DNA from: Thiomicrorhabdus sp. zzn3 | GTDB lineage: Bacteria; Pseudomonadota; Gammaproteobacteria; Thiomicrospirales; Thiomicrospiraceae | Direction: 5' to 3' | Length of the DNA stretch: 64,000 nucleotides | Assembly (NCBI RefSeq): GCF_029767755.1 | Contig: NZ_JARUQS010000003.1 | Location: 106,840-170,839, forward strand | In this document: in pieces, positions 1-64,000 of the stretch | How the letters are laid out: every line of letters begins with the position of its first letter | How positions within the stretch are numbered: position 1 is the first letter of the stretch | Notes under the pieces: generated by a model | What the model was told of the DNA's origin: nothing | What the model saw: the letters and a program-made list of their open reading frames with translations, nothing else | Database searches by the model: none | Translations under genes and position numbers: made by a program

Positions 1-649
1 TTTGCAACAGTCCACCAAACGACCAAACCAAGCAAAGCAGCAGACTCGGCCCCAACCATGAACGCTGCTGAACAAACCATAACAGCAATCCGGCACTGAT
101 CGCGACCATCCAACTGACGCCCAGCACACCCAACAGCGGTGCATAGCCCGCTAGCCAAGTATCCACATGAGTTAAACCGATTTGTAAAAATGGAAAACCG
201 CCGAACAGGGTGCCACGCAACAGTTCCGTTAACACCCAGATGGCCGGGAAGAGCACAAACAACATCAGGCCTGTCCGGTTTTCATCTTTGAAGTAGTGGG
301 CCAGAAACCCGGCCAATCCCACATAGAGCGATAGAAACAGAACGAATATAAAGGTCGCCAATGCCGACAGAACCAGATGCACGCCGGAATAGAAATACAT
401 ACTGGAAAACAGCCAACTGACCCCAACACCGAACAAGCCTAACCCAAACCAGAGCCCTAGCTTAAATCCGTCCCAACGCGACTCGGATTGCAGCCAGAGC
501 CAAAACAGACCCGCTAGCGTCAGCAAAATCAATGGCGAAAAATCAAATGGCGCAAACGCCAAGACAGACACCGCCCCGAGAATCAGGGCGGCGAGGTGCA
601 TTTTTCCGGGCACAAGCGAAGTGAGCGCTTTGAAAACCTTCGTCTTCAA
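1..649 (-). CDS. lnt: apolipoprotein N-acyltransferase, N-terminal part (cut by window edge)
   Basis: Lnt adds the third acyl chain to lipoproteins at the outer face of the inner membrane. Translating the minus strand from a TTG at 649 gives about 216 residues without a stop. They contain several hydrophobic segments and the family-like stretches LAFAPFDF, GVSWLF, ELLRG and GGFPFLQIG. The nitrilase-type catalytic domain (Glu-Lys-Cys) would lie beyond base 1. The TTG directly follows the corC stop and has a GGAGG about nine bases upstream, inside the corC end; an ATG at 601 is the alternative. Its place after corC matches the common ybeZ-ybeY-corC-lnt order. One CAGGCCTG copy lies inside at 266-273. 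Confidence 0.85.
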   Translation of the reverse strand, partial: MKTKVFKALTSLVPGKMHLAALILGAVSVLAFAPFDFSPLILLTLAGLFWLWLQSESRWDGFKLGLWFGLGLFGVGVSWLFSSMYFYSGVHLVLSALATFIFVLFLSLYVGLAGFLAHYFKDENRTGLMLFVLFPAIWVLTELLRGTLFGGFPFLQIGLTHVDTWLAGYAPLLGVLGVSWMVAISAGLLLWFVQQRSWLGPSLLLCLVWSFGGLLQ

Positions 650-1516
650 TTACACCGCCTCCAGCTCGGCTAACTCGCTGGATGCCTCCAACGGCTTCAC
701 TTGGAAGAGCTCCGCACGGCGTTCCGTCGCCTTTAGGACTTTGAAGTGAAGGCCGTAGAGTTCAATCTCTTCGCCTTCCACAGGAACATGCCCCAACTCC
801 AGTGCCAAAAGCCCACCAATGGTTTCGCTTTTTTCCATTGGCAATTCAACATGGAAAAAGGCGTTGAATTCATCCAGTGAAGTAATGGCTTGCACCGTAA
901 AAGCCCCACCGACATGTTTTTGAATGGTGCTGTCTTCTTCCACATCGTGCTCGTCAGCAATGTCACCCACAATCTGCTCCAGCACATCTTCAATGGTGAC
1001 CAGGCCGGCCAACTCACCATACTCGTCTACCACCAATGCCATATGATTACGGCTGGCCTTAAAATCATGCAGCAGCATATTCAGGCGTTTACTTTCCGGT
1101 ACAAACGTCGGTTGGCGATAAATAGCTTCTAACTCCTCTTTAGAAGTCAGCTCGCCTTTTACCACGGCACGAAATACGTCTTTTGCCAACAGCACCCCGA
1201 CAATCCGGCCACCTTGAGAGCCTTCGATCACCGGATAACGTGAGTGGGATGTGGTGAGCATATTCTCTAAAATCACTTCCAGAGATTCGGACGCATCCAC
1301 CACCTCGATTTGCATCCTTGGAATCATAATGTCGCGCACACGCGCTTCCGACACATTAAGAACCCCTTCAATCATGACCTGCGCATCGGAATCGATGACG
1401 CCCTGACTCTGGGCCTCTTTAATCATCTCCAAGAGATCTTCCCGGCTCTCCGGTTCGCCTGAAAATATTTTACCCAGGCGCTCTAACCACGAAGAGCCGC
1501 TACTACTGTCACTCAT
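650..1516 (-). CDS. corC: CorC/HlyC-family CBS-domain protein
   Basis: This 288-residue soluble protein has two CBS motifs (about residues 65-125 and 135-190; note RVRDIMIPRMQIEVV and HMALVVDEYGELAGLVTIEDVLEQIVGDI). A C-terminal transporter-associated CorC_HlyC domain follows (about 205-283). It lacks the DUF21 membrane domain of longer relatives, so it is the short CorC form linked to magnesium/cobalt efflux and membrane homeostasis in enterobacteria. It lies between ybeY and lnt on the same strand; lnt starts immediately after its stop. The exact biochemical role of the family is still debated. Confidence 0.9.
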   Translation of the reverse strand: MSDSSSGSSWLERLGKIFSGEPESREDLLEMIKEAQSQGVIDSDAQVMIEGVLNVSEARVRDIMIPRMQIEVVDASESLEVILENMLTTSHSRYPVIEGSQGGRIVGVLLAKDVFRAVVKGELTSKEELEAIYRQPTFVPESKRLNMLLHDFKASRNHMALVVDEYGELAGLVTIEDVLEQIVGDIADEHDVEEDSTIQKHVGGAFTVQAITSLDEFNAFFHVELPMEKSETIGGLLALELGHVPVEGEEIELYGLHFKVLKATERRAELFQVKPLEASSELAELEAV

Positions 1517-1589
1517 TAGTTGTTGTTACCTATATTGAAAAAATTCATTTTAAAGCCGCACGGTTCTGCAATCACAAAAACAGACCGGC

Positions 1590-2069
1590 TCAATTTTCAT
1601 CGTTACGATAAGGGTTTTCGTATCCCAAGCCTTCGAGAATTTCGACTTCAAGCGCTTCCATCTCTTCGGCCTCGTCATCTTCTATATGGTCATAGCCTTG
1701 CAAATGCAAGGTGCCATGGACAATCATGTGCGCCCAGTGTTCTTCGAGCGTTTTTCCCTGTTCTTGCGCCTCTTTTTCAACCACTTCAGCGCAAATGACC
1801 AAATCCCCCAAATAAGGCAAGGCCTCGCCTAAATCGAGCAGGCCTGGTGGGTTTTCAAATTCAAACGAAAGCACGTTGGTGGGTTTGTCTTTGCCTCGGT
1901 AATCACGATTCAGCGTTTGGCTTTCTTCGGCATCGACAATACGAATCGTCAACTCATTGGCTTCGCCGGCGGCTTCACCCACCAATGCGGCTTGAACCCA
2001 TTGTTCACATTGCGTTTGTGTTGGAATCGTTTGGGGATCTACTGCCCACTGCAATTCTACCTCGACCAT
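1590..2069 (-). CDS. ybeY: endoribonuclease YbeY (16S rRNA maturation factor)
   Basis: YbeY is a zinc-dependent RNase acting in 16S rRNA 3' end maturation and ribosome quality control. The signature [11 protein letters not shown] near residue 120 supplies the three metal-binding histidines. I chose the ATG at 2069 because a GGGAGG ribosome binding site lies four to five bases upstream and the resulting 159 residues match the family's usual length; the frame extends to a GTG at 2102. It lies between the phoH-like gene and corC, the classical order. A CAGGCCTG copy at 1839-1846 is read here as Pro-Gly-Leu. Confidence 0.93.
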
Positions 2070-2114
2070 AACGCCTCCCGACTGCACGGATGATTTGAGC
2101 ACTTGAGTTTAGCC

Positions 2115-3095
2115 TTATTCAGAACGTTTGCCAGCGGCCTGCTGGCGGTCATACTGATCATAGGCTTTGACAATTTTTTGCACTAAAGCGTGGCGCACCA
2201 CATCTTTGGCCTGATAAAACGTAAATCCGATGTCGTCCACCCCTTCGAGCACCTCGATCACGTGGCGTAAACCCGATTTTTGGTGCTTAGGCAAATCACA
2301 CTGGGTAATATCCCCGGTAATCACCGCCGTTGACGAAAAGCCCATACGCGTCAAAAACATTTTCATCTGCTCGACCGTGGTATTTTGCGCTTCATCCAGA
2401 ATGATAAACGCTTCATTCAAGGTTCGACCACGCATAAACGCCAAAGGCGCGACTTCAATGACATTTTTTTCGATCAATCGTTCTACGGTTTCAAACCCCA
2501 GCATTTCAAACAGGGCATCAAACAACGGACGTAAATAAGGGTCTACTTTCTGACTCAGATCACCCGGCAAAAAACCGAGTTTTTCCCCCGCTTCCACCGC
2601 CGGTCGCGTCAAAATAATGCGGCGAACGCGCTCACTCTCCAAAGCCTCTACCGCACACGCCACGGCCAAATAGGTTTTACCCGTTCCAGCTGGGCCGATA
2701 CCAAAATTAATGTCATGCTCCGCGATCGACTGCACATACTGTGCCTGGTTCGCATTCCGCGTTTTAATCACTTTACGGCGCGTTTTAATCAGCTGTTGAT
2801 CCACAGTCAACGTCTGAGGTTCATCCAATCCCAAGTTGTGTAACGCTAAATGGACATGCTCTGGCTCCAAAGTCACACTGCCGGCTTCGTCATACAGATC
2901 GCGAATCACCTGCTCGGCACGCACCGGCCGGTCATCCGGCCCGGTCACTGAAACCTGAAACCCCCGGCTGTTCACTTCCACCCCCATGCGCAATTCAATT
3001 TGCTCAAGGTGTTCGTTATGCCAACCTAAAAAGTTTTGCAGACGTTCATTATCCTCTGGATAAAGATGAAACTGGATTGTATGTAGTACAGACAA
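2115..3095 (-). CDS. ybeZ: PhoH-like ATPase (YbeZ)
   Basis: A 326-residue P-loop protein of the PhoH family with Walker A GPAGTGKT at residues 134-141 and a Walker B-like FIILDEAQN near 230. The family is a predicted RNA-linked ATPase that partners YbeY in ribosome and rRNA metabolism. The N-terminal part (residues 1-100) is the KH-like region typical of YbeZ, so the TTG at 3095 is kept as start; there is no good in-frame ATG nearby upstream. The stop is 45 bases before the ybeY ATG. A palindromic hairpin upstream (3122-3153) separates it from miaB. Confidence 0.88.
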   Translation of the reverse strand: MSVLHTIQFHLYPEDNERLQNFLGWHNEHLEQIELRMGVEVNSRGFQVSVTGPDDRPVRAEQVIRDLYDEAGSVTLEPEHVHLALHNLGLDEPQTLTVDQQLIKTRRKVIKTRNANQAQYVQSIAEHDINFGIGPAGTGKTYLAVACAVEALESERVRRIILTRPAVEAGEKLGFLPGDLSQKVDPYLRPLFDALFEMLGFETVERLIEKNVIEVAPLAFMRGRTLNEAFIILDEAQNTTVEQMKMFLTRMGFSSTAVITGDITQCDLPKHQKSGLRHVIEVLEGVDDIGFTFYQAKDVVRHALVQKIVKAYDQYDRQQAAGKRSE

Positions 3096-3121
3096 ATGTG
3101 ATTCTCAGAACATTAAAGTAA

Positions 3122-3153
3122 AAACGTTATTATTACAGTGAATAATAACGTTT
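3122..3153 (-). terminator. AT-rich hairpin with T-run after miaB
   Basis: Two perfect 13-base arms (3122-3134 and 3141-3153) with a six-base loop. On the minus strand the hairpin is followed by five T. It lies about 100 bases beyond the miaB stop and just upstream of the phoH-like gene. The stem is AT-rich, so it may be a weak terminator. Confidence 0.55.
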
Positions 3154-3257
3154 CTATGAAAATTCAATGACGCTCAGCATTGCTCATTATTGTTAACGGC
3201 ACGCCGGAGGTTCCTTAACGATTATGAACCGATTAAATTCAGATTACAATGCGAAAC

Positions 3258-4718
3258 TTACAATGCATGATACTGCATTGGAACATGAGTATCCGCCTCA
3301 GGGGTCGCCACCAATCGCCCACGCAAGGAGTTTTTAAACGCCTCGGTGATTTCGACATCCACAAACTGTCCGATTAACTCCGGTGACCCCTCAAAATTGA
3401 CCACACGGTTACATTCGGTGCGCCCTGCGACTTCGTTAAACGCATTACGCGACAAACGCTCCACCAAAATACGCTGCACCGTGCCGACCAAACGCTCGCT
3501 GAACTCTTGGGTCTGCTTGTTCAACAACTCCTGCAACGCGTACAAGCGGCGTTTTTTCTTTTCCATCGGCTCGTCATCCGGCAGACTGGCCGCCGGCGTG
3601 CCTGGGCGAGCACTGTAGATAAAGCTGAAAGAGCGGTCGTACTTCAACTCTTCAACCAGCTTTAAGGTTTCCTTGAAATCATCACAGGTTTCACCGGGGA
3701 AACCGACAATAAAATCGCCGGACAAACTTAAGTTTGGACGTAAAGCACGGATCTTACGAATCGTTGACTTGTATTCGATTGCCATATGATTGCGCTTCAT
3801 TAACGCCAATACGCGATCCGATCCCGACTGAATCGGCAGATGCAAATGCGACACCAGTTCCGGAATTTCCGCATAGCAGTCAATAATGCTCTGCGTCATC
3901 TCATTCGGGTGCGAGGTGGTGAAGCGAATACGGTCGATACCCGGCACCGCACGCACCGCATGCATCAACACCGCCAAATCGGCGATTTCACCGTCGGCCA
4001 TTTCGCCGCGGTACGCATTCACGTTCTGGCCAAGCAGGTTGACCTCACGCACCCCTTGCTCGGCCAAAGCGCGGATTTCGGCCATAACATCTTCAAACGG
4101 ACGACTGACCTCTTCACCGCGGGTGTACGGCACCACGCAGAAGGTACAGTATTTGGAACAGCCTTCCATCACCGACACCATCGCCGACACGCCATTGACT
4201 TCCGGCTCCGGCAGATTGTCGAATTTCTCGATCTCCGGGAAGGAGATGTCAATCACCGCTTTTTTCTTTTTAATCGTGTCGTCACCACGCATTGCCAAGG
4301 CTTCATCAATCATCGCCGGCAGACGGTGCAACGTTTGCGGCCCGAAAATCACATCCACGCCCGGGGCACGCTGGCGGATCACCTCGCCCTCTTGTGAAGC
4401 CACGCAACCACCGACGCCAATGACGCGGTTCGGCTTTTCCTGCTTCCACTTCACCCAGCGCCCCAATTCGGAGAACACTTTTTCCTGCGCTTTTTCACGC
4501 ACCGAACAGGTATTCATTAACACCACGTCCGCCTCTTCCGGCTCGTCCACCAACTTTAAACCGTGGGTTTTTTCCAGCAGGCTCGCCATTTTGTCCGAGT
4601 CATACTCGTTCATTTGACAGCCGTAGGTGATCACATGCAACCCGCCGGTAAACGGGGAATGGTGCCCTGAAGAGTCAGAAGCAGTGTGTGACGATGATGA
4701 AGACAGATCTTGAGACAT
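3258..4718 (-). CDS. miaB: tRNA-2-methylthio-N6-dimethylallyladenosine synthase
   Basis: MiaB is a radical-SAM methylthiotransferase that turns i6A37 of tRNA into ms2i6A37. From the ATG at 4718 the protein has 486 residues. The N-terminal methylthiotransferase domain has its three cluster cysteines at about C34, C71 and C105. The radical-SAM motif GCSKYCTFC gives C187, C191 and C194, and a TRAM domain closes the protein. The frame also runs to a GTG at 4748, but GGAAAC lies correctly before the ATG and the Ser-rich extension is not typical. It precedes phoH-ybeY-corC-lnt, a common gammaproteobacterial neighbourhood. Confidence 0.96.
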
Positions 4719-4845
4719 AGAGTTTCCGCGCCGTTCGGGTATTTCCACCCGTTAATTAAAAGCTATGTAGCTGAATATATTGTAAAAAACAAAAAATTCA
4801 AGGGCGCGTATTCTAACACAGAGTCTTTAAAATGCCTAAAAACAA

Positions 4846-4869
4846 AAAACCCGCCATTTGGCGGGTTTT
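4846..4869 (-). terminator. rho-independent terminator of the pilin gene
   Basis: Ten-base arms (4846-4855, 4860-4869) around an ATTT loop, with a T-run on the minus strand, just past the stop of the pilin gene at 4897. Confidence 0.85.
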
Positions 4870-4896
4870 CAAAATCTTTCTAACTTTTTATAAAGT

Positions 4897-5535
4897 TCAG
4901 ATTTCTAGACAGATATTAGCTCCACCTGCCGGATCTGAGGAATAACGGACAATACCTGTATTAGCCACACCATCATCCAGCTTAATATCCATACCCACTG
5001 CAATTGCCTCGGCATTATCTGTTGCAGTTGAGTAAGACAAACAGACATAGTTTTTGTTATCTTCTAGGGTTGGCGCAGTCGTAAAATCAGTCGTCGCCCA
5101 GACCGGCGTTTGAGCACCAGTTCCATAACCGACCAAAACGGCACCACCATCATCCACTTCTGGAGCAAAATTTGGTGACTTGATAAAACCTTCATTAGCT
5201 AAATCACCAAAAAATAAATTATCCGCTGTCGTATTCGCAGACCCGGCATCTGATACATCAGCTTGAATTTCAATGCCATTCAAAGCGTTATTGGTCGGAT
5301 TCGCTGATCTTAGTGTTCCAGGATAAAAACCAGCTCGATCCCTATAGGCATAAGCTGAAGCCTGCAAGGCTTTTAACGTATCTGTATCGTTTTTAATTTT
5401 TGCTGCATTGATCATTTCCTGACCTTTCAGTACACCACCCAGCAATAGCCCGATGATCACCAGTACAATGGCGATTTCCACCAAGGTAAAACCTTTTTGA
5501 TTTTGCAAACGAGTTTGCGTTTCCATATTCTTCAT
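4897..5535 (-). CDS. type IV pilin-like prepilin
   Basis: A 212-residue prepilin. A short positive leader ends QNQKG and is followed by FTLVEIAIVLVIIGLLLGG; prepilin peptidase would cut after Gly15, leaving Phe+1 and Glu+5. The rest is a globular pilin head with two cysteines near the C-terminus (YVCLSY and NICLEI), typical of a disulfide-closed D-region. The ATG at 5535 is preceded by GAGGAAAG; an upstream in-frame start at 5565 is less likely. It is the last gene of the minus-strand pilin/two-component cluster but has its own terminators on both sides, so it is probably transcribed on its own. Major pilin versus pseudopilin cannot be decided here. Confidence 0.85.
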   Translation of the reverse strand: MKNMETQTRLQNQKGFTLVEIAIVLVIIGLLLGGVLKGQEMINAAKIKNDTDTLKALQASAYAYRDRAGFYPGTLRSANPTNNALNGIEIQADVSDAGSANTTADNLFFGDLANEGFIKSPNFAPEVDDGGAVLVGYGTGAQTPVWATTDFTTAPTLEDNKNYVCLSYSTATDNAEAIAVGMDIKLDDGVANTGIVRYSSDPAGGANICLEI

Positions 5536-5605
5536 GACTCTTTCCTCATTTAAGTTAAGAAGCACCTTTGTTTAGGTGGTTTCATCTTAGCAACGCTTTT
5601 TTGGC

Positions 5606-5631
5606 AAAAAAAGAGTAAAAGTTTTTTACTC
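5606..5631 (-). terminator. terminator after histidine kinase
   Basis: Eight-base perfect stem (5613-5620 with 5624-5631), three-base loop, followed on the minus strand by seven T. It separates the kinase gene from the downstream pilin gene. Confidence 0.75.
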
Positions 5632-5660
5632 CTCTTTTCATGGTCACAAATTGATATGGA

Positions 5661-6746
5661 TCATTTAAGCGCCGGAATATTATTCAAATGCAATTCAAAA
5701 CTTACCTGATTGCCCTGCTGGTGGAATTCGATTTCACTGCCTACCTGCTTTAACAGCTCACGGGTTAAAAACAGCCCCAACCCCATGCCGCTTTCACTGG
5801 TGGTCCAAAACGGTTCAAACATGCGTTCGGGCTTCAAAGCCTCATTTTGAGTTTGCAGGCAGCTTCGAATGGTCACCGTCGCGCCTTCACTGCCACGGTC
5901 TTCAATCTGAATCGCTAACGGGCATTCCCCCACCGGGTGATCGCGATAATTCCCTAAAATATTTTTAAACACTTCTAACAACACATTACGCGCAATCTGC
6001 ACCCGACCCCACCCTTCGACCTGAGCTTGCAGCTGATACAAAAACAGAACTTCTTCAATCAACTCATTTAACTCGACCGCACTGGAAGCATAAAATTCGG
6101 ACAACGGCTGTTTCATTTGACGAACCGCATTCGCCGCTCTCTCGGCCATTAAGGGCAAGGTTTTTTGCAAACGCTCCATCAGCCGCAATTTATCCTCAGC
6201 GGACTCCAGGGGAGCGATCTGCTCGCTTAACAGTTGAATAAACTGGGCAATGTTTTTAACCTCATGCTGCACAAACATCTGATAACGCTCTAAACGTTTT
6301 TGCGATACCAGAATCTCTGCATGTTTATGTTCTATGTCTTGCTGCAAAATTTGGATGTAAGTATTCACCACCAATTCAAGCCAGTTTAAACGTTCTCCAC
6401 TGTATTTAGGCAAACAGAGCGTGAGTTTAAAATGCATGTCATCCCGATCAATTTGAAAATGCTGACAACTGCCAACATCAAACACCTTGCCAAACACCTG
6501 ATAGCGATGTTCTCCAAACCAATCAATATCCGCTTTTAAGCTTAAAAGGCCGGCTTGCTGCAGGACTGGCCAGGCCTGTTCAAAAAAATCCAACGCATCA
6601 CGTCCCAATTGCTGATTTAACTCATACAGTCGCGCGACGGTTTTTCTTAAACGGGTCGCCTGCCTATGGACATAATAAGCGACCGCCAAAAGACTTAAGC
6701 CAAACGTCACAAAACTTAATGCCATCCAGTCGGCAAACAGATCCAT
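5661..6746 (-). CDS. sensor histidine kinase
   Basis: A 361-residue kinase with one N-terminal membrane segment (about residues 8-28) and no obvious periplasmic sensor, so sensing is probably cytoplasmic or membrane-borne. The H-box is FVQHEVKN with His161, followed by an HATPase domain with N-box VFKNILGN and G-box GMGLGLFLTRELL. H-[DE]-x-K-N is the form seen in PrsK-type kinases. AAGGAT precedes the ATG. It lies downstream of a response regulator and three minor-pilin genes on the same strand, so it probably senses a surface or pilus-related state; that link is inferred from position only. A CAGGCCTG at 6571-6578 encodes EQAW. Confidence 0.85.
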   Translation of the reverse strand: MDLFADWMALSFVTFGLSLLAVAYYVHRQATRLRKTVARLYELNQQLGRDALDFFEQAWPVLQQAGLLSLKADIDWFGEHRYQVFGKVFDVGSCQHFQIDRDDMHFKLTLCLPKYSGERLNWLELVVNTYIQILQQDIEHKHAEILVSQKRLERYQMFVQHEVKNIAQFIQLLSEQIAPLESAEDKLRLMERLQKTLPLMAERAANAVRQMKQPLSEFYASSAVELNELIEEVLFLYQLQAQVEGWGRVQIARNVLLEVFKNILGNYRDHPVGECPLAIQIEDRGSEGATVTIRSCLQTQNEALKPERMFEPFWTTSESGMGLGLFLTRELLKQVGSEIEFHQQGNQVSFELHLNNIPALK

Positions 6747-6802
6747 AGCTATCCTTTACACAATAAGAGCAATTGAAAGACAGAAATCGAACTTAATTTA
6801 AA

Positions 6803-6810
6803 CAGGCCTG
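6803..6810. repeat. CAGGCCTG motif, intergenic
   Basis: Copy of the dispersed palindrome in AACAGGCCTGTT context, in the 108-base gap between the response regulator stop and the kinase start. See the finding on the genome-wide motif. Confidence 0.8.
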
Positions 6811-6854
6811 TTCAAAACCCGCCAAATCAATTCATTGAAAGTGCAGCGCTTGGT

Positions 6855-7460
6855 TTATGAGACGTCCCGCTGAAGTTGGTATTTTTTAATCAGATAATAG
6901 ACATTTTCACGCTTGATGCCCAAACGTCTTGCCGTTTCGTGCACATTGAAATCGGTATCGGCCAATACCTGCTTTAGCAGCTTTTCCTCCGCTTGATTGC
7001 GAATTGATTTAACCCCTTCTCCGAGCGTTGCATCAATTTCGACTTTTTGCACCCCTTCCTGCTCTTTGAGCTTTTGCGCCTGTTCGTAAAAGAGTACGGC
7101 GCGCTGCACCGCCTGCAAGAGAGCGCGGCTGGAAATAGGCTTTTCTAAAAAATCGAATGCACCCTGCTTAAGCGCCAGGTAAGAAGTAGATTCCGCATTT
7201 TGACCGGTGAGCACCAGAGTTTTAATTTGAGGTTGGTTGTCTTCAAGCCATTTGAGCACGGCCAACCCTTCGTCCGGCGTATGCTCATGGGGCGGCATCC
7301 CCATATCCAAAACCACTACTTGAAAAGGCTGGCTAGCGAGTAATGAAAGCGCCTCTTTTCTGGAAGACGCCTCCATAATTTTATAGCCTTCAAATTCCAG
7401 CCCAAAGGCCAACATGCCTCTGAGCGCATCATCATCATCCACAACCAAGATCTGAATCAC
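6855..7460 (-). CDS. response regulator, receiver plus Fis-type helix-turn-helix
   Basis: A 201-residue two-domain regulator. The receiver spans about 1-125 with acidic residues D8-D11, phospho-acceptor D52 in VVVLDMGMPP, and the conserved Lys in LEKP. A C-terminal Fis-like helix-turn-helix follows (ETARRLGIKRENVYYLIKKY). There is no AAA+ sigma-54 domain, giving the ActR/PrrA/RegA layout, although the receiver loop PPHEHTPDEGL recalls PrsR-type NtrC relatives. The start is a GTG at 7460 with GGAGAA six bases upstream. Only 21 bases separate it from the minor-pilin gene upstream, so it is likely co-transcribed with the pilins it may control. Confidence 0.85.
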   Translation of the reverse strand: MIQILVVDDDDALRGMLAFGLEFEGYKIMEASSRKEALSLLASQPFQVVVLDMGMPPHEHTPDEGLAVLKWLEDNQPQIKTLVLTGQNAESTSYLALKQGAFDFLEKPISSRALLQAVQRAVLFYEQAQKLKEQEGVQKVEIDATLGEGVKSIRNQAEEKLLKQVLADTDFNVHETARRLGIKRENVYYLIKKYQLQRDVS

Positions 7461-7481
7461 TTTGATTCTCCAAAGGACTCT

Positions 7482-8852
7482 TTACTCAGACGGAATGACA
7501 TATTCATAATCCATGTTTTCAAACCCTGTAACCGTCCCACCGAAGTCGGTCAACATTTGAGCCCATTCAGCTGCTGTCTTCGGTGTATGAAGGGTATCAG
7601 TACCGGTTCCACCATCTAATGTCCCTCCAACCAAGTCACCGTAAAGATACAAGTCATCATCATCCTTATTCATAAGCACCTGGCCAGTCGAAGTGACGTC
7701 CCCTTTGATAATCACGGTATCTCCACCAAATCCGGCATCAATCTCACCATTAACACCCCCGCCAATAATACTGGTGTCATCACCGTCGCCCAAGGTCGCC
7801 TGACCGCGCAATAAAATAGAACCTAATACAATCAACTCATCATTATCAGCGCCCATATCGGCATTACCATCGGCTTTGATATTACCAACGATTTTCAAGC
7901 GGTCATCACCGTCTTTCAGTTGAACATTGGCATTAAGGTTCCCACCCTCACCGGCATCATTGGTATCGATATAGAACGAGTTATCTTCTCCAGTCCCCAC
8001 GTTTAAATCATTGGCAGAATCCACATCGCGGCGGATAATCACTTCATAATCCTCGTATTCACTCGGAGGTGGTGGCCCTAACGAATAGTCTCCCCACGTA
8101 ATTTGCTGCTTGATTTCATAACCGGAAATGGTGACCATTTGATCATCATATTCATCATTATCAAATCGGCCTTTCCACAACAGCAGATCGGCGTTACAGT
8201 TTTCGGTCTCGCGCACCCCGCGGTCACCACCGTTACACCCCAGCAGACTTGTAGCGCTGCCATTCTCATTAAACGCCACTATCACGGCAGGAATAGCACT
8301 GACTTCAACATGACTGGCTGTGGCCGCATCACAGGCATTTGTGTCTTTCTTACATACCGTATAACTTTCGGGAACCAAAGGGTTATCCGTTGTCGGCGGA
8401 GTTTGCAGCGTAAACACGGGGGGACTCTGATTACCAAAATAACTGGCAGAATCCGTCGAATCTCCAATATCGGCCACATTAACCACATTGGTATTAACCC
8501 CATAACCAAATAAATTACCCCAATCGTCACTGGTAACAGCCGCGCCCAATCCGATATCATCGAACGGCACCGTTCCCACACTACCAGAACAGCTCTGATC
8601 GGCGGCTCTGTTTTCCTTTCCATCCGCCGGTGTATCGGTATCCGGGCAGGGCATATATTTATTGACCATCACAAAGTCCAGTAAAGCGCGTTTGGTTACT
8701 TTCAGGTTCCCCATGGTGTGCGCCTGATTAGCGTTATCCATATAAGCGCCCAACCCCGTGAACCCGGCACCGAACAAAATTCCTAAAATAGCCAGGACAA
8801 TGGCTATTTCAATCAGGGTAAACCCTTTTTGCATTCTGTTTACAATATTCAT
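7482..8852 (-). CDS. pilin-like protein with Asp/Gly-rich RTX-like repeat tail
   Basis: A 456-residue prepilin: leader MNIVNRMQKG, then FTLIEIAIVLAILGILFGAGF with cut after Gly10 and Glu at +5. The middle region (60-260) holds PCPDTDTPADGKENR and several cysteines. Residues about 285-420 hold six or so units of about 20 residues, each with an acidic Gly turn and a beta-strand (GDGDDTSIIGG, GFGGDTVIIKGDV, NKDDDDLYLYGDL). This resembles a calcium-binding beta-roll or parallel beta-helix. The start overlaps the upstream stop in ATGA, with GGAGAG before it, so it is translationally coupled to the pilin gene upstream. I know of no named family with this fusion; adhesin or tip pilin is a guess. Confidence 0.8.
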   Translation of the reverse strand: MNIVNRMQKGFTLIEIAIVLAILGILFGAGFTGLGAYMDNANQAHTMGNLKVTKRALLDFVMVNKYMPCPDTDTPADGKENRAADQSCSGSVGTVPFDDIGLGAAVTSDDWGNLFGYGVNTNVVNVADIGDSTDSASYFGNQSPPVFTLQTPPTTDNPLVPESYTVCKKDTNACDAATASHVEVSAIPAVIVAFNENGSATSLLGCNGGDRGVRETENCNADLLLWKGRFDNDEYDDQMVTISGYEIKQQITWGDYSLGPPPPSEYEDYEVIIRRDVDSANDLNVGTGEDNSFYIDTNDAGEGGNLNANVQLKDGDDRLKIVGNIKADGNADMGADNDELIVLGSILLRGQATLGDGDDTSIIGGGVNGEIDAGFGGDTVIIKGDVTSTGQVLMNKDDDDLYLYGDLVGGTLDGGTGTDTLHTPKTAAEWAQMLTDFGGTVTGFENMDYEYVIPSE

Positions 8853-9727
8853 CTTAACTCTCCGGTAAGAATAATAGCCGTTTTGGCCTGATTAACCGTC
8901 ACCCAGGCGAGAAAATCTCGATTTTCGCCTGTTTGTGTATCAATAAAATTACGATCATCATCGCAGTTTTCTTCTTCACTTACTGTTCCGCCTGAACAAG
9001 CATCACGATTAACCGTTCCCCCATTCGCCCCCCAAGAAACGACTACGGCAACCACGCCTTCACCTTTCTGAACACCATCTTCACCCGTTACGGTTAAATT
9101 GTAACTGCCGGGAACACTGCCATAAGGCGGTGTCACCAGATGGAAAAAAGGAGGTAATGTCGTGTTCGTTGCTGGTCTAGGATCAGTGGTATTGGTACAG
9201 GCCACAGAACACGCCGTATTGCAGTTTTGCGCTGAACTGATATCGGCACAATAGTATAAGTTGGTTTCTGGACACATCCACAAATCCGCTTTGCTTCTAG
9301 GTCCGGAACGCCCCAATACACTGGCTGGCTCACAAATATCATTCACATAGGTGGCACTTTCTGCCCGCTGATGCACCCGATAGTAATATGGATTCCCCCA
9401 GGCATCATTTTCTTCAACGCCCAAATCATTAAAGGGCAAGGCACCCTCACGGTCCGCACACACTTCAATTCCAGAGACCGTATTCCGATCTTCATGGCCA
9501 TCACCATCCGTATCCGGACAAGGAATATACGAATTCACCAGTAAAAACGTATTCAATGACTTTTCAATGCGCTCCATATTCACCTGTTCTTCGAGTTTAT
9601 GATTACTATCGAAGAACAACTTGAACACTCCGCTAAAACTGCCTATCAACAACCCAAGAACTAACAGACCAATCGCAATCTCAATCAGCGAAAATCCACG
9701 TTGTTTATCTCTGTTAAGCCAATTCAT
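8849..9727 (-). CDS. minor pilin / pseudopilin-like protein
   Basis: A 292-residue prepilin: MNWLNRDKQRG then FSLIEIAIGLLVLGLLIGSF, with cut after Gly10 and Glu at +5. The head contains YIPCPDTDGDGHEDR, a DxDxDG-like possible calcium loop, then LPFNDLGVEENDAWGNPYYYRV and about ten cysteines, suggesting several disulfides. The ATG at 9727 overlaps the upstream stop by ATGA; an in-frame extension to 9751 would not be coupled. It is the middle gene of three overlapping prepilin genes. The shared CPD-DG-E and DxWGN motifs suggest that it and the 456-residue pilin arose by duplication. Confidence 0.82.
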   Translation of the reverse strand: MNWLNRDKQRGFSLIEIAIGLLVLGLLIGSFSGVFKLFFDSNHKLEEQVNMERIEKSLNTFLLVNSYIPCPDTDGDGHEDRNTVSGIEVCADREGALPFNDLGVEENDAWGNPYYYRVHQRAESATYVNDICEPASVLGRSGPRSKADLWMCPETNLYYCADISSAQNCNTACSVACTNTTDPRPATNTTLPPFFHLVTPPYGSVPGSYNLTVTGEDGVQKGEGVVAVVVSWGANGGTVNRDACSGGTVSEEENCDDDRNFIDTQTGENRDFLAWVTVNQAKTAIILTGELR

Positions 9728-10674
9728 GGACAACGCCCCCAGTTCCGCCAATCGCCGCCACCAGGATTGTAGTCCGCACTTAACGAATCGCCATCATATT
9801 GATTAAACCAATGCTTGGTTGTCACGATATCCGTATAATCGCCGGACACATCCGCCCCGCTATAGCGGCCTGTTTCCGCACAGACTCGGCGTGCCACCAA
9901 ACTGACCCACTCTTCAAACGAAATGCCTATAATCTTATCCGCATACTCCGACTCACTGAGATCATTGGTACCGGACACAAAAATATTATCCCCGTTCGCA
10001 TTTTCTGCATCCAAACCATCTGCACCGGCATCAATAATTAACGCAATGTAACCAGAAACACCATTAAGAGTGAGAAGCGGATCGAAAGGGTCAAGACTAT
10101 TAGTGGCAGTGGCCGGATCACCAACAAATTGATCATGGTTCAATGGCGCATACCGCAACAAAGTCCCATTCACATAATTAGGATTCTGCGTGCTGAAGCG
10201 TTCGTCCAAGAAATAAAAATAGCGCCCCGAAGGGCCAAAATAGATATTGCGGGTAGAAATATAGCCGGGCACATACCCAACGCCAACAGCAGGACTGGGT
10301 ACAAAACCTGTCGCCGTGACCCCATCAACCCATGCAGCTGGATTAAATGGATTTCCACAACTGGACTCCCCGCCCGTTGTTTCGCCATTACCATCCAAAT
10401 CCGGACAAGGAAAATAGCCTGGTGACGGCACCTGTTCATTACTTTGCATAACACCCGTTGTATCAGTTAAGAACACTTCTGGCTGCAGTACCGCAAACTC
10501 AAGCAAATGCCGCTTAACCTCTTCCAACTCACTCATATCCTGATCAAGCTGCTCGTTTTTAAAGGCCGACAACAGACTCCCCTGCTGAGTTGACAGCCAT
10601 AAAAACGCAATAATCGCGACAACGATAATCACTAATAACAGGACAAAGCCGTTTTGGTTTTTGCGGATGGGCAT
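9724..10674 (-). CDS. GspK/PilX-like minor pilin, first gene of the pilin operon
   Basis: A 316-residue protein with leader MPIRKNQNG and hydrophobic FVLLLVIIVVAIIAFLWL. The prepilin Gly-Phe cut site is present, but +5 is Leu rather than Glu. This substitution is known in GspK-like tip pseudopilins. The head has FPCPDLDGNGETTGG, a degenerate form of the CPD-D-DG motif of the two downstream pilins, and a C-terminal cysteine. Its TGA overlaps the next ATG, so the three genes 10674-7482 form a coupled operon. Assembly by a type IV pilus or type II secretion machinery encoded elsewhere is inferred; no assembly ATPase or peptidase gene is in the window. Confidence 0.75.
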   Translation of the reverse strand: MPIRKNQNGFVLLLVIIVVAIIAFLWLSTQQGSLLSAFKNEQLDQDMSELEEVKRHLLEFAVLQPEVFLTDTTGVMQSNEQVPSPGYFPCPDLDGNGETTGGESSCGNPFNPAAWVDGVTATGFVPSPAVGVGYVPGYISTRNIYFGPSGRYFYFLDERFSTQNPNYVNGTLLRYAPLNHDQFVGDPATATNSLDPFDPLLTLNGVSGYIALIIDAGADGLDAENANGDNIFVSGTNDLSESEYADKIIGISFEEWVSLVARRVCAETGRYSGADVSGDYTDIVTTKHWFNQYDGDSLSADYNPGGGDWRNWGRCP

Positions 10675-10737
10675 TAGGCGTTCCTAGTTTCGAAATTCAT
10701 TTCGAGAGTTTTAGTATAGATCAAACAGGTCAAAAGT

Positions 10738-10763
10738 AAAAATCCCACGAAAGTGGGATTTTT
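10738..10763 (-). terminator. terminator of the Cys-cluster gene
   Basis: Perfect 11-base arms (10738-10748, 10753-10763) around GAAA with A and T flanks, between the gene ending at 10770 and the pilin operon. Confidence 0.85.
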
Positions 10764-10769
10764 GTTGAG

Positions 10770-11249
10770 CTACCATAAACTTATGCCTTTTTGCTGTTGT
10801 TGCAACACCCATTGCTGAAAGGCGGGCGGACCGTAAGCAAGTGTAAGTGGATTTTTTTCCAACACTAGAGAACTGGGGTCTTGCTGCTGATATATCAACG
10901 GACGCATATTCTGTTCAGCAAATTGCATCAGCCATTCAAGTGTCTTTTCAGGTATCTCTCGACCCACAGGTACAGCAAGATCAACCGTTAACCCCTGCCA
11001 CTGTAAAACTCCGTCTATGACCAAAGCACCGCACTCATTAGGACGGAAGTCATCCGGCAGGTGTGAGTCTTGTTTTACCCAAGCACACTCAAATTGCTGG
11101 CAAGGGTTTACTGGACGGTTCTCATAATCATCACACCCTTGCCCCGTACTGTGTGGACATGGATGTCCCGGATAGGCCTCACAGCCTTTTACTTTAATCT
11201 GCACCCAGCCATCGCAACACGCAGTACAAGGCTGACAACTTCTTTGCAT
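10770..11249 (-). CDS. YkgJ-like cysteine-cluster protein (putative metal binding)
   Basis: A 159-residue protein with eight cysteines in its first 60 residues: CQPCTACCDGW, then spaced Cys in GCEAYPGHPCPH, GCDDY, NPCQQFEC. The CxxCC start resembles the YkgJ-type zinc/iron-chelating cluster family, whose function is unknown. There is no signal peptide or membrane segment, so it is cytoplasmic. The remainder has no motif I recognise. It is a single gene with its own terminator and a weak AAGGG before the ATG. Confidence 0.7.
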   Translation of the reverse strand: MQRSCQPCTACCDGWVQIKVKGCEAYPGHPCPHSTGQGCDDYENRPVNPCQQFECAWVKQDSHLPDDFRPNECGALVIDGVLQWQGLTVDLAVPVGREIPEKTLEWLMQFAEQNMRPLIYQQQDPSSLVLEKNPLTLAYGPPAFQQWVLQQQQKGISLW

Positions 11250-11360
11250 TTTTCTACCCTTAATTTACTTATGGTAATAATGTGAAATCTTTATGACAAA
11301 GTATAACGTGCTTAAAGCCCGATTAAACAATAATGGAATAGAGAATTTTCACACAATAAA

Positions 11361-11390
11361 AAAGCCCCGCCTGGAACCAGACGGGGCTTT
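11361..11390 (-). terminator. terminator of the porin gene
   Basis: GC-rich 14-base stem with one mismatch and an AA loop. Flanking A/T runs occur on both sides. It lies 40 bases past the porin stop. Confidence 0.85.
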
Positions 11391-11430
11391 CGCTCAAAGC
11401 TTAATCAAACTGCCTTACGACAGCAATTGA

Positions 11431-12417
11431 TTAGAACTTGTGAACCATACCTACAGAAACTGCAGTAGTATTAGCGTCATCTACACCACCAGCATTTTCG
11501 ATAGAAGCATACTCAACATATCCAGTTGTCTTCTTGCCGAAAGAGTAATTCAAACCTAGAGCGTAGTTGGTTGAATCTTCACCAGCGTCACGATCTACAG
11601 AAGAGATCTTGGCCTTAGGCATGATATTACCCATTTTGTAACCCAAGTTAGCTTGGACGTTAGTACCACCTTGTACTCCGTCGTCAATCAAGTCACCACC
11701 AAAATCTTGGTACATAGCATTAGCAATCAAACCATTAGCTGCATACTGAGCAACTACGCGAACATGAGTAGCATCAGCTCCAGCAAAATCATCTGCAGCT
11801 TGGTCCATACCTGCTGCTAGATAAAGACCTTTCTTCGCTGAACCGTAAGTCAATGCCACAGAATATAGATCAGTTAGAGAAGACTCATCACCAGTCGCAG
11901 TACCTTCAGAAGGAACCGCTGCAGCGATCAATTTAACTCCACCGAACTCTGGAGAAACGTATGCTAAAACGTTAGAACGACGGTTTTCCATACCGTTTCC
12001 AAAAGCACCTAGACCACCTGCCATAGGCTTATTATCAGCCAGTGAAGCATCGTTAAAAAGATCTTTACCTTGGATCATTTTAGTTGGGGTGTCATGACGA
12101 CCCATCAACACAGTACCGAAACCGCCTGCTAGACCAACGTATTGGTTACGGTTTTTCAAAGTATCACCGTTGTCAATTTGAACTTCGAATTCAACCTTAT
12201 AAACCGCCTTCAAACCGTTACCTAGGTCTTCAGACCCTTTAATACCAACTCGTGATGCACGTGAATTTACTTCAGTACCAGAAGCTGCGTCATTGTTTTT
12301 TACATCCATTTGTTCAACAGCCATATTGATTTGACCGTAAACAGTTGGAGCGTCAGCCATAGCTACAGGAGCTGCAACTGCAGAAGCGATTGCTAGAGCA
12401 ATAATGTTCTTTTTCAT
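11431..12417 (-). CDS. Gram-negative general porin
   Basis: A 328-residue outer-membrane porin of the Gram-negative porin (OmpC/Porin_4-like) type. The signal peptide MKKNIIALAIASAVAAPVAMA would be cut before DAPTVYGQ. The mature protein has alternating beta-strand character, the typical start VYGQINMA and SRVGIKGSEDLGNGLKAVYK, a GRHDTPTK stretch, and the C-terminal Phe (VGMVHKF) recognised by the BAM machinery. It would form a trimeric water-filled channel for small solutes. The gene is flanked by terminators and has a recognisable sigma-70 promoter (12476-12504), so it is a single-gene unit, probably strongly expressed. Confidence 0.9.
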   Translation of the reverse strand: MKKNIIALAIASAVAAPVAMADAPTVYGQINMAVEQMDVKNNDAASGTEVNSRASRVGIKGSEDLGNGLKAVYKVEFEVQIDNGDTLKNRNQYVGLAGGFGTVLMGRHDTPTKMIQGKDLFNDASLADNKPMAGGLGAFGNGMENRRSNVLAYVSPEFGGVKLIAAAVPSEGTATGDESSLTDLYSVALTYGSAKKGLYLAAGMDQAADDFAGADATHVRVVAQYAANGLIANAMYQDFGGDLIDDGVQGGTNVQANLGYKMGNIMPKAKISSVDRDAGEDSTNYALGLNYSFGKKTTGYVEYASIENAGGVDDANTTAVSVGMVHKF

Positions 12418-12475
12418 GCTTGAATCCTTAAATAAGTTAGTTAAACCTGTTCACCTTGTCGTGAACTTGAAGGTG

Positions 12476-12504
12476 ACTATATTGGATTAGATTAGGGGTC
12501 GCAA
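12476..12504 (-). promoter_or_regulatory. sigma-70 promoter of the porin gene
   Basis: On the minus strand TTGCGA (12499-12504) and TATAGT (12476-12481) are separated by 17 bases, about 60 bases upstream of the porin ATG. Just upstream (12536-12559) lies an inverted repeat CAGTGTTG/CAACACTG around a T-run, a possible operator or a second hairpin. Confidence 0.6.
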
Positions 12505-12673
12505 CATTTTTTTGCAAAAAAACGACAAAATTAAACAGTGTTGTTTTTTTGCAACACTGATTTTATTCACTTCCCTCTAATGCATTTGATTAAAATCAAG
12601 TTTTCAAATACTTACAAACAGAGATTAAATTGAATTGTAGACTTTGATCTACTGTGGGATTTTCAGGCATAAA

Positions 12674-12696
12674 AAAACCCGCACAAGGCGGGTTTT
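12674..12696 (-). terminator. terminator of the DUF1640-like gene
   Basis: Nine-base arms with A4 and T4 flanks, past the stop at 12715. The 23-base hairpin is identical to the one at 12986-13008. Confidence 0.85.
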
Positions 12697-12714
12697 ACAG
12701 TTAACGACGAGTCT

Positions 12715-12942
12715 TTATAAAATCTTCATCAAAACCGAAAGCACAGTAATGGCAACAATCAACATACCGCCTAATTTAATAACCAAACTTTGTTCCAACT
12801 CTTTTAAATCTCTTTTTGTTGCAAGATGCTCATCAATCAAGACTTTCTGTTCTTCAGCAATAACCTCAGCCTGCTCCTCAGTAAAACCGACGGCTTTAAG
12901 TTTTTTTACAAATCCATGCGTATCATAAATAACCGCTGACAT
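12715..12942 (-). CDS. small DUF1640-like coiled-coil membrane protein
   Basis: A 75-residue protein. The opening YDTHGFVKKLKAVGFTEEQAE resembles the DUF1640 (CCDC90-like) family. A charged helical region EHLATKRDLKELEQSL, probably a coiled coil, is followed by a C-terminal membrane segment (about residues 56-75: KLGGMLIVAITVLSVLMKI). Family members are small inner-membrane proteins of unknown role and often occur in several copies in sulfur bacteria. GGAAGGAG lies well placed before the ATG. It stands alone between two terminators, downstream of rpsI. Confidence 0.75.
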   Translation of the reverse strand: MSAVIYDTHGFVKKLKAVGFTEEQAEVIAEEQKVLIDEHLATKRDLKELEQSLVIKLGGMLIVAITVLSVLMKIL

Positions 12943-12985
12943 TGCAAACTCCTTCCATTAAGAACTTTTGATTGATTATAAAACA

Positions 12986-13008
12986 AAAACCCGCACAAGG
13001 CGGGTTTT
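12986..13008 (-). terminator. terminator of rplM-rpsI
   Basis: Hairpin of nine-base arms with A4/T4 flanks, 30 bases past the rpsI stop; identical in sequence to 12674-12696. Confidence 0.88.
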
Positions 13009-13037
13009 CTGTTCCAAACACGTGAATATATAAAATA

Positions 13038-13430
13038 TTAACGTTTTGAGAACTGCGGGCGACGACGCGCTTTGCGAAGACCGACTTTTTTACGCTCAAC
13101 CTGACGAGCATCACGCGTCAACAGACCGCGAGCACGCAACGCCGAACGGTTACCTTCTTCGTATGCAACCAAGGCACGAGAAATACCGTGACGCACTGCA
13201 CCGGCCTGACCCGTTGTTCCACCACCCGTCACAGTAATGAAAGCGTCAAACTTTTCTAGGTTTTCAGTCGCTTCCAAAGGCTGGTTGATGACCATCAAAT
13301 CGGTTTCACGAGCAAAGTATTCTTTGATATCGCGACCGTTTACAGTCATTTTTCCAGATCCGGCACGCAAGAAAACGCGAGCGACTGAGCTTTTACGACG
13401 TCCTGTTCCGTAGTATTGTTCTGTTGCCAT
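13038..13430 (-). CDS. rpsI: 30S ribosomal protein S9
   Basis: Full-length S9 (130 residues), with [14 protein letters not shown] at the start, the conserved [19 protein letters not shown], and the basic C-terminal tail ending QFSKR that reaches the P-site tRNA. It lies 13 bases downstream of rplM, the standard bacterial rplM-rpsI operon, and is closed by the terminator at 12986. Confidence 0.98.
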
Positions 13431-13443
13431 GTTCTAATTCCTC

Positions 13444-13872
13444 TTACAACTCAAGTGCTTTAGGTTGTTGTGCCGTATGTGGGTGTTCAGTCCCCGCATA
13501 CACTTTCAGTTTTTTAAACATTGCACGCCCTAGAGGACCTTTAGGCAACATTCCTTTTACTGCAAACTCAATTGGACGCTGCGGGGCTTTATCGATCAAC
13601 TTTTCAAAGTTAGTTGATTTCAAATGACCTACATACCCAGTATGGTGGTGGTACATTTTGTCTGAACGTTTGTTACCAGTTACCGCCACTTTTTCTGCAT
13701 TGATCACAACGATGTAATCACCGCAGTCCGCATGCGGAGTATATTCAGGCTTATGCTTACCACGTAGACGTGAAGCAATTTCAGCCGCTAAACGACCCAA
13801 AGTTTTACCTTCAGCGTCCACTACATACCAGTCACGTTTGATTTCAGCTGGTTTTGCAACAAATGTTTTCAT
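13444..13872 (-). CDS. rplM: 50S ribosomal protein L13
   Basis: Full-length L13 (142 residues): [48 protein letters not shown], and [21 protein letters not shown] are all typical. First gene of the rplM-rpsI operon. In enterobacteria L13 represses its own messenger through the leader. The leader here runs through about 13873-14030, but I could not recognise a conserved fold in it. Confidence 0.98.
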
Positions 13873-14061
13873 GATTTGTTCCTAAAAATAATAAATAATC
13901 CAAATCCATAAGATTTTGATCTCGGCGCTGGGAAAGCGTTTTGAACAAAATCCACTTACTGTTTAACGGGCAATAAGGGGAAGGATTAACGAGAGGTGGA
14001 ATTATACCGATTAGTTTTTGATGTTTCAATGAGTTAGCACGATTTATTTTTCATTCCGCAT

Positions 14062-14110
14062 AAACCGAACAGGCCTGGTAGAAATCATTCTGACCAGGCC
14101 TGTTCGGTTT
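14062..14110 (-). terminator. hairpin built from two inverted CAGGCCTG motifs after ychF
   Basis: Two perfect 18-base arms (14062-14079 and 14093-14110) and a 13-base loop. Each arm contains one copy of AACAGGCCTGGT (octamers at 14070-14077 and 14095-14102). It lies 28 bases past the ychF stop and ends in a short T-run, so it should act as a terminator. An inverted pair of a dispersed motif used as a terminator is the arrangement known for uptake sequences in Neisseria. Confidence 0.75.
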
Positions 14111-14137
14111 TAATTTGTAATATGTAACTAAATTCGA

Positions 14138-15229
14138 TTACACATTAAAACGGAAGTGCATGACATCGCCATCCTGGACGATGTACTCCTTTCCTTCCAA
14201 GCGCTGTTTACCGGCGGCTTTTGCACCGGCATCGCCGTTATGCTCGATAAAATCTTCGTAAGCGGTCACTTCGGCACGGATAAAGCCTTTTTCAAAATCG
14301 GTGTGGATGACACCGGCCGCCTGCGGTGCTGTTGCGCCTTTGCGCACCGTCCACGCACGAACCTCTTTGACACCCGCAGTAAAGTAAGTTTGCAGACCCA
14401 GCAGTTCAAACCCGGCACGAATCACGCGATTCAGCCCAGGCTCTTCCTGCCCCATCTCTTCCAAAAAGGCTTCTTTATCCTCATCATCCAATTCGGCAAT
14501 TTCCGATTCAATGGCGGCACACACCGGTACCACAATGGCCCCCTGCTTTTCTGCCAACTCGGTGACCGCATCCAGATAAGGGTTATTTTCAAAACCATCT
14601 TCATTGACGTTAGCGATATACATCATTGGCTTAATGGTTAACAGGTGCAGATCGACCAACACTTTCTTATCGTCATCGCTGAGCTCAATCATGCGCACCA
14701 GAGTACCTTGCTCCACTTCTTTAAGCACCTTCTCCAGAACCGCCATGCGTGCCAATGCGCTTTTGTCGCCGCTTTTAGCCACTCGCTGCACTTTTTGCAC
14801 CGCTTTTTCCAAAGACTCCATATCCGCCAATACCAATTCGGTATTGATGATTTCAATATCCGTCAACGGATCGACCTTACCTGCCACGTGCACAATATCG
14901 TCATTATCAAAACAGCGCACCACCTGGGCAATGGCATCGGTTTCGCGAATATTAGCCAAGAACTTGTTGCCAAGCCCCTCTCCCTTGGAAGCGCCTTCTA
15001 CCAGGCCGGCAATATCCACAAACTCCATCGTGGTTGGCAAAACCCGTTCAGGCTTGACAATGTCCGCCAAGGCTTGCAAACGCGGGTCTGGAACAGGCAC
15101 CACACCGACATTCGGTTCGATCGTACAGAACGGGTAATTTGCCGACTCAATGCCGGCATTGGTCAATGCATTAAACAGAGTCGATTTACCCACATTAGGC
15201 AAACCCACGATTCCACATTTAAATCCCAT
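14138..15229 (-). CDS. ychF: Obg-family ATPase/GTPase YchF
   Basis: A 363-residue full-length YchF. The P-loop GLPNVGKS is at residues 9-16, followed by the [19 protein letters not shown] switch region, [17 protein letters not shown], and YIANVNEDG, the altered G4 motif that makes YchF prefer ATP. A TGS domain ends the protein ([15 protein letters not shown]). It binds ribosomes and affects stress responses. It follows pth directly on the same strand, a nearly universal gammaproteobacterial pair. Confidence 0.96.
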
Positions 15230-15282
15230 TCTATACTCCTGAACCTAGTGTGAGCTTATTTGAAGTGTATTAAGTGAAGCGA

Positions 15283-15858
15283 TCAGCTTCGCGTATGCAG
15301 TTCTTGCATCGCCTGCTGCAAGTCGCCTTTCAGCAACGCAGGCAAAACACGCGTCGCTTCATAGCTCGCTTCATCGATTTTTTGGCGATCAATTTTAGAA
15401 GGTGCCTTGAGAACATAATCGACAACCTGGTCACGATGTCCCGGGTGCCCGATCCCCAAACGCAAACGGGCAAAACGGTTACCCATCGCCGCAATGGTAT
15501 CGCGCAAGCCGTTATGCCCTCCATGACCGCCGCCGACTTTCAATTTGGCGACCCCGGGCTCCAAATCAAGTTCATCATGAACCACCAGAATCGATTCGAC
15601 CGGAATTTTGTAAAAATTGGCCAAAGCCTGAATAGACTGGCCGCTTCGATTCATAAAGGTCGCCGGCTTAAGCAACCAAAAATCCGCACCATTGGATTGC
15701 ACACGCACGGCTTCGCCGAGAAATTTGCTTTCTGGACGAAATACTACACCAAACTGCCTAGCTACTTCGTCCACAAACCAAAAACCGGCGTTATGTCGAG
15801 TCTGCTCGTACTTGTCTCCCGGATTCCCCAGACCAACAATTAACTTCACAGATGACAT
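15283..15858 (-). CDS. pth: peptidyl-tRNA hydrolase
   Basis: Pth releases peptides from peptidyl-tRNA dropped by the ribosome. From the ATG at 15858 the protein has 191 residues, with GLGNPG at 9-14, catalytic His22 in TRHNAGFW, FMNRSGQS, and VVHDELDL containing the catalytic Asp. The frame continues upstream to a TTG at 15873, but the ATG gives the standard N-terminus MSSVKLIVGLGNPG. It lies between rplY and ychF as expected. Confidence 0.96.
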   Translation of the reverse strand: MSSVKLIVGLGNPGDKYEQTRHNAGFWFVDEVARQFGVVFRPESKFLGEAVRVQSNGADFWLLKPATFMNRSGQSIQALANFYKIPVESILVVHDELDLEPGVAKLKVGGGHGGHNGLRDTIAAMGNRFARLRLGIGHPGHRDQVVDYVLKAPSKIDRQKIDEASYEATRVLPALLKGDLQQAMQELHTRS

Positions 15859-15888
15859 AACACCGGCTCTCAAATCAGGAATAAATCA

Positions 15889-15917
15889 GCCGAATCCTGA
15901 ATGCTCAAAGATTCGGC
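15889..15917 (-). terminator. hairpin after rplY
   Basis: Eight-base perfect arms (15889-15896, 15910-15917) with a 13-base loop, directly past the rplY stop. The T-run is poor, so it may be an attenuator or 3' stabiliser in the rplY-pth transcript rather than a full terminator. Confidence 0.4.
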
Positions 15918-15924
15918 AGGTTTA

Positions 15925-16512
15925 TTAACCTTTACGTTTTGGCTTACTGATGTTTACAACCGCTTGGTCGTAATCCGTGTTACCGTGTGAAAGTGCCGTA
16001 ATGCTTACACCTTCAGGCAACGCCAGGTCAGACAAACGTAGGCTTGTACCCGCTTCCATTTTAGAAACATCAACCGTGATTGAAGTGGGCAGGTTTTTCG
16101 CCAAACAACGAACTTCAACAGTCGGTTGAAGAATGGTCATCATTCCACCCATTTTCACACCAGGCGCAACGTTCTTACCAGTAAATACAAATGGTACGCG
16201 CTTAGTAAGCATGCTCTTCTCGTCTGCACGCTGCAAGTCAATGTGAGACACTTCACCTGTCGCAGGATGACGTTGCATATCTTTTACAACACAGCTCTCT
16301 GTTTCTCCACCCTTGACATCGATGGTCAAAACAGTGTTGAACAGATCCACGTTTTCAAAAGCGTGCTTAATGAAGTTTGATTCGAATGCTACCGATACGG
16401 CATCTTTGTCAGCACCATAGATGATACCTGGTACTTTACCCTCGCGACGAAGGCGGCGGCTCGCACCTTTCCCTTCTTGCGAACGGATTTCTGCTGTCCA
16501 ATTTTGGGCCAT
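15925..16512 (-). CDS. rplY: 50S ribosomal protein L25, CTC form
   Basis: A 195-residue L25/general stress protein of the two-domain CTC/TL5 type, longer than the 94-residue enterobacterial L25. The N-terminal 5S-rRNA-binding domain includes GKGASRRLRREGKVPGIIYG; the C-terminal domain includes LTKRVPFVFTGKNVAPGVKMGG. It binds 5S rRNA at the central protuberance. Its position between prs and pth is the standard one. Confidence 0.95.
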   Translation of the reverse strand: MAQNWTAEIRSQEGKGASRRLRREGKVPGIIYGADKDAVSVAFESNFIKHAFENVDLFNTVLTIDVKGGETESCVVKDMQRHPATGEVSHIDLQRADEKSMLTKRVPFVFTGKNVAPGVKMGGMMTILQPTVEVRCLAKNLPTSITVDVSKMEAGTSLRLSDLALPEGVSITALSHGNTDYDQAVVNISKPKRKG

Positions 16513-16694
16513 TTTTCTATCTCCAATATTCGATTACCTTAAAGCAAACGCCTAAAGTGGCGCCGACGAGATAATCTATTCCATAAGAACCCGTGTTCGC
16601 GACCAAACACGAGAGAAGCGAGAATTATACTCAAAAAAAAGCGTTTTTCCACTTTTTCGTGTGAATTTTCAATCACTTCTAAAAACAAACCACC

Positions 16695-16702
16695 CAGGCC
16701 TG
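16695..16702. repeat. CAGGCCTG motif, intergenic
   Basis: Copy in the reverse of TTTTGAACAGGCCTGGG context, between the prs terminator and rplY. Confidence 0.8.
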
Positions 16703-16733
16703 TTCAAAACCTTTGACCCGGCTGCATAAACAA

Positions 16734-16757
16734 AAAACGCCCCAAAAGGGGCGTTTT
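16734..16757 (-). terminator. terminator of prs
   Basis: Ten-base arms with an AAAA loop and a four-T tail, 24 bases past the prs stop. Confidence 0.85.
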
Positions 16758-16780
16758 AAACGGCATAATCACTTTATGAA

Positions 16781-17737
16781 CTATTCGTGCATCAGTGCCG
16801 TTACCGACTCTTCTTGGTGTACACGACGGATTGTCTCACCCAACATATTGGCAATGGTCACACGGCGAATCTTCTCACATGCCATGGCTTCAGCAGTCGC
16901 CGGAATGGAATCGGTCACCACCAACTCTTTCAAAACCGAGTTACTGATGTTTTCAACGGCAGGTCCGGACAATACAGCATGCACGACATAGGCGGAAACA
17001 CTTTTGGCACCGCGGTCAACCAAAGCCTTGGCGGCTTTACACAGTGTGCCGGCGGTATCAACCATGTCATCAATAATGATACAGTCACGCCCTTCGATAT
17101 CACCAATGATATTCATGATCTGCGCCACATTCGCCTTTGGACGACGCTTATCAATGATCGCCATATCTGCGTCAATCGCTTTAGCCACGGCACGCGCACG
17201 GACCACCCCACCCATATCAGGGGACACAATGGTAATATTGTCCAGATCACAGTTCTTCTGCATATCTTCAACCAACAGCGGGGAACCGTAAATATTATCC
17301 ACCGGAATATCAAAGAAGCCTTGAATCTGGTCCGAGTGCAGGTCCACGGTGATTACACGGTGCGCACCGGCAACGGTAATCATATCGGCCGACAAGCGTG
17401 CTGTAATCGGCACACGAGCAGAGTGTGGCCGACGATCCTGACGAGCAAAACCGTAATAGGGGACCACCGCCGTGATACGCGCAGCCGATGCACGCTTGAG
17501 CGCATCGATCATAACCAACATTTCCATCAGGTTTACAGCCGGTTCCGGAGTACAGGTTGGTTGAAGAACATAAACATCCTGCCCACGAACGGATTCTTTG
17601 ATTTCGACCATGATTTCGCCATCACTGAAACGGCCAACATCTGCTTTACCAAGGGGAATATCAAGATATTGAGAAATCTTCTCTGCGAGACTGACATTTG
17701 CGTTTCCCGCAAAAATCATGACATTTCTGTTAGCCAT
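16781..17737 (-). CDS. prs: ribose-phosphate pyrophosphokinase
   Basis: PRPP synthase makes phosphoribosyl pyrophosphate from ribose 5-phosphate and ATP, for nucleotide, His and Trp synthesis. The 318-residue protein shows [20 protein letters not shown], the flexible loop [12 protein letters not shown], and the PRPP-binding motif [17 protein letters not shown]. Length and motifs match class I enzymes. It lies between tRNA-Gln and rplY, the typical gammaproteobacterial place, although the ispE that usually sits just before the tRNA is absent here. Confidence 0.97.
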
Positions 17738-17791
17738 TAAAGGCGCTCCTGTTCGAGGACAAAATGATTTGGGGAATTCGGGGAAGGATAT

Positions 17792-17866
17792 TGGCAGGGC
17801 TGGCAGGATTCGAACCTGCGGTACACTGGATCAAAACCAGATGCCTTACCGCTTGGCTACAGCCCT
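17792..17866 (-). tRNA. tRNA-Gln (anticodon TTG)
   Basis: Read on the minus strand, a seven-base acceptor stem (AGGGCTG/CAGCCCT) encloses D-arm GCCAAGCGGTAAGGC and an anticodon stem CTGG/CCAG with loop TTTTGAT, giving anticodon TTG. A T-arm GCAGGTTCGAATCCTGC follows. Discriminator G and an encoded CCA end the gene. The tRNA-Gln next to prs is a conserved gammaproteobacterial arrangement. Confidence 0.96.
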
Positions 17867-18000
17867 GTAATATCGGTGTCGTTAAAGACAGGTGCGTATT
17901 ATCCATTTATTTTCAAAAAAGACAAGAGAAATTTTACTTTTTCTTTACAAAATTTCGTCCACAATCCCTTTTCTTCCACATTTATTATTTCACTTGCTAT

Positions 18001-19842
18001 TTAACGGATAAACTCACCCGCTTGCAAACGTTTAATAAGTGACTGATATCTCGAATCATTTGCAAAGCGCTCTTGATATTTTGCCCACAACTGCGTCGCC
18101 TGATCCGTGTTACCCTGTTTCCACAAAGTGGCGACTAAATGCATCACCACCTCTTCATCCAAGCGCTTGGCCAACGCTTTTCTTAAATATGATTCCGCTT
18201 CTGCATACGCCTTCTTCTGGTAAAACAGCCAGCCCATGCTATCCAAAATATAATAACTGTCTGGAGCCAACCTTAAGGCGCGCTTTAGCAAAACCTCCGC
18301 TTCATCCAGCTCAATTCCTTGCTCGGCGTAATAATAGCCCAGAGCATTCAACGCATCCAATTCATTCGGATTTATCGCCAACACACGCTTTAAAGTCTGC
18401 ACATACTCATTGAAGCGCCGGGTGTCATAAAGCAGAATGGATTGCGACAACAGCAAATCCACACTCTCCGGAGCCAGTTGGATTGCCTGCTGGTTCATTT
18501 CTATCGCGTTTTCCAAACGGTTTGAGGCCCGATAAAAAATCGCTTTAGCACGAAAGACCTTTAACTTAACCTCATCATTACTCAGCTCAATCTCGTCAAC
18601 CGCATTAAGTGCACTTTCCAACCCCTGACGAGAGAACAATATTTCCGCTCTATGAAGTTGAGCATCGACTTGATAGGGAGCCACCTTAACCCGTTCAAAG
18701 TAATCCAGCGCTTTTTGCAGTTCCCCCTTACCCTGACTCAACACACCTAAATAATAGTAACCAACCGATTCATACGCCGGCTGCGAAACAATCTGATTCA
18801 GATTTTGTTCTGCCGGCTCTAATTCATTCAACTCCATCTGCAGCAGAGCCAATGAAAGCCGAGACGTTGTCGCATCCGGATTGGCTTGCAGAATTTTGTC
18901 GTAACGCTGTTCTGCCTGTTGATAACGCTCCGCCCTCACCTCAAGGCGCGCCATCCGCTCCTGTACCAGCCAGTCTTGCGGATGCTCTTTTAAATAGGCT
19001 GCCAACCTATTCAAGCCCACTTCCGGAGTCTCTAATAACAAATAGACCTTAGACAGCAACTGATAAACTTGTGTCCGATAAAGGCTCTTCTGCTCAGCCT
19101 CTTTTTCTTGATCAAGTTGAGACAGGGCTTTTTCTAAAAACGCCATGGCCAAATCGGGCTGCTGATAATGGGCGGCTAAAAAACCTAAACCATAAGAGGC
19201 CTGCCACTCCTGCGGGTGCTGTTGAGCCACCTTTTTAAAAAAGGCCAAGCCGGCTTCGGGTTGCGCTGCTCGAACCACGCGTTGTGCCGCAGACAAAAGA
19301 TCATCCTGCAAACTACTTTCTGAAACCTGACGATAACGCTGCCACTGCTCAAATGCTTGCTGCCATTTTCCCTGGCGCAACGACATCAGATAAGCCGCAC
19401 GCCAAGGAGTCGGTTTTTGCGGAGCCACCGCCAGCCACAACTGCGTTGCCTGATCAATACTGCGCTCATCATAGGTCGCCATGGAAAGCTCAAACACCCT
19501 TTGCGCCAGCTCTGGATCGCGTGTTTTTTGTGCTAATGGATAGAGTGTATTAAAAGCGTCGCCTGCCAAGCCCTTTTCAGCCATCACCTCTGCAGCCAAC
19601 ACTTGAAATAGAAGCTGGGTTTGCCCGTTTGATTCCGAGGCAACCATAGAAATAATCGGGGGGCTTTCATCGCCTGTGTTCGCCTCTTGGTCCGGCTGTG
19701 GTTTTAAAGCGGTACAGCCGGTCACACCACTCAGTACAAACAAACCGAGCAGAGTCAAACGATAAAATGAAAAAGATCCGCCTTTATTGAGGCTCACGGC
19801 GCGGGAAATTCGATTCATCAAAGTGCGACTATTCAAATACAT
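18001..19842 (-). CDS. TPR-repeat lipoprotein
   Basis: A 613-residue protein. An N-terminal hydrophobic segment ends in lipobox VTGC (Cys43), indicating an outer-membrane or periplasmic lipoprotein. About ten tetratricopeptide repeats follow through to the C-terminus, for example LDALNALGYYYAEQGIELDEAEVLLKRAL and YYILDSMGWLFYQKKAYAEAESYLRKAL. It corresponds in position and layout to the TPR lipoprotein beside hemA in Pseudomonas (PA4667-like); the role is probably as a scaffold at the envelope. A later ATG (residue 9) would give a more normal leader length. lolB and ispE, usual neighbours, are missing between this gene and the tRNA. Confidence 0.8.
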   Translation of the reverse strand: MYLNSRTLMNRISRAVSLNKGGSFSFYRLTLLGLFVLSGVTGCTALKPQPDQEANTGDESPPIISMVASESNGQTQLLFQVLAAEVMAEKGLAGDAFNTLYPLAQKTRDPELAQRVFELSMATYDERSIDQATQLWLAVAPQKPTPWRAAYLMSLRQGKWQQAFEQWQRYRQVSESSLQDDLLSAAQRVVRAAQPEAGLAFFKKVAQQHPQEWQASYGLGFLAAHYQQPDLAMAFLEKALSQLDQEKEAEQKSLYRTQVYQLLSKVYLLLETPEVGLNRLAAYLKEHPQDWLVQERMARLEVRAERYQQAEQRYDKILQANPDATTSRLSLALLQMELNELEPAEQNLNQIVSQPAYESVGYYYLGVLSQGKGELQKALDYFERVKVAPYQVDAQLHRAEILFSRQGLESALNAVDEIELSNDEVKLKVFRAKAIFYRASNRLENAIEMNQQAIQLAPESVDLLLSQSILLYDTRRFNEYVQTLKRVLAINPNELDALNALGYYYAEQGIELDEAEVLLKRALRLAPDSYYILDSMGWLFYQKKAYAEAESYLRKALAKRLDEEVVMHLVATLWKQGNTDQATQLWAKYQERFANDSRYQSLIKRLQAGEFIR

Positions 19843-20091
19843 TAATTAAGAGTTCCTATTCCACCCGTAACATGTTCATATCAAGTCATGCCATTACGAG
19901 CTTGCGCTTTATTCTTCAATCCAAAAACACTCTCTTGCAAACACCAAAACAAGAAGAGGAAAGTGCGCGGCTTACGTGGCCACAGAAGAGGCAAAACCAC
20001 ACAAAAACTTGCAATTAACCCAATAATTTAGCAGAATTACGCCTCTTTGGTTGCAATTCATCTGAACTTCGACACGGTACACCACACGATT

Positions 20092-21360
20092 ATGAACCTA
20101 CTGACTCTCGGCGTGAATCATGAGACGGCCCCGGTCGACATTCGTGAAACCGTTTCATTTTCTTCAGAACGAGCCTTGGAGGCGATCTCTGAGCTGAAGC
20201 GCCATCAGTACGTATCAGAGTGTATCATCTTATCGACTTGCAACCGAACCGAAATTTATTGCACGCTCAAATCTGCGGATGCAGAAAACGCGATTTTAGA
20301 CTGGCTACACCAGTTCTTCGCACTGCCGGAAAAGACACTCATCCCCTATCTCTACAAACACCAAAATCAAAAGGCCGTCACTCATATTATGCGTGTCGCC
20401 AGCGGATTGAACTCTTTGGTATTGGGTGAGCCGCAGATTTTTGGCCAAATTAAGGACGCCTACAACCTGGCGCACAAAGCGGACAGCGTTCACCACACCC
20501 TGGAAAACCTGTTCCAGCATATTTTCCGCACCGTTAAGCAGGTGCGTACTGACACGGCTATCGGCTCCAGCCCGGTCTCAGTGGCTTTTTCTGCGGTAAC
20601 ACTATCCAAACAGTTTTTTGGTGATCTCTCCGAGCAAACCGCTCTGCTACTCGGTGCAGGGGAAACCATTGAACTGGTCGCCCGCCACCTGAAAGAGAAT
20701 CATATCGGCAAGCTGATCATTGCCAACCGCACACTCGAACGTGCGCATAATCTGGCAGAATCTCTTGGCGGTTATGCCATTGAACTTGCGGAGATCGACA
20801 GCCATCTGCACGAAGCAGACATCGTCATTGGCTCAACCGGCAGCCCAACGGCCATTTTGCGCAAACCGCAAGTGGAACAGGCTTTGAAACGTCGCAAGAA
20901 CCGCCCGATGTTTATGGTCGATATCGCCGTGCCGCGTGACATTGAAGCGAGCATTGACGAACTGGAAGATGTCTATTTATACACGGTCGACGATTTGCAC
21001 GAAATCATTGAAGATAACAAGCAATCGCGTCAAAGCGCCGCGCAGGAAGCGGAAGAGATCATTTCCGTGCAGAGTGAAAACTTTATGGCCCAATTTCATG
21101 CCATTCAGGAAGTCAATCCGCTGATTCAAACTTTCCGTCAGCACTGCCTGGAAATCAAAGAACAGGCTTTGCAGCAGGCCTTACACCAACTTGATAATGG
21201 CGCTCAACCTGAAGAAGTGATCAAAAAGCTCGCTAATCAACTAACCAACAAACTGCTGCATAACCCAACCAAGCAGCTGCATCAAGCCGGCCTGGCTGGG
21301 CAGCACCAACTGATCGAATCAGCCAAAACGCTGCTGTTAAACGATTCTGAACAACCTTAG
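20092..21360 (+). CDS. hemA: glutamyl-tRNA reductase
   Basis: HemA reduces Glu-tRNA to glutamate-1-semialdehyde, the first step of C5 haem synthesis. From the ATG at 20092 it has 422 residues. The start MNLLTLGVNHETAPVDIRE is canonical, with catalytic Cys50 in LSTCNRTE, then GLNSLVLGEPQIFGQIK, a Rossmann NADPH domain (LLGAGETIELVARHL) and the helical dimerisation domain. The frame extends 45 bases upstream, but the extra residues do not fit the family. It is divergent from the TPR lipoprotein and starts the hemA-prfA-prmC run. Confidence 0.96.
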   Translation: MNLLTLGVNHETAPVDIRETVSFSSERALEAISELKRHQYVSECIILSTCNRTEIYCTLKSADAENAILDWLHQFFALPEKTLIPYLYKHQNQKAVTHIMRVASGLNSLVLGEPQIFGQIKDAYNLAHKADSVHHTLENLFQHIFRTVKQVRTDTAIGSSPVSVAFSAVTLSKQFFGDLSEQTALLLGAGETIELVARHLKENHIGKLIIANRTLERAHNLAESLGGYAIELAEIDSHLHEADIVIGSTGSPTAILRKPQVEQALKRRKNRPMFMVDIAVPRDIEASIDELEDVYLYTVDDLHEIIEDNKQSRQSAAQEAEEIISVQSENFMAQFHAIQEVNPLIQTFRQHCLEIKEQALQQALHQLDNGAQPEEVIKKLANQLTNKLLHNPTKQLHQAGLAGQHQLIESAKTLLLNDSEQP

Positions 21361-21413
21361 TTAAACCTTAAGGCGGTGCCAATTGGCATCGCCCCTCTTT
21401 TTTGAGTATTCCC

Positions 21414-22502
21414 GTGAAAGATTCAATTCGTAGTAAACTGCAAAACCTAGTGGAAAGACTGGATGAGGTCAACGCATTGATCTCCGATCCTGAGATTATC
21501 AGCGACCAGAACAAATTCCGTGCCCTGACCAAAGAACACGCTCAGCTGACGCCAGTGGTCGAGACATTTAACGCCTTTCAAAGCGCCGAATCTGATCTTG
21601 AAGAGGCTAAAGAGATGATAGGATCGGGCGATCCTGAGTTGAAAGAAATGGCTCAGGAAGAATTACCTGAACTGGAAAAACAGATCGAGGGATATGAAGT
21701 CGAACTGCAAAAAATGCTGTTGCCGCGCGATCCAAACGACGATGCCAACATCTTCTTGGAAATTCGTGCCGGAACCGGCGGAGATGAAGCCGCGATTTTT
21801 GCCGGCGACCTGTTCCGCATGTACAGCCGTTATGCGGAAAAAATGCGCTGGCAGGTTGAGGTGATTAACTCTCATGAAGGTGAACACGGTGGCTACAAAG
21901 AGATCATTGCCCGCATTATCGGTGACGGTGCTTACTCACGCCTTAAATTTGAATCCGGCGCGCATCGCGTGCAGCGTGTCCCTGCCACCGAAACCCAGGG
22001 CCGCGTGCATACCTCGGCCGCCACCGTGGTGATCATGCCGGAAGCCGCGGAACTGGAAGAGATCGAACTGAATCCGGCCGATCTAAAAGTGGATACCTTC
22101 CGTGCCTCCGGTGCCGGTGGGCAGCACGTGAACAAAACCGACTCCGCCATTCGTATCACTCACCTGCCAACCGGTACCGTAGTGGAATGCCAGGATGAAC
22201 GTTCGCAACACAAAAACCGCGCACGCGCCATGTCCCTGCTGGCAGCCAGAATTAACGACACCCAGCGCCAAGTGCAGCAACAGGAGATTGCCCAGGAACG
22301 TAAAAGCTTGGTGGGCAGCGGAGACCGCTCGGAACGGATTCGTACCTATAATTACCCTCAGGGACGCGTGACCGATCACCGTATCAACCTCACCCTGTAC
22401 AAACTGGATGAAGTCATGGCCGGTGCTTTAGAGCAGGTCATTGACCCTCTAGTCAATGAATATCAGGCTGAACAGCTTGCTGCGCTGAGCGCAGAAAGCT
22501 AA
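21414..22502 (+). CDS. prfA: peptide chain release factor 1
   Basis: RF1 releases the peptide at UAA and UAG codons. Start at GTG 21414 gives [12 protein letters not shown], the family N-terminus, and 362 residues; an in-frame TTG at 21402 is the alternative. The stop-codon reading motif PAT appears in [10 protein letters not shown], and the GGQ loop in [18 protein letters not shown]; its Gln is methylated by PrmC, encoded next. It follows hemA by 53 bases, a classical gammaproteobacterial operon. Confidence 0.96.
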
Positions 22503-22525
22503 GCAACCGATACCATACCGGGACA

Positions 22526-23455
22526 ATGAAACCGAATTCGGAAGACAAGGCGGCCGGCACCATTGAGCAGACTCTCAAGTCTGCCCGATCACGCTTAACA
22601 GACAGCCAAATCAGTGACAGCCCGGGATTGGATGCCGAGCTGTTACTGGCGCATTGTCTGCAAACCTCCCGCACCTATCTGTTTACCTGGCCTGAAATAG
22701 AGTTGAACGAATCTCAGCAGGCCTGCTTCAATAGCTTGCTGCAGAAGCGATTGCAAGGTCATCCGATTGCACACCTAACCGGAGAACGTGAATTTTGGGG
22801 ATTATCCCTTAAGGTCACCCCCGACACCCTGATTCCACGACCGGATACCGAAATTCTGGTGGAAACCGCTCTGCAAAAAATTGAGCAACTTCAACAAACT
22901 GAGCAGGCCTGTTCCGATTGCCGCCCGCCTTCACCGATTCGCTTGCTGGACCTAGGCACCGGCACCGGTGCAATCGCCTTGGCCCTGAAACAGGAATGCC
23001 CGCAATGCGACGTCACCGCCTTGGACCAAAGTGGCGCCGCACTTGAAGTGGCCCGGTACAATGCGCAGATTCACAACCTTTCCATTCGTTTTTTAAAGAG
23101 CGACTGGTTTTCCGTGTTGGATGCCAATAAACGCTTTTCCGTAATCGTCTCCAATCCGCCGTACATTGAAAATAACGATCCGCATTTACAGCAGGGAGAT
23201 GTCCGTTTCGACCCGATCAGCGCCCTCACCTCTGGTGAAGATGGACTGCAAGACCTAAAATTCATTATTCAACAGGCCTGGTCGTTTTTACAGCCTGACG
23301 GCTGGCTGTTAGTTGAACACGGTTACAATCAAGCCGAAGCAGTCAGTGCGCTGTTCCAGCAGCGCGGTTATCAACAGATTGAAAACCGCTGTGACTATGG
23401 CGGCAATCCGCGGATTACCTTCGGGCAAAAACCGTGCACTTCCCAAACTGGATAA
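22526..23455 (+). CDS. prmC: release factor glutamine methyltransferase
   Basis: PrmC methylates the GGQ glutamine of RF1 and RF2. The 309-residue protein has an N-terminal helical domain, the SAM motif LDLGTGTGAIAL (141-152) and the substrate-binding NPPY at 210-213. Relative to the family, the stretch around 120-135 (LQQTEQACSDCRPPSP) is a small insertion. Three CAGGCCTG copies (22718, 22904, 23273) fall within this one gene, encoding QQAC, EQAC and QQAW; one sits in the insertion. It follows prfA by 23 bases, its usual place. Confidence 0.95.
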   Translation: MKPNSEDKAAGTIEQTLKSARSRLTDSQISDSPGLDAELLLAHCLQTSRTYLFTWPEIELNESQQACFNSLLQKRLQGHPIAHLTGEREFWGLSLKVTPDTLIPRPDTEILVETALQKIEQLQQTEQACSDCRPPSPIRLLDLGTGTGAIALALKQECPQCDVTALDQSGAALEVARYNAQIHNLSIRFLKSDWFSVLDANKRFSVIVSNPPYIENNDPHLQQGDVRFDPISALTSGEDGLQDLKFIIQQAWSFLQPDGWLLVEHGYNQAEAVSALFQQRGYQQIENRCDYGGNPRITFGQKPCTSQTG

Positions 23456-23503
23456 CCCAAACGGAATACCCCCCAACTGAATCAATCAAAAGGAATCGAT
23501 TTC

Positions 23504-24277
23504 ATGACCGATCTCGCGAACCAGCCCGAACTGAATGACGAAGAGCTTTCCCGTTACAGTCGCCAGATATTGCTGCCTGAAGTCGATTATGAGGGACAGC
23601 TTACCTTGGCACGTTCACATGCCGTTATTTTCGGCCTGGGGGGGTTGGGTTCCCCCGCTTCACTCTATCTGGCCTCGGCCGGCATCGGCAAATTAACCCT
23701 GGTGGATTTTGACGAAGTGGACGACTCCAACCTGCAGCGTCAGATTGTGCACCGCGAAGAAAATATCGGTCAACCGAAAGTGACCTCCGCCAAGCAAAAC
23801 CTACAGGCTTTGAACCGTCATATTCAAATTGAAACCGTTGAGCACAAACCGGATGAAGCCCTAATGAAGACTTTGATTCACGGTGCCGATGTCATTCTGG
23901 ACTGTACCGACAATTTTGCCGCGCGCTTTGCGATTAACCGCGCCTGCCATGCAGCGCAAAAACCGCTGATTTCAGGCGCGGCAATTCGCTGGGAGGGACA
24001 ATTGAGCACCTACGACTTCCGTCAGCCGCAAAGCCCCTGCTACCAGTGTCTGTATAAAGAAGAAAACGGGGTCGAACTGACCTGTAGCCGTAACGGGGTG
24101 TTATCCCCGGTGGTCGGCATGATTGGTTCCATGCAAGCGATCGAGGCGATTAAAGCCCTGCTGAATTTGCCAACGCTGACCGGCAAGCTGATGATTGTTG
24201 ACGCCTATACAATGCATATTCGTACCTTGAATCTAAAGAAAGATCCGCAGTGTCAACAGTGCTCAGCGGCTGAATAA
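23504..24277 (+). CDS. moeB: ThiF/MoeB-family adenylyltransferase
   Basis: A 257-residue E1-like enzyme that adenylates the C-terminal Gly-Gly of a ubiquitin-like sulfur carrier (MoaD or ThiS). The nucleotide loop is GLGGLGSP at 44-51, followed by DFDEVDDSNLQRQIVHRE, the DCTDNF motif, a zinc site from CYQCLY and CQQC, and TCSRNGVLSPVVG. There is no rhodanese domain, so it is the MoeB/ThiF form. MoeB is preferred because of the prmC-moeB adjacency in several gammaproteobacteria; ThiF cannot be excluded. Confidence 0.85.
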   Translation: MTDLANQPELNDEELSRYSRQILLPEVDYEGQLTLARSHAVIFGLGGLGSPASLYLASAGIGKLTLVDFDEVDDSNLQRQIVHREENIGQPKVTSAKQNLQALNRHIQIETVEHKPDEALMKTLIHGADVILDCTDNFAARFAINRACHAAQKPLISGAAIRWEGQLSTYDFRQPQSPCYQCLYKEENGVELTCSRNGVLSPVVGMIGSMQAIEAIKALLNLPTLTGKLMIVDAYTMHIRTLNLKKDPQCQQCSAAE

Positions 24278-24288
24278 ACATTGTTTAA

Positions 24289-24312
24289 AAACTGAACAGG
24301 CCTGGTCAGTTT
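24289..24312. terminator. palindrome containing CAGGCCTG between convergent genes
   Basis: AAACTGA (24289-24295) and TCAGTTT (24306-24312) flank A-CAGGCCTG-G, giving an almost perfect 24-base palindrome between moeB (+) and motB (-). Folding would need an unpaired centre, so its action as a bidirectional terminator is uncertain. It is also the fullest copy of the dispersed motif. Confidence 0.5.
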
Positions 24313-24347
24313 GACGAAACGATATTACTCTAAAAACCACACAGCCC

Positions 24348-25061
24348 TTAAGGAGCTGCGAACGGTTCGGTGATCTGACGTTTGTCGATTTTAATAATCA
24401 CACGTCGGTTCATAGAACGGCTGTAGGCGGAATCATTCGGCACTACCGGTTCGTTATCGGCATTGCCTTCGATTTTAATCAGGCGTTTATCCACCCCCAT
24501 GTAAATAAAGGTGCGAGCCACCGTGGCCGCGCGCGCGGCTGAAAGTTCCCAGTTGGAAGGGAACTGGAAATTATTGATCGGCAAGTCGTCCGTGTAGCCG
24601 GAAATCACCATCGGCTGACCGCGCCCCGCCAAACTCTCGCCTAACAACTCAAGCTGCTCACGTGTTTTATCACTGATGGTCGCACGCCCACTCTCAAAGA
24701 AACTGTCGGAACGCAAAGTGATTTTGGTGAACTCTTCATTGTCTTCGATGTTAATATCGCGCGGATTCACATTTTTTAGCGTATCGAAGATCTCTTGTTC
24801 CGTCACCGGCGGCTTCAGCTCCAACGGATTGAATTCCGTACCCGGCATGCTTGCCGTCTGTTCGATCATACTATCGGGTTCAGAAGCCTGCTCACCGATC
24901 AAACGATTCACAAAAATCTGCCTTTCATCCGGGTCCACAACCGCCAACAGCCACATCACCAGAAAGAAGACCATCAATACGGTCATCAAGTCGGCCAGGG
25001 CAATTTTCCAAGAACCACCGTGCGCCCCGCCGTCATCATGTCCTCCACGACGGCGTGCCAC
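24348..25061 (-). CDS. motB: flagellar stator protein MotB (OmpA-like)
   Basis: Start at GTG 25061, behind GGGAGGA, gives 237 residues; the longer frame to 25100 has no such site. One membrane helix follows the positive N-terminus, with the proton-carrying Asp24 in ALADLMTVLMVFFLVMWL. The C-terminal OmpA/MotB peptidoglycan-binding domain includes SGYTDDLPI, NWELSAARAATVARTF and SRSMNRRVII. With MotA it forms a proton-driven stator. The motAB pair stands alone, with no other flagellar or chemotaxis gene in the window. Confidence 0.9.
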   Translation of the reverse strand: MARRRGGHDDGGAHGGSWKIALADLMTVLMVFFLVMWLLAVVDPDERQIFVNRLIGEQASEPDSMIEQTASMPGTEFNPLELKPPVTEQEIFDTLKNVNPRDINIEDNEEFTKITLRSDSFFESGRATISDKTREQLELLGESLAGRGQPMVISGYTDDLPINNFQFPSNWELSAARAATVARTFIYMGVDKRLIKIEGNADNEPVVPNDSAYSRSMNRRVIIKIDKRQITEPFAAP

Positions 25062-25121
25062 TAGCCTATCCTCCCGGAAAACATGAGCGTAGACCAGCAA
25101 TCCCAGCTAAACATGAACCGG

Positions 25122-25964
25122 TTATTCATAATCATCTCGCGGTATTTCAAATTCGGGTGGAACACGCTGACGGCCAATTTCTACCGCCAAATTCGGCGAG
25201 ACGCCACTGGCAAACGCCTCCAGAAATGAAGCGGTCATTTCAAATAGCGAACGATCCTGACGAATCATGACTTCGACCGAATGCACAAACGGCGCAACGA
25301 CAGCAAACGCAAAAAACACCCCGGTTAAAGTTCCTACCAGTGCCGCTCCGATCGCCGTACCGATGGCCGCCACATCCATGTCGCCGCCTAACAGTTCCAT
25401 GGTAATAATCACCCCCAACACCGCAGCAACGATACCGAAACCTGGCAACCAATCCCCGACCTTGCCGGCCGCTTTCGGCACTTCCATCTGTGAATGGTAA
25501 ACATCATCGATTTGGTTAGCCAAATGATGTTCGAAATTCAGGCTTGCCGGAGGGTTTAACAACAAGTAACTGAAGTTGTCGATAATGAATTTTTTAAGAT
25601 CTTTATGTTTTAAAACTCTGGAGTAATGCATAAAAATCGGGCTATTTTCCGGGCTGACAATATGCTTTTCGAGCGCCAGCATGCCTGAGGAGCGTGACAG
25701 TCGCGCCAGCTCTTCCAGAAGGCCAAGAGTTTCTGCATAAAGTTCTTTGGTGACACGCTCTCCGGCAAAAAAGCGTCCCAGATAAGCCAAGGTACGCGTC
25801 CACACATAAACAGGAGTCGAAGCCAAAAAAGCACCTAATGAAATCCCCAAAATTACCACTAATTCCGAGGGGTGCCATAGAGCCATCAGGTTTCCGCCCA
25901 TTAAGGCGAAGCCACCTAAAAGACTGGCAAGAACAATGATAATTCCAATGGGTTTTGCAAACAT
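25122..25964 (-). CDS. motA: flagellar stator protein MotA
   Basis: A 280-residue protein with four predicted membrane helices and the large cytoplasmic loop. The conserved proline region GDWLPGFGIVAAVLGVIITM lies at the start of helix three, and VGTLTGVFFAFAVVAPF forms helix four. N-terminal MFAKPIGIIIVLASLLGGF fits the MotA/PomA family. It is upstream of motB by 60 bases. MotA/TolQ/ExbB relatives were considered, but the length, the loop and the MotB partner favour MotA. Confidence 0.93.
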   Translation of the reverse strand: MFAKPIGIIIVLASLLGGFALMGGNLMALWHPSELVVILGISLGAFLASTPVYVWTRTLAYLGRFFAGERVTKELYAETLGLLEELARLSRSSGMLALEKHIVSPENSPIFMHYSRVLKHKDLKKFIIDNFSYLLLNPPASLNFEHHLANQIDDVYHSQMEVPKAAGKVGDWLPGFGIVAAVLGVIITMELLGGDMDVAAIGTAIGAALVGTLTGVFFAFAVVAPFVHSVEVMIRQDRSLFEMTASFLEAFASGVSPNLAVEIGRQRVPPEFEIPRDDYE

Positions 25965-26144
25965 AGATCAGATCACTTTTGATTGACGGTTCCTACGCTC
26001 CCTGCCACAGAAAGCCCTTCAAAACTTGAATCGCGTTTCCGTTAACGGCATGGAGACAGATAATTTTATTATTTTTTATAACAGGGCTTAACCATATCAG
26101 ATCAACCCAGAACCTTTAAGCAATCCTTATACCAGCTTATTAAA

Positions 26145-28373
26145 TTAGTTGGATAATCGAATCGAAGTCACCTTCTTCAGGGTTCTTGGCAAGACAATCC
26201 CCCGCTTAGCGCGACTGGCAAACGCCTCTTCAATGGCCGTCGGCCCAAATTGTTTTTCATAGTCACCGGCAATCAATGCCAATTTACTGCCGGGCTCAAA
26301 GGCAAAAACCGCATTGACCTTGTGCCCTTTTGGCAACTGAATCAACTTATTCCCTTTCCCCTTGGCCAAGATCGGCAACTCTTCTGCTTTAAAAACCAGC
26401 ATTCTCGGTTCGTCGGTAACCACGACAATCCAGTCTTCTTTTTTCACTTTCGCTGGAATAAGGATGGTAGACTTAGCCGGCAGACTGATCGCGGATTTAC
26501 CCGCTTTATTCTTGGAATACAAGTTTTCCAGCTGGGTAATAAAACCATAACCGGCAGACGTAGCGAGAATCACCTGTTCATCCGGCTGTCCCAGCAACAC
26601 ATGCTTAAATGCGGCCCCCGCTGGCGGGTTTAAGCGCCCGGTTAAGGGTTCACCATGACTGCGTGCCGAAGGAAGGCTGTGCGCCGGCAACGAATAGGCC
26701 CGCCCGGTATCATCCAAAAAGACCGCCATTTGCCGGCTTTGGCCGCTATCCTGACTACAGAAGTCATCACCTGATTTATAGCCCAAGGAACGTCCGTCGA
26801 CATCGTGTCCTTTAGCCGCGCGGATCCAGCCGTTTTCAGACAAGACAACAGTCACCGCTTCAGACGGAAGCAGGTCCTGTTCACTCATCGCCTGCGCAAT
26901 TTTCGCTTCCACTAATGGTGATTTACGCTCATCGCCATAGCTTTCTGCATCGGCCTGCAACTCCTTTTTCACCAGAGTTTTGAGACGGGCCGCACTGCCA
27001 AGAATCTTCTCCAACTTCTGACGCTCCGCTTCCAACTCAGCCTGCTCGGTGCGGATTTTCATCTCTTCCAAACGGGCTAAATGGCGTAACTTCAATTCTA
27101 AAATGGCTTCGGCCTGAAGATCGCTTAAGCCAAAACGCTCCATCAATACCGGCTTAGGTTTGTCTTCCTCACGGATAATGGCAATCACCTCATCGATATT
27201 TAAAAAAGCAACGAGCAAACCGTCCAAAATGTGCAAACGCGCCAAAACCTTGTCCAGACGATATTGCAGACGGCGACGCACGGTTTCCGTACGGTAGGTC
27301 AGCCATTCACTCAACAAATCTTTCAACGGTTTGACTTGGGGACGGCCGTTAAGACCGATGACATTAAAGTTGGCGCGGTAACTCTTTTCCAGATCCGTGG
27401 TAGCAAACAGATGAAGCATCGCGGTTTCCACATCCACGCGCTTGGAACGCAGCTCCAACACAAAACGGATTGGATTTTCATGATCCGATTCATCGCGTAA
27501 ATCGACCACCATAGGCAACTTTTTAGCGCGCATCTGCGCGGCAATCTGCTCCAACACCTTGGAACCGGAAACCTGATAGGGAAGCGCGTCAATCACCACA
27601 TTGACACCATCCTCCACGTGGTAGCTGGCACGCTGGCGAATCGCACCGTTGCCGGTTTCATACAATTTGAGCAATTCGGCTTTGGGCGTAATCACCTGGG
27701 CCGAATTCGGATAATCCGGTCCCGGAATGTATTTCACCAACTCTTCAGTGGTGAGTTTCGGGTTTTCCAACAGGGCCACGCAACCGTTGACCACTTCACG
27801 CAGGTTGTGCGGTGGGATGTCAGTCGCCATCCCCACCGCAATCCCGGAGGTACCATTGAGCAGAACATGCGGCACTCTGGCTGGCAGCACCACCGGCTCC
27901 TGCAGAGTACCGTCAAAATTGGGCGTCCAGTCAACCGTCCCCTGGCTGGCCTCCTCCAGCAACAATTGGCTGAATTTGGAGAGACGCGCTTCGGTATAAC
28001 GCATCGCGGCAAAGGATTTGGGATCATCCATTGAACCCCAGTTCCCCTGACCGTCAACCAATGGATAACGGAAGGAAAAATCCTGCGCCATCAGCACCAT
28101 GGCTTCATAGCAAGCACTGTCACCATGCGGATGAAATTTACCCAGAACATCCCCGACGGTACGCGCCGATTTTTTATATTTTGCACTGGCTTTGAGCCCC
28201 AACTCGGACATCGCATAAATGATGCGCCTCTGAACCGGCTTTAGGCCATCGCTAATGTGCGGCAAGGCACGATCCAGAATGACATACATCGCATAATCAA
28301 GATACGCTTTCTCGGTAAAGGCCGCTACCGGAAGCTGCTCAATGCCTTCATAATTGATGACCTGTTGGGACAC
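26145..28373 (-). CDS. parC: DNA topoisomerase IV subunit A
   Basis: A 742-residue type IIA topoisomerase A subunit that decatenates daughter chromosomes. The N-terminus shows [27 protein letters not shown]; the quinolone-region [10 protein letters not shown] is at 81-90, and the catalytic Tyr126 is in [10 protein letters not shown]. The coiled coil and a degenerate beta-pinwheel C-terminal domain follow. The short C-terminal domain without a clear GyrA box separates it from GyrA. The partner parE is at 33299-35185 on the same strand, separated by four to five unrelated genes rather than adjacent. Confidence 0.95.
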
Positions 28374-28458
28374 GTACCGCTCCTATTTTATGGTTAAGAT
28401 ACTTTAGGATGTTCAATCGTATTAAACGATCTTAATCGATGGATTTAAATTTACCAAA

Positions 28459-28773
28459 TCAGGTGTTTTCTGTCAGTTTGCCAACCGCACAAGAGACAAA
28501 AGACTTGGCCTTGGCGCCCGCTGCTTTAATCCCTTCTACACTGCCGGCAGGCGGATAGCCCATCCTGAGAAGCTGCGCGGCCACTTCCGCTTCCACCGCT
28601 TCGGACACCAGACCGGATGAAATCTGACAATTGACCAGACCATTTTCAACATCCACTTCAACCGTCTCGATACCATCCAATTGTGAAAGCTGTTTGCAAA
28701 TCGAATTTGCACAGCCGCCACACTTAATATTTTCCGCCCGAATACGAATCCACTGCTGATGTTCTGCGTGCAT
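28459..28773 (-). CDS. heavy-metal-associated (HMA) domain protein
   Basis: From the ATG at 28773 (AGGCGA upstream) the protein has 104 residues. An HMA fold spans about 8-75, with the metal-binding CGGC at Cys18-Cys21 (NIKCGGCANSICKQL). A 30-residue tail with one further Cys follows. It resembles small copper chaperones of the CopZ kind, but CGGC instead of CxxC with variable middle residues leaves the metal open. It is upstream of parC by 85 bases. A nine-copy heptanucleotide repeat begins 65 bases upstream of its start, in its likely promoter region. Confidence 0.8.
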   Translation of the reverse strand: MHAEHQQWIRIRAENIKCGGCANSICKQLSQLDGIETVEVDVENGLVNCQISSGLVSEAVEAEVAAQLLRMGYPPAGSVEGIKAAGAKAKSFVSCAVGKLTENT

Positions 28774-29118
28774 GAGTTTCGCCTTTTTCTGTTTTTTAAA
28801 CGTTTTCACATGATGAACAGATGGGGTCATCACTCGCGTTCATCGTTCATCGTTCATCGTTCATCGTTCATCGTTCATCGTTCATCGTTCATCGTTCATT
28901 TTATACCGCAACACGGCCAATTGCTTGTTTTCAAACGTACTATAATCTAACACACTTCAAATCGGCTTTGCGCCTCTCTATTGGTTAAACGTTTAGCCCG
29001 CCAACCCCCTATCCTAACCTTTCACTATATAACCTACTTATTTACTAGGTTATTACCTCTGTTCAAGTTAAAATAGTTGCCACCAACTCTTTTTGCGAAA
29101 AGCCAACGTGTATTGAAT
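28774..29118. other. 345-base intergenic region between divergent HMA gene and selO
   Basis: The region holds the heptanucleotide array at 28838-28900 and AT-rich sequence further right that probably carries the selO promoter. I see no other gene or RNA in it. Confidence 0.6.
28838..28900. repeat. heptanucleotide tandem repeat (GTTCATC)9
   Basis: Eight perfect GTTCATC units and a ninth, GTTCATT, in direct tandem. On the minus strand each unit reads GATGAAC, and a lone GATGAAC occurs nearby at 28812-28818. The array is in the 5' region of the HMA gene. Because the unit is seven bases, copy-number change by slippage would shift promoter spacing. Confidence 0.95.
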
Positions 29119-30561
29119 ATGAACTGTTTTTTCAACCGCTATGCGGATCTTCCCAACCACTTTTACAGCTATGCAAGCCCCGAGCCCCTGGAGAAGGCTG
29201 TCCTTGTGCACCGCAACCCAATTCTCGAGAACGAGCTGGCTCTAACCCTGACCGAGGCCGAACTCATCCAAATGAGTTCAGGCAACCAATTTCCGCAAGG
29301 CTGTTCGCCACTGGCACAGAAATACACCGGGCACCAGTTCGGCCATTACAATCCAGATCTGGGGGACGGACGCGGGTTACTGCTTGGCCAGTGGCATGAT
29401 TCACAGCAGCAATCGTGGGATTTTCATCTTAAAGGCTGTGGGCGCACCCCCTACTCAAGACGCGGTGACGGTCGGGCCGTCTTGCGCTCGGCCATTCGCG
29501 AATACCTCGGCAGCGAAGCACTGCATGCTTTGGGCATTCCCAGCACGCGATGCCTGGCACTGTGCCACAGCGACGAACGCGTACAACGTGAACAACTGGA
29601 ACCACGGGCCAGCTATATTCGAGTGGCTAAAACTCATGTGCGTTTTGGCCACTTTGAGTGGTTGGCACAACACCAGGACAAGCAAGGCATGCAGCAACTG
29701 GCGGACTATGTCATCGAAACTGTTTATCCCGATTTAATCGCTCTGCCTGAAGCGAACCGTTACGCCCGGTTGTTGGAGACCATTTGCGCCAAGACGGCCA
29801 AGTTAATTGCCGCCTGGCAAGCGATTGGTTTCTGCCACGGCGTACTCAATACTGACAATATGTCCGTTGCTGGCGAAACCTTTGATTTCGGGCCCTTTGC
29901 TTTTATGGACGATTTCAAACTCCACTATATCTGCAACCATTCCGATTTCGAAGGTCGTTATGCCTATAGCCAGCAACCCAATATCGGCTATTGGAACTGC
30001 CAGGTACTGGCCGGCGCCTTTGGATTGCTGGTAGATGATCAGGCTCAACATAAAGCCCTCAACACCTACATCGAAACCTATAACCGCGCCTACCTAAGCA
30101 AGATGTTGGCAAAACTAGGGCTTAGCGAGACACTCAAAGGTGACAAATTGCTGGTCGCCGATCTGATTATCTTAATGGATCAATCTTCTCTGGACTTTCA
30201 CCAGTTCTTTTTAAGCTTGGCTGACTGTAAAACTGAACAGGCCTGTTTGGATTTGAAGCTCATTAAAGATACGCCTGAATGGCGCAAGTGGCTGCAAGCC
30301 TACTATCAGAGACGCGCCCAAGAACAAGACCCGCAAAACGTCAATGCGCAAATCCGTGAGAACACGCCTAAATTTGTTCTCAGGAATTACATTGCCCAAG
30401 AAGTCATCGAAGCCGCCGAACGGGGGGATTTCTCACTATTTGAACAGTGCTTTAATGCCCTTCACTCTCCTTATGTGAGAATGGAGGATATTCCACAACG
30501 TTACTATCAGCCTCCGCAAAACCCGATACAAAAAGGGATTGCGCTAAGCTGCTCATCTTAA
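29119..30561 (+). CDS. selO: protein adenylyltransferase SelO (YdiU)
   Basis: SelO is a pseudokinase-fold enzyme that transfers AMP to Ser, Thr or Tyr of target proteins in redox stress. Start at ATG 29119 (MNCFFNRYADLPNHFYSY) gives 480 residues. Motifs seen are KYTGHQFGHYNPDLGDGRGLLLG, DFHLKGCGRTPYSRRGDGRAVLRSAIREYL, and GFCHGVLNTDNMSVAGETFDFGPFAFMD with the metal-binding Asn and Asp. The C-terminus is SCSS, with the redox Cys that replaces the selenocysteine of animal SelO. A CAGGCCTG copy at 30238-30245 encodes EQAC in a variable region. Confidence 0.93.
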   Translation: MNCFFNRYADLPNHFYSYASPEPLEKAVLVHRNPILENELALTLTEAELIQMSSGNQFPQGCSPLAQKYTGHQFGHYNPDLGDGRGLLLGQWHDSQQQSWDFHLKGCGRTPYSRRGDGRAVLRSAIREYLGSEALHALGIPSTRCLALCHSDERVQREQLEPRASYIRVAKTHVRFGHFEWLAQHQDKQGMQQLADYVIETVYPDLIALPEANRYARLLETICAKTAKLIAAWQAIGFCHGVLNTDNMSVAGETFDFGPFAFMDDFKLHYICNHSDFEGRYAYSQQPNIGYWNCQVLAGAFGLLVDDQAQHKALNTYIETYNRAYLSKMLAKLGLSETLKGDKLLVADLIILMDQSSLDFHQFFLSLADCKTEQACLDLKLIKDTPEWRKWLQAYYQRRAQEQDPQNVNAQIRENTPKFVLRNYIAQEVIEAAERGDFSLFEQCFNALHSPYVRMEDIPQRYYQPPQNPIQKGIALSCSS

Positions 30562-30708
30562 AGAGTTGGACGACAAGCACTACAAACGCGCACAGACGTT
30601 TTAATTTTGTATAAAATAACCTTCTTAATAAAATATGTCAGCGTTGGCTATTTTAAGAGTAGGCTTTCAACGCTAGCTAATGCCTATTCTGATGTTCGGA
30701 GGCTTATC

Positions 30709-31062
30709 ATGGAACAGCCGTCATCCGCTTTAAGCGAAAAGCGTAAGCAGGAGCGTATTGAGATCAAACGCTCGGTGCAAGTTCTGGTTGCAGACAAAAT
30801 TCTGCAAGGTCACTTGGTGGATCTGTCTACCATTGGTGTGGGTTTGCTTATCAATGAGGCGGTGGATAGTGGTGTTGAACTCAGCGTAAAGTTCACCTTA
30901 CCGGATCAGGACGGCATTGCAGAATTGTTATTGGATGGTCGCGTTGCGCATTGCACCCCGAGCGGCCACCTCTATACTATCGGCATCGAATTCACTGTGC
31001 TAAGTCCGCATCAAAAAACGGTCATCAGTGCTTTTACCGAATCCAAGCAACCGCTGGCTTAA
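30709..31062 (+). CDS. PilZ-domain protein
   Basis: The ATG at 30709, preceded by GGAGG, gives 117 residues; the open frame continues upstream without a good site. The PilZ c-di-GMP-binding motifs are present: RKQER as RxxxR near residue 14, and DLSTIGVG as [DN]xSxxG near residue 40, followed by the beta-barrel. It is a stand-alone PilZ receptor, probably for motility, pilus or envelope control. A second, degenerate PilZ-like gene follows by 19 bases. Confidence 0.85.
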   Translation: MEQPSSALSEKRKQERIEIKRSVQVLVADKILQGHLVDLSTIGVGLLINEAVDSGVELSVKFTLPDQDGIAELLLDGRVAHCTPSGHLYTIGIEFTVLSPHQKTVISAFTESKQPLA

Positions 31063-31081
31063 GTTTTTCTGGTGAATTTTA

Positions 31082-31420
31082 ATGGACAGTGTCAAAACCG
31101 ATCGTAAAGCCACACTGTATGGGCGAAATGGACATGCTGAAGCCCGTCTTGTTGAGCTTTCTACACAAGGCGTTGGCGTGCACTCAAACCGTGGTGCGCG
31201 GGTCGGGACGGAACTGGAAGTGGAATTTGAACTGCCCGCACTGGAACGCTTTCTCACCCTCAAGCTAACCGGAAAAGTCACTGATCGACATAATGCAGGC
31301 GATCAAATTCACCTTCACATCCAATTCAATCACCTTGATGCACACTCCAAAGAAGCCATTCAAGACTTCATCAACTACAAAGAACGTTTAAGCAAAATGA
31401 GCGTACGGGCCACCTCTTAA
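31082..31420 (+). CDS. PilZ-like protein lacking the RxxxR motif
   Basis: A 112-residue protein with the same barrel pattern as its neighbour (ELSTQGVGVHS aligned with DLSTIGVGLLI; KLTGKVTDRHNAGDQIHLHIQFNHL). The RxxxR motif is missing and the Asp/Asn of the second motif is Glu, so c-di-GMP binding is doubtful. It could be a partner subunit. The two genes look like a tandem duplication followed by divergence and are probably one operon. Confidence 0.7.
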   Translation: MDSVKTDRKATLYGRNGHAEARLVELSTQGVGVHSNRGARVGTELEVEFELPALERFLTLKLTGKVTDRHNAGDQIHLHIQFNHLDAHSKEAIQDFINYKERLSKMSVRATS

Positions 31421-31437
31421 GCGCTAAACTCATTACT

Positions 31438-32580
31438 CTAAACGCGATGAATACGCTTTAAAATCTCAAGTTGGCGGCTATAGTCGTTTTCAGGGCGCGG
31501 TGACGGACCAATCACATCTTTAGACAGTTCCGAGCCCAAGAGCACCTCAAAACTGCCCGCCACCGAATGCACCAACGGCTCAAGTTCATAACCACCGCCG
31601 AGAGAGAGCGCTAAACGACCACCGCACAATTCGCTCGCCGCCTGTTTAAGCTTGTCCACCAAACGGTTGAACCCGGTCACACTCATGCGATGCTCGGCCA
31701 GAGGGTCCTGCCAGTGGGCGTCATAGCCGGCAAACGCGATGATATGCTGCGGTTGAAAGGCGCGCAGCTTGGGCAGAATCACCTCATCAAAGACATTTAA
31801 ATAGGCTTGATCGCCAGCCCCGCTGCCAAACGGACAGTTCACATTCGTTCCCGCCGCATCGCCCTTGCCGATCAATTCAGCCGCACCGGTCATCGGCCAG
31901 TAGGGATGCTGGTGAATCGACACGGCCATGATGGAAGGATCGGATTCCGTCAAATCCTGGGTACCGTTGCCGTGATGCACATCAAAATCAATAATCGCTA
32001 CCCGCTCCACGCCGCGGTATTTCTGCAACGCTTTGGCGGCAATCACGTCGGAATTAAACAAACAGAACCCCATCGCCTTGTCTTCCAGGGCGTGGTGGCC
32101 GGGTGGGCGCAACAAGGCAAAACCGTTATCCACCAGACGATCATAAACCGCCAAATTCAGTTGAATCGCACCGCCAGCCGCCATTTTAGCGGCGGCAAAG
32201 GTGTCTTCGGTCAGATAGGTATCGCCCACATAAGGGTTAAAATAGCCGCCACCGTATTCGCTGATGCTGGCAATCTCATCAATATAGCCTGGCGAGTGCA
32301 CCCACTCCAACTCCTCACGCGTCGCCAGACGGGCTGCAACCGGGCTCAGCTTGGACCACAGGCCGCGCGCTTCCAATTCACGGTCTATCGCCACCAAGCG
32401 CTGAGCATTTTCAGGATGTTCCGCCATATCATGTTTAAAAAACAGTGGATCCAGTACCACACCGGTTTGCTGAGCACTTCTCACGGTCGGTTGAGCGCAA
32501 CTGGCGATACCCAATGGCAAGGAAACCGAGGTACCCAAAGCCAGTAACCGTTGAATAAATTCTCTGCGTCCTTGCATCAT
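31438..32580 (-). CDS. histone-deacetylase-family hydrolase with Tat/lipoprotein signal
   Basis: The 380-residue protein begins MMQGRREFIQRLLALGTSVSLPLGIASC: a twin-arginine motif (Arg5-Arg6), a hydrophobic stretch and a lipobox ending in Cys28. The rest is a class II HDAC/acetylpolyamine amidohydrolase fold. It shows RPPGHHALEDKAMGFCLFN, IIDFDVHHGNGTQDL and GYDAHWQDPL, with zinc ligands Asp and His in the expected places. Export of a deacetylase as a Tat lipoprotein points to an envelope substrate such as acetylated polyamines, peptides or sugars. GAGGAAAGA precedes the ATG. The substrate cannot be told from sequence. Confidence 0.85.
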   Translation of the reverse strand: MMQGRREFIQRLLALGTSVSLPLGIASCAQPTVRSAQQTGVVLDPLFFKHDMAEHPENAQRLVAIDRELEARGLWSKLSPVAARLATREELEWVHSPGYIDEIASISEYGGGYFNPYVGDTYLTEDTFAAAKMAAGGAIQLNLAVYDRLVDNGFALLRPPGHHALEDKAMGFCLFNSDVIAAKALQKYRGVERVAIIDFDVHHGNGTQDLTESDPSIMAVSIHQHPYWPMTGAAELIGKGDAAGTNVNCPFGSGAGDQAYLNVFDEVILPKLRAFQPQHIIAFAGYDAHWQDPLAEHRMSVTGFNRLVDKLKQAASELCGGRLALSLGGGYELEPLVHSVAGSFEVLLGSELSKDVIGPSPRPENDYSRQLEILKRIHRV

Positions 32581-32659
32581 TCTTTCCTCGTTTTAACCTT
32601 TGATCACGGCACTGGAGCACGTGCAAAATGGCTCCTCATCTTTGCAAGGCAACCAAAGC

Positions 32660-33214
32660 TTACTTACACACATCCTGATAGGGCTCCAACAGTTTTTTCA
32701 ATCCCCTTAAGGAAAACGCATAAGTGGGTTTTCCTAAAGCACGGTGAGAAAAGGTAACCTCCAGCTTTTCTCCTTGCTTTAAGTTTTCCAGAAGCGATTG
32801 GTAACCTTCTTGCATGACGTTCATCGATTTCACACTTTGCGGATCCAGTTCAATTCGCACCCGATTAGACACCTCTTCAAAGGTATTGTGGGGCTTGAGA
32901 ACCGCCTGCCACTTGAAAGCCGGATCGCCTGCTTGGCCGTCAATACGGTAATCCGCCTGCAATAAACGCGGCAATTCGCTCATCACTTCATCGTTAAACA
33001 GCAACACTTCCAACATCGGAAACGGCGACTGACTGGAACAACGGATCCCGAAGAATACCTCTCTGTCTGGCATTTTGGTAAACAGTTCAATATGCTCCGC
33101 ACTCTGTTGCGCATCACGATAAACGCTCAGATGATAATCTTGAAAAACGCTCTGCTCAGCAGCCTGCACTGACGCCGTCAACACAACGGCCATTAACCCC
33201 AAAATTCTTAACAC
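32660..33214 (-). CDS. predicted periplasmic protein of unknown function
   Basis: A 184-residue protein starting at GTG 33214, the first possible codon after an in-frame stop. The signal peptide MLRILGLMAVVLTASVQA would be cut before AEQSVFQD. Two cysteines in the mature part (FGIRCSSQS and the C-terminal DVCK) could form a disulfide. I recognise no domain; the sequence looks like a beta-rich periplasmic protein. It lies between the HDAC-like gene and parE on the same strand, without a clear functional tie to either. Confidence 0.65.
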   Translation of the reverse strand: MLRILGLMAVVLTASVQAAEQSVFQDYHLSVYRDAQQSAEHIELFTKMPDREVFFGIRCSSQSPFPMLEVLLFNDEVMSELPRLLQADYRIDGQAGDPAFKWQAVLKPHNTFEEVSNRVRIELDPQSVKSMNVMQEGYQSLLENLKQGEKLEVTFSHRALGKPTYAFSLRGLKKLLEPYQDVCK

Positions 33215-33281
33215 CTTAAATCACTTTTTTTATTTATTATTGACGATCTTGTTCGGCGAAATATCGCTTCAGCCAACTGTA

Positions 33282-33289
33282 CAGGCCTG
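33282..33289. repeat. CAGGCCTG motif, intergenic
   Basis: Copy in ACAGGCCTGGT context, ten bases past the parE stop. Confidence 0.8.
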
Positions 33290-33298
33290 GTAAAAAAA

Positions 33299-35185
33299 TC
33301 ACAGTGCCGCCAAATCGCCTTTATTTTCCAGCCAGGCTTTGCGATCCGAGGCTCGCTTCTTATTGAGCAGCATATCCATCATTTCGTGATCGCGCTCCGT
33401 CGGCTCCAATTGCAACTGCACCAAACGTCGACTTTCCGGCATCATGGTGGTTTCCCGCAACTGTTTCGGGTTCATTTCCCCCAACCCCTTAAAGCGGGTG
33501 ACCTGAACTTTACCCGGCATTTTTTCCGCAGCAATACGATCCAACACCCCCTGGCGTTCGTACTCATCCAAAGCGTAAAACACCTGCTTGCCGACATCGA
33601 TACGATACAGCGGCGGCATCGCCACATAAACATGACCGGCTTCTACCAGTCTGGGAAAGTGGCGTACAAACAAGGCGCAGATCAAGGTGGCAATATGCGC
33701 GCCATCGGAATCGGCATCTGCGAGAATACAGATCTTACCGTAACGTAATCCACTCAAATCGTCTGATCCGGGATCCACGCCGATCGCCACACTGATGTCA
33801 TGAATTTCCTGTGACGCCAATACCTGACCCGCTTCCACTTCCCAGGTATTCAAAATCTTACCACGCAACGGCATGATCGCCTGAGTGTTTTTATCCCTCG
33901 CCTGTTTGGCGGAGCCGCCGGCAGAATCCCCTTCCACCAGAAACAGTTCGGTCAAAGTCAGGTCGGATTCGGTGCAGTCCGCCAGCTTTCCAGGCAGCGC
34001 CGGACCGGAAGTGATTTTTTTACGCGTGACTTTTTTGGCTTTTTTACTGCGGTTACTGGCATTGTTAATCACCAGTTCGGCTATTTTCTCGGCCACTTCG
34101 GTATGCTGGTTCAACCACAAACTCAGCGCGTCCTTGACCACGCCGGAGATAAACGGCACGCATTCGCGCGACGACAGGCGCTCTTTAGTTTGCCCGGCAA
34201 ACTGCGGTTCGTAGACCTTGGCCGATAACACAAAGGCCACATTCTGCCAGACGTCTTCCGGAGTAATTTTGATGCCTCGCGGAATCAGGTTACGAAACTC
34301 GCAAAACTCGCGCACCGCATCGGTCGCCCCGGCACGCAAGCCATTGACGTGCGTCCCGCCCTGCGGGGTCGGAATCAGGTTGACATAACTTTCCATCAGC
34401 GTTTCCGACGGTTCAACCAGCCAGGCAATTGCCCAGGAGACCCCTTCGCTGTCGCCTTGGCTTTCCCCCAAAAAACCTTCCAACGGCAAGCGCTCCAAAC
34501 CGTCAAGCGCATCGTTCAGATAATCTTTCAAGCCGTTTTCATAGTGCCACACTTCGGATTCACTGGACGCTTCGTCGACAAAGGTGACTTTAAGCCCCGG
34601 GCTGAGTACCGCTTTGGCACGCAACAGATATTTCAGTTTCGCCAACGCATATTTAGGCGTATCAAAAAATTGCGCATCCGGCCAGAAACGCACCAGGGTT
34701 CCGGTGTTCTTTTTGCCGACTTTGCCGATCACTTCCAGCGGCTTGGAAAGCTCACCATTTTCGAATGCAATGTCATAGAGTTTGCTGTCACGGCGAATCT
34801 GGATTTCGACCTTTTTGGAGAGCGCATTGACCACCGAGATCCCGACGCCATGCAGACCACCGGAAAACTTGTAGGCTTTATTGGAGAACTTCCCCCCGGC
34901 ATGGAGACGGGTCATAATCACTTCCACCCCCGGCACGCCCTCTTCCGGGTGAATATCCACCGGCATCCCACGACCGTTATCCAGTACGCTCATGGAACCG
35001 TCCGCATGATGGGTCACGGTAATTTCACTGGCAAATCCAGCCAAGGCTTCGTCCACACTGTTGTCAATCACCTCCTGCGCCAAATGATTAGGCCTGGTGG
35101 TATCGGTATACATGCCCGGGCGCTTGCGCACCGGATCCAGACCCGTTAAAACTTCAATCTCAGCCGCATTGTAGTTTCCGCTCAC
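33299..35185 (-). CDS. parE: DNA topoisomerase IV subunit B
   Basis: The 628-residue ATPase subunit partners ParC (26145-28373). The N-terminal GHKL ATPase shows VIDNSVDEALAGF, DNGRGMPVD and the loop GGLHGVGISVVNAL. The TOPRIM region has LFLVEGDSAGGSAKQARDKNTQAIMPLRGKILN and DADSDGAHI with the metal-binding acidic residues. The length and KVYEPQFAGQTKERL fit the gammaproteobacterial ParE form rather than the longer GyrB. Confidence 0.95.
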   Translation of the reverse strand: MSGNYNAAEIEVLTGLDPVRKRPGMYTDTTRPNHLAQEVIDNSVDEALAGFASEITVTHHADGSMSVLDNGRGMPVDIHPEEGVPGVEVIMTRLHAGGKFSNKAYKFSGGLHGVGISVVNALSKKVEIQIRRDSKLYDIAFENGELSKPLEVIGKVGKKNTGTLVRFWPDAQFFDTPKYALAKLKYLLRAKAVLSPGLKVTFVDEASSESEVWHYENGLKDYLNDALDGLERLPLEGFLGESQGDSEGVSWAIAWLVEPSETLMESYVNLIPTPQGGTHVNGLRAGATDAVREFCEFRNLIPRGIKITPEDVWQNVAFVLSAKVYEPQFAGQTKERLSSRECVPFISGVVKDALSLWLNQHTEVAEKIAELVINNASNRSKKAKKVTRKKITSGPALPGKLADCTESDLTLTELFLVEGDSAGGSAKQARDKNTQAIMPLRGKILNTWEVEAGQVLASQEIHDISVAIGVDPGSDDLSGLRYGKICILADADSDGAHIATLICALFVRHFPRLVEAGHVYVAMPPLYRIDVGKQVFYALDEYERQGVLDRIAAEKMPGKVQVTRFKGLGEMNPKQLRETTMMPESRRLVQLQLEPTERDHEMMDMLLNKKRASDRKAWLENKGDLAAL

Positions 35186-35231
35186 AGTTGAGGACTCCTA
35201 GTGATAGAATGGTGTTAATTGTTCTTAATCA

Positions 35232-35912
35232 ATGTCAGAATCATATCATATCACCATGCCAAATCGAGACTACCATCAGGAACGCCGGGATTACGAATTC
35301 GCACGCTTGGATCGTGATGCCTTGGATGCCAACCCTTTTTTACAGTTTTCCAAATGGATGGACGACGCCATCGAGCAGAAAACCATCGACCCGACCGCCA
35401 TGTCCGTGGCCACGGTGGATCAAGACGGCCAGCCGCACAGCCGTATTGTGTTGCTGAAAGCATTTGATGAAAACGGCTTCGTTTTCTATACGCATTACGA
35501 CAGTGATAAAGGGCATGAACTGGAGAGCAATGCCAAAACGGCGCTGCTGTTTTTCTGGCCGGAAATGGATCGCCAGATCCGCATCGAAGGGTGTGTGGAG
35601 AAGCTCAGCATTGCAGCGTCGGAAAGCTATTTTCACAGTCGCCCACGCGACAGTCAGCTGGCTGCGTTTATCTCCAAACAGAGTCAAGTGGTCGCGAATC
35701 GTGAAGAACTCGAACAGCGTCTTGAAGCCGCGAAAGCCCAATATGCGGAGCAGACCGTACCGCATCCGCCGCACTGGGGCGGTTACCGCGTGATTCCGCA
35801 GCGTTTTGAGTTCTGGCAAGGGCGTCCAAACCGCATGCACGACCGTTTCCGCTATGACAAAACGGCCGCAGAAACTGAACAGGCCTGGTCTATTGATCGC
35901 CTGTCACCCTAG
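35232..35912 (+). CDS. pdxH: pyridoxamine 5'-phosphate oxidase
   Basis: PdxH oxidises PNP or PMP to pyridoxal 5'-phosphate with FMN. The 226-residue protein has ATVDQDGQPHSRIVLLKAFDENGFVFYTHYDSDKG (FMN binding), FFWPEMDRQIRIEG, and the C-terminal RFEFWQGRPNRMHDRFRY and WSIDRLSP. It is divergent from parE by 46 bases. The CAGGCCTG at 35880-35887 replaces the usual variable residues just before the conserved Trp-x-Ile-Asp-Arg-Leu end and encodes EQAW. Confidence 0.96.
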   Translation: MSESYHITMPNRDYHQERRDYEFARLDRDALDANPFLQFSKWMDDAIEQKTIDPTAMSVATVDQDGQPHSRIVLLKAFDENGFVFYTHYDSDKGHELESNAKTALLFFWPEMDRQIRIEGCVEKLSIAASESYFHSRPRDSQLAAFISKQSQVVANREELEQRLEAAKAQYAEQTVPHPPHWGGYRVIPQRFEFWQGRPNRMHDRFRYDKTAAETEQAWSIDRLSP

Positions 35913-35957
35913 GACTTTCCCTGCAGTATTTCCCGTAGACAAAATCCAAAACGATTT

Positions 35958-36641
35958 ATGCAACAGAGCACCATTAAACTCTCTCCAAGCTGGCTGAAGG
36001 TGGTCGGCGCCGAATTCGATAAACCTTACATGCAGGAACTCAAAGCGTTTTTGCAGGCTGAAAAAGCCGCCGGCAAACACATTCTTCCTAAGGGAAGTCA
36101 ATGGTTCAATGCATTGAACAGCACTCCTTTTGAAGATGTCAAAGTGGTGATTATCGGCCAGGATCCTTATCCGACGCCCGGCCATGCGCACGGACTCTGC
36201 TTCTCGGTGCAACCCGACGTTAAACCACTGCCTAAGTCACTGCTCAACATCAACAAAGAACTCTCAGAAGACCTGGGCGTGGAAAATCACCATTGCGGTT
36301 ATCTGCAATCCTGGGCAGACCAGGGCGTACTGCTGCTAAACGCCGTGCTGACCGTGGAAGCCCGCCACCCGAATTCGCACCAAAACCGTGGCTGGGAACA
36401 CTTTACCGATGCCATTATTCAGGCGATTAACGATCACAAGGAGCACTGTGTATTTATTCTCTGGGGCAGCTACGCGCAAAAGAAAGGGCGTATGATCGAC
36501 ACCGATAAACATCTGGTCTTAAAAAGCGCGCATCCCTCGCCGCTTTCCGCCTATCGCGGCTTCTTCGGCAGCCGTCCGTTTTCCAAAACCAATGCCTACC
36601 TTGAGGCGCATGGGCAGACGCCGATTAACTGGCAGTTATAA
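35958..36641 (+). CDS. ung: uracil-DNA glycosylase
   Basis: Family 1 UDG, which removes uracil from DNA. The 227-residue protein has the water-activating loop [17 protein letters not shown] with catalytic Asp69, the Asn-containing [23 protein letters not shown], and the DNA-intercalating loop [20 protein letters not shown] with the second catalytic His. It follows pdxH by 45 bases on the same strand and is closed by the terminator at 36670. Confidence 0.97.
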
Positions 36642-36669
36642 TCTGACTTGCCATTACCACCCATAAAAA

Positions 36670-36691
36670 AACCCAGCAGGCCTGCTGGGTT
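36670..36691. terminator. terminator after ung, centred on CAGGCCTG
   Basis: A perfect 22-base palindrome AACCCAGCAGGCCTGCTGGGTT, with six A before it and TC-rich sequence after it, between ung (+) and plsC (-). The centre of the stem is the dispersed octamer (36677-36684). It may serve both convergent genes. Confidence 0.65.
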
Positions 36692-36714
36692 TCTCAGATT
36701 AGAACAACGGTTTT

Positions 36715-37458
36715 TCAGATGGGAGGCTCACTTTCGCTCTTTGGTTCAGCCGAAGACATATGTTGGCTATACCAGTCCGCAATCGCTTGATTGATCTCGG
36801 CCACACTCATATTCGCCGCATCCAGCGGTTCACTGATATGCACCTCAATTAACCCCGGTTTTTTCATAAAACTGTTTTTGGGCCAGAAACTTCCGGCATT
36901 GTGCGCCACCAGATAGACCGGCACCTTGGCCTTGGTGGCTAACATCGAACCGCCGACATTGATTTTGCCCAGCTCATTCGGCGGCATGCGCGTACCTTCC
37001 GGAAACAACACGATCCAGTCGCCCTGCTGCAATCGGCTCTGCCCCTCTTTAAGCAATTGGTTCAAAGCCTGACGACCCGCCCCACGGTCGATCGCAATCG
37101 GATGCAGCAAGCTCATCCCCCAGCCAAAAAACGGAATGCGCAGCAGCTCGCGTTTCAACACATAGGCCTGACGTGGAAAAATCTGCTGAAACGCCAGTGT
37201 TTCCCAGGTTGACTCATGGCGGGAAAGGATCAATCCCGCACGGCTCGGGTCAATATGCTCCTGGCCGTGCACTTTAAAGCGCAATCCACAAGTGACACGC
37301 AACCACCACAGACAGAAACGTGCCCACCAGCGCATATAGTTATAACGCGTTTCAAATGAAAACGGACGCGTTAACTGACCGCTCACAGAAAAGAAAATCA
37401 TCGACAATGTCTGCCCCAACAGATACACCGCCGAGCGTAAAAACCAAATTACTTTCAC
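36715..37458 (-). CDS. plsC: 1-acylglycerol-3-phosphate O-acyltransferase family protein
   Basis: A 247-residue membrane-associated acyltransferase. The catalytic block is SRHESTWETLAF (His81 to Glu86), an H-x4-E variant of HX4D seen in this proteobacterial subgroup. FPEGTRMP near 154 is the substrate-binding block. N-terminal hydrophobic segments anchor it to the inner membrane. It makes phosphatidic acid from lysophosphatidate. The GTG start overlaps the gmhB stop as GTGA, so the two are translationally coupled, as in other gammaproteobacteria. Confidence 0.88.
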   Translation of the reverse strand: MKVIWFLRSAVYLLGQTLSMIFFSVSGQLTRPFSFETRYNYMRWWARFCLWWLRVTCGLRFKVHGQEHIDPSRAGLILSRHESTWETLAFQQIFPRQAYVLKRELLRIPFFGWGMSLLHPIAIDRGAGRQALNQLLKEGQSRLQQGDWIVLFPEGTRMPPNELGKINVGGSMLATKAKVPVYLVAHNAGSFWPKNSFMKKPGLIEVHISEPLDAANMSVAEINQAIADWYSQHMSSAEPKSESEPPI

Positions 37459-38000
37459 TTTAAAATCTCCTCAACCACTGCGGCCAAATTGTCATACACG
37501 GGAATGGCCTGCAACACAGGGTCTTGCGTTGCCAAGGTACGCTCGCCTTTTCCAGTGCGCACCAGATAAGGCTGCATTCCCCGGTTCAACGCAGCGTTCA
37601 TATCGCCTAAAGTATCCCCCACCAACGGAGCTCCTTGCAAGCTCAGACCAAAGCGATTTTCAATCGCCTGCAACATCCCTACCCCCGGTTTGCGGCAGGG
37701 TGAATTATGTACACTTAAATAGGGCGAAAAACTGATCCAGTCGACCCCTTCACACCCCAATTCGCCGAGCATGCGCTGCAGCTTCTGATGCATGGCACTT
37801 AGAATCGCATGCGAGTAATAACCGCGCGGGATACCGGATTGATTGGTCGCCACCGCCACCGTCCATCCGGCCTGTTTCAGGCGTGCAATCGCCTGCAAAC
37901 TGCCCGGCACCGGCAACCACTCTTGCGGCGATTTGATAAACGCATCGGAGTCTTCATTTATGACGCCGTCGCGATCGAGAACAATGATCTTCTGTTTCAT
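37455..38000 (-). CDS. gmhB: D-glycero-beta-D-manno-heptose-1,7-bisphosphate 7-phosphatase
   Basis: HAD phosphatase of ADP-heptose synthesis for LPS core. From the ATG at 38000 it has 181 residues with LDRDGVINED (nucleophile Asp9, acid Asp11), VATNQSGIPRGYY, RKPGVGML and PLVGDTLGDMNAA. The zinc loop is reduced: the usual Cys-Pro-His and Cys-x-Cys ligands are replaced by FSPYLSVHNSPCRKP with a single Cys, so this enzyme may lack the structural zinc. It lies between glyS and plsC, its usual place. Confidence 0.88.
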   Translation of the reverse strand: MKQKIIVLDRDGVINEDSDAFIKSPQEWLPVPGSLQAIARLKQAGWTVAVATNQSGIPRGYYSHAILSAMHQKLQRMLGELGCEGVDWISFSPYLSVHNSPCRKPGVGMLQAIENRFGLSLQGAPLVGDTLGDMNAALNRGMQPYLVRTGKGERTLATQDPVLQAIPVYDNLAAVVEEILK

Positions 38001-38039
38001 GTTGTTACCGACTTTTACCGACAAATGATCTGTAAATAA

Positions 38040-38063
38040 AAATTCCCGCCAAAGCGGGAATTT
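38040..38063 (-). terminator. terminator of glyQS
   Basis: Ten-base arms around a CAAA loop with A/T flanks, between the glyS stop and gmhB. Confidence 0.7.
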
Positions 38064-38091
38064 ATCACAAGAATTTCTGGCACATTGCCAC

Positions 38092-38099
38092 CAGGCCTG
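38092..38099. repeat. CAGGCCTG motif, intergenic
   Basis: Copy in ACCAGGCCTGTTCAA context, 13 bases past the glyS stop. Confidence 0.8.
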
Positions 38100-38111
38100 T
38101 TCAATTTAAAA

Positions 38112-40193
38112 TTAAGACAAGCGCGAAATATCCGCTACCTGCAAGAACAACTGATAGATCTGATTCAACAGGGCCAAACGATTCAAACGCAAGGCCTCGT
38201 CTTCCGCCATCACCATGACGTCATCAAAGAAACGGTCAACATCGGCACGAATACCGGCCAGAGAGCCGATGGCCGCCACATAATCGTGCGCCGCAATCTG
38301 CTCGCTGACCGACTCGCGCAAGGCTTCCAAGGCATTCCACAAACTCTGCTCCGCCGCTTCGGCAAACAATTGCGTGTTGACGGTTTCCGGCAGCGATCCT
38401 TCCACCTTTTTCAACAGGTTGCTGATACGCTTGTTCGCCGCACTCAGACTCTCGGCCGCCTCCATTTCACTGAATTTTTGCACCGCTTGAATACGCTTGG
38501 CAAAATCCACTGGATGCGCAGGACGGCACACGCGTACCGCTTCAAACTGCTCGGCAGTTACCCCTTGATCCGCATAGTAAGCACGCAGACGGCTCACGAC
38601 AAAGTCGTAGATTTCTTCAATCAGTTCATCCGAACTTTCGACTTGTTCATGCAAAGCGATGCTCTGCTCAATCAACAGGCGCAAATCCAAATCGAGTTCA
38701 TTCTCGATCATAATGCGCAGCAGCCCCAAAGCGGCACGTCGCAAGGCAAACGGGTCTTTGTCCCCGCTTGGCACCTGACCGATCCCGTAAATCCCGGTAA
38801 TCGTATCCAGCTTATCGGCAATCGCCAACGCCTGGGCCACCGCTGAAGATGGCAAGGCGTCCCCAGCAAAACGCGGCTGATATTGCGCATCAATGGCATC
38901 TGCCACTTCCGACAACTCATTTTGTTCCTGTGCGTAGTAACGCCCCATCACCCCTTGCAGTTCCGGGAATTCACCCACCATTTCCGACATCAGGTCGCAT
39001 TTGGAAAGACGTGCGGCACGCTCGGCCACCTCGGCGGAAACGCCGAGGGACTTACCGACTTTGACCGTCAAGGTTTCCAAACGCTCGACCTTGTCGAACA
39101 AGGTGCCCAGTTTCTGCTGGAAGACTACCGTTTTCAAACGCGGCAGAAAATCTTCCAATGGCTGTTTGCGGTCTTGATCCCAGAAGAATTTCGCATCCGA
39201 CAGACGCGGGCGGATGACGCGCTCATTCCCTGACTTAACCGACTGTGGATTCGAGCTTTCGATGTTACTGATGGTAATGAACTTGGCCATTAACTTGCCA
39301 TTGGCATCGAACATATGAAAATACTTCTGGTGTCCGGCCATCGCCGAAATCAACGCTTCGGCCGGTACAGACAGGAAACTCTCATCGAAATCGCCGACTA
39401 CCGCCACCGGCCACTCATTTAACGCCGTGACTTCTTCCAGCAGGTCTTCGTCAATTTCGGCACGGCCGCCCACGCTTTGCGCCGCCGCTTCCACCTGTTG
39501 ACGAATCGCATCGGCACGTACATCAAAATCCGCCTGCACATAGCCCTGCTCACACAACGTATTAATATAATCCGCCGGCTTGGCGATGGTAATTTCCTGC
39601 GGCGCGTGGAAACGGTGTCCGCGCGTGGTGTTGGAGGTTTGATGCCCCAAGACGGTGGCGGGAACCACTTGCTCGCCCAACAACATCAACGCCCAATGCA
39701 CCGGGCGCACAAATTCCACCTCCGAACTTCCCCAACGCATGCGCTTAGGAATTGGCAGCTTCGCCAGAGATTGATTGACAATCTCGCCCAGCAATTCTGT
39801 CGCTGGCTGACCTTTCTGCTCCAGGTTGTACGCCATCCACACACCTTTATCGGTATCGATTTCAACCAGGTCTTCAACCTCGACACCGCAACCACGGGCA
39901 AACCCTTGCAAGGCTTTGGTTGGGTTGCCATCCGCGTCAAATGCCGCTTTTTTAGCCGGTCCTTTACGCTCAACTACTTTATCCGACTGCTGGATTTGCA
40001 AGGCGTCCACCTTTACAGCCAAGCGGCGCGGCGCGGCATAGACATGCACTTCACCGTGTTGCAGCTCCGCTTCTACCAGGCCTGCTGAAATGCCGTCGGC
40101 AAACGCCTGGCTCAATTTTTTTAGGGCTTTAGGAGGCAGCTCTTCGGTTCCAATCTCCACCAAAAAGTCTTCAGTCTGCTTGTGATCCGTCAT
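38112..40193 (-). CDS. glyS: glycyl-tRNA synthetase beta subunit
   Basis: The 693-residue beta subunit of the heterotetrameric bacterial GlyRS. The start DFLVEIGTEELPPKALKKLSQAF, RMRWGSSEVEFVRPVHW, the HD-like region and PFALRRAALGLLRI are typical, and a DALR-type anticodon-binding domain closes it. Its start overlaps the glyQ stop by one base. A CAGGCCTG copy at 40077-40084 falls in the N-terminal part (AGLVEAEL). Confidence 0.96.
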   Translation of the reverse strand: MTDHKQTEDFLVEIGTEELPPKALKKLSQAFADGISAGLVEAELQHGEVHVYAAPRRLAVKVDALQIQQSDKVVERKGPAKKAAFDADGNPTKALQGFARGCGVEVEDLVEIDTDKGVWMAYNLEQKGQPATELLGEIVNQSLAKLPIPKRMRWGSSEVEFVRPVHWALMLLGEQVVPATVLGHQTSNTTRGHRFHAPQEITIAKPADYINTLCEQGYVQADFDVRADAIRQQVEAAAQSVGGRAEIDEDLLEEVTALNEWPVAVVGDFDESFLSVPAEALISAMAGHQKYFHMFDANGKLMAKFITISNIESSNPQSVKSGNERVIRPRLSDAKFFWDQDRKQPLEDFLPRLKTVVFQQKLGTLFDKVERLETLTVKVGKSLGVSAEVAERAARLSKCDLMSEMVGEFPELQGVMGRYYAQEQNELSEVADAIDAQYQPRFAGDALPSSAVAQALAIADKLDTITGIYGIGQVPSGDKDPFALRRAALGLLRIMIENELDLDLRLLIEQSIALHEQVESSDELIEEIYDFVVSRLRAYYADQGVTAEQFEAVRVCRPAHPVDFAKRIQAVQKFSEMEAAESLSAANKRISNLLKKVEGSLPETVNTQLFAEAAEQSLWNALEALRESVSEQIAAHDYVAAIGSLAGIRADVDRFFDDVMVMAEDEALRLNRLALLNQIYQLFLQVADISRLS

Positions 40194-41119
40194 TATTTTT
40201 CCTCCTGACTTTTGACCAGCGGGAACCCTAAGGCCTCGCGCCCTTCATAATACGCTTCGGCAATTTGTCTCGCCATGGCACGCACCCGACCGATAAAACG
40301 CGCACGCTCCGTCACCGAAATCGCATGACGGGCATCTAACAGGTTAAAGGCATGTGAGGCTTTTAGAACTTGCTCATACGCAGGCAGCGGCAGTTTATCT
40401 TCGACCAGTTTGGCAAAAATCTCTTCGCATTCGTCGAATACGCGGAACAACTTTTCGGTATCGGCTTTTTCAAAGTTGTAGGCCGACATTTCCACTTCGT
40501 TTTGATGGAACACATCACCATAAGTCACCTTGCCGCCTGGGCCGTCCACCCAGGTCAGATCATAGACGCTGTTAACGCCTTGCAGATACATGGCGATACG
40601 CTCCAGACCATAGGTGATCTCACCGGTGACCGGACGACACTCCAAGCCGCCGACCTGCTGGAAATAGGTGAACTGGGTCACTTCCATGCCGTTTAGCCAC
40701 ACTTCCCAGCCCAAGCCCCAGGCCCCCAAAGTCGGCGATTCCCAATTGTCTTCTACAAAACGGATATCATGTTCCAACGGGTCAATACCAAGCATCTTCA
40801 ACGATTCCAGATACAGCTCCTGAATATTGTCTGGAGACGGCTTTAGCATCACCTGAAACTGGTAGTAGTGCTGTAGGCGGTTTGGGTTTTCACCATAGCG
40901 GCCATCCGTTGGTCGGCGGCACGGCTGAACATAGGCCGCGCGCCACGGCTCCGGGCCGATCGAACGCAAAAAGGTGGCCGGATGGAACGTTCCCGCCCCC
41001 ATTTCATTGTCGTAGGGCTGCATAATCACACACCCCTGCTCGGCCCAAAACGCTTGCAGAGTCTGAATCAATCCCTGAAAGGTACTTATATCGGTTGCTG
41101 CTTGTGATGACACCGTCAA
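40193..41119 (-). CDS. glyQ: glycyl-tRNA synthetase alpha subunit
   Basis: The 308-residue class II catalytic subunit, with [74 protein letters not shown], and [12 protein letters not shown] as motif 3. Together with GlyS it charges tRNA-Gly. First gene of the glyQ-glyS pair, divergent from tusA. Confidence 0.97.
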
Positions 41120-41257
41120 AACCTCTTAAAACTAAAGCGGAAATGCCCACAAAGCCAAGAGAAATGGCCGTGAACTCCTAATATCCTGTTAAAACGTGTA
41201 AAATCCGCTAATTATAACGTATTCAAGCTAGCCTTTGCACAAAACGGAGACCTCACA

Positions 41258-41521
41258 ATGAATGAATCCGATTCAAAAATTTCAGACGCCATCACCGTCG
41301 ATGCAAAAGGTCTTAAATGTCCGATGCCGGTGATTCGGTTACAACAGCAAGTGCGTAAAAGCCAATCCGGCGACCGGATTGTGATTGAGTGTACCGACCC
41401 AGGTGCCGAAAAAGACATTCAAAGCTGGGCCAAGGTGAACAAACACTCTGTAGAGGAGTGTGAAACCACCGATTTTGGTCTAAGAATCACGCTTCGCGTT
41501 GTCGGCCGGAATGGTCTATAA
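41258..41521 (+). CDS. TusA/SirA-type sulfur carrier protein
   Basis: An 87-residue TusA-fold protein with the persulfide-carrying Cys21 in LKCPMPVIRL, the CPxP signature. Such proteins pass sulfur to tRNA thiolation or, in sulfur oxidisers, to the Hdr/Dsr oxidation routes. GGAG precedes the ATG. The 15-residue N-terminal extension is slightly longer than E. coli TusA. No rhodanese, dsrE or hdr gene is near, so the general tRNA role is as likely as a dissimilatory one. Confidence 0.87.
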   Translation: MNESDSKISDAITVDAKGLKCPMPVIRLQQQVRKSQSGDRIVIECTDPGAEKDIQSWAKVNKHSVEECETTDFGLRITLRVVGRNGL

Positions 41522-41566
41522 TGAATTTCGAATGAACATCTGTGTGCAAGGACACTCTGAGTCAAG

Positions 41567-42874
41567 ATGAAATCGACACTGGTTCGAAACAAATTCTCCT
41601 GGGCCACCCTCACGGTCCTCGTAGGGCTGTTTCTAATCTCACCACATAGTTCAACGGCCAATCTTCCCCTGGAAAGAACCGCGCTGCCGCTGCCTCAACC
41701 CGATCAGGCCAAAATCAGCAACAACGCGTCTCAAAACGTTCAAGACGTCACCGAATTTTCCGAAGCCGAATGGCAAGAACACACCATCAAAATTCCTAAA
41801 AACGGTTCTTTGGGAACCGCTTTGGCCAGCATTAACGTCTCCGCAGGCACGACTCATAAAATTACCCAGCTGAAAGACAGTCGCCTGCTAACCGATCTCA
41901 GAGTCGGAGATACGCTCACCATTTGGGTAGACAAGTACGCCAATCTGCAAAAAATCCTCTACCCGAAGTCTAAAACGCTGCGCTATGAGCTGCAAAAGCA
42001 GGGGGACAGTTTCGAAATCCGCACCATTGAAGAACAGGTGGAAGTGCGCACCGAAGTCGCGACCGGCACCATCACCGATTCGTTCTATATGGACGGCAAG
42101 CGTGCCGGCCTCTCTGCCAAAACCATTATGAACCTCGCGGATGTCTACACCTGGGACATCGACTTCATCCGCGAGCTGCGTCAAGGCGACACCTTTAAGG
42201 TCATCTACGAAACCCATTATCTGAATAATGAGTATATCGGCGACGGTGAAATCATCGCCGCTCAGGTCACCACCAACAACCAGCGCGAAATTCATAATGC
42301 ATTTCGCCTTAAAGATGGTGATAAAACCATCGGCTACTATGATGAAAAAGGCAAAAACCTGAAAAAAGCCTTTTTACGCAATCCGGTCGATTATGTGCGC
42401 ATCACCTCCACTTTTAAACCGAAACGCTTTCATCCCGTCCTGAAAAAATGGCGTGCGCATCGTGGTGTTGACTATGGCGGACCGATCGGCACCCCGATTC
42501 ACGTCACCGGCAACGGCAAAATTGTTTTCCGCGGCTGGGGCAGAGGCTATGGAAACTACATCAAAGTGCAACATGCTGGCAAGTACATGACCGTTTATGG
42601 CCATATGTCGCGCTTCGGAAAATACAAAAAAGGCGACTGGGTCAAACAGGGCGACACCATCGGTTATATAGGAATGACGGGGCTGGCCACCGGCCCGCAT
42701 TTGCACTATGAATTCCGCATTAATGGCGTTCATAAAGATCCATTAAAGATGAAATTTCCATCGGCTAATCCGGTTGCAAAAAAATACCAGACGGGATTCA
42801 AGCAACAGAGCCAATTGATGTTAAGCCAGCTGGAACGTTATTCTCCCGATCTGCAGATGGCGAGTTTTGAATAG
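41567..42874 (+). CDS. M23-family murein endopeptidase (MepM-like)
   Basis: A 435-residue exported peptidase. An N-terminal signal or anchor (about 14-32) is followed by a LysM/OapA-like domain (HTIKIPKNGSLGTALASI) and a linking domain. The LytM peptidase has HRGVDYGGPIGTPI (HxxxD) and GPHLHYEFRING (HxH) with the zinc ligands. It cuts D,D cross-links of peptidoglycan during growth. Next to anmK, it matches the M23-anmK pair of Pseudomonas, tying wall cleavage to recycling. Confidence 0.92.
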   Translation: MKSTLVRNKFSWATLTVLVGLFLISPHSSTANLPLERTALPLPQPDQAKISNNASQNVQDVTEFSEAEWQEHTIKIPKNGSLGTALASINVSAGTTHKITQLKDSRLLTDLRVGDTLTIWVDKYANLQKILYPKSKTLRYELQKQGDSFEIRTIEEQVEVRTEVATGTITDSFYMDGKRAGLSAKTIMNLADVYTWDIDFIRELRQGDTFKVIYETHYLNNEYIGDGEIIAAQVTTNNQREIHNAFRLKDGDKTIGYYDEKGKNLKKAFLRNPVDYVRITSTFKPKRFHPVLKKWRAHRGVDYGGPIGTPIHVTGNGKIVFRGWGRGYGNYIKVQHAGKYMTVYGHMSRFGKYKKGDWVKQGDTIGYIGMTGLATGPHLHYEFRINGVHKDPLKMKFPSANPVAKKYQTGFKQQSQLMLSQLERYSPDLQMASFE

Positions 42875-42876
42875 GC

Positions 42877-44028
42877 ATGGCTACTGCTTCAAAAGCACCT
42901 TCACCCGAATATTATATTGGCCTCATGTCAGGGACGAGTGTAGACGGGGTCGACGCAGCACTGGTCAAAATAGAAAACACATCCATTGAACTCATCGATT
43001 CGCTTGAGCACCCGCTTGATGAAACCTTAAAAGCCGGATTGATTGAGCTCAATCAAACCCCTGAAATCCCGCTTGCGCGTTTATGCCAGTTGGAGTTTAA
43101 GGTCGCCCAAGCATTCAGCGACGCTGCCCTGACATTGCTCAAAAAAACCGGTTACAAATCATCGCAAATCCGCGCTATCGGCAGCCATGGACAAACCATT
43201 TATCATGCGCCCAACATTCCTATGAGCTTGCAAATTGGCCACCCCGCTTTTATTGCCAAACAAACGGGCATTGATACGGTTGCGGATTTTCGTATTGATA
43301 ACATGGCAGCTGGCGGACAAGGCGCTCCTTTGGCCCCCGCTTTCCATAAGATATTGTTTGCGCAGCAAAGACCCGCTTTTGTCGTCAATATTGGCGGCAT
43401 TGCCAATATCAGCTACTTGGATCCAGTGTCCGGTTCGGCCATCGGTTTCGATTGCGGTCCTGGCAACGCGCTGATGGACGAACTCTGCCAAACCACCTTT
43501 GATTGCCGTTATGACCGTGACGGGCATATTGCGGCACAAGGCAAGGTCATTGACCCTCTACTTAAACAGCTGCTCAGCCATCCTTATTTTCAACAGGCCT
43601 ATCCCAAAAGTACCGGAAGAGAAACTTTTCACTCTGCCTGGTTGCAACAGCAACTCCACCATTATGGCGAACCTGTTGAACCAAAAGACCTCATGGCAAC
43701 TTTATGCGAACTGACCGCTGCCAGTATCGCGCTTGGTATTCTGCAGATATTGACCAAAGAAAAACCGGATACCCACAACCGGGCCAAGCAGGTATGGATT
43801 GTGGGTGGCGGGGCCTACAACCCTCACCTTCTTAACCGCCTGCAAAAACAGCTAACGGATTTTGAGGTTGCCAGCAGTGACAAAATCAATATTCATCCCA
43901 ATGCGTTAGAAGCGATGATGTGCGCGTGGCTGGCGCAACAACGAGTCCAGAACAGCCCGATCGATCTCATCGACATTACCGGCGCCAATCGCAATGTGGT
44001 CTTGGGCGGTTTATGGCTGGCTGACTAA
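42877..44028 (+). CDS. anmK: anhydro-N-acetylmuramic acid kinase
   Basis: AnmK turns recycled anhydroMurNAc into MurNAc-6-phosphate. The 383-residue protein shows YYIGLMSGTSVDGVDAALV (ATP loop), GSHGQTIYH, LQIGHPAFIAKQTGIDTVADFR, FVVNIGGIANIS, GFDCGPGNALMD and the ADP-binding VWIVGGGAYNPHLL. The start follows the peptidase stop by two bases, so the two genes are one transcript. Confidence 0.96.
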   Translation: MATASKAPSPEYYIGLMSGTSVDGVDAALVKIENTSIELIDSLEHPLDETLKAGLIELNQTPEIPLARLCQLEFKVAQAFSDAALTLLKKTGYKSSQIRAIGSHGQTIYHAPNIPMSLQIGHPAFIAKQTGIDTVADFRIDNMAAGGQGAPLAPAFHKILFAQQRPAFVVNIGGIANISYLDPVSGSAIGFDCGPGNALMDELCQTTFDCRYDRDGHIAAQGKVIDPLLKQLLSHPYFQQAYPKSTGRETFHSAWLQQQLHHYGEPVEPKDLMATLCELTAASIALGILQILTKEKPDTHNRAKQVWIVGGGAYNPHLLNRLQKQLTDFEVASSDKINIHPNALEAMMCAWLAQQRVQNSPIDLIDITGANRNVVLGGLWLAD

Positions 44029-44057
44029 AACCAATCCCTTCCAACACTAGACACAAA

Positions 44058-44079
44058 AAAACCGGCAAATGCCGGTTTT
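44058..44079. terminator. bidirectional terminator between anmK and citrate synthase
   Basis: Nine-base arms with AAAT loop, A-run on one side and T-run on the other, between convergent genes. Confidence 0.88.
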
Positions 44080-44104
44080 CTTTTTACCAAATCAGCTTCG
44101 TTGC

Positions 44105-45283
44105 CTATCGCTCACCTTTAATGCCAGACGAACGCTGCTCCATAGGCAAATAACAAGAAGTGCCTGCGCCAGTATAAATCTGGGTTGGACGGAAAATTTT
44201 ATTGTTCTGCAACTGCTCACGCCAGTGTGCCATCCAGCCAGCCGATCTTGCTACCGCAAAAATAGGAGTGAACAGGCCTGCATCGAAGCCCATCTCTTTG
44301 TACAGAATGCCTGAGTAGAAATCGACGTTCGGATACACCCCTTTATGCGCTAACAGCTCTTCGCAAATACGTTCAACCTCCATTGCCGTTTCAAATGCCT
44401 GGCTCAAACTGCCGGCATCGCTTTTCTTTTTCAGCACTTCAGAGGACATTTTCTGCAAAATGGTGGCACGCGGATCTTTGGTCTTGTATTCGCGATGCCC
44501 CATTCCCCAGATGACTTTCTTATTCGCCAGACGGTCTTCGATATAAGCACGCGCATTTTCAGGGCTACCAATCTCATCCAACATCTCGATCACTTTCTGA
44601 TTGGCTCCACCATGCAAGGGGCCAGAAAGCGAAGCAATAGCAGATGAAATAACGGAACATGGATTCGCCAACGTTGATCCCGTTACCATGGTGGTAAAAG
44701 TAGAAGCATTAATGGTATGCTCCGCGTGCAAAATCAAACAGGCATCCAACAAACGCGCCCAGTCCGGATCCGGTTCTTCGCCGGTCACCATATACAGAAA
44801 GTTTTCCGCATACGTCAGGTCTTTACGCGGTTCAATCGGATCATAACCATTGCGCATATGCTCCCACATCGCCACAAGCGTCCCCATATGGGCAATAATT
44901 TTAACGGTTACGTCATTGATATAAGTTTGGTTTTCAGTACCGCCCTTCATATACTCGGTACTTGGATAGAAACTGGCCAGACTGGCCACCACCACTTGCA
45001 ACATGTGCATTGGATGGGTCGTTGGCGGCAGGTTTTTCATGATTTCACGGATGTTATATTTGACACGGCGATTCTCACGCAACTGATTGTCAAATAACGT
45101 CAACTCTTCCTGAGTTGGCAGCTCACCAAATAGCAACAGCAAAGTGGTTTCTTCAAACGAAGATTTCTCTGCCAATTCCATAATATCGTAGCCCCGATAG
45201 GTTAAAACACCTTCCTGACCGTCAATAAATGAAATTTTGGATTCCGTTGCCGGAACCCCTGCTAAACCTGGAATATACTGCAT
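44105..45283 (-). CDS. gltA: citrate synthase (short, dimeric-type)
   Basis: A 392-residue citrate/2-methylcitrate synthase-family enzyme. Catalytic residues appear in HAEHTINASTFT, SGPLHGGANQKVIEML, WGMGHREYKTKDPRA and DFYSGILYKEMG. It lacks the N-terminal zinc domain of the hexameric NADH-inhibited GltA, so it is the short form found in Gram-positives and many autotrophs. Methylcitrate synthase is possible, but no prp genes are near. It lies between anmK and erpA, a place usually not holding a TCA gene, and probably has its own promoter. Confidence 0.88.
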   Translation of the reverse strand: MQYIPGLAGVPATESKISFIDGQEGVLTYRGYDIMELAEKSSFEETTLLLLFGELPTQEELTLFDNQLRENRRVKYNIREIMKNLPPTTHPMHMLQVVVASLASFYPSTEYMKGGTENQTYINDVTVKIIAHMGTLVAMWEHMRNGYDPIEPRKDLTYAENFLYMVTGEEPDPDWARLLDACLILHAEHTINASTFTTMVTGSTLANPCSVISSAIASLSGPLHGGANQKVIEMLDEIGSPENARAYIEDRLANKKVIWGMGHREYKTKDPRATILQKMSSEVLKKKSDAGSLSQAFETAMEVERICEELLAHKGVYPNVDFYSGILYKEMGFDAGLFTPIFAVARSAGWMAHWREQLQNNKIFRPTQIYTGAGTSCYLPMEQRSSGIKGER

Positions 45284-45420
45284 AGTGTTTCCTGAAATTT
45301 AATCGATATTAAAGCCTGCTGACTCTCTCACTTGATTGCGCTTAGCCTATCGAACTTCTACGTTTCGCTTCAGTACTCAGTTCAAGAAGGAACAGCAAAG
45401 AACGCCATCCGACCTCTAAA

Positions 45421-45762
45421 TCAGACGCTGAAAGAAGACCCGCAGCCACACGTCGTGGTTGCATTCGGGTTTTCAATCACAAAACGTGCACCCTGCAAAT
45501 CTTCTAAATAGTCAATTTTTGCGCCGACCAGATACTGAAAACTCATCGGATCGACTAACAAGGTAACGCCGTTTTTGGTCACCACTGTGTCGTCTTCAGC
45601 CTGTTCTTCATCAAAGGTAAAACCGTATGAAAAACCAGAACAACCACCACCGGTGATATACACCCGTAGCTTCAAGTTTGGATTTTGCTCATCTTCAATC
45701 AGGCCTTTAACTTTATCTGCTGCGGCATCGGTAAAGTTTAAAGGCGTTGGAATATCAGACAT
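45421..45762 (-). CDS. erpA: iron-sulfur cluster insertion protein ErpA
   Basis: A-type carrier that delivers Fe-S clusters to apoproteins. From ATG 45762 it has 113 residues. The three cluster-binding cysteines are in [13 protein letters not shown] and [37 protein letters not shown] and [31 protein letters not shown] fit ErpA better than IscA. Its place beside argC and near anmK is the usual gammaproteobacterial one. Confidence 0.95.
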
Positions 45763-45870
45763 CTTCTGTTTTCTCCACACTGATCAAGCCTTTTCAAGAT
45801 TAACCATATTCACAATGGCCTTACAAAACTTAGGGAAAAGTGCTTGAGTTCTAAAAAGGCATTATAACAA

Positions 45871-45902
45871 AAAGCCCCGTCTTTTTTACAAAACGGGGCT
45901 TT
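45871..45902 (-). terminator. terminator of argC
   Basis: Ten-base GC-rich arms with a 12-base T/A-rich loop, past the argC stop, flanked by A and T runs. Confidence 0.8.
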
Positions 45903-45952
45903 AGAAACAACCATTCACTTACAGCCATCTTTGCCGACAGCCATGCCTGACT

Positions 45953-47026
45953 TTAAGGCATCAAAGCCACCTGTTTGAGTCCGGCGGATTCGTCCAGGCC
46001 AAACAGAATATTCATATTCTGTACCGCCTGACCCGCAGCCCCTTTGACCAAGTTATCGATCACCGAGGTCACCACCACCGTATTACCGCCTTGTGGACGA
46101 TAAACTGCCATGCGGCACATATTCGACCCTTTGGTCATACGCGTTTCCGGCAAGCTGCCTGCCGGCATGACGTCAACAAAATATTCGTTGGCGTAAGTTT
46201 CTTCAAACAGCGACTGTAGCGCCGGCTGATCCACGTCCTGTTTCAATGTCGCGTAAATCGACGACTCCATGCCGCGCACCATCGGAACCAGATGCGGTAC
46301 AAACGTCAGCTGAACGGGACTGCCATTCAACTCACCCAGTTTATCAACCATTTCTGGGTGGTGACGATGGCCATTCACGCCATAGGCTTTAAAGCTTTCG
46401 CTCATTTCCGCGCCTAACATCGCCACATTGGCACCACGCCCGGCACCGCTGACTCCTGATTTACCATCAGCGACAATACCGTTGGTTTCAATCAAACCGG
46501 CTTTCAACAACGGCAATAAGCCCAATAAGATGCTGGTTGGGTAACACCCCGGATTAGCGATAACCGAGGCCTGCTTGATTTGCTCCCGGTACCACTCTGG
46601 CAATCCATAGGCGACCTTTTCCATGATCTGCGGACAACTGTGCTCCATGCCATACCACTGACTCCAGACATCCAAATCGCGAATTCGGAAATCCGCCGCC
46701 AGATCGATGACCTTGACCCCAGCTGCCGTCAACTCAGGTGCCATACTCATCGCCACACCATGCGGTGTCGCGAAAAAGACCACATCACAAGATGCCAATA
46801 CATCAACACTTGGCTCAGAAAAAGTCAGAGTATCGTAGAAGCCTCGCAAGTTAGGAAACATATCCTCAACGCGCACCCCCACTTCACTCCGTGAGGTAAT
46901 GGCCACCACTTCCGCATTTGGGTGGTTAGCCAACAATCTCAATAACTCTACGCCGGTGTAACCGGTACCACCGACAATCCCGATCCGGACGTTCTCAACC
47001 TTTGCGATTTGTTGTGTCATTTCCAT
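45953..47026 (-). CDS. argC: N-acetyl-gamma-glutamyl-phosphate reductase
   Basis: ArgC reduces acetylglutamyl phosphate to the semialdehyde in arginine synthesis. The 357-residue protein has the NADP loop [16 protein letters not shown], catalytic Cys in [26 protein letters not shown] and the catalytic His in NGHRHHPEM. It carries about ten extra N-terminal residues; a second ATG two codons in is equally possible. No other arg gene lies nearby; erpA is the neighbour, as in Pseudomonas. Confidence 0.96.
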
Positions 47027-47107
47027 TTCTCAATCTGTGATTTTTAGCCGTTTATTTTAACGAATTTTCATACTGTCTGTTTAAAAGAAGCACAAAACGC
47101 CTGCGCT

Positions 47108-47812
47108 TCAGCCTTGAACTTTAGCCGTAGCCTTGGCAGTGAATTGATCTCGCGTATCAAGCTCCGGTTCATCCAGCCACAAAGGATGATGGCCGGACTG
47201 CCAAACCGGACGGTTTTTCATCACGGCTTTAAAATAACTACTGTTCAAATGACTATCCAGCCAACGCTTTAAGGCTGAATACCCTGCCTGAGTAAACCAA
47301 GTTTTATCGACATTGGCAAACTGGCGGACAAAGGGAAAAATCGCAATATCTGCCATACTCATGGCATCACCCAGCAGATAGGGATGCCGTTCAAGTTGCC
47401 GATTCAGCTTCTGTAGAAAACGTTCACCTTCTTCACGATACGATGCCACTGGCTGTTCGGGATAATCCTCTGCATATTTGTAACGATCCAGCCAATATTT
47501 AAATTGCCCATCATTTTCATCAATCCACCATTGCATCCGTGCTTGCGCTTCCGTTTCCTGTGGTAACAGCGATGAGCCGCTCTGAGCAAGCGCCCACTGT
47601 AGGATATCACGACTTTCGTCAATGACTTCTCCGCAAGGCAAGACCAATACTGGCACCGTTCCTTTAGGAGAAGCCTGCAGCATCTCAGCCGGCTTATCCC
47701 AGAACACAATCTCACGCTGCTCCACCTGAATGCCGGCAAGAAAAATCCCCATTCGTGCTCGCATTGCGTATGGACAGCGCCGATAAGAATACAATACCGG
47801 GTAGGTTCTCAT
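47108..47812 (-). CDS. glutathione S-transferase family protein
   Basis: A 234-residue two-domain GST-fold protein. The thioredoxin-like N-terminus has RRCPYAMRARM (a Cys rather than Tyr/Ser active residue, as in omega/glutaredoxin-2-like forms) and KGTVPVLVLPCGEVIDESRDI, the glutathione-binding cis-Pro and ESR motifs. The helical C-terminal domain contains GDAMSMADIAIFPFVRQFA, the N-capping box. It probably acts in thiol/disulfide or dehydroascorbate-type reduction. AGAGG precedes the ATG. Confidence 0.82.
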   Translation of the reverse strand: MRTYPVLYSYRRCPYAMRARMGIFLAGIQVEQREIVFWDKPAEMLQASPKGTVPVLVLPCGEVIDESRDILQWALAQSGSSLLPQETEAQARMQWWIDENDGQFKYWLDRYKYAEDYPEQPVASYREEGERFLQKLNRQLERHPYLLGDAMSMADIAIFPFVRQFANVDKTWFTQAGYSALKRWLDSHLNSSYFKAVMKNRPVWQSGHHPLWLDEPELDTRDQFTAKATAKVQG

Positions 47813-47854
47813 TTGACCTCTTAACTATTGTTTGCCGTAACTTGCCTTAATCGC

Positions 47855-47862
47855 CAGGCCTG
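47855..47862. repeat. CAGGCCTG motif, intergenic
   Basis: Copy in GCCAGGCCTGTTAAA context, between the GST-like gene and the protease gene. Confidence 0.8.
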
Positions 47863-47894
47863 TTAAATTTTAAATTTCGAACTTAATGGCTCGT

Positions 47895-47925
47895 ATAAAA
47901 AAGCCCGCATAAGCGGGCTCAAAAG
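47895..47925 (-). terminator. terminator of the protease gene
   Basis: Seven-base GC arms (47902-47908, 47913-47919) around ATAA, followed on the minus strand by six T, 18 bases past the stop. Confidence 0.85.
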
Positions 47926-47942
47926 TATAAGCAAGCTTAGCC

Positions 47943-50231
47943 TTAACGCAAGCGCACTGCACTGCTATTGCTGTATGCAGAAACCTCACCGCTTCGATAA
48001 GCCTGCACTTGATAGTAATAGGTTCCGGGTGTGCTCAAATTGTCAGTAAATCCAGTACTGTTCGCTGCAACCGAACCGATACGCTGATACACGATTTTAT
48101 TGCGCTCTTTGAGACCGCGCTCAATATAAAAGCCTTCTTCACTGTCACTGTTATCGGTCCAGCTCAAACTTACCTGACTGCCATTCAAGCCTGTGGACAA
48201 ATCACTTGGCGCCGTCAAAACACCCGGCGCTGGAGGTGGTGGCTCAGCCACTGCCGACTCCACTTTCACTTGAACAGCATCCGAATAGGCCTGTTTTGCC
48301 GAATTATAGGCATAAATTCGGTATTGATAGGTACCGACAGGCACACCCGTATCAACAAATTCAACCGTATTTTGTTCCAAGGTGGCAACCGTTTCAAAAG
48401 CGTATTTACCACGGACTTTCGCCGCACGTTCAACCACATAACCGGTTTCATTAGCGCTATTATCCTGCCAGCTCAAAGTGACATCCGCACCATTGACCGA
48501 TGCCGTTAAACCCGTGGGCGCGTCCAACAGGGTCGGATCGTTCACACTGATCACAACTGAATCCGTTGCCTGAGCGCCACCATTATCCGTTACCGTCAGC
48601 AGCGCATTAAACTGCCCACCGGTTTGATAGGTATGCTGTACATTTTGGCCGCTGGCCCGAGTGCCGTCGCCAAAATCCCATGCATAACTGAGGATACTGC
48701 CGTCCGTATCATAGGAGCCGGACGCATCAAAATTGACCAATAATGGCACATCGCCCGAAACAGGAGTCGCCACAAGTTGCGCGACCGGCAGCTCATTGCT
48801 CACCTCTATCATGACCGAATCAGTCGCCGTACGTCCATTGTTGTCGGTCACCGTCAACACTGCGGCAAACTGGCCGCTCTGGGTATATTCATGACTGACC
48901 TGAACTCCACTGGTTTGAGTGCCATCGCCAAAATCCCATTGATAACTGACGATACGGCCATCTGGATCATAAGAGCCGCTGGCATCAAACTGGACAGAAA
49001 GAGGTAAAGGCCCTGTCACGGCCGAACTGCTCAAACTGGCCACCGGCGCCATATTGCTATTTAAATGTAACGCATAGGCCACCGCTGCCTGCGCATTCAC
49101 CAAACCGTGTCCATAAAGCAATTCATCCCCTAAATCGGTCGCCGTATTGAACAGGCCTGCTTCGATTTCATCCGCGCTGATTTCAGGGTTCGCTGCTACC
49201 ATCAGCGCCGCTACACCTGCCGCTGCGGGAGAGGAAAAAGAGGTTCCACTGTAATAAACATAGCCATTATCTTTATAAGTGGTAAACAAGCTCACCCCTG
49301 GAGCGACCACATCGACAAACTCACCATAATTGGAAAAACCGGCTTTGACGTTATTCTCATCGGTTGCGCCCACTGCCACAAAAGAAGTGTAGTCCGGGAA
49401 AGAACCCTCCAAGGCGCCATCGTTACCTGCAGACATAAACAGCAAACCATTACGATCCCGTAAATATTGGGCCGCATCATCAATGGTGGCATATTGAATC
49501 CCACCATAACTTAAATTCACGACCCGAGCCCCCTGATCCGCAGACCAACGAATGCACTCTGCCATGGTAGAAATATAAGCCGAGCTGTTGCCATCACTGA
49601 TATTGATTCTGACGGGCAGCACGGACACATTCCAGTTCACACCCGCCACGCCGATACCGTTATTACCCACCGCGCCCAAAGTTCCGATTGTACCGCTACC
49701 GTGGCCATGCGCATCTTCCACATCAGTCGAACCGTCTTGCGCGTTATACCCAGGCAAGATCAGATTGGCCGCCAGGTCTTCATGATCGCTATCCACGCCG
49801 GTATCACATACCGCCACCCGAACCGAAGCCTGTCCCACGGCTTGCTCCCATGCTTGCGGTGTATTCATTGCACTGTGCTGCCACTGCGAAGCGAACCCGG
49901 GATCATCTGGCGTCAGCGTCAAGGGCACCTCATAATCCGGTTCAGCAAACTTGACCAGCCCACTGGTTTCAAGCAGTTTAGCGATCGCCTTCTCTCGCCC
50001 AACCGAATCGAAATGAGCAATATGCAGATTCAAATTTTCAAGCACGCGCTCCTGTAACAGCCCCTGACTTCTAAGCAGCGCATTCAATCCTTTCAATTCA
50101 GATGGGGCTGCATCCTCTTTTGGCTTATACAGAACGGTTCCCGGACGTATTTGATCCGCCATGGCCATCGGTACTGCCAACGCGCCGACTAACAACCCAG
50201 ATAACATAATCGCTTTAACAGGGGCAGACAT
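47943..50231 (-). CDS. secreted subtilisin-like protease with two PKD and two FN3 domains
   Basis: From ATG 50231 (GAGGAG upstream) the protein has 762 residues. A signal peptide (about 1-25) precedes an inhibitor-type propeptide (about 28-105). The S8 domain has catalytic Asp143, His177 (HGHGSGTIG), oxyanion Asn270 and Ser331 (GTSFSSPAAAG). Two PKD repeats follow (each with FDASGSYD-DG and WDFGDGT), then two fibronectin III domains up to the C-terminus. It is an exported, probably cell-surface or secreted protease. There is no sortase, PEP-CTERM or autotransporter end, so type II secretion is likely. A CAGGCCTG at 49152-49159 lies inside. Confidence 0.9.
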   Translation of the reverse strand: MSAPVKAIMLSGLLVGALAVPMAMADQIRPGTVLYKPKEDAAPSELKGLNALLRSQGLLQERVLENLNLHIAHFDSVGREKAIAKLLETSGLVKFAEPDYEVPLTLTPDDPGFASQWQHSAMNTPQAWEQAVGQASVRVAVCDTGVDSDHEDLAANLILPGYNAQDGSTDVEDAHGHGSGTIGTLGAVGNNGIGVAGVNWNVSVLPVRINISDGNSSAYISTMAECIRWSADQGARVVNLSYGGIQYATIDDAAQYLRDRNGLLFMSAGNDGALEGSFPDYTSFVAVGATDENNVKAGFSNYGEFVDVVAPGVSLFTTYKDNGYVYYSGTSFSSPAAAGVAALMVAANPEISADEIEAGLFNTATDLGDELLYGHGLVNAQAAVAYALHLNSNMAPVASLSSSAVTGPLPLSVQFDASGSYDPDGRIVSYQWDFGDGTQTSGVQVSHEYTQSGQFAAVLTVTDNNGRTATDSVMIEVSNELPVAQLVATPVSGDVPLLVNFDASGSYDTDGSILSYAWDFGDGTRASGQNVQHTYQTGGQFNALLTVTDNGGAQATDSVVISVNDPTLLDAPTGLTASVNGADVTLSWQDNSANETGYVVERAAKVRGKYAFETVATLEQNTVEFVDTGVPVGTYQYRIYAYNSAKQAYSDAVQVKVESAVAEPPPPAPGVLTAPSDLSTGLNGSQVSLSWTDNSDSEEGFYIERGLKERNKIVYQRIGSVAANSTGFTDNLSTPGTYYYQVQAYRSGEVSAYSNSSAVRLR

Positions 50232-50442
50232 ATGCAACTCTCCTCAATGACGCGCAACCCATTTTGTGATTAATGAGGGTTGTTCACTTCCAATTTCCAG
50301 CATCATTAATCACCTGCATTAAATTGATCGTAACGCGAACCCACCCCAAACACAAGCCGAAAACTCACTAGGCAATTGATTATAAAAGAAATTAATCACC
50401 CCCTTCTCTGCCAACCGCTCTTGATCATTCCTAAAAACGCAC

Positions 50443-50462
50443 AACCCGCCATATGGCGGGTT
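50443..50462 (-). terminator. second hairpin after groEL
   Basis: Perfect eight-base arms around ATAT but no strong T-run on either side; a back-up terminator or processing hairpin. Confidence 0.5.
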
Positions 50463-50485
50463 GAATACACGAAAGCATAAAACTA

Positions 50486-50511
50486 AAAAAGCCCGCGTAA
50501 GCGGGCTTTTT
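50486..50511 (-). terminator. terminator of groES-groEL
   Basis: Eleven-base arms (including A5/T5) around GTAA, 45 bases past the groEL stop. Confidence 0.88.
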
Positions 50512-50555
50512 ATCAGCAATATAGATCGATGCTGTAATTTTCCAAAGCGAGAAAA

Positions 50556-52199
<1,644 letters not shown>

Positions 52200-52235
52200 T
52201 TATTAATCTTGTTAAAACGTTTCAGTTAAACCTTA

Positions 52236-52526
52236 TTATTCAACGATTGCAACGATGTCATCTTCACGCATAATCAACAGCGCTTCACCGTTATCATCTT
52301 TGACTTCTTGCCCAGAGTATTGGCCAAACATCACCTTATCGCCCACTTTTACCGTCATGGCAACGATGTTACCTGAATCCGACGCTTTCCCCGGACCAAC
52401 GGCAACCACTTCACCCATATTTTGCTGTTCTTGAGCTGAACCCGGTAGCAAAATACCACCCGCCGATTCTTTCTTCTCTTCAACACGGCGAATCACAACG
52501 CGGTCTTGTAAAGGTTTAATGTTCAT
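52236..52526 (-). CDS. groES: 10 kDa co-chaperonin GroES
   Basis: The 96-residue GroES with [33 protein letters not shown] (mobile loop) and [13 protein letters not shown]. First gene of the groESL operon. Its promoter and CIRCE element lie at 52665-52723. Confidence 0.98.
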
Positions 52527-52664
52527 AGGTTTCTCCTAAAAGTCCAAAATAAAAAGTAGTTACATAAAAGATTCCGCCGATGCAAAATAATTCCGATGGC
52601 TTATCTTGCATCGTCGTTTATGGCACTCACAGACCGGAAATTCCGGCGGCCAAATTGTTTTGTT

Positions 52665-52691
52665 TTAGCACTCACCTCTTGAGAGTGCTAA
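52665..52691. promoter_or_regulatory. CIRCE operator for HrcA upstream of groESL
   Basis: Perfect TTAGCACTC - nine bases - GAGTGCTAA, the exact consensus of the HrcA binding site, immediately downstream of the groES promoter. It predicts heat induction by loss of HrcA repression, so an hrcA gene should exist elsewhere in the genome. Confidence 0.97.
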
Positions 52692-52695
52692 GAAA

Positions 52696-52723
52696 ATTTT
52701 AGTCATCTTGTGACTTCTGTCAA
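52696..52723 (-). promoter_or_regulatory. sigma-70 promoter of groESL
   Basis: On the minus strand a perfect TTGACA (52718-52723), a 16-base spacer and TAAAAT (52696-52701), placing the transcription start inside or just before the CIRCE element. No sigma-32-like site was evident. Confidence 0.85.
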
Positions 52724-52763
52724 CTCATATGGAGACGATTAATTCGAATTCAAGGGTACATAT

Positions 52764-52795
52764 AAAAAAAGATGGCATAAGAGCCATCTTTTTTG
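52764..52795 (-). terminator. terminator of proB (rplU-rpmA-obgE-proB region)
   Basis: GATGGC/GCCATC stem extended by A7/T6, loop ATAAGA, 22 bases past the proB stop. Confidence 0.85.
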
Positions 52796-52816
52796 CATTT
52801 GAGCAGTACCCGCTCG

Positions 52817-53941
52817 TTATTCGCTCAGCACCAAATTATCACGATGAATTAAGGACTCATCATCCACATAACCCAAAATGGATTCAATTTGATGACTCGG
52901 CAGGCCGATGATTTTGTGCGCTTCATGAATGGAATAATTGGCTAGGCCACGTGCCACCTCATTGCCACTCTGATCGTAACAAACCACCATTTCTCCACGC
53001 TGAAATGTGCCTTGCACCTGTTTAACGCCAATCGGCAACAGGCTTTTGCCGGAATTTTTTAACACCTCAACAGCACCTTCGTCCAAAACCAATTTACCCT
53101 TGGCCTGCAAATGTCCGGCCAACCATTGCTGACGAGCGGTTAACGGCTCCAAATCCGGAATCAACAAGGTACCATAGGATTCTCCGGAAAACAGCTTGGG
53201 TAAGATCGACTCTTCACGCCCAGAGGCGATCAATGTGGCCGTCCCAGAACGCGCCGCACGCTTGGCCGCCATGACCTTGGTGTACATCCCGCCCTTTCCA
53301 AGCGCACCACCAGTCGGACTGGCCATCGCTTCAATATCCTTACGACTGACCTGCGCCTTGGAAATCAATTTGGCATTTGGGTTCTCGCGCGGATTATCAT
53401 CATACAGCCCTTGCTGATCGGTCAGAATCACCAACACATCGGCTCCGATCAGATTCGCCGTTAATGCGGCCAAGGTATCATTATCGCCGAAACGAATTTC
53501 ATCCGTGACCACGGTATCATTTTCGTTAATCACCGGGACCACGCCATACGAAAGCAAGGTCTGAACGGTGCTTTTAATGTTCAGGTAACGCTTACGGTTC
53601 GACAGATCATCATGCGTCATCAAAATCTGCGCGGTATGAATATCATAACGGGCAAACTCTGACTCATAAGCCTGAACCAACCCCATCTGCCCAACGGCTG
53701 CAGCCGCTTGCAACTCATGCAGTGCCGACGGGCGGCTTTGCCAACCTAAACGCTGCATCCCTTCCGCAACCGAACCGGATGACACAATAACCACTTCCAC
53801 CCCTTGCTGACGCAGGTCAACAATTTGCGCCACCCACTTCTTCATAGCCTCAATGTTCAAGCCTTGCCCATCATTCGTCAGCAAAGCACTGCCGATTTTC
53901 ACCACCCAACGTTTGGTCTGCTTTAATTGTGAACGTTCCAT
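52817..53941 (-). CDS. proB: glutamate 5-kinase
   Basis: First enzyme of proline synthesis. The 374-residue protein has the amino-acid-kinase domain ([59 protein letters not shown]-like [14 protein letters not shown]). A C-terminal PUA domain (about 275-365) is present, as in the long enterobacterial form. Its start lies 18 bases after obgE, and a CAGGCCTG copy fills most of that gap. proA is not adjacent. Confidence 0.96.
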
Positions 53942-53951
53942 CTTTTTTAAC

Positions 53952-53959
53952 CAGGCCTG
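53952..53959. repeat. CAGGCCTG motif between obgE and proB
   Basis: Copy in TTAACAGGCCTGGTTAA context (minus strand), starting at the base after the obgE TAA and lying just upstream of the proB ribosome binding site. Confidence 0.8.
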
Positions 53960-55207
<1,248 letters not shown>

Positions 55208-55465
55208 TTATTCAGTTACGATTGTTACATAGGTACGTACTGGCTTACCTTTAGATACGAAAGCAACTTGACCGTCTGCTTTAGCAAATAAAGTATCGTC
55301 CTTACCACGACCAACGTTCACACCCGCGTGGAACTTGGTACCACGCTGACGAACGATGATGCTTCCCGCAGAAACCATCTCACCACCAAAACGCTTAACA
55401 CCTAAGCGTTTGGCGTTGGAATCGCGACCGTTTTTAGTACTACCTGCAGCCTTCTTATGAGCCAT
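55208..55465 (-). CDS. rpmA: 50S ribosomal protein L27
   Basis: An 85-residue L27, [22 protein letters not shown] and [28 protein letters not shown]. No cleavable Firmicute-type N-terminal extension. Second gene of rplU-rpmA. Confidence 0.98.
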
Positions 55466-55551
55466 GGTATAGTCCTCTTTTTAACGGTTCTGCTCCCTAC
55501 TCAGAAACAGCGCCGTTTTTTTAATTCATCGAAACTTAAGCTTTTACAGTA

Positions 55552-55866
55552 TTAAGCTGAGATCTTACCGATCTTAACTTCTGTATAGTTTTGGCGGTGG
55601 CCTTGCTTAGTCTTTGATCGGTTCTTACGACGACGGAACTTGATGATGGTAACTTTTTTACCACGACCGTTTGATTCAACAGTCGCTGTTACTTTCGCAC
55701 CTTCAACAACAGGCGTACCAACTTTGATATCAGCGCCTTCACCAACCATCAATACTTCGTCGAACTCAACAGAATCGCCTGCTTCTGCATTCAATGATTC
55801 AATGCGTAGCACTTGACCTTCACGAACTCGATATTGCTTACCACCGGTTTTAATTACCGCGTACAT
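55552..55866 (-). CDS. rplU: 50S ribosomal protein L21
   Basis: A 104-residue L21, [23 protein letters not shown] and the basic C-terminal [27 protein letters not shown]. First gene of rplU-rpmA and divergent from ispB, the standard gammaproteobacterial arrangement. The 300-base region toward ispB carries both promoters. Confidence 0.98.
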
Positions 55867-56178
55867 GGAACTTCTCCCGGATTCAAAATTCTTTTACTAG
55901 CCGTCAACTTCGGCAAAGGCGGAATTATATAGTTTTTTAAAACTGAGGTCAAAATAATTTCGCGCAATTTTTCAACAAATTCCAACAGGCCTATCCACTT
56001 CGTCAAGCCCGCGCCTATTATATCTGAGCAAACTCCCAATAACACAAGAAAAAAACCGTAAATCAACCCCTTAACACCAACAGACTCAAAACCCTTGCAA
56101 ACACTGGCACCCTCAAGCAAATCATACTAGAATAGGCGCTTTCAACTGAACGGATACGTCTTTGGCACGTGGCGAACT
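55867..56178. other. 312-base divergent promoter region of rplU and ispB
   Basis: No gene is seen. It is AT-rich near 55921-55970 and contains one near-copy of the dispersed motif, CAGGCCTA, at 55986. I could not assign promoters with confidence. Confidence 0.5.
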
Positions 56179-57144
56179 ATGACTTTATCGGAAATTCGTA
56201 ATCTTATTCTGGACGACATTCAGGCAACCGACGCCCTGATTCTGGAACGCCTGGCTTCAGACGTGGTTCTCATCAATCAGATTGGACACTATATTATTAA
56301 CAGCGGCGGCAAACGTCTTCGCCCGTTGCTGGTTCTGCTCAGCGCTAAAGCCTGCGATTACCAGGGGACAGACCACCGCCTAATGGCGGCCGTCATTGAA
56401 TTTATCCACACCTCCACCCTGTTGCATGACGATGTGGTTGATGAATCCGACACCCGCCGTGGCAACAAAACCGCGAATGAAGTCTGGGGCAATGCGGCGA
56501 GCGTTTTAGTCGGTGACTTCCTCTACTCGCGTTCTTTTGAAATGATGGTCGAACCGGGGCTGATGCGTATCATGGAAGTGATGTCTGAAGCCACCAATGT
56601 CATTGCGGCTGGAGAAGTGTTACAACTTTTGAACTGCCACGATGCCGACACCAGCGAAGCGCGCTATATGGAAGTCATCCATCGTAAAACCGCCAAGCTG
56701 TTTGAGGCCGCCACGCAGATGGGGCCCATCTTGGCCAACAAACCGCAACTGGAAGAGGCGTTTATCACCTATGGACGCCACCTAGGAGCCGCTTTCCAAC
56801 TGATCGACGATGCTTTGGATTATATGGCCGATGAAGCCGAACTGGGCAAAAATCTTGGAGATGACTTGGCGGAAGGCAAACCGACGCTGCCGTTGATTTA
56901 CGTTCTGGAGAACGGCAGCGAGGCGGATAAAGCAATTGTTCGCCGCGCCATTGAGAGCGATGGTATCAAGTTACTCAAAGAAGTCACGCAGATCATCCAA
57001 AATTCAGGCGCCTTGGAATACACCCAGCAGATGGCACAGCAGGAAGCCGATAAAGCCAAAGACGCCTTGAAAGAGCTTGAAGAGAGTCAAATTAAAACGG
57101 CGCTTTGCGCTTTGGCGGACTTGGCGGTCAAACGCAATCACTGA
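56179..57144 (+). CDS. ispB: octaprenyl diphosphate synthase
   Basis: Trans-isoprenyl diphosphate synthase for the ubiquinone side chain. The 321-residue protein has both Asp-rich motifs: LLHDDVVDESDTRRG near residue 85 and QLIDDALDYMAD near 212, plus GGKRLRPLLVLLSAKA. The place opposite rplU-rpmA is the classical ispB position. Chain length (octa- or other) cannot be read from sequence alone. Confidence 0.94.
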   Translation: MTLSEIRNLILDDIQATDALILERLASDVVLINQIGHYIINSGGKRLRPLLVLLSAKACDYQGTDHRLMAAVIEFIHTSTLLHDDVVDESDTRRGNKTANEVWGNAASVLVGDFLYSRSFEMMVEPGLMRIMEVMSEATNVIAAGEVLQLLNCHDADTSEARYMEVIHRKTAKLFEAATQMGPILANKPQLEEAFITYGRHLGAAFQLIDDALDYMADEAELGKNLGDDLAEGKPTLPLIYVLENGSEADKAIVRRAIESDGIKLLKEVTQIIQNSGALEYTQQMAQQEADKAKDALKELEESQIKTALCALADLAVKRNH

Positions 57145-57217
57145 TTGCCGAGTCACAATTTCTGTTACTCGTTAAAGAGCCGTTGTCCGAAATCCTCCAA
57201 GTTGCGAGCAGATCTGA

Positions 57218-57811
57218 TCAAAACTTGGTTTTCAACTTCTGCTTGGCCTGTTCTTTTTGCTGCTCTTGCTTTTCAGCTTCTTCTGCCGCTAACTTTTCCA
57301 TCGCGACCTGACGCTCTTGCTCCGAGTAGACCTTATACAATTCCAGATTATGCAGATGGGTTTTTTGCCAATCGATGCGTCTAAGCAGCCAGCGCACCAA
57401 AAAACGGATTACATGACACTCATCATAAGACTGGTACAGCACTTCCGGTTTGGCACGCATACCATGGACACGCTCAACGATAATGGTTTGCAGATCGTGA
57501 CGGGGCTCTATACGAATAAAGCCACCATCACTTTCATCAAAACTGGTGCTGTAATAAATTCGCACGACCTTATTCATACTAAAAATGGCTTTAGCCAAAA
57601 TCGTTGACTCAGGCCGTCCGCTCAACCCGACCGTATGAATAAAAATATTCTGCGTTTTTATACGCCGTATAAAACTTTCTACTTCTTCAAACGGAACTTC
57701 CCTGGTGGCCAGCTCCTGACGCTCACGCTCTCTCTTGAGCATGTCTGAACGTTTCTCAAGCTGTTTAAAAAAGTATTTAACCGCTGGTGTAATCTGGTTG
57801 GCGTCTTTCAT
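57218..57811 (-). CDS. conserved-looking protein of unknown function
   Basis: A 197-residue soluble protein. A charged helical N-terminus (residues 10-50) leads to a mixed alpha/beta core (NIFIHTVGLSGRPESTILAKAIFSMNKVVRIYYS, LQTIIVERVHGMRAK) and a long C-terminal helix rich in Glu, Lys and Gln (about 160-197), probably a coiled coil. I recognise no family. It is convergent with ispB and lies 86 bases beyond the iron-transporter permease on the same strand, so it might be transcribed with that operon. Confidence 0.7.
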   Translation of the reverse strand: MKDANQITPAVKYFFKQLEKRSDMLKRERERQELATREVPFEEVESFIRRIKTQNIFIHTVGLSGRPESTILAKAIFSMNKVVRIYYSTSFDESDGGFIRIEPRHDLQTIIVERVHGMRAKPEVLYQSYDECHVIRFLVRWLLRRIDWQKTHLHNLELYKVYSEQERQVAMEKLAAEEAEKQEQQKEQAKQKLKTKF

Positions 57812-57897
57812 TTTTACTACCTCTGAACAGGGTATCGGCCATTCAGACGTTTTTTAAAGCCCGAATTGATAAAAATTTAAGGTACCGCAGCACAACA

Positions 57898-59484
57898 TCA
57901 ACGGCGATATTCAATGCGCTTGACGCCCCAAAGAATCAGCAAACTGATGGCAATCAATGCCAAAGAAGGCAAGGCTGCACGTTCATAAAGCCCTTCAGCC
58001 GCCAGTTCATACACTTGAATGGCCAAAGTATCCCAGCCATACGGGCGCAAAAGATAGGTGGCCGGCAACTCCTTCATCACATCCACCGCCACCATCAAAA
58101 ACGCCACCGCTGCACCGGGAAGAACCAATGGCAAGTAAACGCGCCGAAAAATCGTAAACCGGCCCGCTCCCATTGTCTGGGCCGCCTCGACATAGCTCGG
58201 CTGAACGCTTTCAAAGGCCCCTTCGACAGGCCCCAAGGCCACCGCAATAAAACGGCTTAAATAGGCATAAAGCAAAACTCCCAGGCCGCCCGATACCAGC
58301 AGTAGGGCCTCGATACCAAACCAGTGCTGCATACCGCGATCGATCATCATAAATACGAACAGGAGGCCGATCGCCATCACCGACCCAGGAAGCGCATACC
58401 CCATACTCGCCACCCCTAACAGCAAAGAATCGGTTCTGGAGCGCTCTCGCTTCCGGTACTTGATCGACAGTAACAGCAGGGCGACGGCAACCGCCATCAC
58501 CGCCGCCATCACGCCCAACAACAATGAATTCCAGATCAGATTCCAATAGTGACCGCCCCACTCCACAGCAAAGTTTTGCCACGCCCAAATCAACAACTGG
58601 GTCACCGGCAACGCAAAAGCCAGCGTCACCACCAGAATGCTGACAACCGAGGCTAAGAGCGCTTGCCACCCTTTCAGACGATACGGCGGTTCCACCAGAC
58701 ACTGGTCGGTATAAAACTTAGCTCGCCCCCGACTGTATCGTTCCGCAAAAATCAGCAGAAAACTGAACAGTACCAGCAAGCTGGCCACCTGCGCCGCCAC
58801 CTCAACGCTACGATAATCCTCCCACGCGGAATAGATGACCGTGGTGAAGGTGTCGTAATTAAAAATTGAAACAACTCCGAAATCAGACAAGGTTTCCATC
58901 AGCGCCAGAGTGATGCCAGCCACAATACTCGGCCGCGCCAAGGGCAAACTCACTTTCCAGAAAATCTTGAACGAGGAAGCGCCTAATGTTTGCCCGGCCT
59001 CAATAAAGGTATAGCGCTGCGACTGAAAGCCAATTCGCGCCAGCATATAAACATAGGGATAAAACACCAGGGTAAAAACCAAGATAACACTGGCGGAACC
59101 GGTACGAACATCAATGCCTTTAAAACTTGTCATCTCACGCAAGAAAGACTGAATCGGACCGGCAAAATCAAACAGACCCAAGTAGACGAAGGCCACAACA
59201 TAGGCTGGCAACACGAAAGGCAGGAAAAATAACCACTCAAACCAACGGCGTCCGGGAAAATCGCACAAGGTCACTAACCAGGCCAAACCGGTTCCCAATA
59301 TGCCGGCTCCCACCGCCACGCCGACAAGTAGCACCAGCGTGTTGACCAGCATATCGCTTAATAGCGTATCAACAAAGTGCTGTAACAGAGACCATTGAGG
59401 CGTCAGCCAGGACAGGCTCACCACGAAGATAGGGGCGGCCAGAACCACGGCCCAAAATAGCAGAACAAGACGACTTCGGTTCAT
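57898..59484 (-). CDS. ferric iron ABC transporter permease
   Basis: A 528-residue double permease with about twelve membrane segments in two halves. Each half has the EAA loop contacting the ATPase: EAGQTLGASSFKIFWKVSLPLARP and EAAQTMGAGRFTIFRRVYLPLVLP. The fused two-halves layout is typical of FbpB/SfuB/HitB-type iron permeases. It is the third gene of the ATPase, binding-protein, permease order, 58 bases after the binding-protein gene. Confidence 0.9.
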   Translation of the reverse strand: MNRSRLVLLFWAVVLAAPIFVVSLSWLTPQWSLLQHFVDTLLSDMLVNTLVLLVGVAVGAGILGTGLAWLVTLCDFPGRRWFEWLFFLPFVLPAYVVAFVYLGLFDFAGPIQSFLREMTSFKGIDVRTGSASVILVFTLVFYPYVYMLARIGFQSQRYTFIEAGQTLGASSFKIFWKVSLPLARPSIVAGITLALMETLSDFGVVSIFNYDTFTTVIYSAWEDYRSVEVAAQVASLLVLFSFLLIFAERYSRGRAKFYTDQCLVEPPYRLKGWQALLASVVSILVVTLAFALPVTQLLIWAWQNFAVEWGGHYWNLIWNSLLLGVMAAVMAVAVALLLLSIKYRKRERSRTDSLLLGVASMGYALPGSVMAIGLLFVFMMIDRGMQHWFGIEALLLVSGGLGVLLYAYLSRFIAVALGPVEGAFESVQPSYVEAAQTMGAGRFTIFRRVYLPLVLPGAAVAFLMVAVDVMKELPATYLLRPYGWDTLAIQVYELAAEGLYERAALPSLALIAISLLILWGVKRIEYRR

Positions 59485-59542
59485 CTAAATAACAATGAAA
59501 CCAACATTAAAAGTTTGCAAATAGCCCATAACGCTCCAATAC

Positions 59543-60586
59543 TTAGCGATATCCCATACGTTGCATCAATCTAACCGCATCGGCTTGCAGGGCTCCCACC
59601 TTTTGCAGGTTCAGGTCATCCTGCTTAAAACGACCCCATTTGGCAACCAAAGGATCCGCTGGCACCTCTGGATTCGCCGGATACTCTTTATTTAGAGAGG
59701 CAAACAGGCCTTGCGCTTGTTCACTCACCAGCCAACTCAATAGCTTATTCGCCAGCTCTGGATGCTTGGCATGTTTTAAAACTCCTGCACCGGAGACATT
59801 CACGTGGGTTCCGGTACTGTTCTGGTTCGCCCAAAATAGCTTCAGTGCCACGTCCGGTTGCTTTTCCTGCAAGCGCCCAAAGTAATAGGTGTTTACCAAA
59901 CCGACATCGCACTGTCCCGCCAAAATAGCATCCATGATATGCGAATCTTTTGCCATAGGGGCTGACGCCAAATTACTCACCCAGCCTTTTACCATCTGTT
60001 CGGTTTTATCCTGACCATTGTGAGCCAATAATGCAGATACCAGTGACTTGGTATACACTTTTTTTGCCGTGCGCAAACACAAACGCCCTTTCCATTGAGG
60101 CTCTGCTAATGCTTCATAAGAGGACAATTCATCCGGCTTCACCCGTTCCGTGCTATACACAATCGTTCGGGCACGAATCGACAGGCCTGTCCATAACCCT
60201 TGAGGATCACGTAAATGCGCCGGAATGGCTTTAGCAACCTGCTGAGTTTGAATCGGCTGAAACAAGTCTTGTGATGCCGCATACCACAGATTACCCGCAT
60301 CTACCGTCATCAACACATCCGCCGGCGTTGCACGGCCTTCCGCTTTAACTCGTTCAATTAACGCATTGTCTTTGCCGGTTAAATAGGAAACCTTAATACC
60401 GGTTTCTTTGGTAAAGGCATCAAAAACCGGTTTAATCAAATGCTCCTTACGCGAACTGTATACCACAACCTCAGGCTCATCGGCCGCTTGAGCCGATACA
60501 GCAAGTGCACTTAAACTCATCACGGAAGCCGCACTCCACATAAATAGCGCGCTTAATATACCGGAGAACCACTGCTTTAATTTCAC
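59543..60586 (-). CDS. periplasmic Fe(3+)-binding protein (FbpA/FutA-like)
   Basis: A 347-residue class II solute-binding protein. The signal peptide is cut after AQA (about residue 34). The mature start EPEVVVYSSRKEHLIKPVFDAF and the Tyr pair in LVNTYYFGRL, which ligates ferric iron in the FbpA/FutA family, support an iron substrate. Other typical stretches are ADVLMTVDAGNLW and NVSGAGVLKHAKH. A CAGGCCTG at 60182-60189 encodes TGL. Confidence 0.92.
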   Translation of the reverse strand: MKLKQWFSGILSALFMWSAASVMSLSALAVSAQAADEPEVVVYSSRKEHLIKPVFDAFTKETGIKVSYLTGKDNALIERVKAEGRATPADVLMTVDAGNLWYAASQDLFQPIQTQQVAKAIPAHLRDPQGLWTGLSIRARTIVYSTERVKPDELSSYEALAEPQWKGRLCLRTAKKVYTKSLVSALLAHNGQDKTEQMVKGWVSNLASAPMAKDSHIMDAILAGQCDVGLVNTYYFGRLQEKQPDVALKLFWANQNSTGTHVNVSGAGVLKHAKHPELANKLLSWLVSEQAQGLFASLNKEYPANPEVPADPLVAKWGRFKQDDLNLQKVGALQADAVRLMQRMGYR

Positions 60587-60619
60587 TTTATGCCCTCTTC
60601 TTGCCTTTCAATTCAACGC

Positions 60620-61285
60620 CTAATGAACCGCCTGCCAGCTTTGCACTGCTCCAGACTGCATAGTCCCAATACGATCCGCCATCAAATCCGCTTCTCTCAG
60701 GTCATGAGTCACTAAAATGGCCGACACGCCTTCGGATTTCAGAACTTCTCGCATCTCGACCACCAAAGCGTAACGCGTATCCGCATCCAAACTTGAAAAA
60801 GGTTCATCCAACAATATCAAACCGGGACGCGGTGCGAGTGCACGGGCCAGGGCCACACGTTGCTGCTGACCTCCAGAAAGCTCATGCGGATACCGTTTTA
60901 CCATCTCCTGCGGCAGGCGAATCAACTCCATCAACTCAGCCAAACGCTGCTGACGTTCCGCCTTACCCCATGATGAAATGCCAAACAGAATATTCTGTTC
61001 CACCGTCATATGCGGAAACAGCGCATAATCCTGAAACACCATACCGATGCCTCTTTTTTGCGGAGGCACTAGGCATTCCCCCTGGCAAAGCACGCAAGTT
61101 TGATTAAGATGGACCTCTCCTGATTGTGCACACTGCAGACCGGCAATCGCTCTCAGAACCGTCGTTTTACCGCTGCCACTCTGCCCAAGCAGCGCAACAA
61201 TCTCCCCTCTGGGCATTTCCATGACAAAGTTTTGTAGCACTTGGCGTTCGCCCAGCGAAATGGATAAATCTTTAACCGCTAACAC
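60620..61285 (-). CDS. ferric iron ABC transporter ATPase
   Basis: A 221-residue ATPase when started at the GTG at 61285, which GGAAGA precedes by seven bases; the frame runs eight codons further upstream to a TTG. Walker A is GQSGSGKTT, signature LSGGQQQR, Walker B LILLDEPFSSLD, with the H-loop LVTHD. It lacks the C-terminal regulatory TOBE domain of FbpC, so it is a short form. First gene of the iron operon; a Fur-box-like site lies directly upstream. Confidence 0.9.
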   Translation of the reverse strand: MLAVKDLSISLGERQVLQNFVMEMPRGEIVALLGQSGSGKTTVLRAIAGLQCAQSGEVHLNQTCVLCQGECLVPPQKRGIGMVFQDYALFPHMTVEQNILFGISSWGKAERQQRLAELMELIRLPQEMVKRYPHELSGGQQQRVALARALAPRPGLILLDEPFSSLDADTRYALVVEMREVLKSEGVSAILVTHDLREADLMADRIGTMQSGAVQSWQAVH

Positions 61286-61309
61286 AATTTTCTTCCATAT
61301 TAGAGTCAA

Positions 61310-61324
61310 TCAGAATTATTATCA
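61310..61324. promoter_or_regulatory. Fur-box-like site upstream of the iron transporter
   Basis: On the minus strand TGATAATAATTCTGA matches the 7-1-7 Fur consensus TGATAATnATTATCA at 12 of 14 defined positions, 24 bases upstream of the ATPase start. Confidence 0.7.
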
Positions 61325-61377
61325 TTTAACTTTTATAAGGCGCATGGTATACCGATTCAATAGTAATTTCAACATAA

Positions 61378-61392
61378 AAGATAATTATTCTT
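61378..61392. promoter_or_regulatory. second Fur-box-like site
   Basis: AGATAATTATTCTTA on the plus strand matches the same consensus less well. With the site at 61310 it suggests iron repression of the divergent-side promoter of the transporter operon. Confidence 0.45.
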
Positions 61393-61429
61393 ATTTACAT
61401 AAGAACAAACCATACCACCGTAGACATAA

Positions 61430-61454
61430 AAAAGCCCCATCTATTGGGGCTTTT
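61430..61454 (-). terminator. terminator of ssb
   Basis: Nine-base arms with A4/T4 and seven-base loop, 38 bases past the ssb stop. Confidence 0.85.
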
Positions 61455-61491
61455 CATGTTTTTTTATCAACAATATTATTTATTGTAAGAC

Positions 61492-62139
61492 TCAGAACGG
61501 CACATCGTCGTCGTCAAAATCATTAGGCACATAGGCTGGCGCCGGTTGCTGCTGAGGCTGCCCCATTGCGCCGCCTCTATTTTGCTGACCACCCTGGTTA
61601 AACGAACCGCTCATGCCGCCTTGATGACCCGGCGCCGCCTGGCTTTGTGGAGCCACATTCATGCCCCCCATACCTTGCTGTGGCGCTTGTGGAGTGGACT
61701 GTCCCATGCCCGCATTCATGCCACCCATCGGATTGGCTGGCGCCGTCTGGTTGAAACCGCTATTATCAAAGGCGGCATCACCACCACCGGAACGGCCGCC
61801 TAACATCTGCATAGTGCCACTAAAACCGTCCAGAACGACTTCCGTACTGTATCTGTCTTGACCGGTATTTTGATCCTGCCATTTGCGCGTTTGCAATTTA
61901 CCTTCCAGATACACCTGAGAGCCTTTGGTCAGGTATTGTCCGGCCACTTCGGCTAACTTGCCAAACATCACAACACGGTGCCATTCGGTCTTTTCCTGCT
62001 TTTGTCCAGTCGCCTTATCGGTCCACTGCTCACTGGTCGCCACACTCAAGTTGGCAATCGCATTACCGTTTGCAGAATATTTGACTTCCGGATCTCTTCC
62101 CAGAGTTCCTACTAAAATGACCTTGTTTACACCACGCAT
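61492..62139 (-). CDS. ssb: single-stranded DNA-binding protein
   Basis: A 215-residue SSB. An OB fold ([70 protein letters not shown]) is followed by a Gly/Gln/Met-rich disordered linker (about 115-200) and the acidic interaction tip DDDDVPF. Somewhat longer than the 178-residue E. coli protein because of the linker. Confidence 0.97.
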
Positions 62140-62186
62140 ACCGTTTTCGTCTCTTAAAATAATTACAAATTCTTCAATACACTCTT

Positions 62187-63581
62187 TTAGGCATTGTTTC
62201 GACTCTGCTCAATATAACCAATCAGAGCCTCTTCATTAAGGAGCTTACGATCTACCTTAAAGTAGGCGCGCTCCTCTTCCGGCAGAATGACAACTTCATA
62301 GATACCATCATAAGCCAGCAACTGTTTTTCCAAGTCGGCCACTTCATTTTGCTGTACCGGGCCAACCGGTACGGAGGCAATACTGAGCGGCAATGGTTTT
62401 TGCATCGTTGCCGCAGCCAGTAACCAAACAACACCGATCAATGCCGTAAAGATAAAGACCCCATTATAACCATAATGCTGGTAAAAATATCCACCTAAAA
62501 CACCACCCAAAGCAGCGCCTAAAAACTGGCTGGTGGAATAGACTCCGCTGGCCGTTCCCTTCTTGTCCGCAGGTGCTAACTTCACCACCAAAGAAGGCAA
62601 CGAGGCTTCTAGCAAATTAAAAGCGGTAAAGAAAATCAGCAGCAGAATAAACAATGACCAGAAACTTTCATGAAAATTCATAAAGCCGATCTGCATCAAG
62701 GTAATCGTGGCGATCGCACCGACAAAAACCGGCTTCATGCGCCCACGGCTTTCGGCCTGAATAATAAACGGCACCATTAAGGCAAACGACAGCAACATGA
62801 CCGGCAGATAAATCTCCCAATGACTTAAACTATCAAGTCCGGCTCCGTCACGCAATGCCAGTGGCAAGACCACAAACATCGCGGTCAAGGTGGCATGCAA
62901 AATGAACACGCCGAGATCCAGACGCAACAGTTGCGGGTTACGTAAAATAGCGCCGAATTGGCTCGGATCGGTTTCCGCCTCGCGCTGAAACACCTGATTC
63001 TCAATTTTGGGCAGAGCGAACACCACCAGCACAATCCCGATCAAAGCCAACAGTGCCGTCACCCAGAAGATGCCGCGGACGCCGAACCAACTGGCCAGCA
63101 ACGGCCCGGCAATCAGGGACAAGGTAAATGACAAACCAATGGTCATCCCCACAATCGACATAGCTCGCAAGCGGAAACGTTCACTGACCAAGTCAGCCAC
63201 AGAGGCCATCAGTACCGCCGCTACCGCGCCCATCCCCTGCAAGGCTCGACCTACAATCATCATCTCAATCGAATCGGCAAGCGCGCACACCACGGAACCG
63301 ACCATAAATACCAGCATGCCGACAATAATCAGCGGCTTGCGCCCATATTTATCGGACAGCATGCCGTATGGAATCTGTAATAGTGCTTGGGTCAATCCAT
63401 AAATACCGATCGCAATCCCGATTTGCAGCCCCGTTACCTGATCAAACTCTGCTTCGGCAAACAGCGCGAAGACGGGGAAGATCATAAACAAGCCGAGCAT
63501 GCGAGTTGAAAAGATGCCGGCAACGGAAAAAGCCGCGCGTTTTTCGATTGCGTTCATGGACACCGGAGAAGGTACAGACAT
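62187..63581 (-). CDS. MFS transporter, YajR-like, with C-terminal ferredoxin-like domain
   Basis: From ATG 63581 it has 464 residues. Twelve membrane segments include the MFS motif [14 protein letters not shown] and [14 protein letters not shown]. After the last helix (about 395) comes a soluble domain of about 65 residues ([44 protein letters not shown]), like the YAM domain of E. coli YajR. Substrate is unknown; proton-driven efflux is likely. It lies upstream of ssb on the same strand, by 47 bases. Confidence 0.85.
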
Positions 63582-63789
63582 TTCAATATCCCGAATCAAT
63601 GAAGATTAGACAGTCATCCCGTTAATGCACCACCAAGGGCGATTAGACGGAGATCATCATGAAGCCGATTTCGCTCGGCAAATAAAGTCAGCAATTATAC
63701 CATTGCTGCACACTCAACTGGCTATAATTGAGACAGCTACAAACAGCGATAATCCACATTCCAGCTCACACGCTTCAAGGGGAGGGGAT

Positions 63790-64000
63790 ATGAAAACCAC
63801 CACTCACTTTCGACCCAACTTGTTCTACAGTTTATTGGCTTTGCTGCTCATCAGCTTCTCCGCGCACGCCAGCCCGCAACCGGAGGAGGCTGACACGGAT
63901 GAACACCGCGTCCACTTTTCCATCAGCAACAGTCAAAAAGTAGCCAACAATACCGCCGACATCACCCTGCAAGCCATCGCCCAAGGCCCCAACGCCCAAT
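63790..64000 (+). CDS. exported SIMPL-domain-like protein, N-terminal part (cut by window edge)
   Basis: Starting at ATG 63790 behind GGAGGGG, 70 codons run off the window. The signal peptide is MKTTTHFRPNLFYSLLALLL through SAHA, cut before SPQPEEA. The mature start VHFSISNSQKVANNTADITLQAIAQG resembles the SIMPL (DUF541) domain opening, in which a strand is followed by an N/D-T pair. Function of SIMPL proteins is unclear, with envelope stress roles proposed. It is divergent from the MFS gene. Confidence 0.65.
   Translation, partial: MKTTTHFRPNLFYSLLALLLISFSAHASPQPEEADTDEHRVHFSISNSQKVANNTADITLQAIAQGPNAQ

Follow-up and report, generated by a model that had tools for sequence, protein, structure and literature searches.

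Our analysis of the region downstream of ychF indicates that the hairpin found there is best seen as a single instance of a self-DNA motif that has a palindromic centre, forms dialects and is family-wide. The Neisseriaceae and Pasteurellaceae are known to have uptake tags, and on balance the motif is probably an uptake-signal-like tag of self-DNA in a third bacterial family, with two copies at ychF forming a hairpin at the 3' end of the gene. The pattern matches the DNA uptake sequence (DUS) and the uptake signal sequence (USS) best. The original prediction had described the structure as a terminator stem and proposed an uptake-like interpretation; the sequence comparisons below strengthen that interpretation, which is still unproven, and the terminator label is only half earned.

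The window, that is, the whole 64,000-nucleotide stretch of DNA analysed here, is part of contig 3 of a 2.37-Mb genome (2,366,806 bp). On its minus strand, ychF (14138-15229, an ORF of 363 aa with matches to PF06071, 1.3e-40, and PF01926) is followed downstream by rplM, the gene for ribosomal protein L13 (13444-13872, minus strand; PF00572, 2.3e-49). The stem starts 27 bases past the ychF stop codon. Its left arm (14062-14079, plus strand) and right arm (14093-14110, minus strand), read directly from the sequence, are perfect reverse complements over 18 bp. Each carries AACAGGCCTGGT at its inward end (14068-14079 and 14093-14104), with the core CAGGCCTG at 14070-14077 and 14095-14102, so that the two facing copies and the perfect 18-bp stem that had been predicted for 14062-14110 are confirmed. 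The copies do lie on opposite strands, as had been claimed, but CAGGCCTG is itself a palindrome and the orientation of AACAGGCCTGGT therefore resides solely in its outer two bases. When the RNA of the ychF strand was folded, 22 pairs were predicted at -38.1 kcal/mol, namely the 18 of the stem and 4 more past a bulge; the extra pairs lie within the 13-nt spacer (14080-14092) and leave a loop of 4. None of 200 shuffled sequences was as stable in RNA folding (z -9.3), and an Rfam search of this ychF locus gave no match.

The ychF hairpin is a GC-rich stem-loop at the 3' end of a gene, as in an intrinsic terminator, but no stem with at least five T in the following eight bases was found between 13850 and 14200 on either strand. 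In the gap between the hairpin and rplM, a consensus scan found a promoter-like TTGAAA-17-TATAAT (14001-14029, minus strand; 11 of 12 consensus bases), which counts as a consensus match only, since shuffled versions of 13850-14200 average 1.2 such sites. Lying between ychF and this promoter-like site, the hairpin is placed where transcripts of ychF would be expected to stop and those of rplM to start.

The motif is highly repeated. Allowing up to one mismatch, AACAGGCCTGGT gave 19 matches at 17 places in the window, 7 of them exact, where 0.31 would be expected. The genome holds 156 exact copies of the 12-mer (none of the reversed pattern) and 859 copies of the core CAGGCCTG (21 of the reversed word), and like DUS and USS the motif is therefore present in hundreds of copies, far above expectation. 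In a 464-kb sample made up of 20 spaced stretches and the window, the core was found 159 times against 11-13 expected, and the next palindromic 8-mer 31 times. AACAGGCCTGGT accounts for 30 of these 159 copies and the full palindrome AACAGGCCTGTT for 23. The spread is even, with 4-11 copies per 20-kb stretch (n = 20; mean 6.85, variance 4.45).

Besides the ychF pair, pattern searches of the window placed cores at 266-273, 1839-1846, 6571-6578, 22718-22725, 22904-22911, 23273-23280 (within AACAGGCCTGGT), 30238-30245 (within AACAGGCCTGTT), 35880-35887 (within AACAGGCCTGGT), 40077-40084, 44273-44280, 49152-49159 and 60182-60189. Further cores are intergenic and lie at 6803-6810 (a AACAGGCCTGTT palindrome), 16695-16702, 24297-24304 (within AACAGGCCTGGT), 33282-33289, 36677-36684, 38092-38099 (AACAGGCCTGGT on the minus strand), 47855-47862 and 53952-53959 (AACAGGCCTGGT on the minus strand).

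Pooled flanks approximate AAACTGAA-CAGGCCTG-TTCAGTTT, with conservation fading about 9 bases out. The motif spans approximately 24 bp, in the order A/T tract, 5 bp, palindromic core, 5 bp, A/T tract, and the tracts are 6-8 bp beyond the core, roughly one helical turn away from its centre. A fixed, oriented 12-mer was rejected as a description: A at position -1 occurs on both, one or no sides in 29, 83 and 47 copies, compared with 31, 79 and 49 if the sides were independent, a distribution in which this species shows no preference for either orientation.

Copies were assigned with our own longest-ORF script (at least 80 aa, or 60 aa for the placement of pairs) rather than from curated genes, which gave 92 coding and 67 intergenic copies among the 159, with the same symmetric flanks in both. 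A or T is found at positions +/-6 in 0.82-0.95 of the 88 coding copies (of 92) that the codon-matched control took in, versus 0.41-0.68 of the controls at the same offsets. By reading frame the coding copies number 45, 45 and 2. The peptides encoded at 91 coding copies are QAW (26), AGL (22), QAC (18), TGL (15) and others (10), and Q-A-W or Q-A-C is thus encoded by 44 of the 91. Because the A/T tracts and flanks are retained in coding copies, the motif is kept as DNA, with the proteins accommodating it; its sequence pattern indicates maintenance at the DNA level both in genes and between them. In coding copies the flanks of the two sides vary independently of each other.

Intergenic copies are concentrated at gene ends. 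The 67 intergenic copies lie in the 9.4% of the sequence that our ORF script leaves between genes, approximately seven times the coding density. Gaps flanked by two ORFs hold 63 of them; 51 of these have a gene 3' end no more than 70 nt away (39% expected, p 1.2e-11), and only 2 occupy divergent gaps, where 23.5% would be expected. Pairing of the flanks across the core exceeded that of reshuffled flanks for intergenic copies in six of ten genomes (33 of 1000 reshufflings or fewer) but not in G001, G007, G012 and G029, and for coding copies it did so in none of the ten. Hairpin formation is selected at gene 3' ends.

The inverted pair after ychF is not the only one in the genome. Exact pairs of the form AACAGGCCTGGT-N0-30-ACCAGGCCTGTT occur seven times (reversed control, 0), where about 0.08 would be expected if copies were independent (85 x 71 x 31 / 2,366,806), and pairs of CAGGCCTG cores with 2-32 bases between them occur 37 times (control, 0; about 10 expected on independence). 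Locus sequence was available for 19 of these 37. All 19 fall between genes, 18 of them next to the 3' end of a gene and the other in a divergent gap. The original prediction had called for a search for further pairs and for their clustering at the 3' ends of genes, as is the case for DUS and USS, and both are borne out. The spacing of the 37 is non-random, the core-to-core distance being 25 bp in 12 and 19 bp in 7. In the pairs at 25 bp, which have a 17-nt spacer, the first inner base is complementary in 10 of 12, versus 3.9 when shuffled (0 of 2000 as high), a coupling which indicates that hairpins are selected. Over the 32 pairs long enough for this comparison (the other 5 are too short) the figure is 20 versus 8.5, while the 19-bp pairs are not coupled (5 of 7 versus 3.8).

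REP elements with RAYT are also repeated palindromes, and a mobile hairpin of this kind, spread by a RAYT (Y1) transposase, would account for repeated palindromes and for the preferred spacings of 25 bp (12 of 37) and 19 bp (7 of 37). Twelve of the 18 motif-bearing congeners have Y1_Tnp (PF01797). Motif-poor ones have it too, however, and it was found neither in the source genome nor in five other motif-bearing congeners; in addition, the common unit is only about 24 bp and over half of the copies are within genes. An origin of this kind is very improbable and, with no Y1 enzyme found in the source genome, was rejected.

The bias towards gene ends could be explained if the motif were primarily a family of transcription-terminator stems. 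The 51 of 63 copies near 3' ends, the near absence from divergent gaps, the flank pairing in six of ten genomes, the coupled inner bases of the pairs and the -38 kcal/mol hairpin at ychF are all consistent with this. Against it, 92 of the 159 copies are in genes and have the same flanks. Nor is a directional U-tract found: at 30 tandem copies near 3' ends, the longest run of T downstream averages 2.87 and the longest run of A upstream 2.80. A search of positions 1-60000 of the window gave 96 terminator-like sites, most of which are chance occurrences, as shuffled sequences yield approximately 72. None of the 96 contains any of the 21 core copies in this range; the one contact is a 3-base overlap of the core at 38092-38099 with a weak site at 38077-38094. 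Two copies adjoin ordinary U-tract terminator-like sites, the core at 16695-16702 being about 30 bp from the site at 16734-16757 and that at 47855-47862 about 40 bp from the site at 47901-47920. Termination was therefore rejected as a general function, and we consider the terminator explanation as a whole quite improbable. Since flanks and inner bases pair at gene ends while the U-tract is absent, the hairpins are selected there and termination is unlikely to have made the motif; as its main purpose, termination is disfavoured. The description of the ychF structure as a terminator stem stands as far as the strong GC-rich hairpin at the 3' end is concerned and falls short on the U-tract, which is missing there and has no direction at single copies. 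Two similar hairpins at 12672-12694 and 12985-13009 (AAACCCGC..GCGGGTTTT, with T-rich ends) have the look of ordinary terminators in this genome, and the second is among the terminator-like sites that the search picked up.

The distribution of the motif among relatives was assessed by counting CAGGCCTG in 62 genomes from seven genera of one family. More than 200 copies were found in 32 of the 62, made up of 15 of 32 in the source's own genus, 7 of 11 in g3, 9 of 9 in g6 and 1 of 1 in g7, compared with 0 of 9 in g2, g4 and g5 together. Dialects were examined in 100 kb from each of 16 relatives (78,675 bases for G009), so that "none" means none seen in the sampled stretches. The CAGGCCTG dialect, with A, G or C at -1 and A the commonest, is that of the source genome (G000), G004 and G027, and ACCAGGCCTGGT that of G001, G002, G006, G008, G012 and G029. 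G007 has ACCGGCCGGT, and CMGGCCGG is found there 1229/1227 times against 28/27 for the control. The sister species G003 has the non-palindromic AACAGGCCGGGT (CMGGCCGG 623/668, control 129/126), flanked by a single A/T tract (40 sites). CMGGCCGG also points to G017 (365/368 versus 66/74); elsewhere it reaches up to about 2-3 times the control, and in several genomes without that dialect it is found at about twice the control (131/120 versus 69/78 in the source genome). No dialect motif was seen in the sampled stretches of G005, G009, G010, G011, G030 and G031. All four dialects seen have GGCC in common, a shared core such as DUS and USS have. The non-palindromic, one-tract dialect of G003 is a natural case for studying the gain or loss of symmetry. 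In the samples of two other relatives, different repeats were observed: a word containing CCCCCGCGGG 34 times in 100 kb of G001 (L187-L191), perhaps a CRISPR array, and CAGCTAAGAA-type words about 97 times in 100 kb of G031 (L279-L283), possibly a long repetitive coding sequence.

When mapped on a tree of YchF from 30 species, the five dialect labels require 7 changes, versus 14.1 when shuffled, and the 14 motif-poor rows require 3; here "none" for G018-G021 and G023-G026 is based on CAGGCCTG and CMGGCCGG counts alone, with other dialects unsampled, the labels of G013, G014, G015, G022 and G028 come from 12-mer counts, and G016 and G017 are outside the tree. The sister relationship of G000 and G003 is fully supported. 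Among the best named YchF matches listed, CAGGCCTG was absent from 4.5 kb of a Thiotrichales MAG (83% identity in YchF) and from 4.7 kb of Sulfurivirga caldicuralii (81%).

Another explanation is a highly iterated palindrome (HIP-like), in which a DNA methylase and biased repair create and keep the copies and dialects follow methylase specificity. The core is a palindromic, highly iterated, GC-rich 8-mer with several hundred copies and with alternates in relatives, and single-base deviants are skewed to its first and last bases (TAGGCCTG, 18 versus 4.3 expected; GAGGCCTG, 19 versus 7.1), as they are for HIP1 in the available text of PMC4390886. The source genome has one domain of the N6/N4 methylase family PF01555, in an open frame of 1125 aa. 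Nevertheless, PF01555 was found in only 5 of the 18 motif-bearing congeners and was absent in 13, the C5 methylase family PF00145 passed the cut-off in 7 (G013 has a weak match below it) and was absent over cut-off in 11, the source genome included, and 9 of the 18 had neither of these two families, the ones searched, over the cut-off. The model based on a C5 methylase was rejected, as no such enzyme was found in the source genome. The G003 dialect is non-palindromic with a single-sided A/T tract, and neither a 7-fold higher density between genes nor A/T tracts roughly one helical turn from the centre belong to the HIP picture as far as the available text of that paper presents it (PMC4390886). 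We regard a HIP-like origin as rather unlikely.

The ychF end was compared over 150 nt past the stop codon in 30 congeners. A CAGGCCTG pair is present in G000, G004 and G022, and in the sister G003 AACAGGCCGGGT is found twice, inverted, which is the same device in that species' own dialect. Single copies were found in G027, G001, G006 and G008. Within these 150 nt, 22 of the 30 loci have no copy, 8 of them from motif-bearing species (G002, G007, G012, G013, G014, G015, G028 and G029). With copies at 8 of 30 ends and none at 22, the site is recurrent and not fixed.

A structured element of about 125 nt follows ychF in 7 of the 30 loci (L200, L202, L203, L208, L211, L220 at 1362-1497 on the minus strand and L221 at 2593-2728 on the plus strand). 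A long stem encloses an inner hairpin that resembles AAATGatCaCTTAC-loop-GTAAGCTCaCATTT. Of 34 predicted pairs, 18 have both partners changed in one sequence or more, and the covariation term is slightly unfavourable (0.35). Rfam searches of 3 of the 7 loci gave no match to the element, only tRNAs being matched in those three relatives, and a regular expression for the inner hairpin, which would miss 1 of the 7 known copies, found none elsewhere in samples of 17 genomes.

Contig C2 of G001 is a 96.8-kb plasmid with Rep3, ParA/ParB-like and TraN proteins. It carries 6 cores in 80 of its 97 kb, where 44 would be expected from the sampled chromosome (55 in 100 kb); this is an approximately 7-fold depletion, on one plasmid only. 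Other minor contigs, which may be chromosomal, are undepleted (G013:C2, 19 in 60 kb; G002:C5, 15 in 60 kb; G002:C4, 6 in 20 kb). Of the plasmid stretches L299-L302, ten proteins of L299 were identified by search, and these include an F-type T4SS TraN, Rep3 and RecT as well as a methylase of EcoRI type and a GmrSD-like nuclease.

A motif that is rich on the chromosome and poor on one plasmid could also be bound inside the cell by a protein that organises the chromosome or takes part in repair, with dialects that follow that protein. A dimeric binder would explain the palindrome, and both the symmetric 24-bp motif, with an A/T tract roughly one helical turn to either side of the centre, and the independence of the flank sides in coding copies fit. 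We know of no nucleoid-site system with such dialect turnover between sister species, nor of one absent from so many congeners, and the one-sided motif of G003 speaks against a strict dimer. This explanation is unlikely.

Competence genes were considered through ComEC, which was found in the source genome and in 28 of 32 congeners overall, comprising 16 of the 18 that bear the motif and 12 of the 14 that are motif-poor. Competence is thus possible, yet the presence of ComEC does not separate the two groups. G030, though 99% complete, has no ComEC match and no motif seen, a possible joint loss.

As a self-DNA tag, the motif would serve natural transformation within the family, bound by a putative surface receptor such as a minor pilin, and dialects would follow changes in that receptor. 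Copies collect at gene 3' ends, where paired ones would further be kept as strong hairpins. Such hairpins might then bound transcripts, here between ychF and the promoter of rplM, either because RNA polymerase stalls at them or because they protect the ends of RNAs; this step is put forward more weakly than the self-tag itself. Dialects, A/T tracts in coding copies and depletion from one plasmid all favour the uptake-like part of the original prediction, and the palindrome-centred form, unlike the usual DUS or USS, does not. Also counting against an uptake tag are the palindromic core in most dialects, the non-discriminating ComEC, the PF01555 domain in the source genome, a depletion that concerns one plasmid, and the 22 of 30 ychF ends without a copy, 8 of them in motif-bearing species. 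A fuller proposal, that Thiomicrospiraceae-like sulfur oxidisers have their own palindromic DNA-uptake tag in at least four dialects, one of them asymmetric, with inverted pairs at gene ends that rewrite both arms as the dialect changes, is tentative, the chances lying slightly against it. Being palindromic, such a tag would be readable from either strand.

If the self-tag reading is true, the DUS/USS principle would have an independent example among bacteria that are not host-associated, and a palindromic, dialect-forming tag in free-living chemolithoautotrophs would bear on why tags arise at all. The sister species G000 and G003, which differ in dialect, could reveal how receptor and tag change together, and the paired tags raise the question of whether hairpins at 3' ends are causal or a by-product. 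If the motif is not an uptake tag, it is a DNA-level motif with many copies and dialects that is still without a known reader.

No earlier report of the motif was found in the literature, which was screened largely by title and abstract, with most subscription journals outside the coverage. Compared with REP/RAYT systems, the likeness lies in the repeated palindromes and in the placed pairs, all of which are outside genes here, and the difference in the many coding copies, the much shorter unit and a Y1 transposase that was not found. HIP1 of cyanobacteria is described as an iterated GC-rich palindromic 8-mer with alternates in relatives and outer-base deviations (Elhai 2015, PMC4390886). The motif shares all of these, and palindromic extensions, with HIP1 in the available text; it differs in that no C5 methylase was found in the source genome, and in its A/T-tract flanks, a strong 3'-end bias and one non-palindromic dialect.

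For the USS of Pasteurellaceae, the accessible text describes a short core with separated A/T-rich tracts, two dialects and frequent inverted pairs (PMC12616744), and in each of these respects the motif is similar. The USS is, however, non-palindromic with A/T tracts downstream only, whereas here they are on both sides, or on one side in G003. Bakkali argued against DUS as terminators on the grounds that only about 10% are inverted repeats, that many are in genes and that they are not palindromes (PMC1939737, available portion); the first two points, few inverted repeats and many copies in genes, hold here, and the third does not. DUS is a known uptake tag of Neisseriaceae, the present motif a putative one. 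The motif has another sequence, a palindromic core as the norm and A/T tracts outside the core, and its density is about one per 2.8 kb (859 in 2.37 Mb), compared with about one per 1.15 kb for DUS in meningococci in the parts of PMC3630211 and PMC2397512 available. A likeness to the palindromic form is seen in Simonsiella, which has 1294 overlapping DUS in dyad symmetry according to the same partial texts (PMC3630211, PMC2397512). In the available text, DUS have many copies in and between genes, close inverted pairs that are linked with terminators, and dialects within the Neisseriaceae with a shared inner core (Frye 2013, PMC3630211; Treangen 2008, PMC2397512). The motif described here is likewise found in genes and between them, forms inverted pairs and has dialects within its family that share a core.
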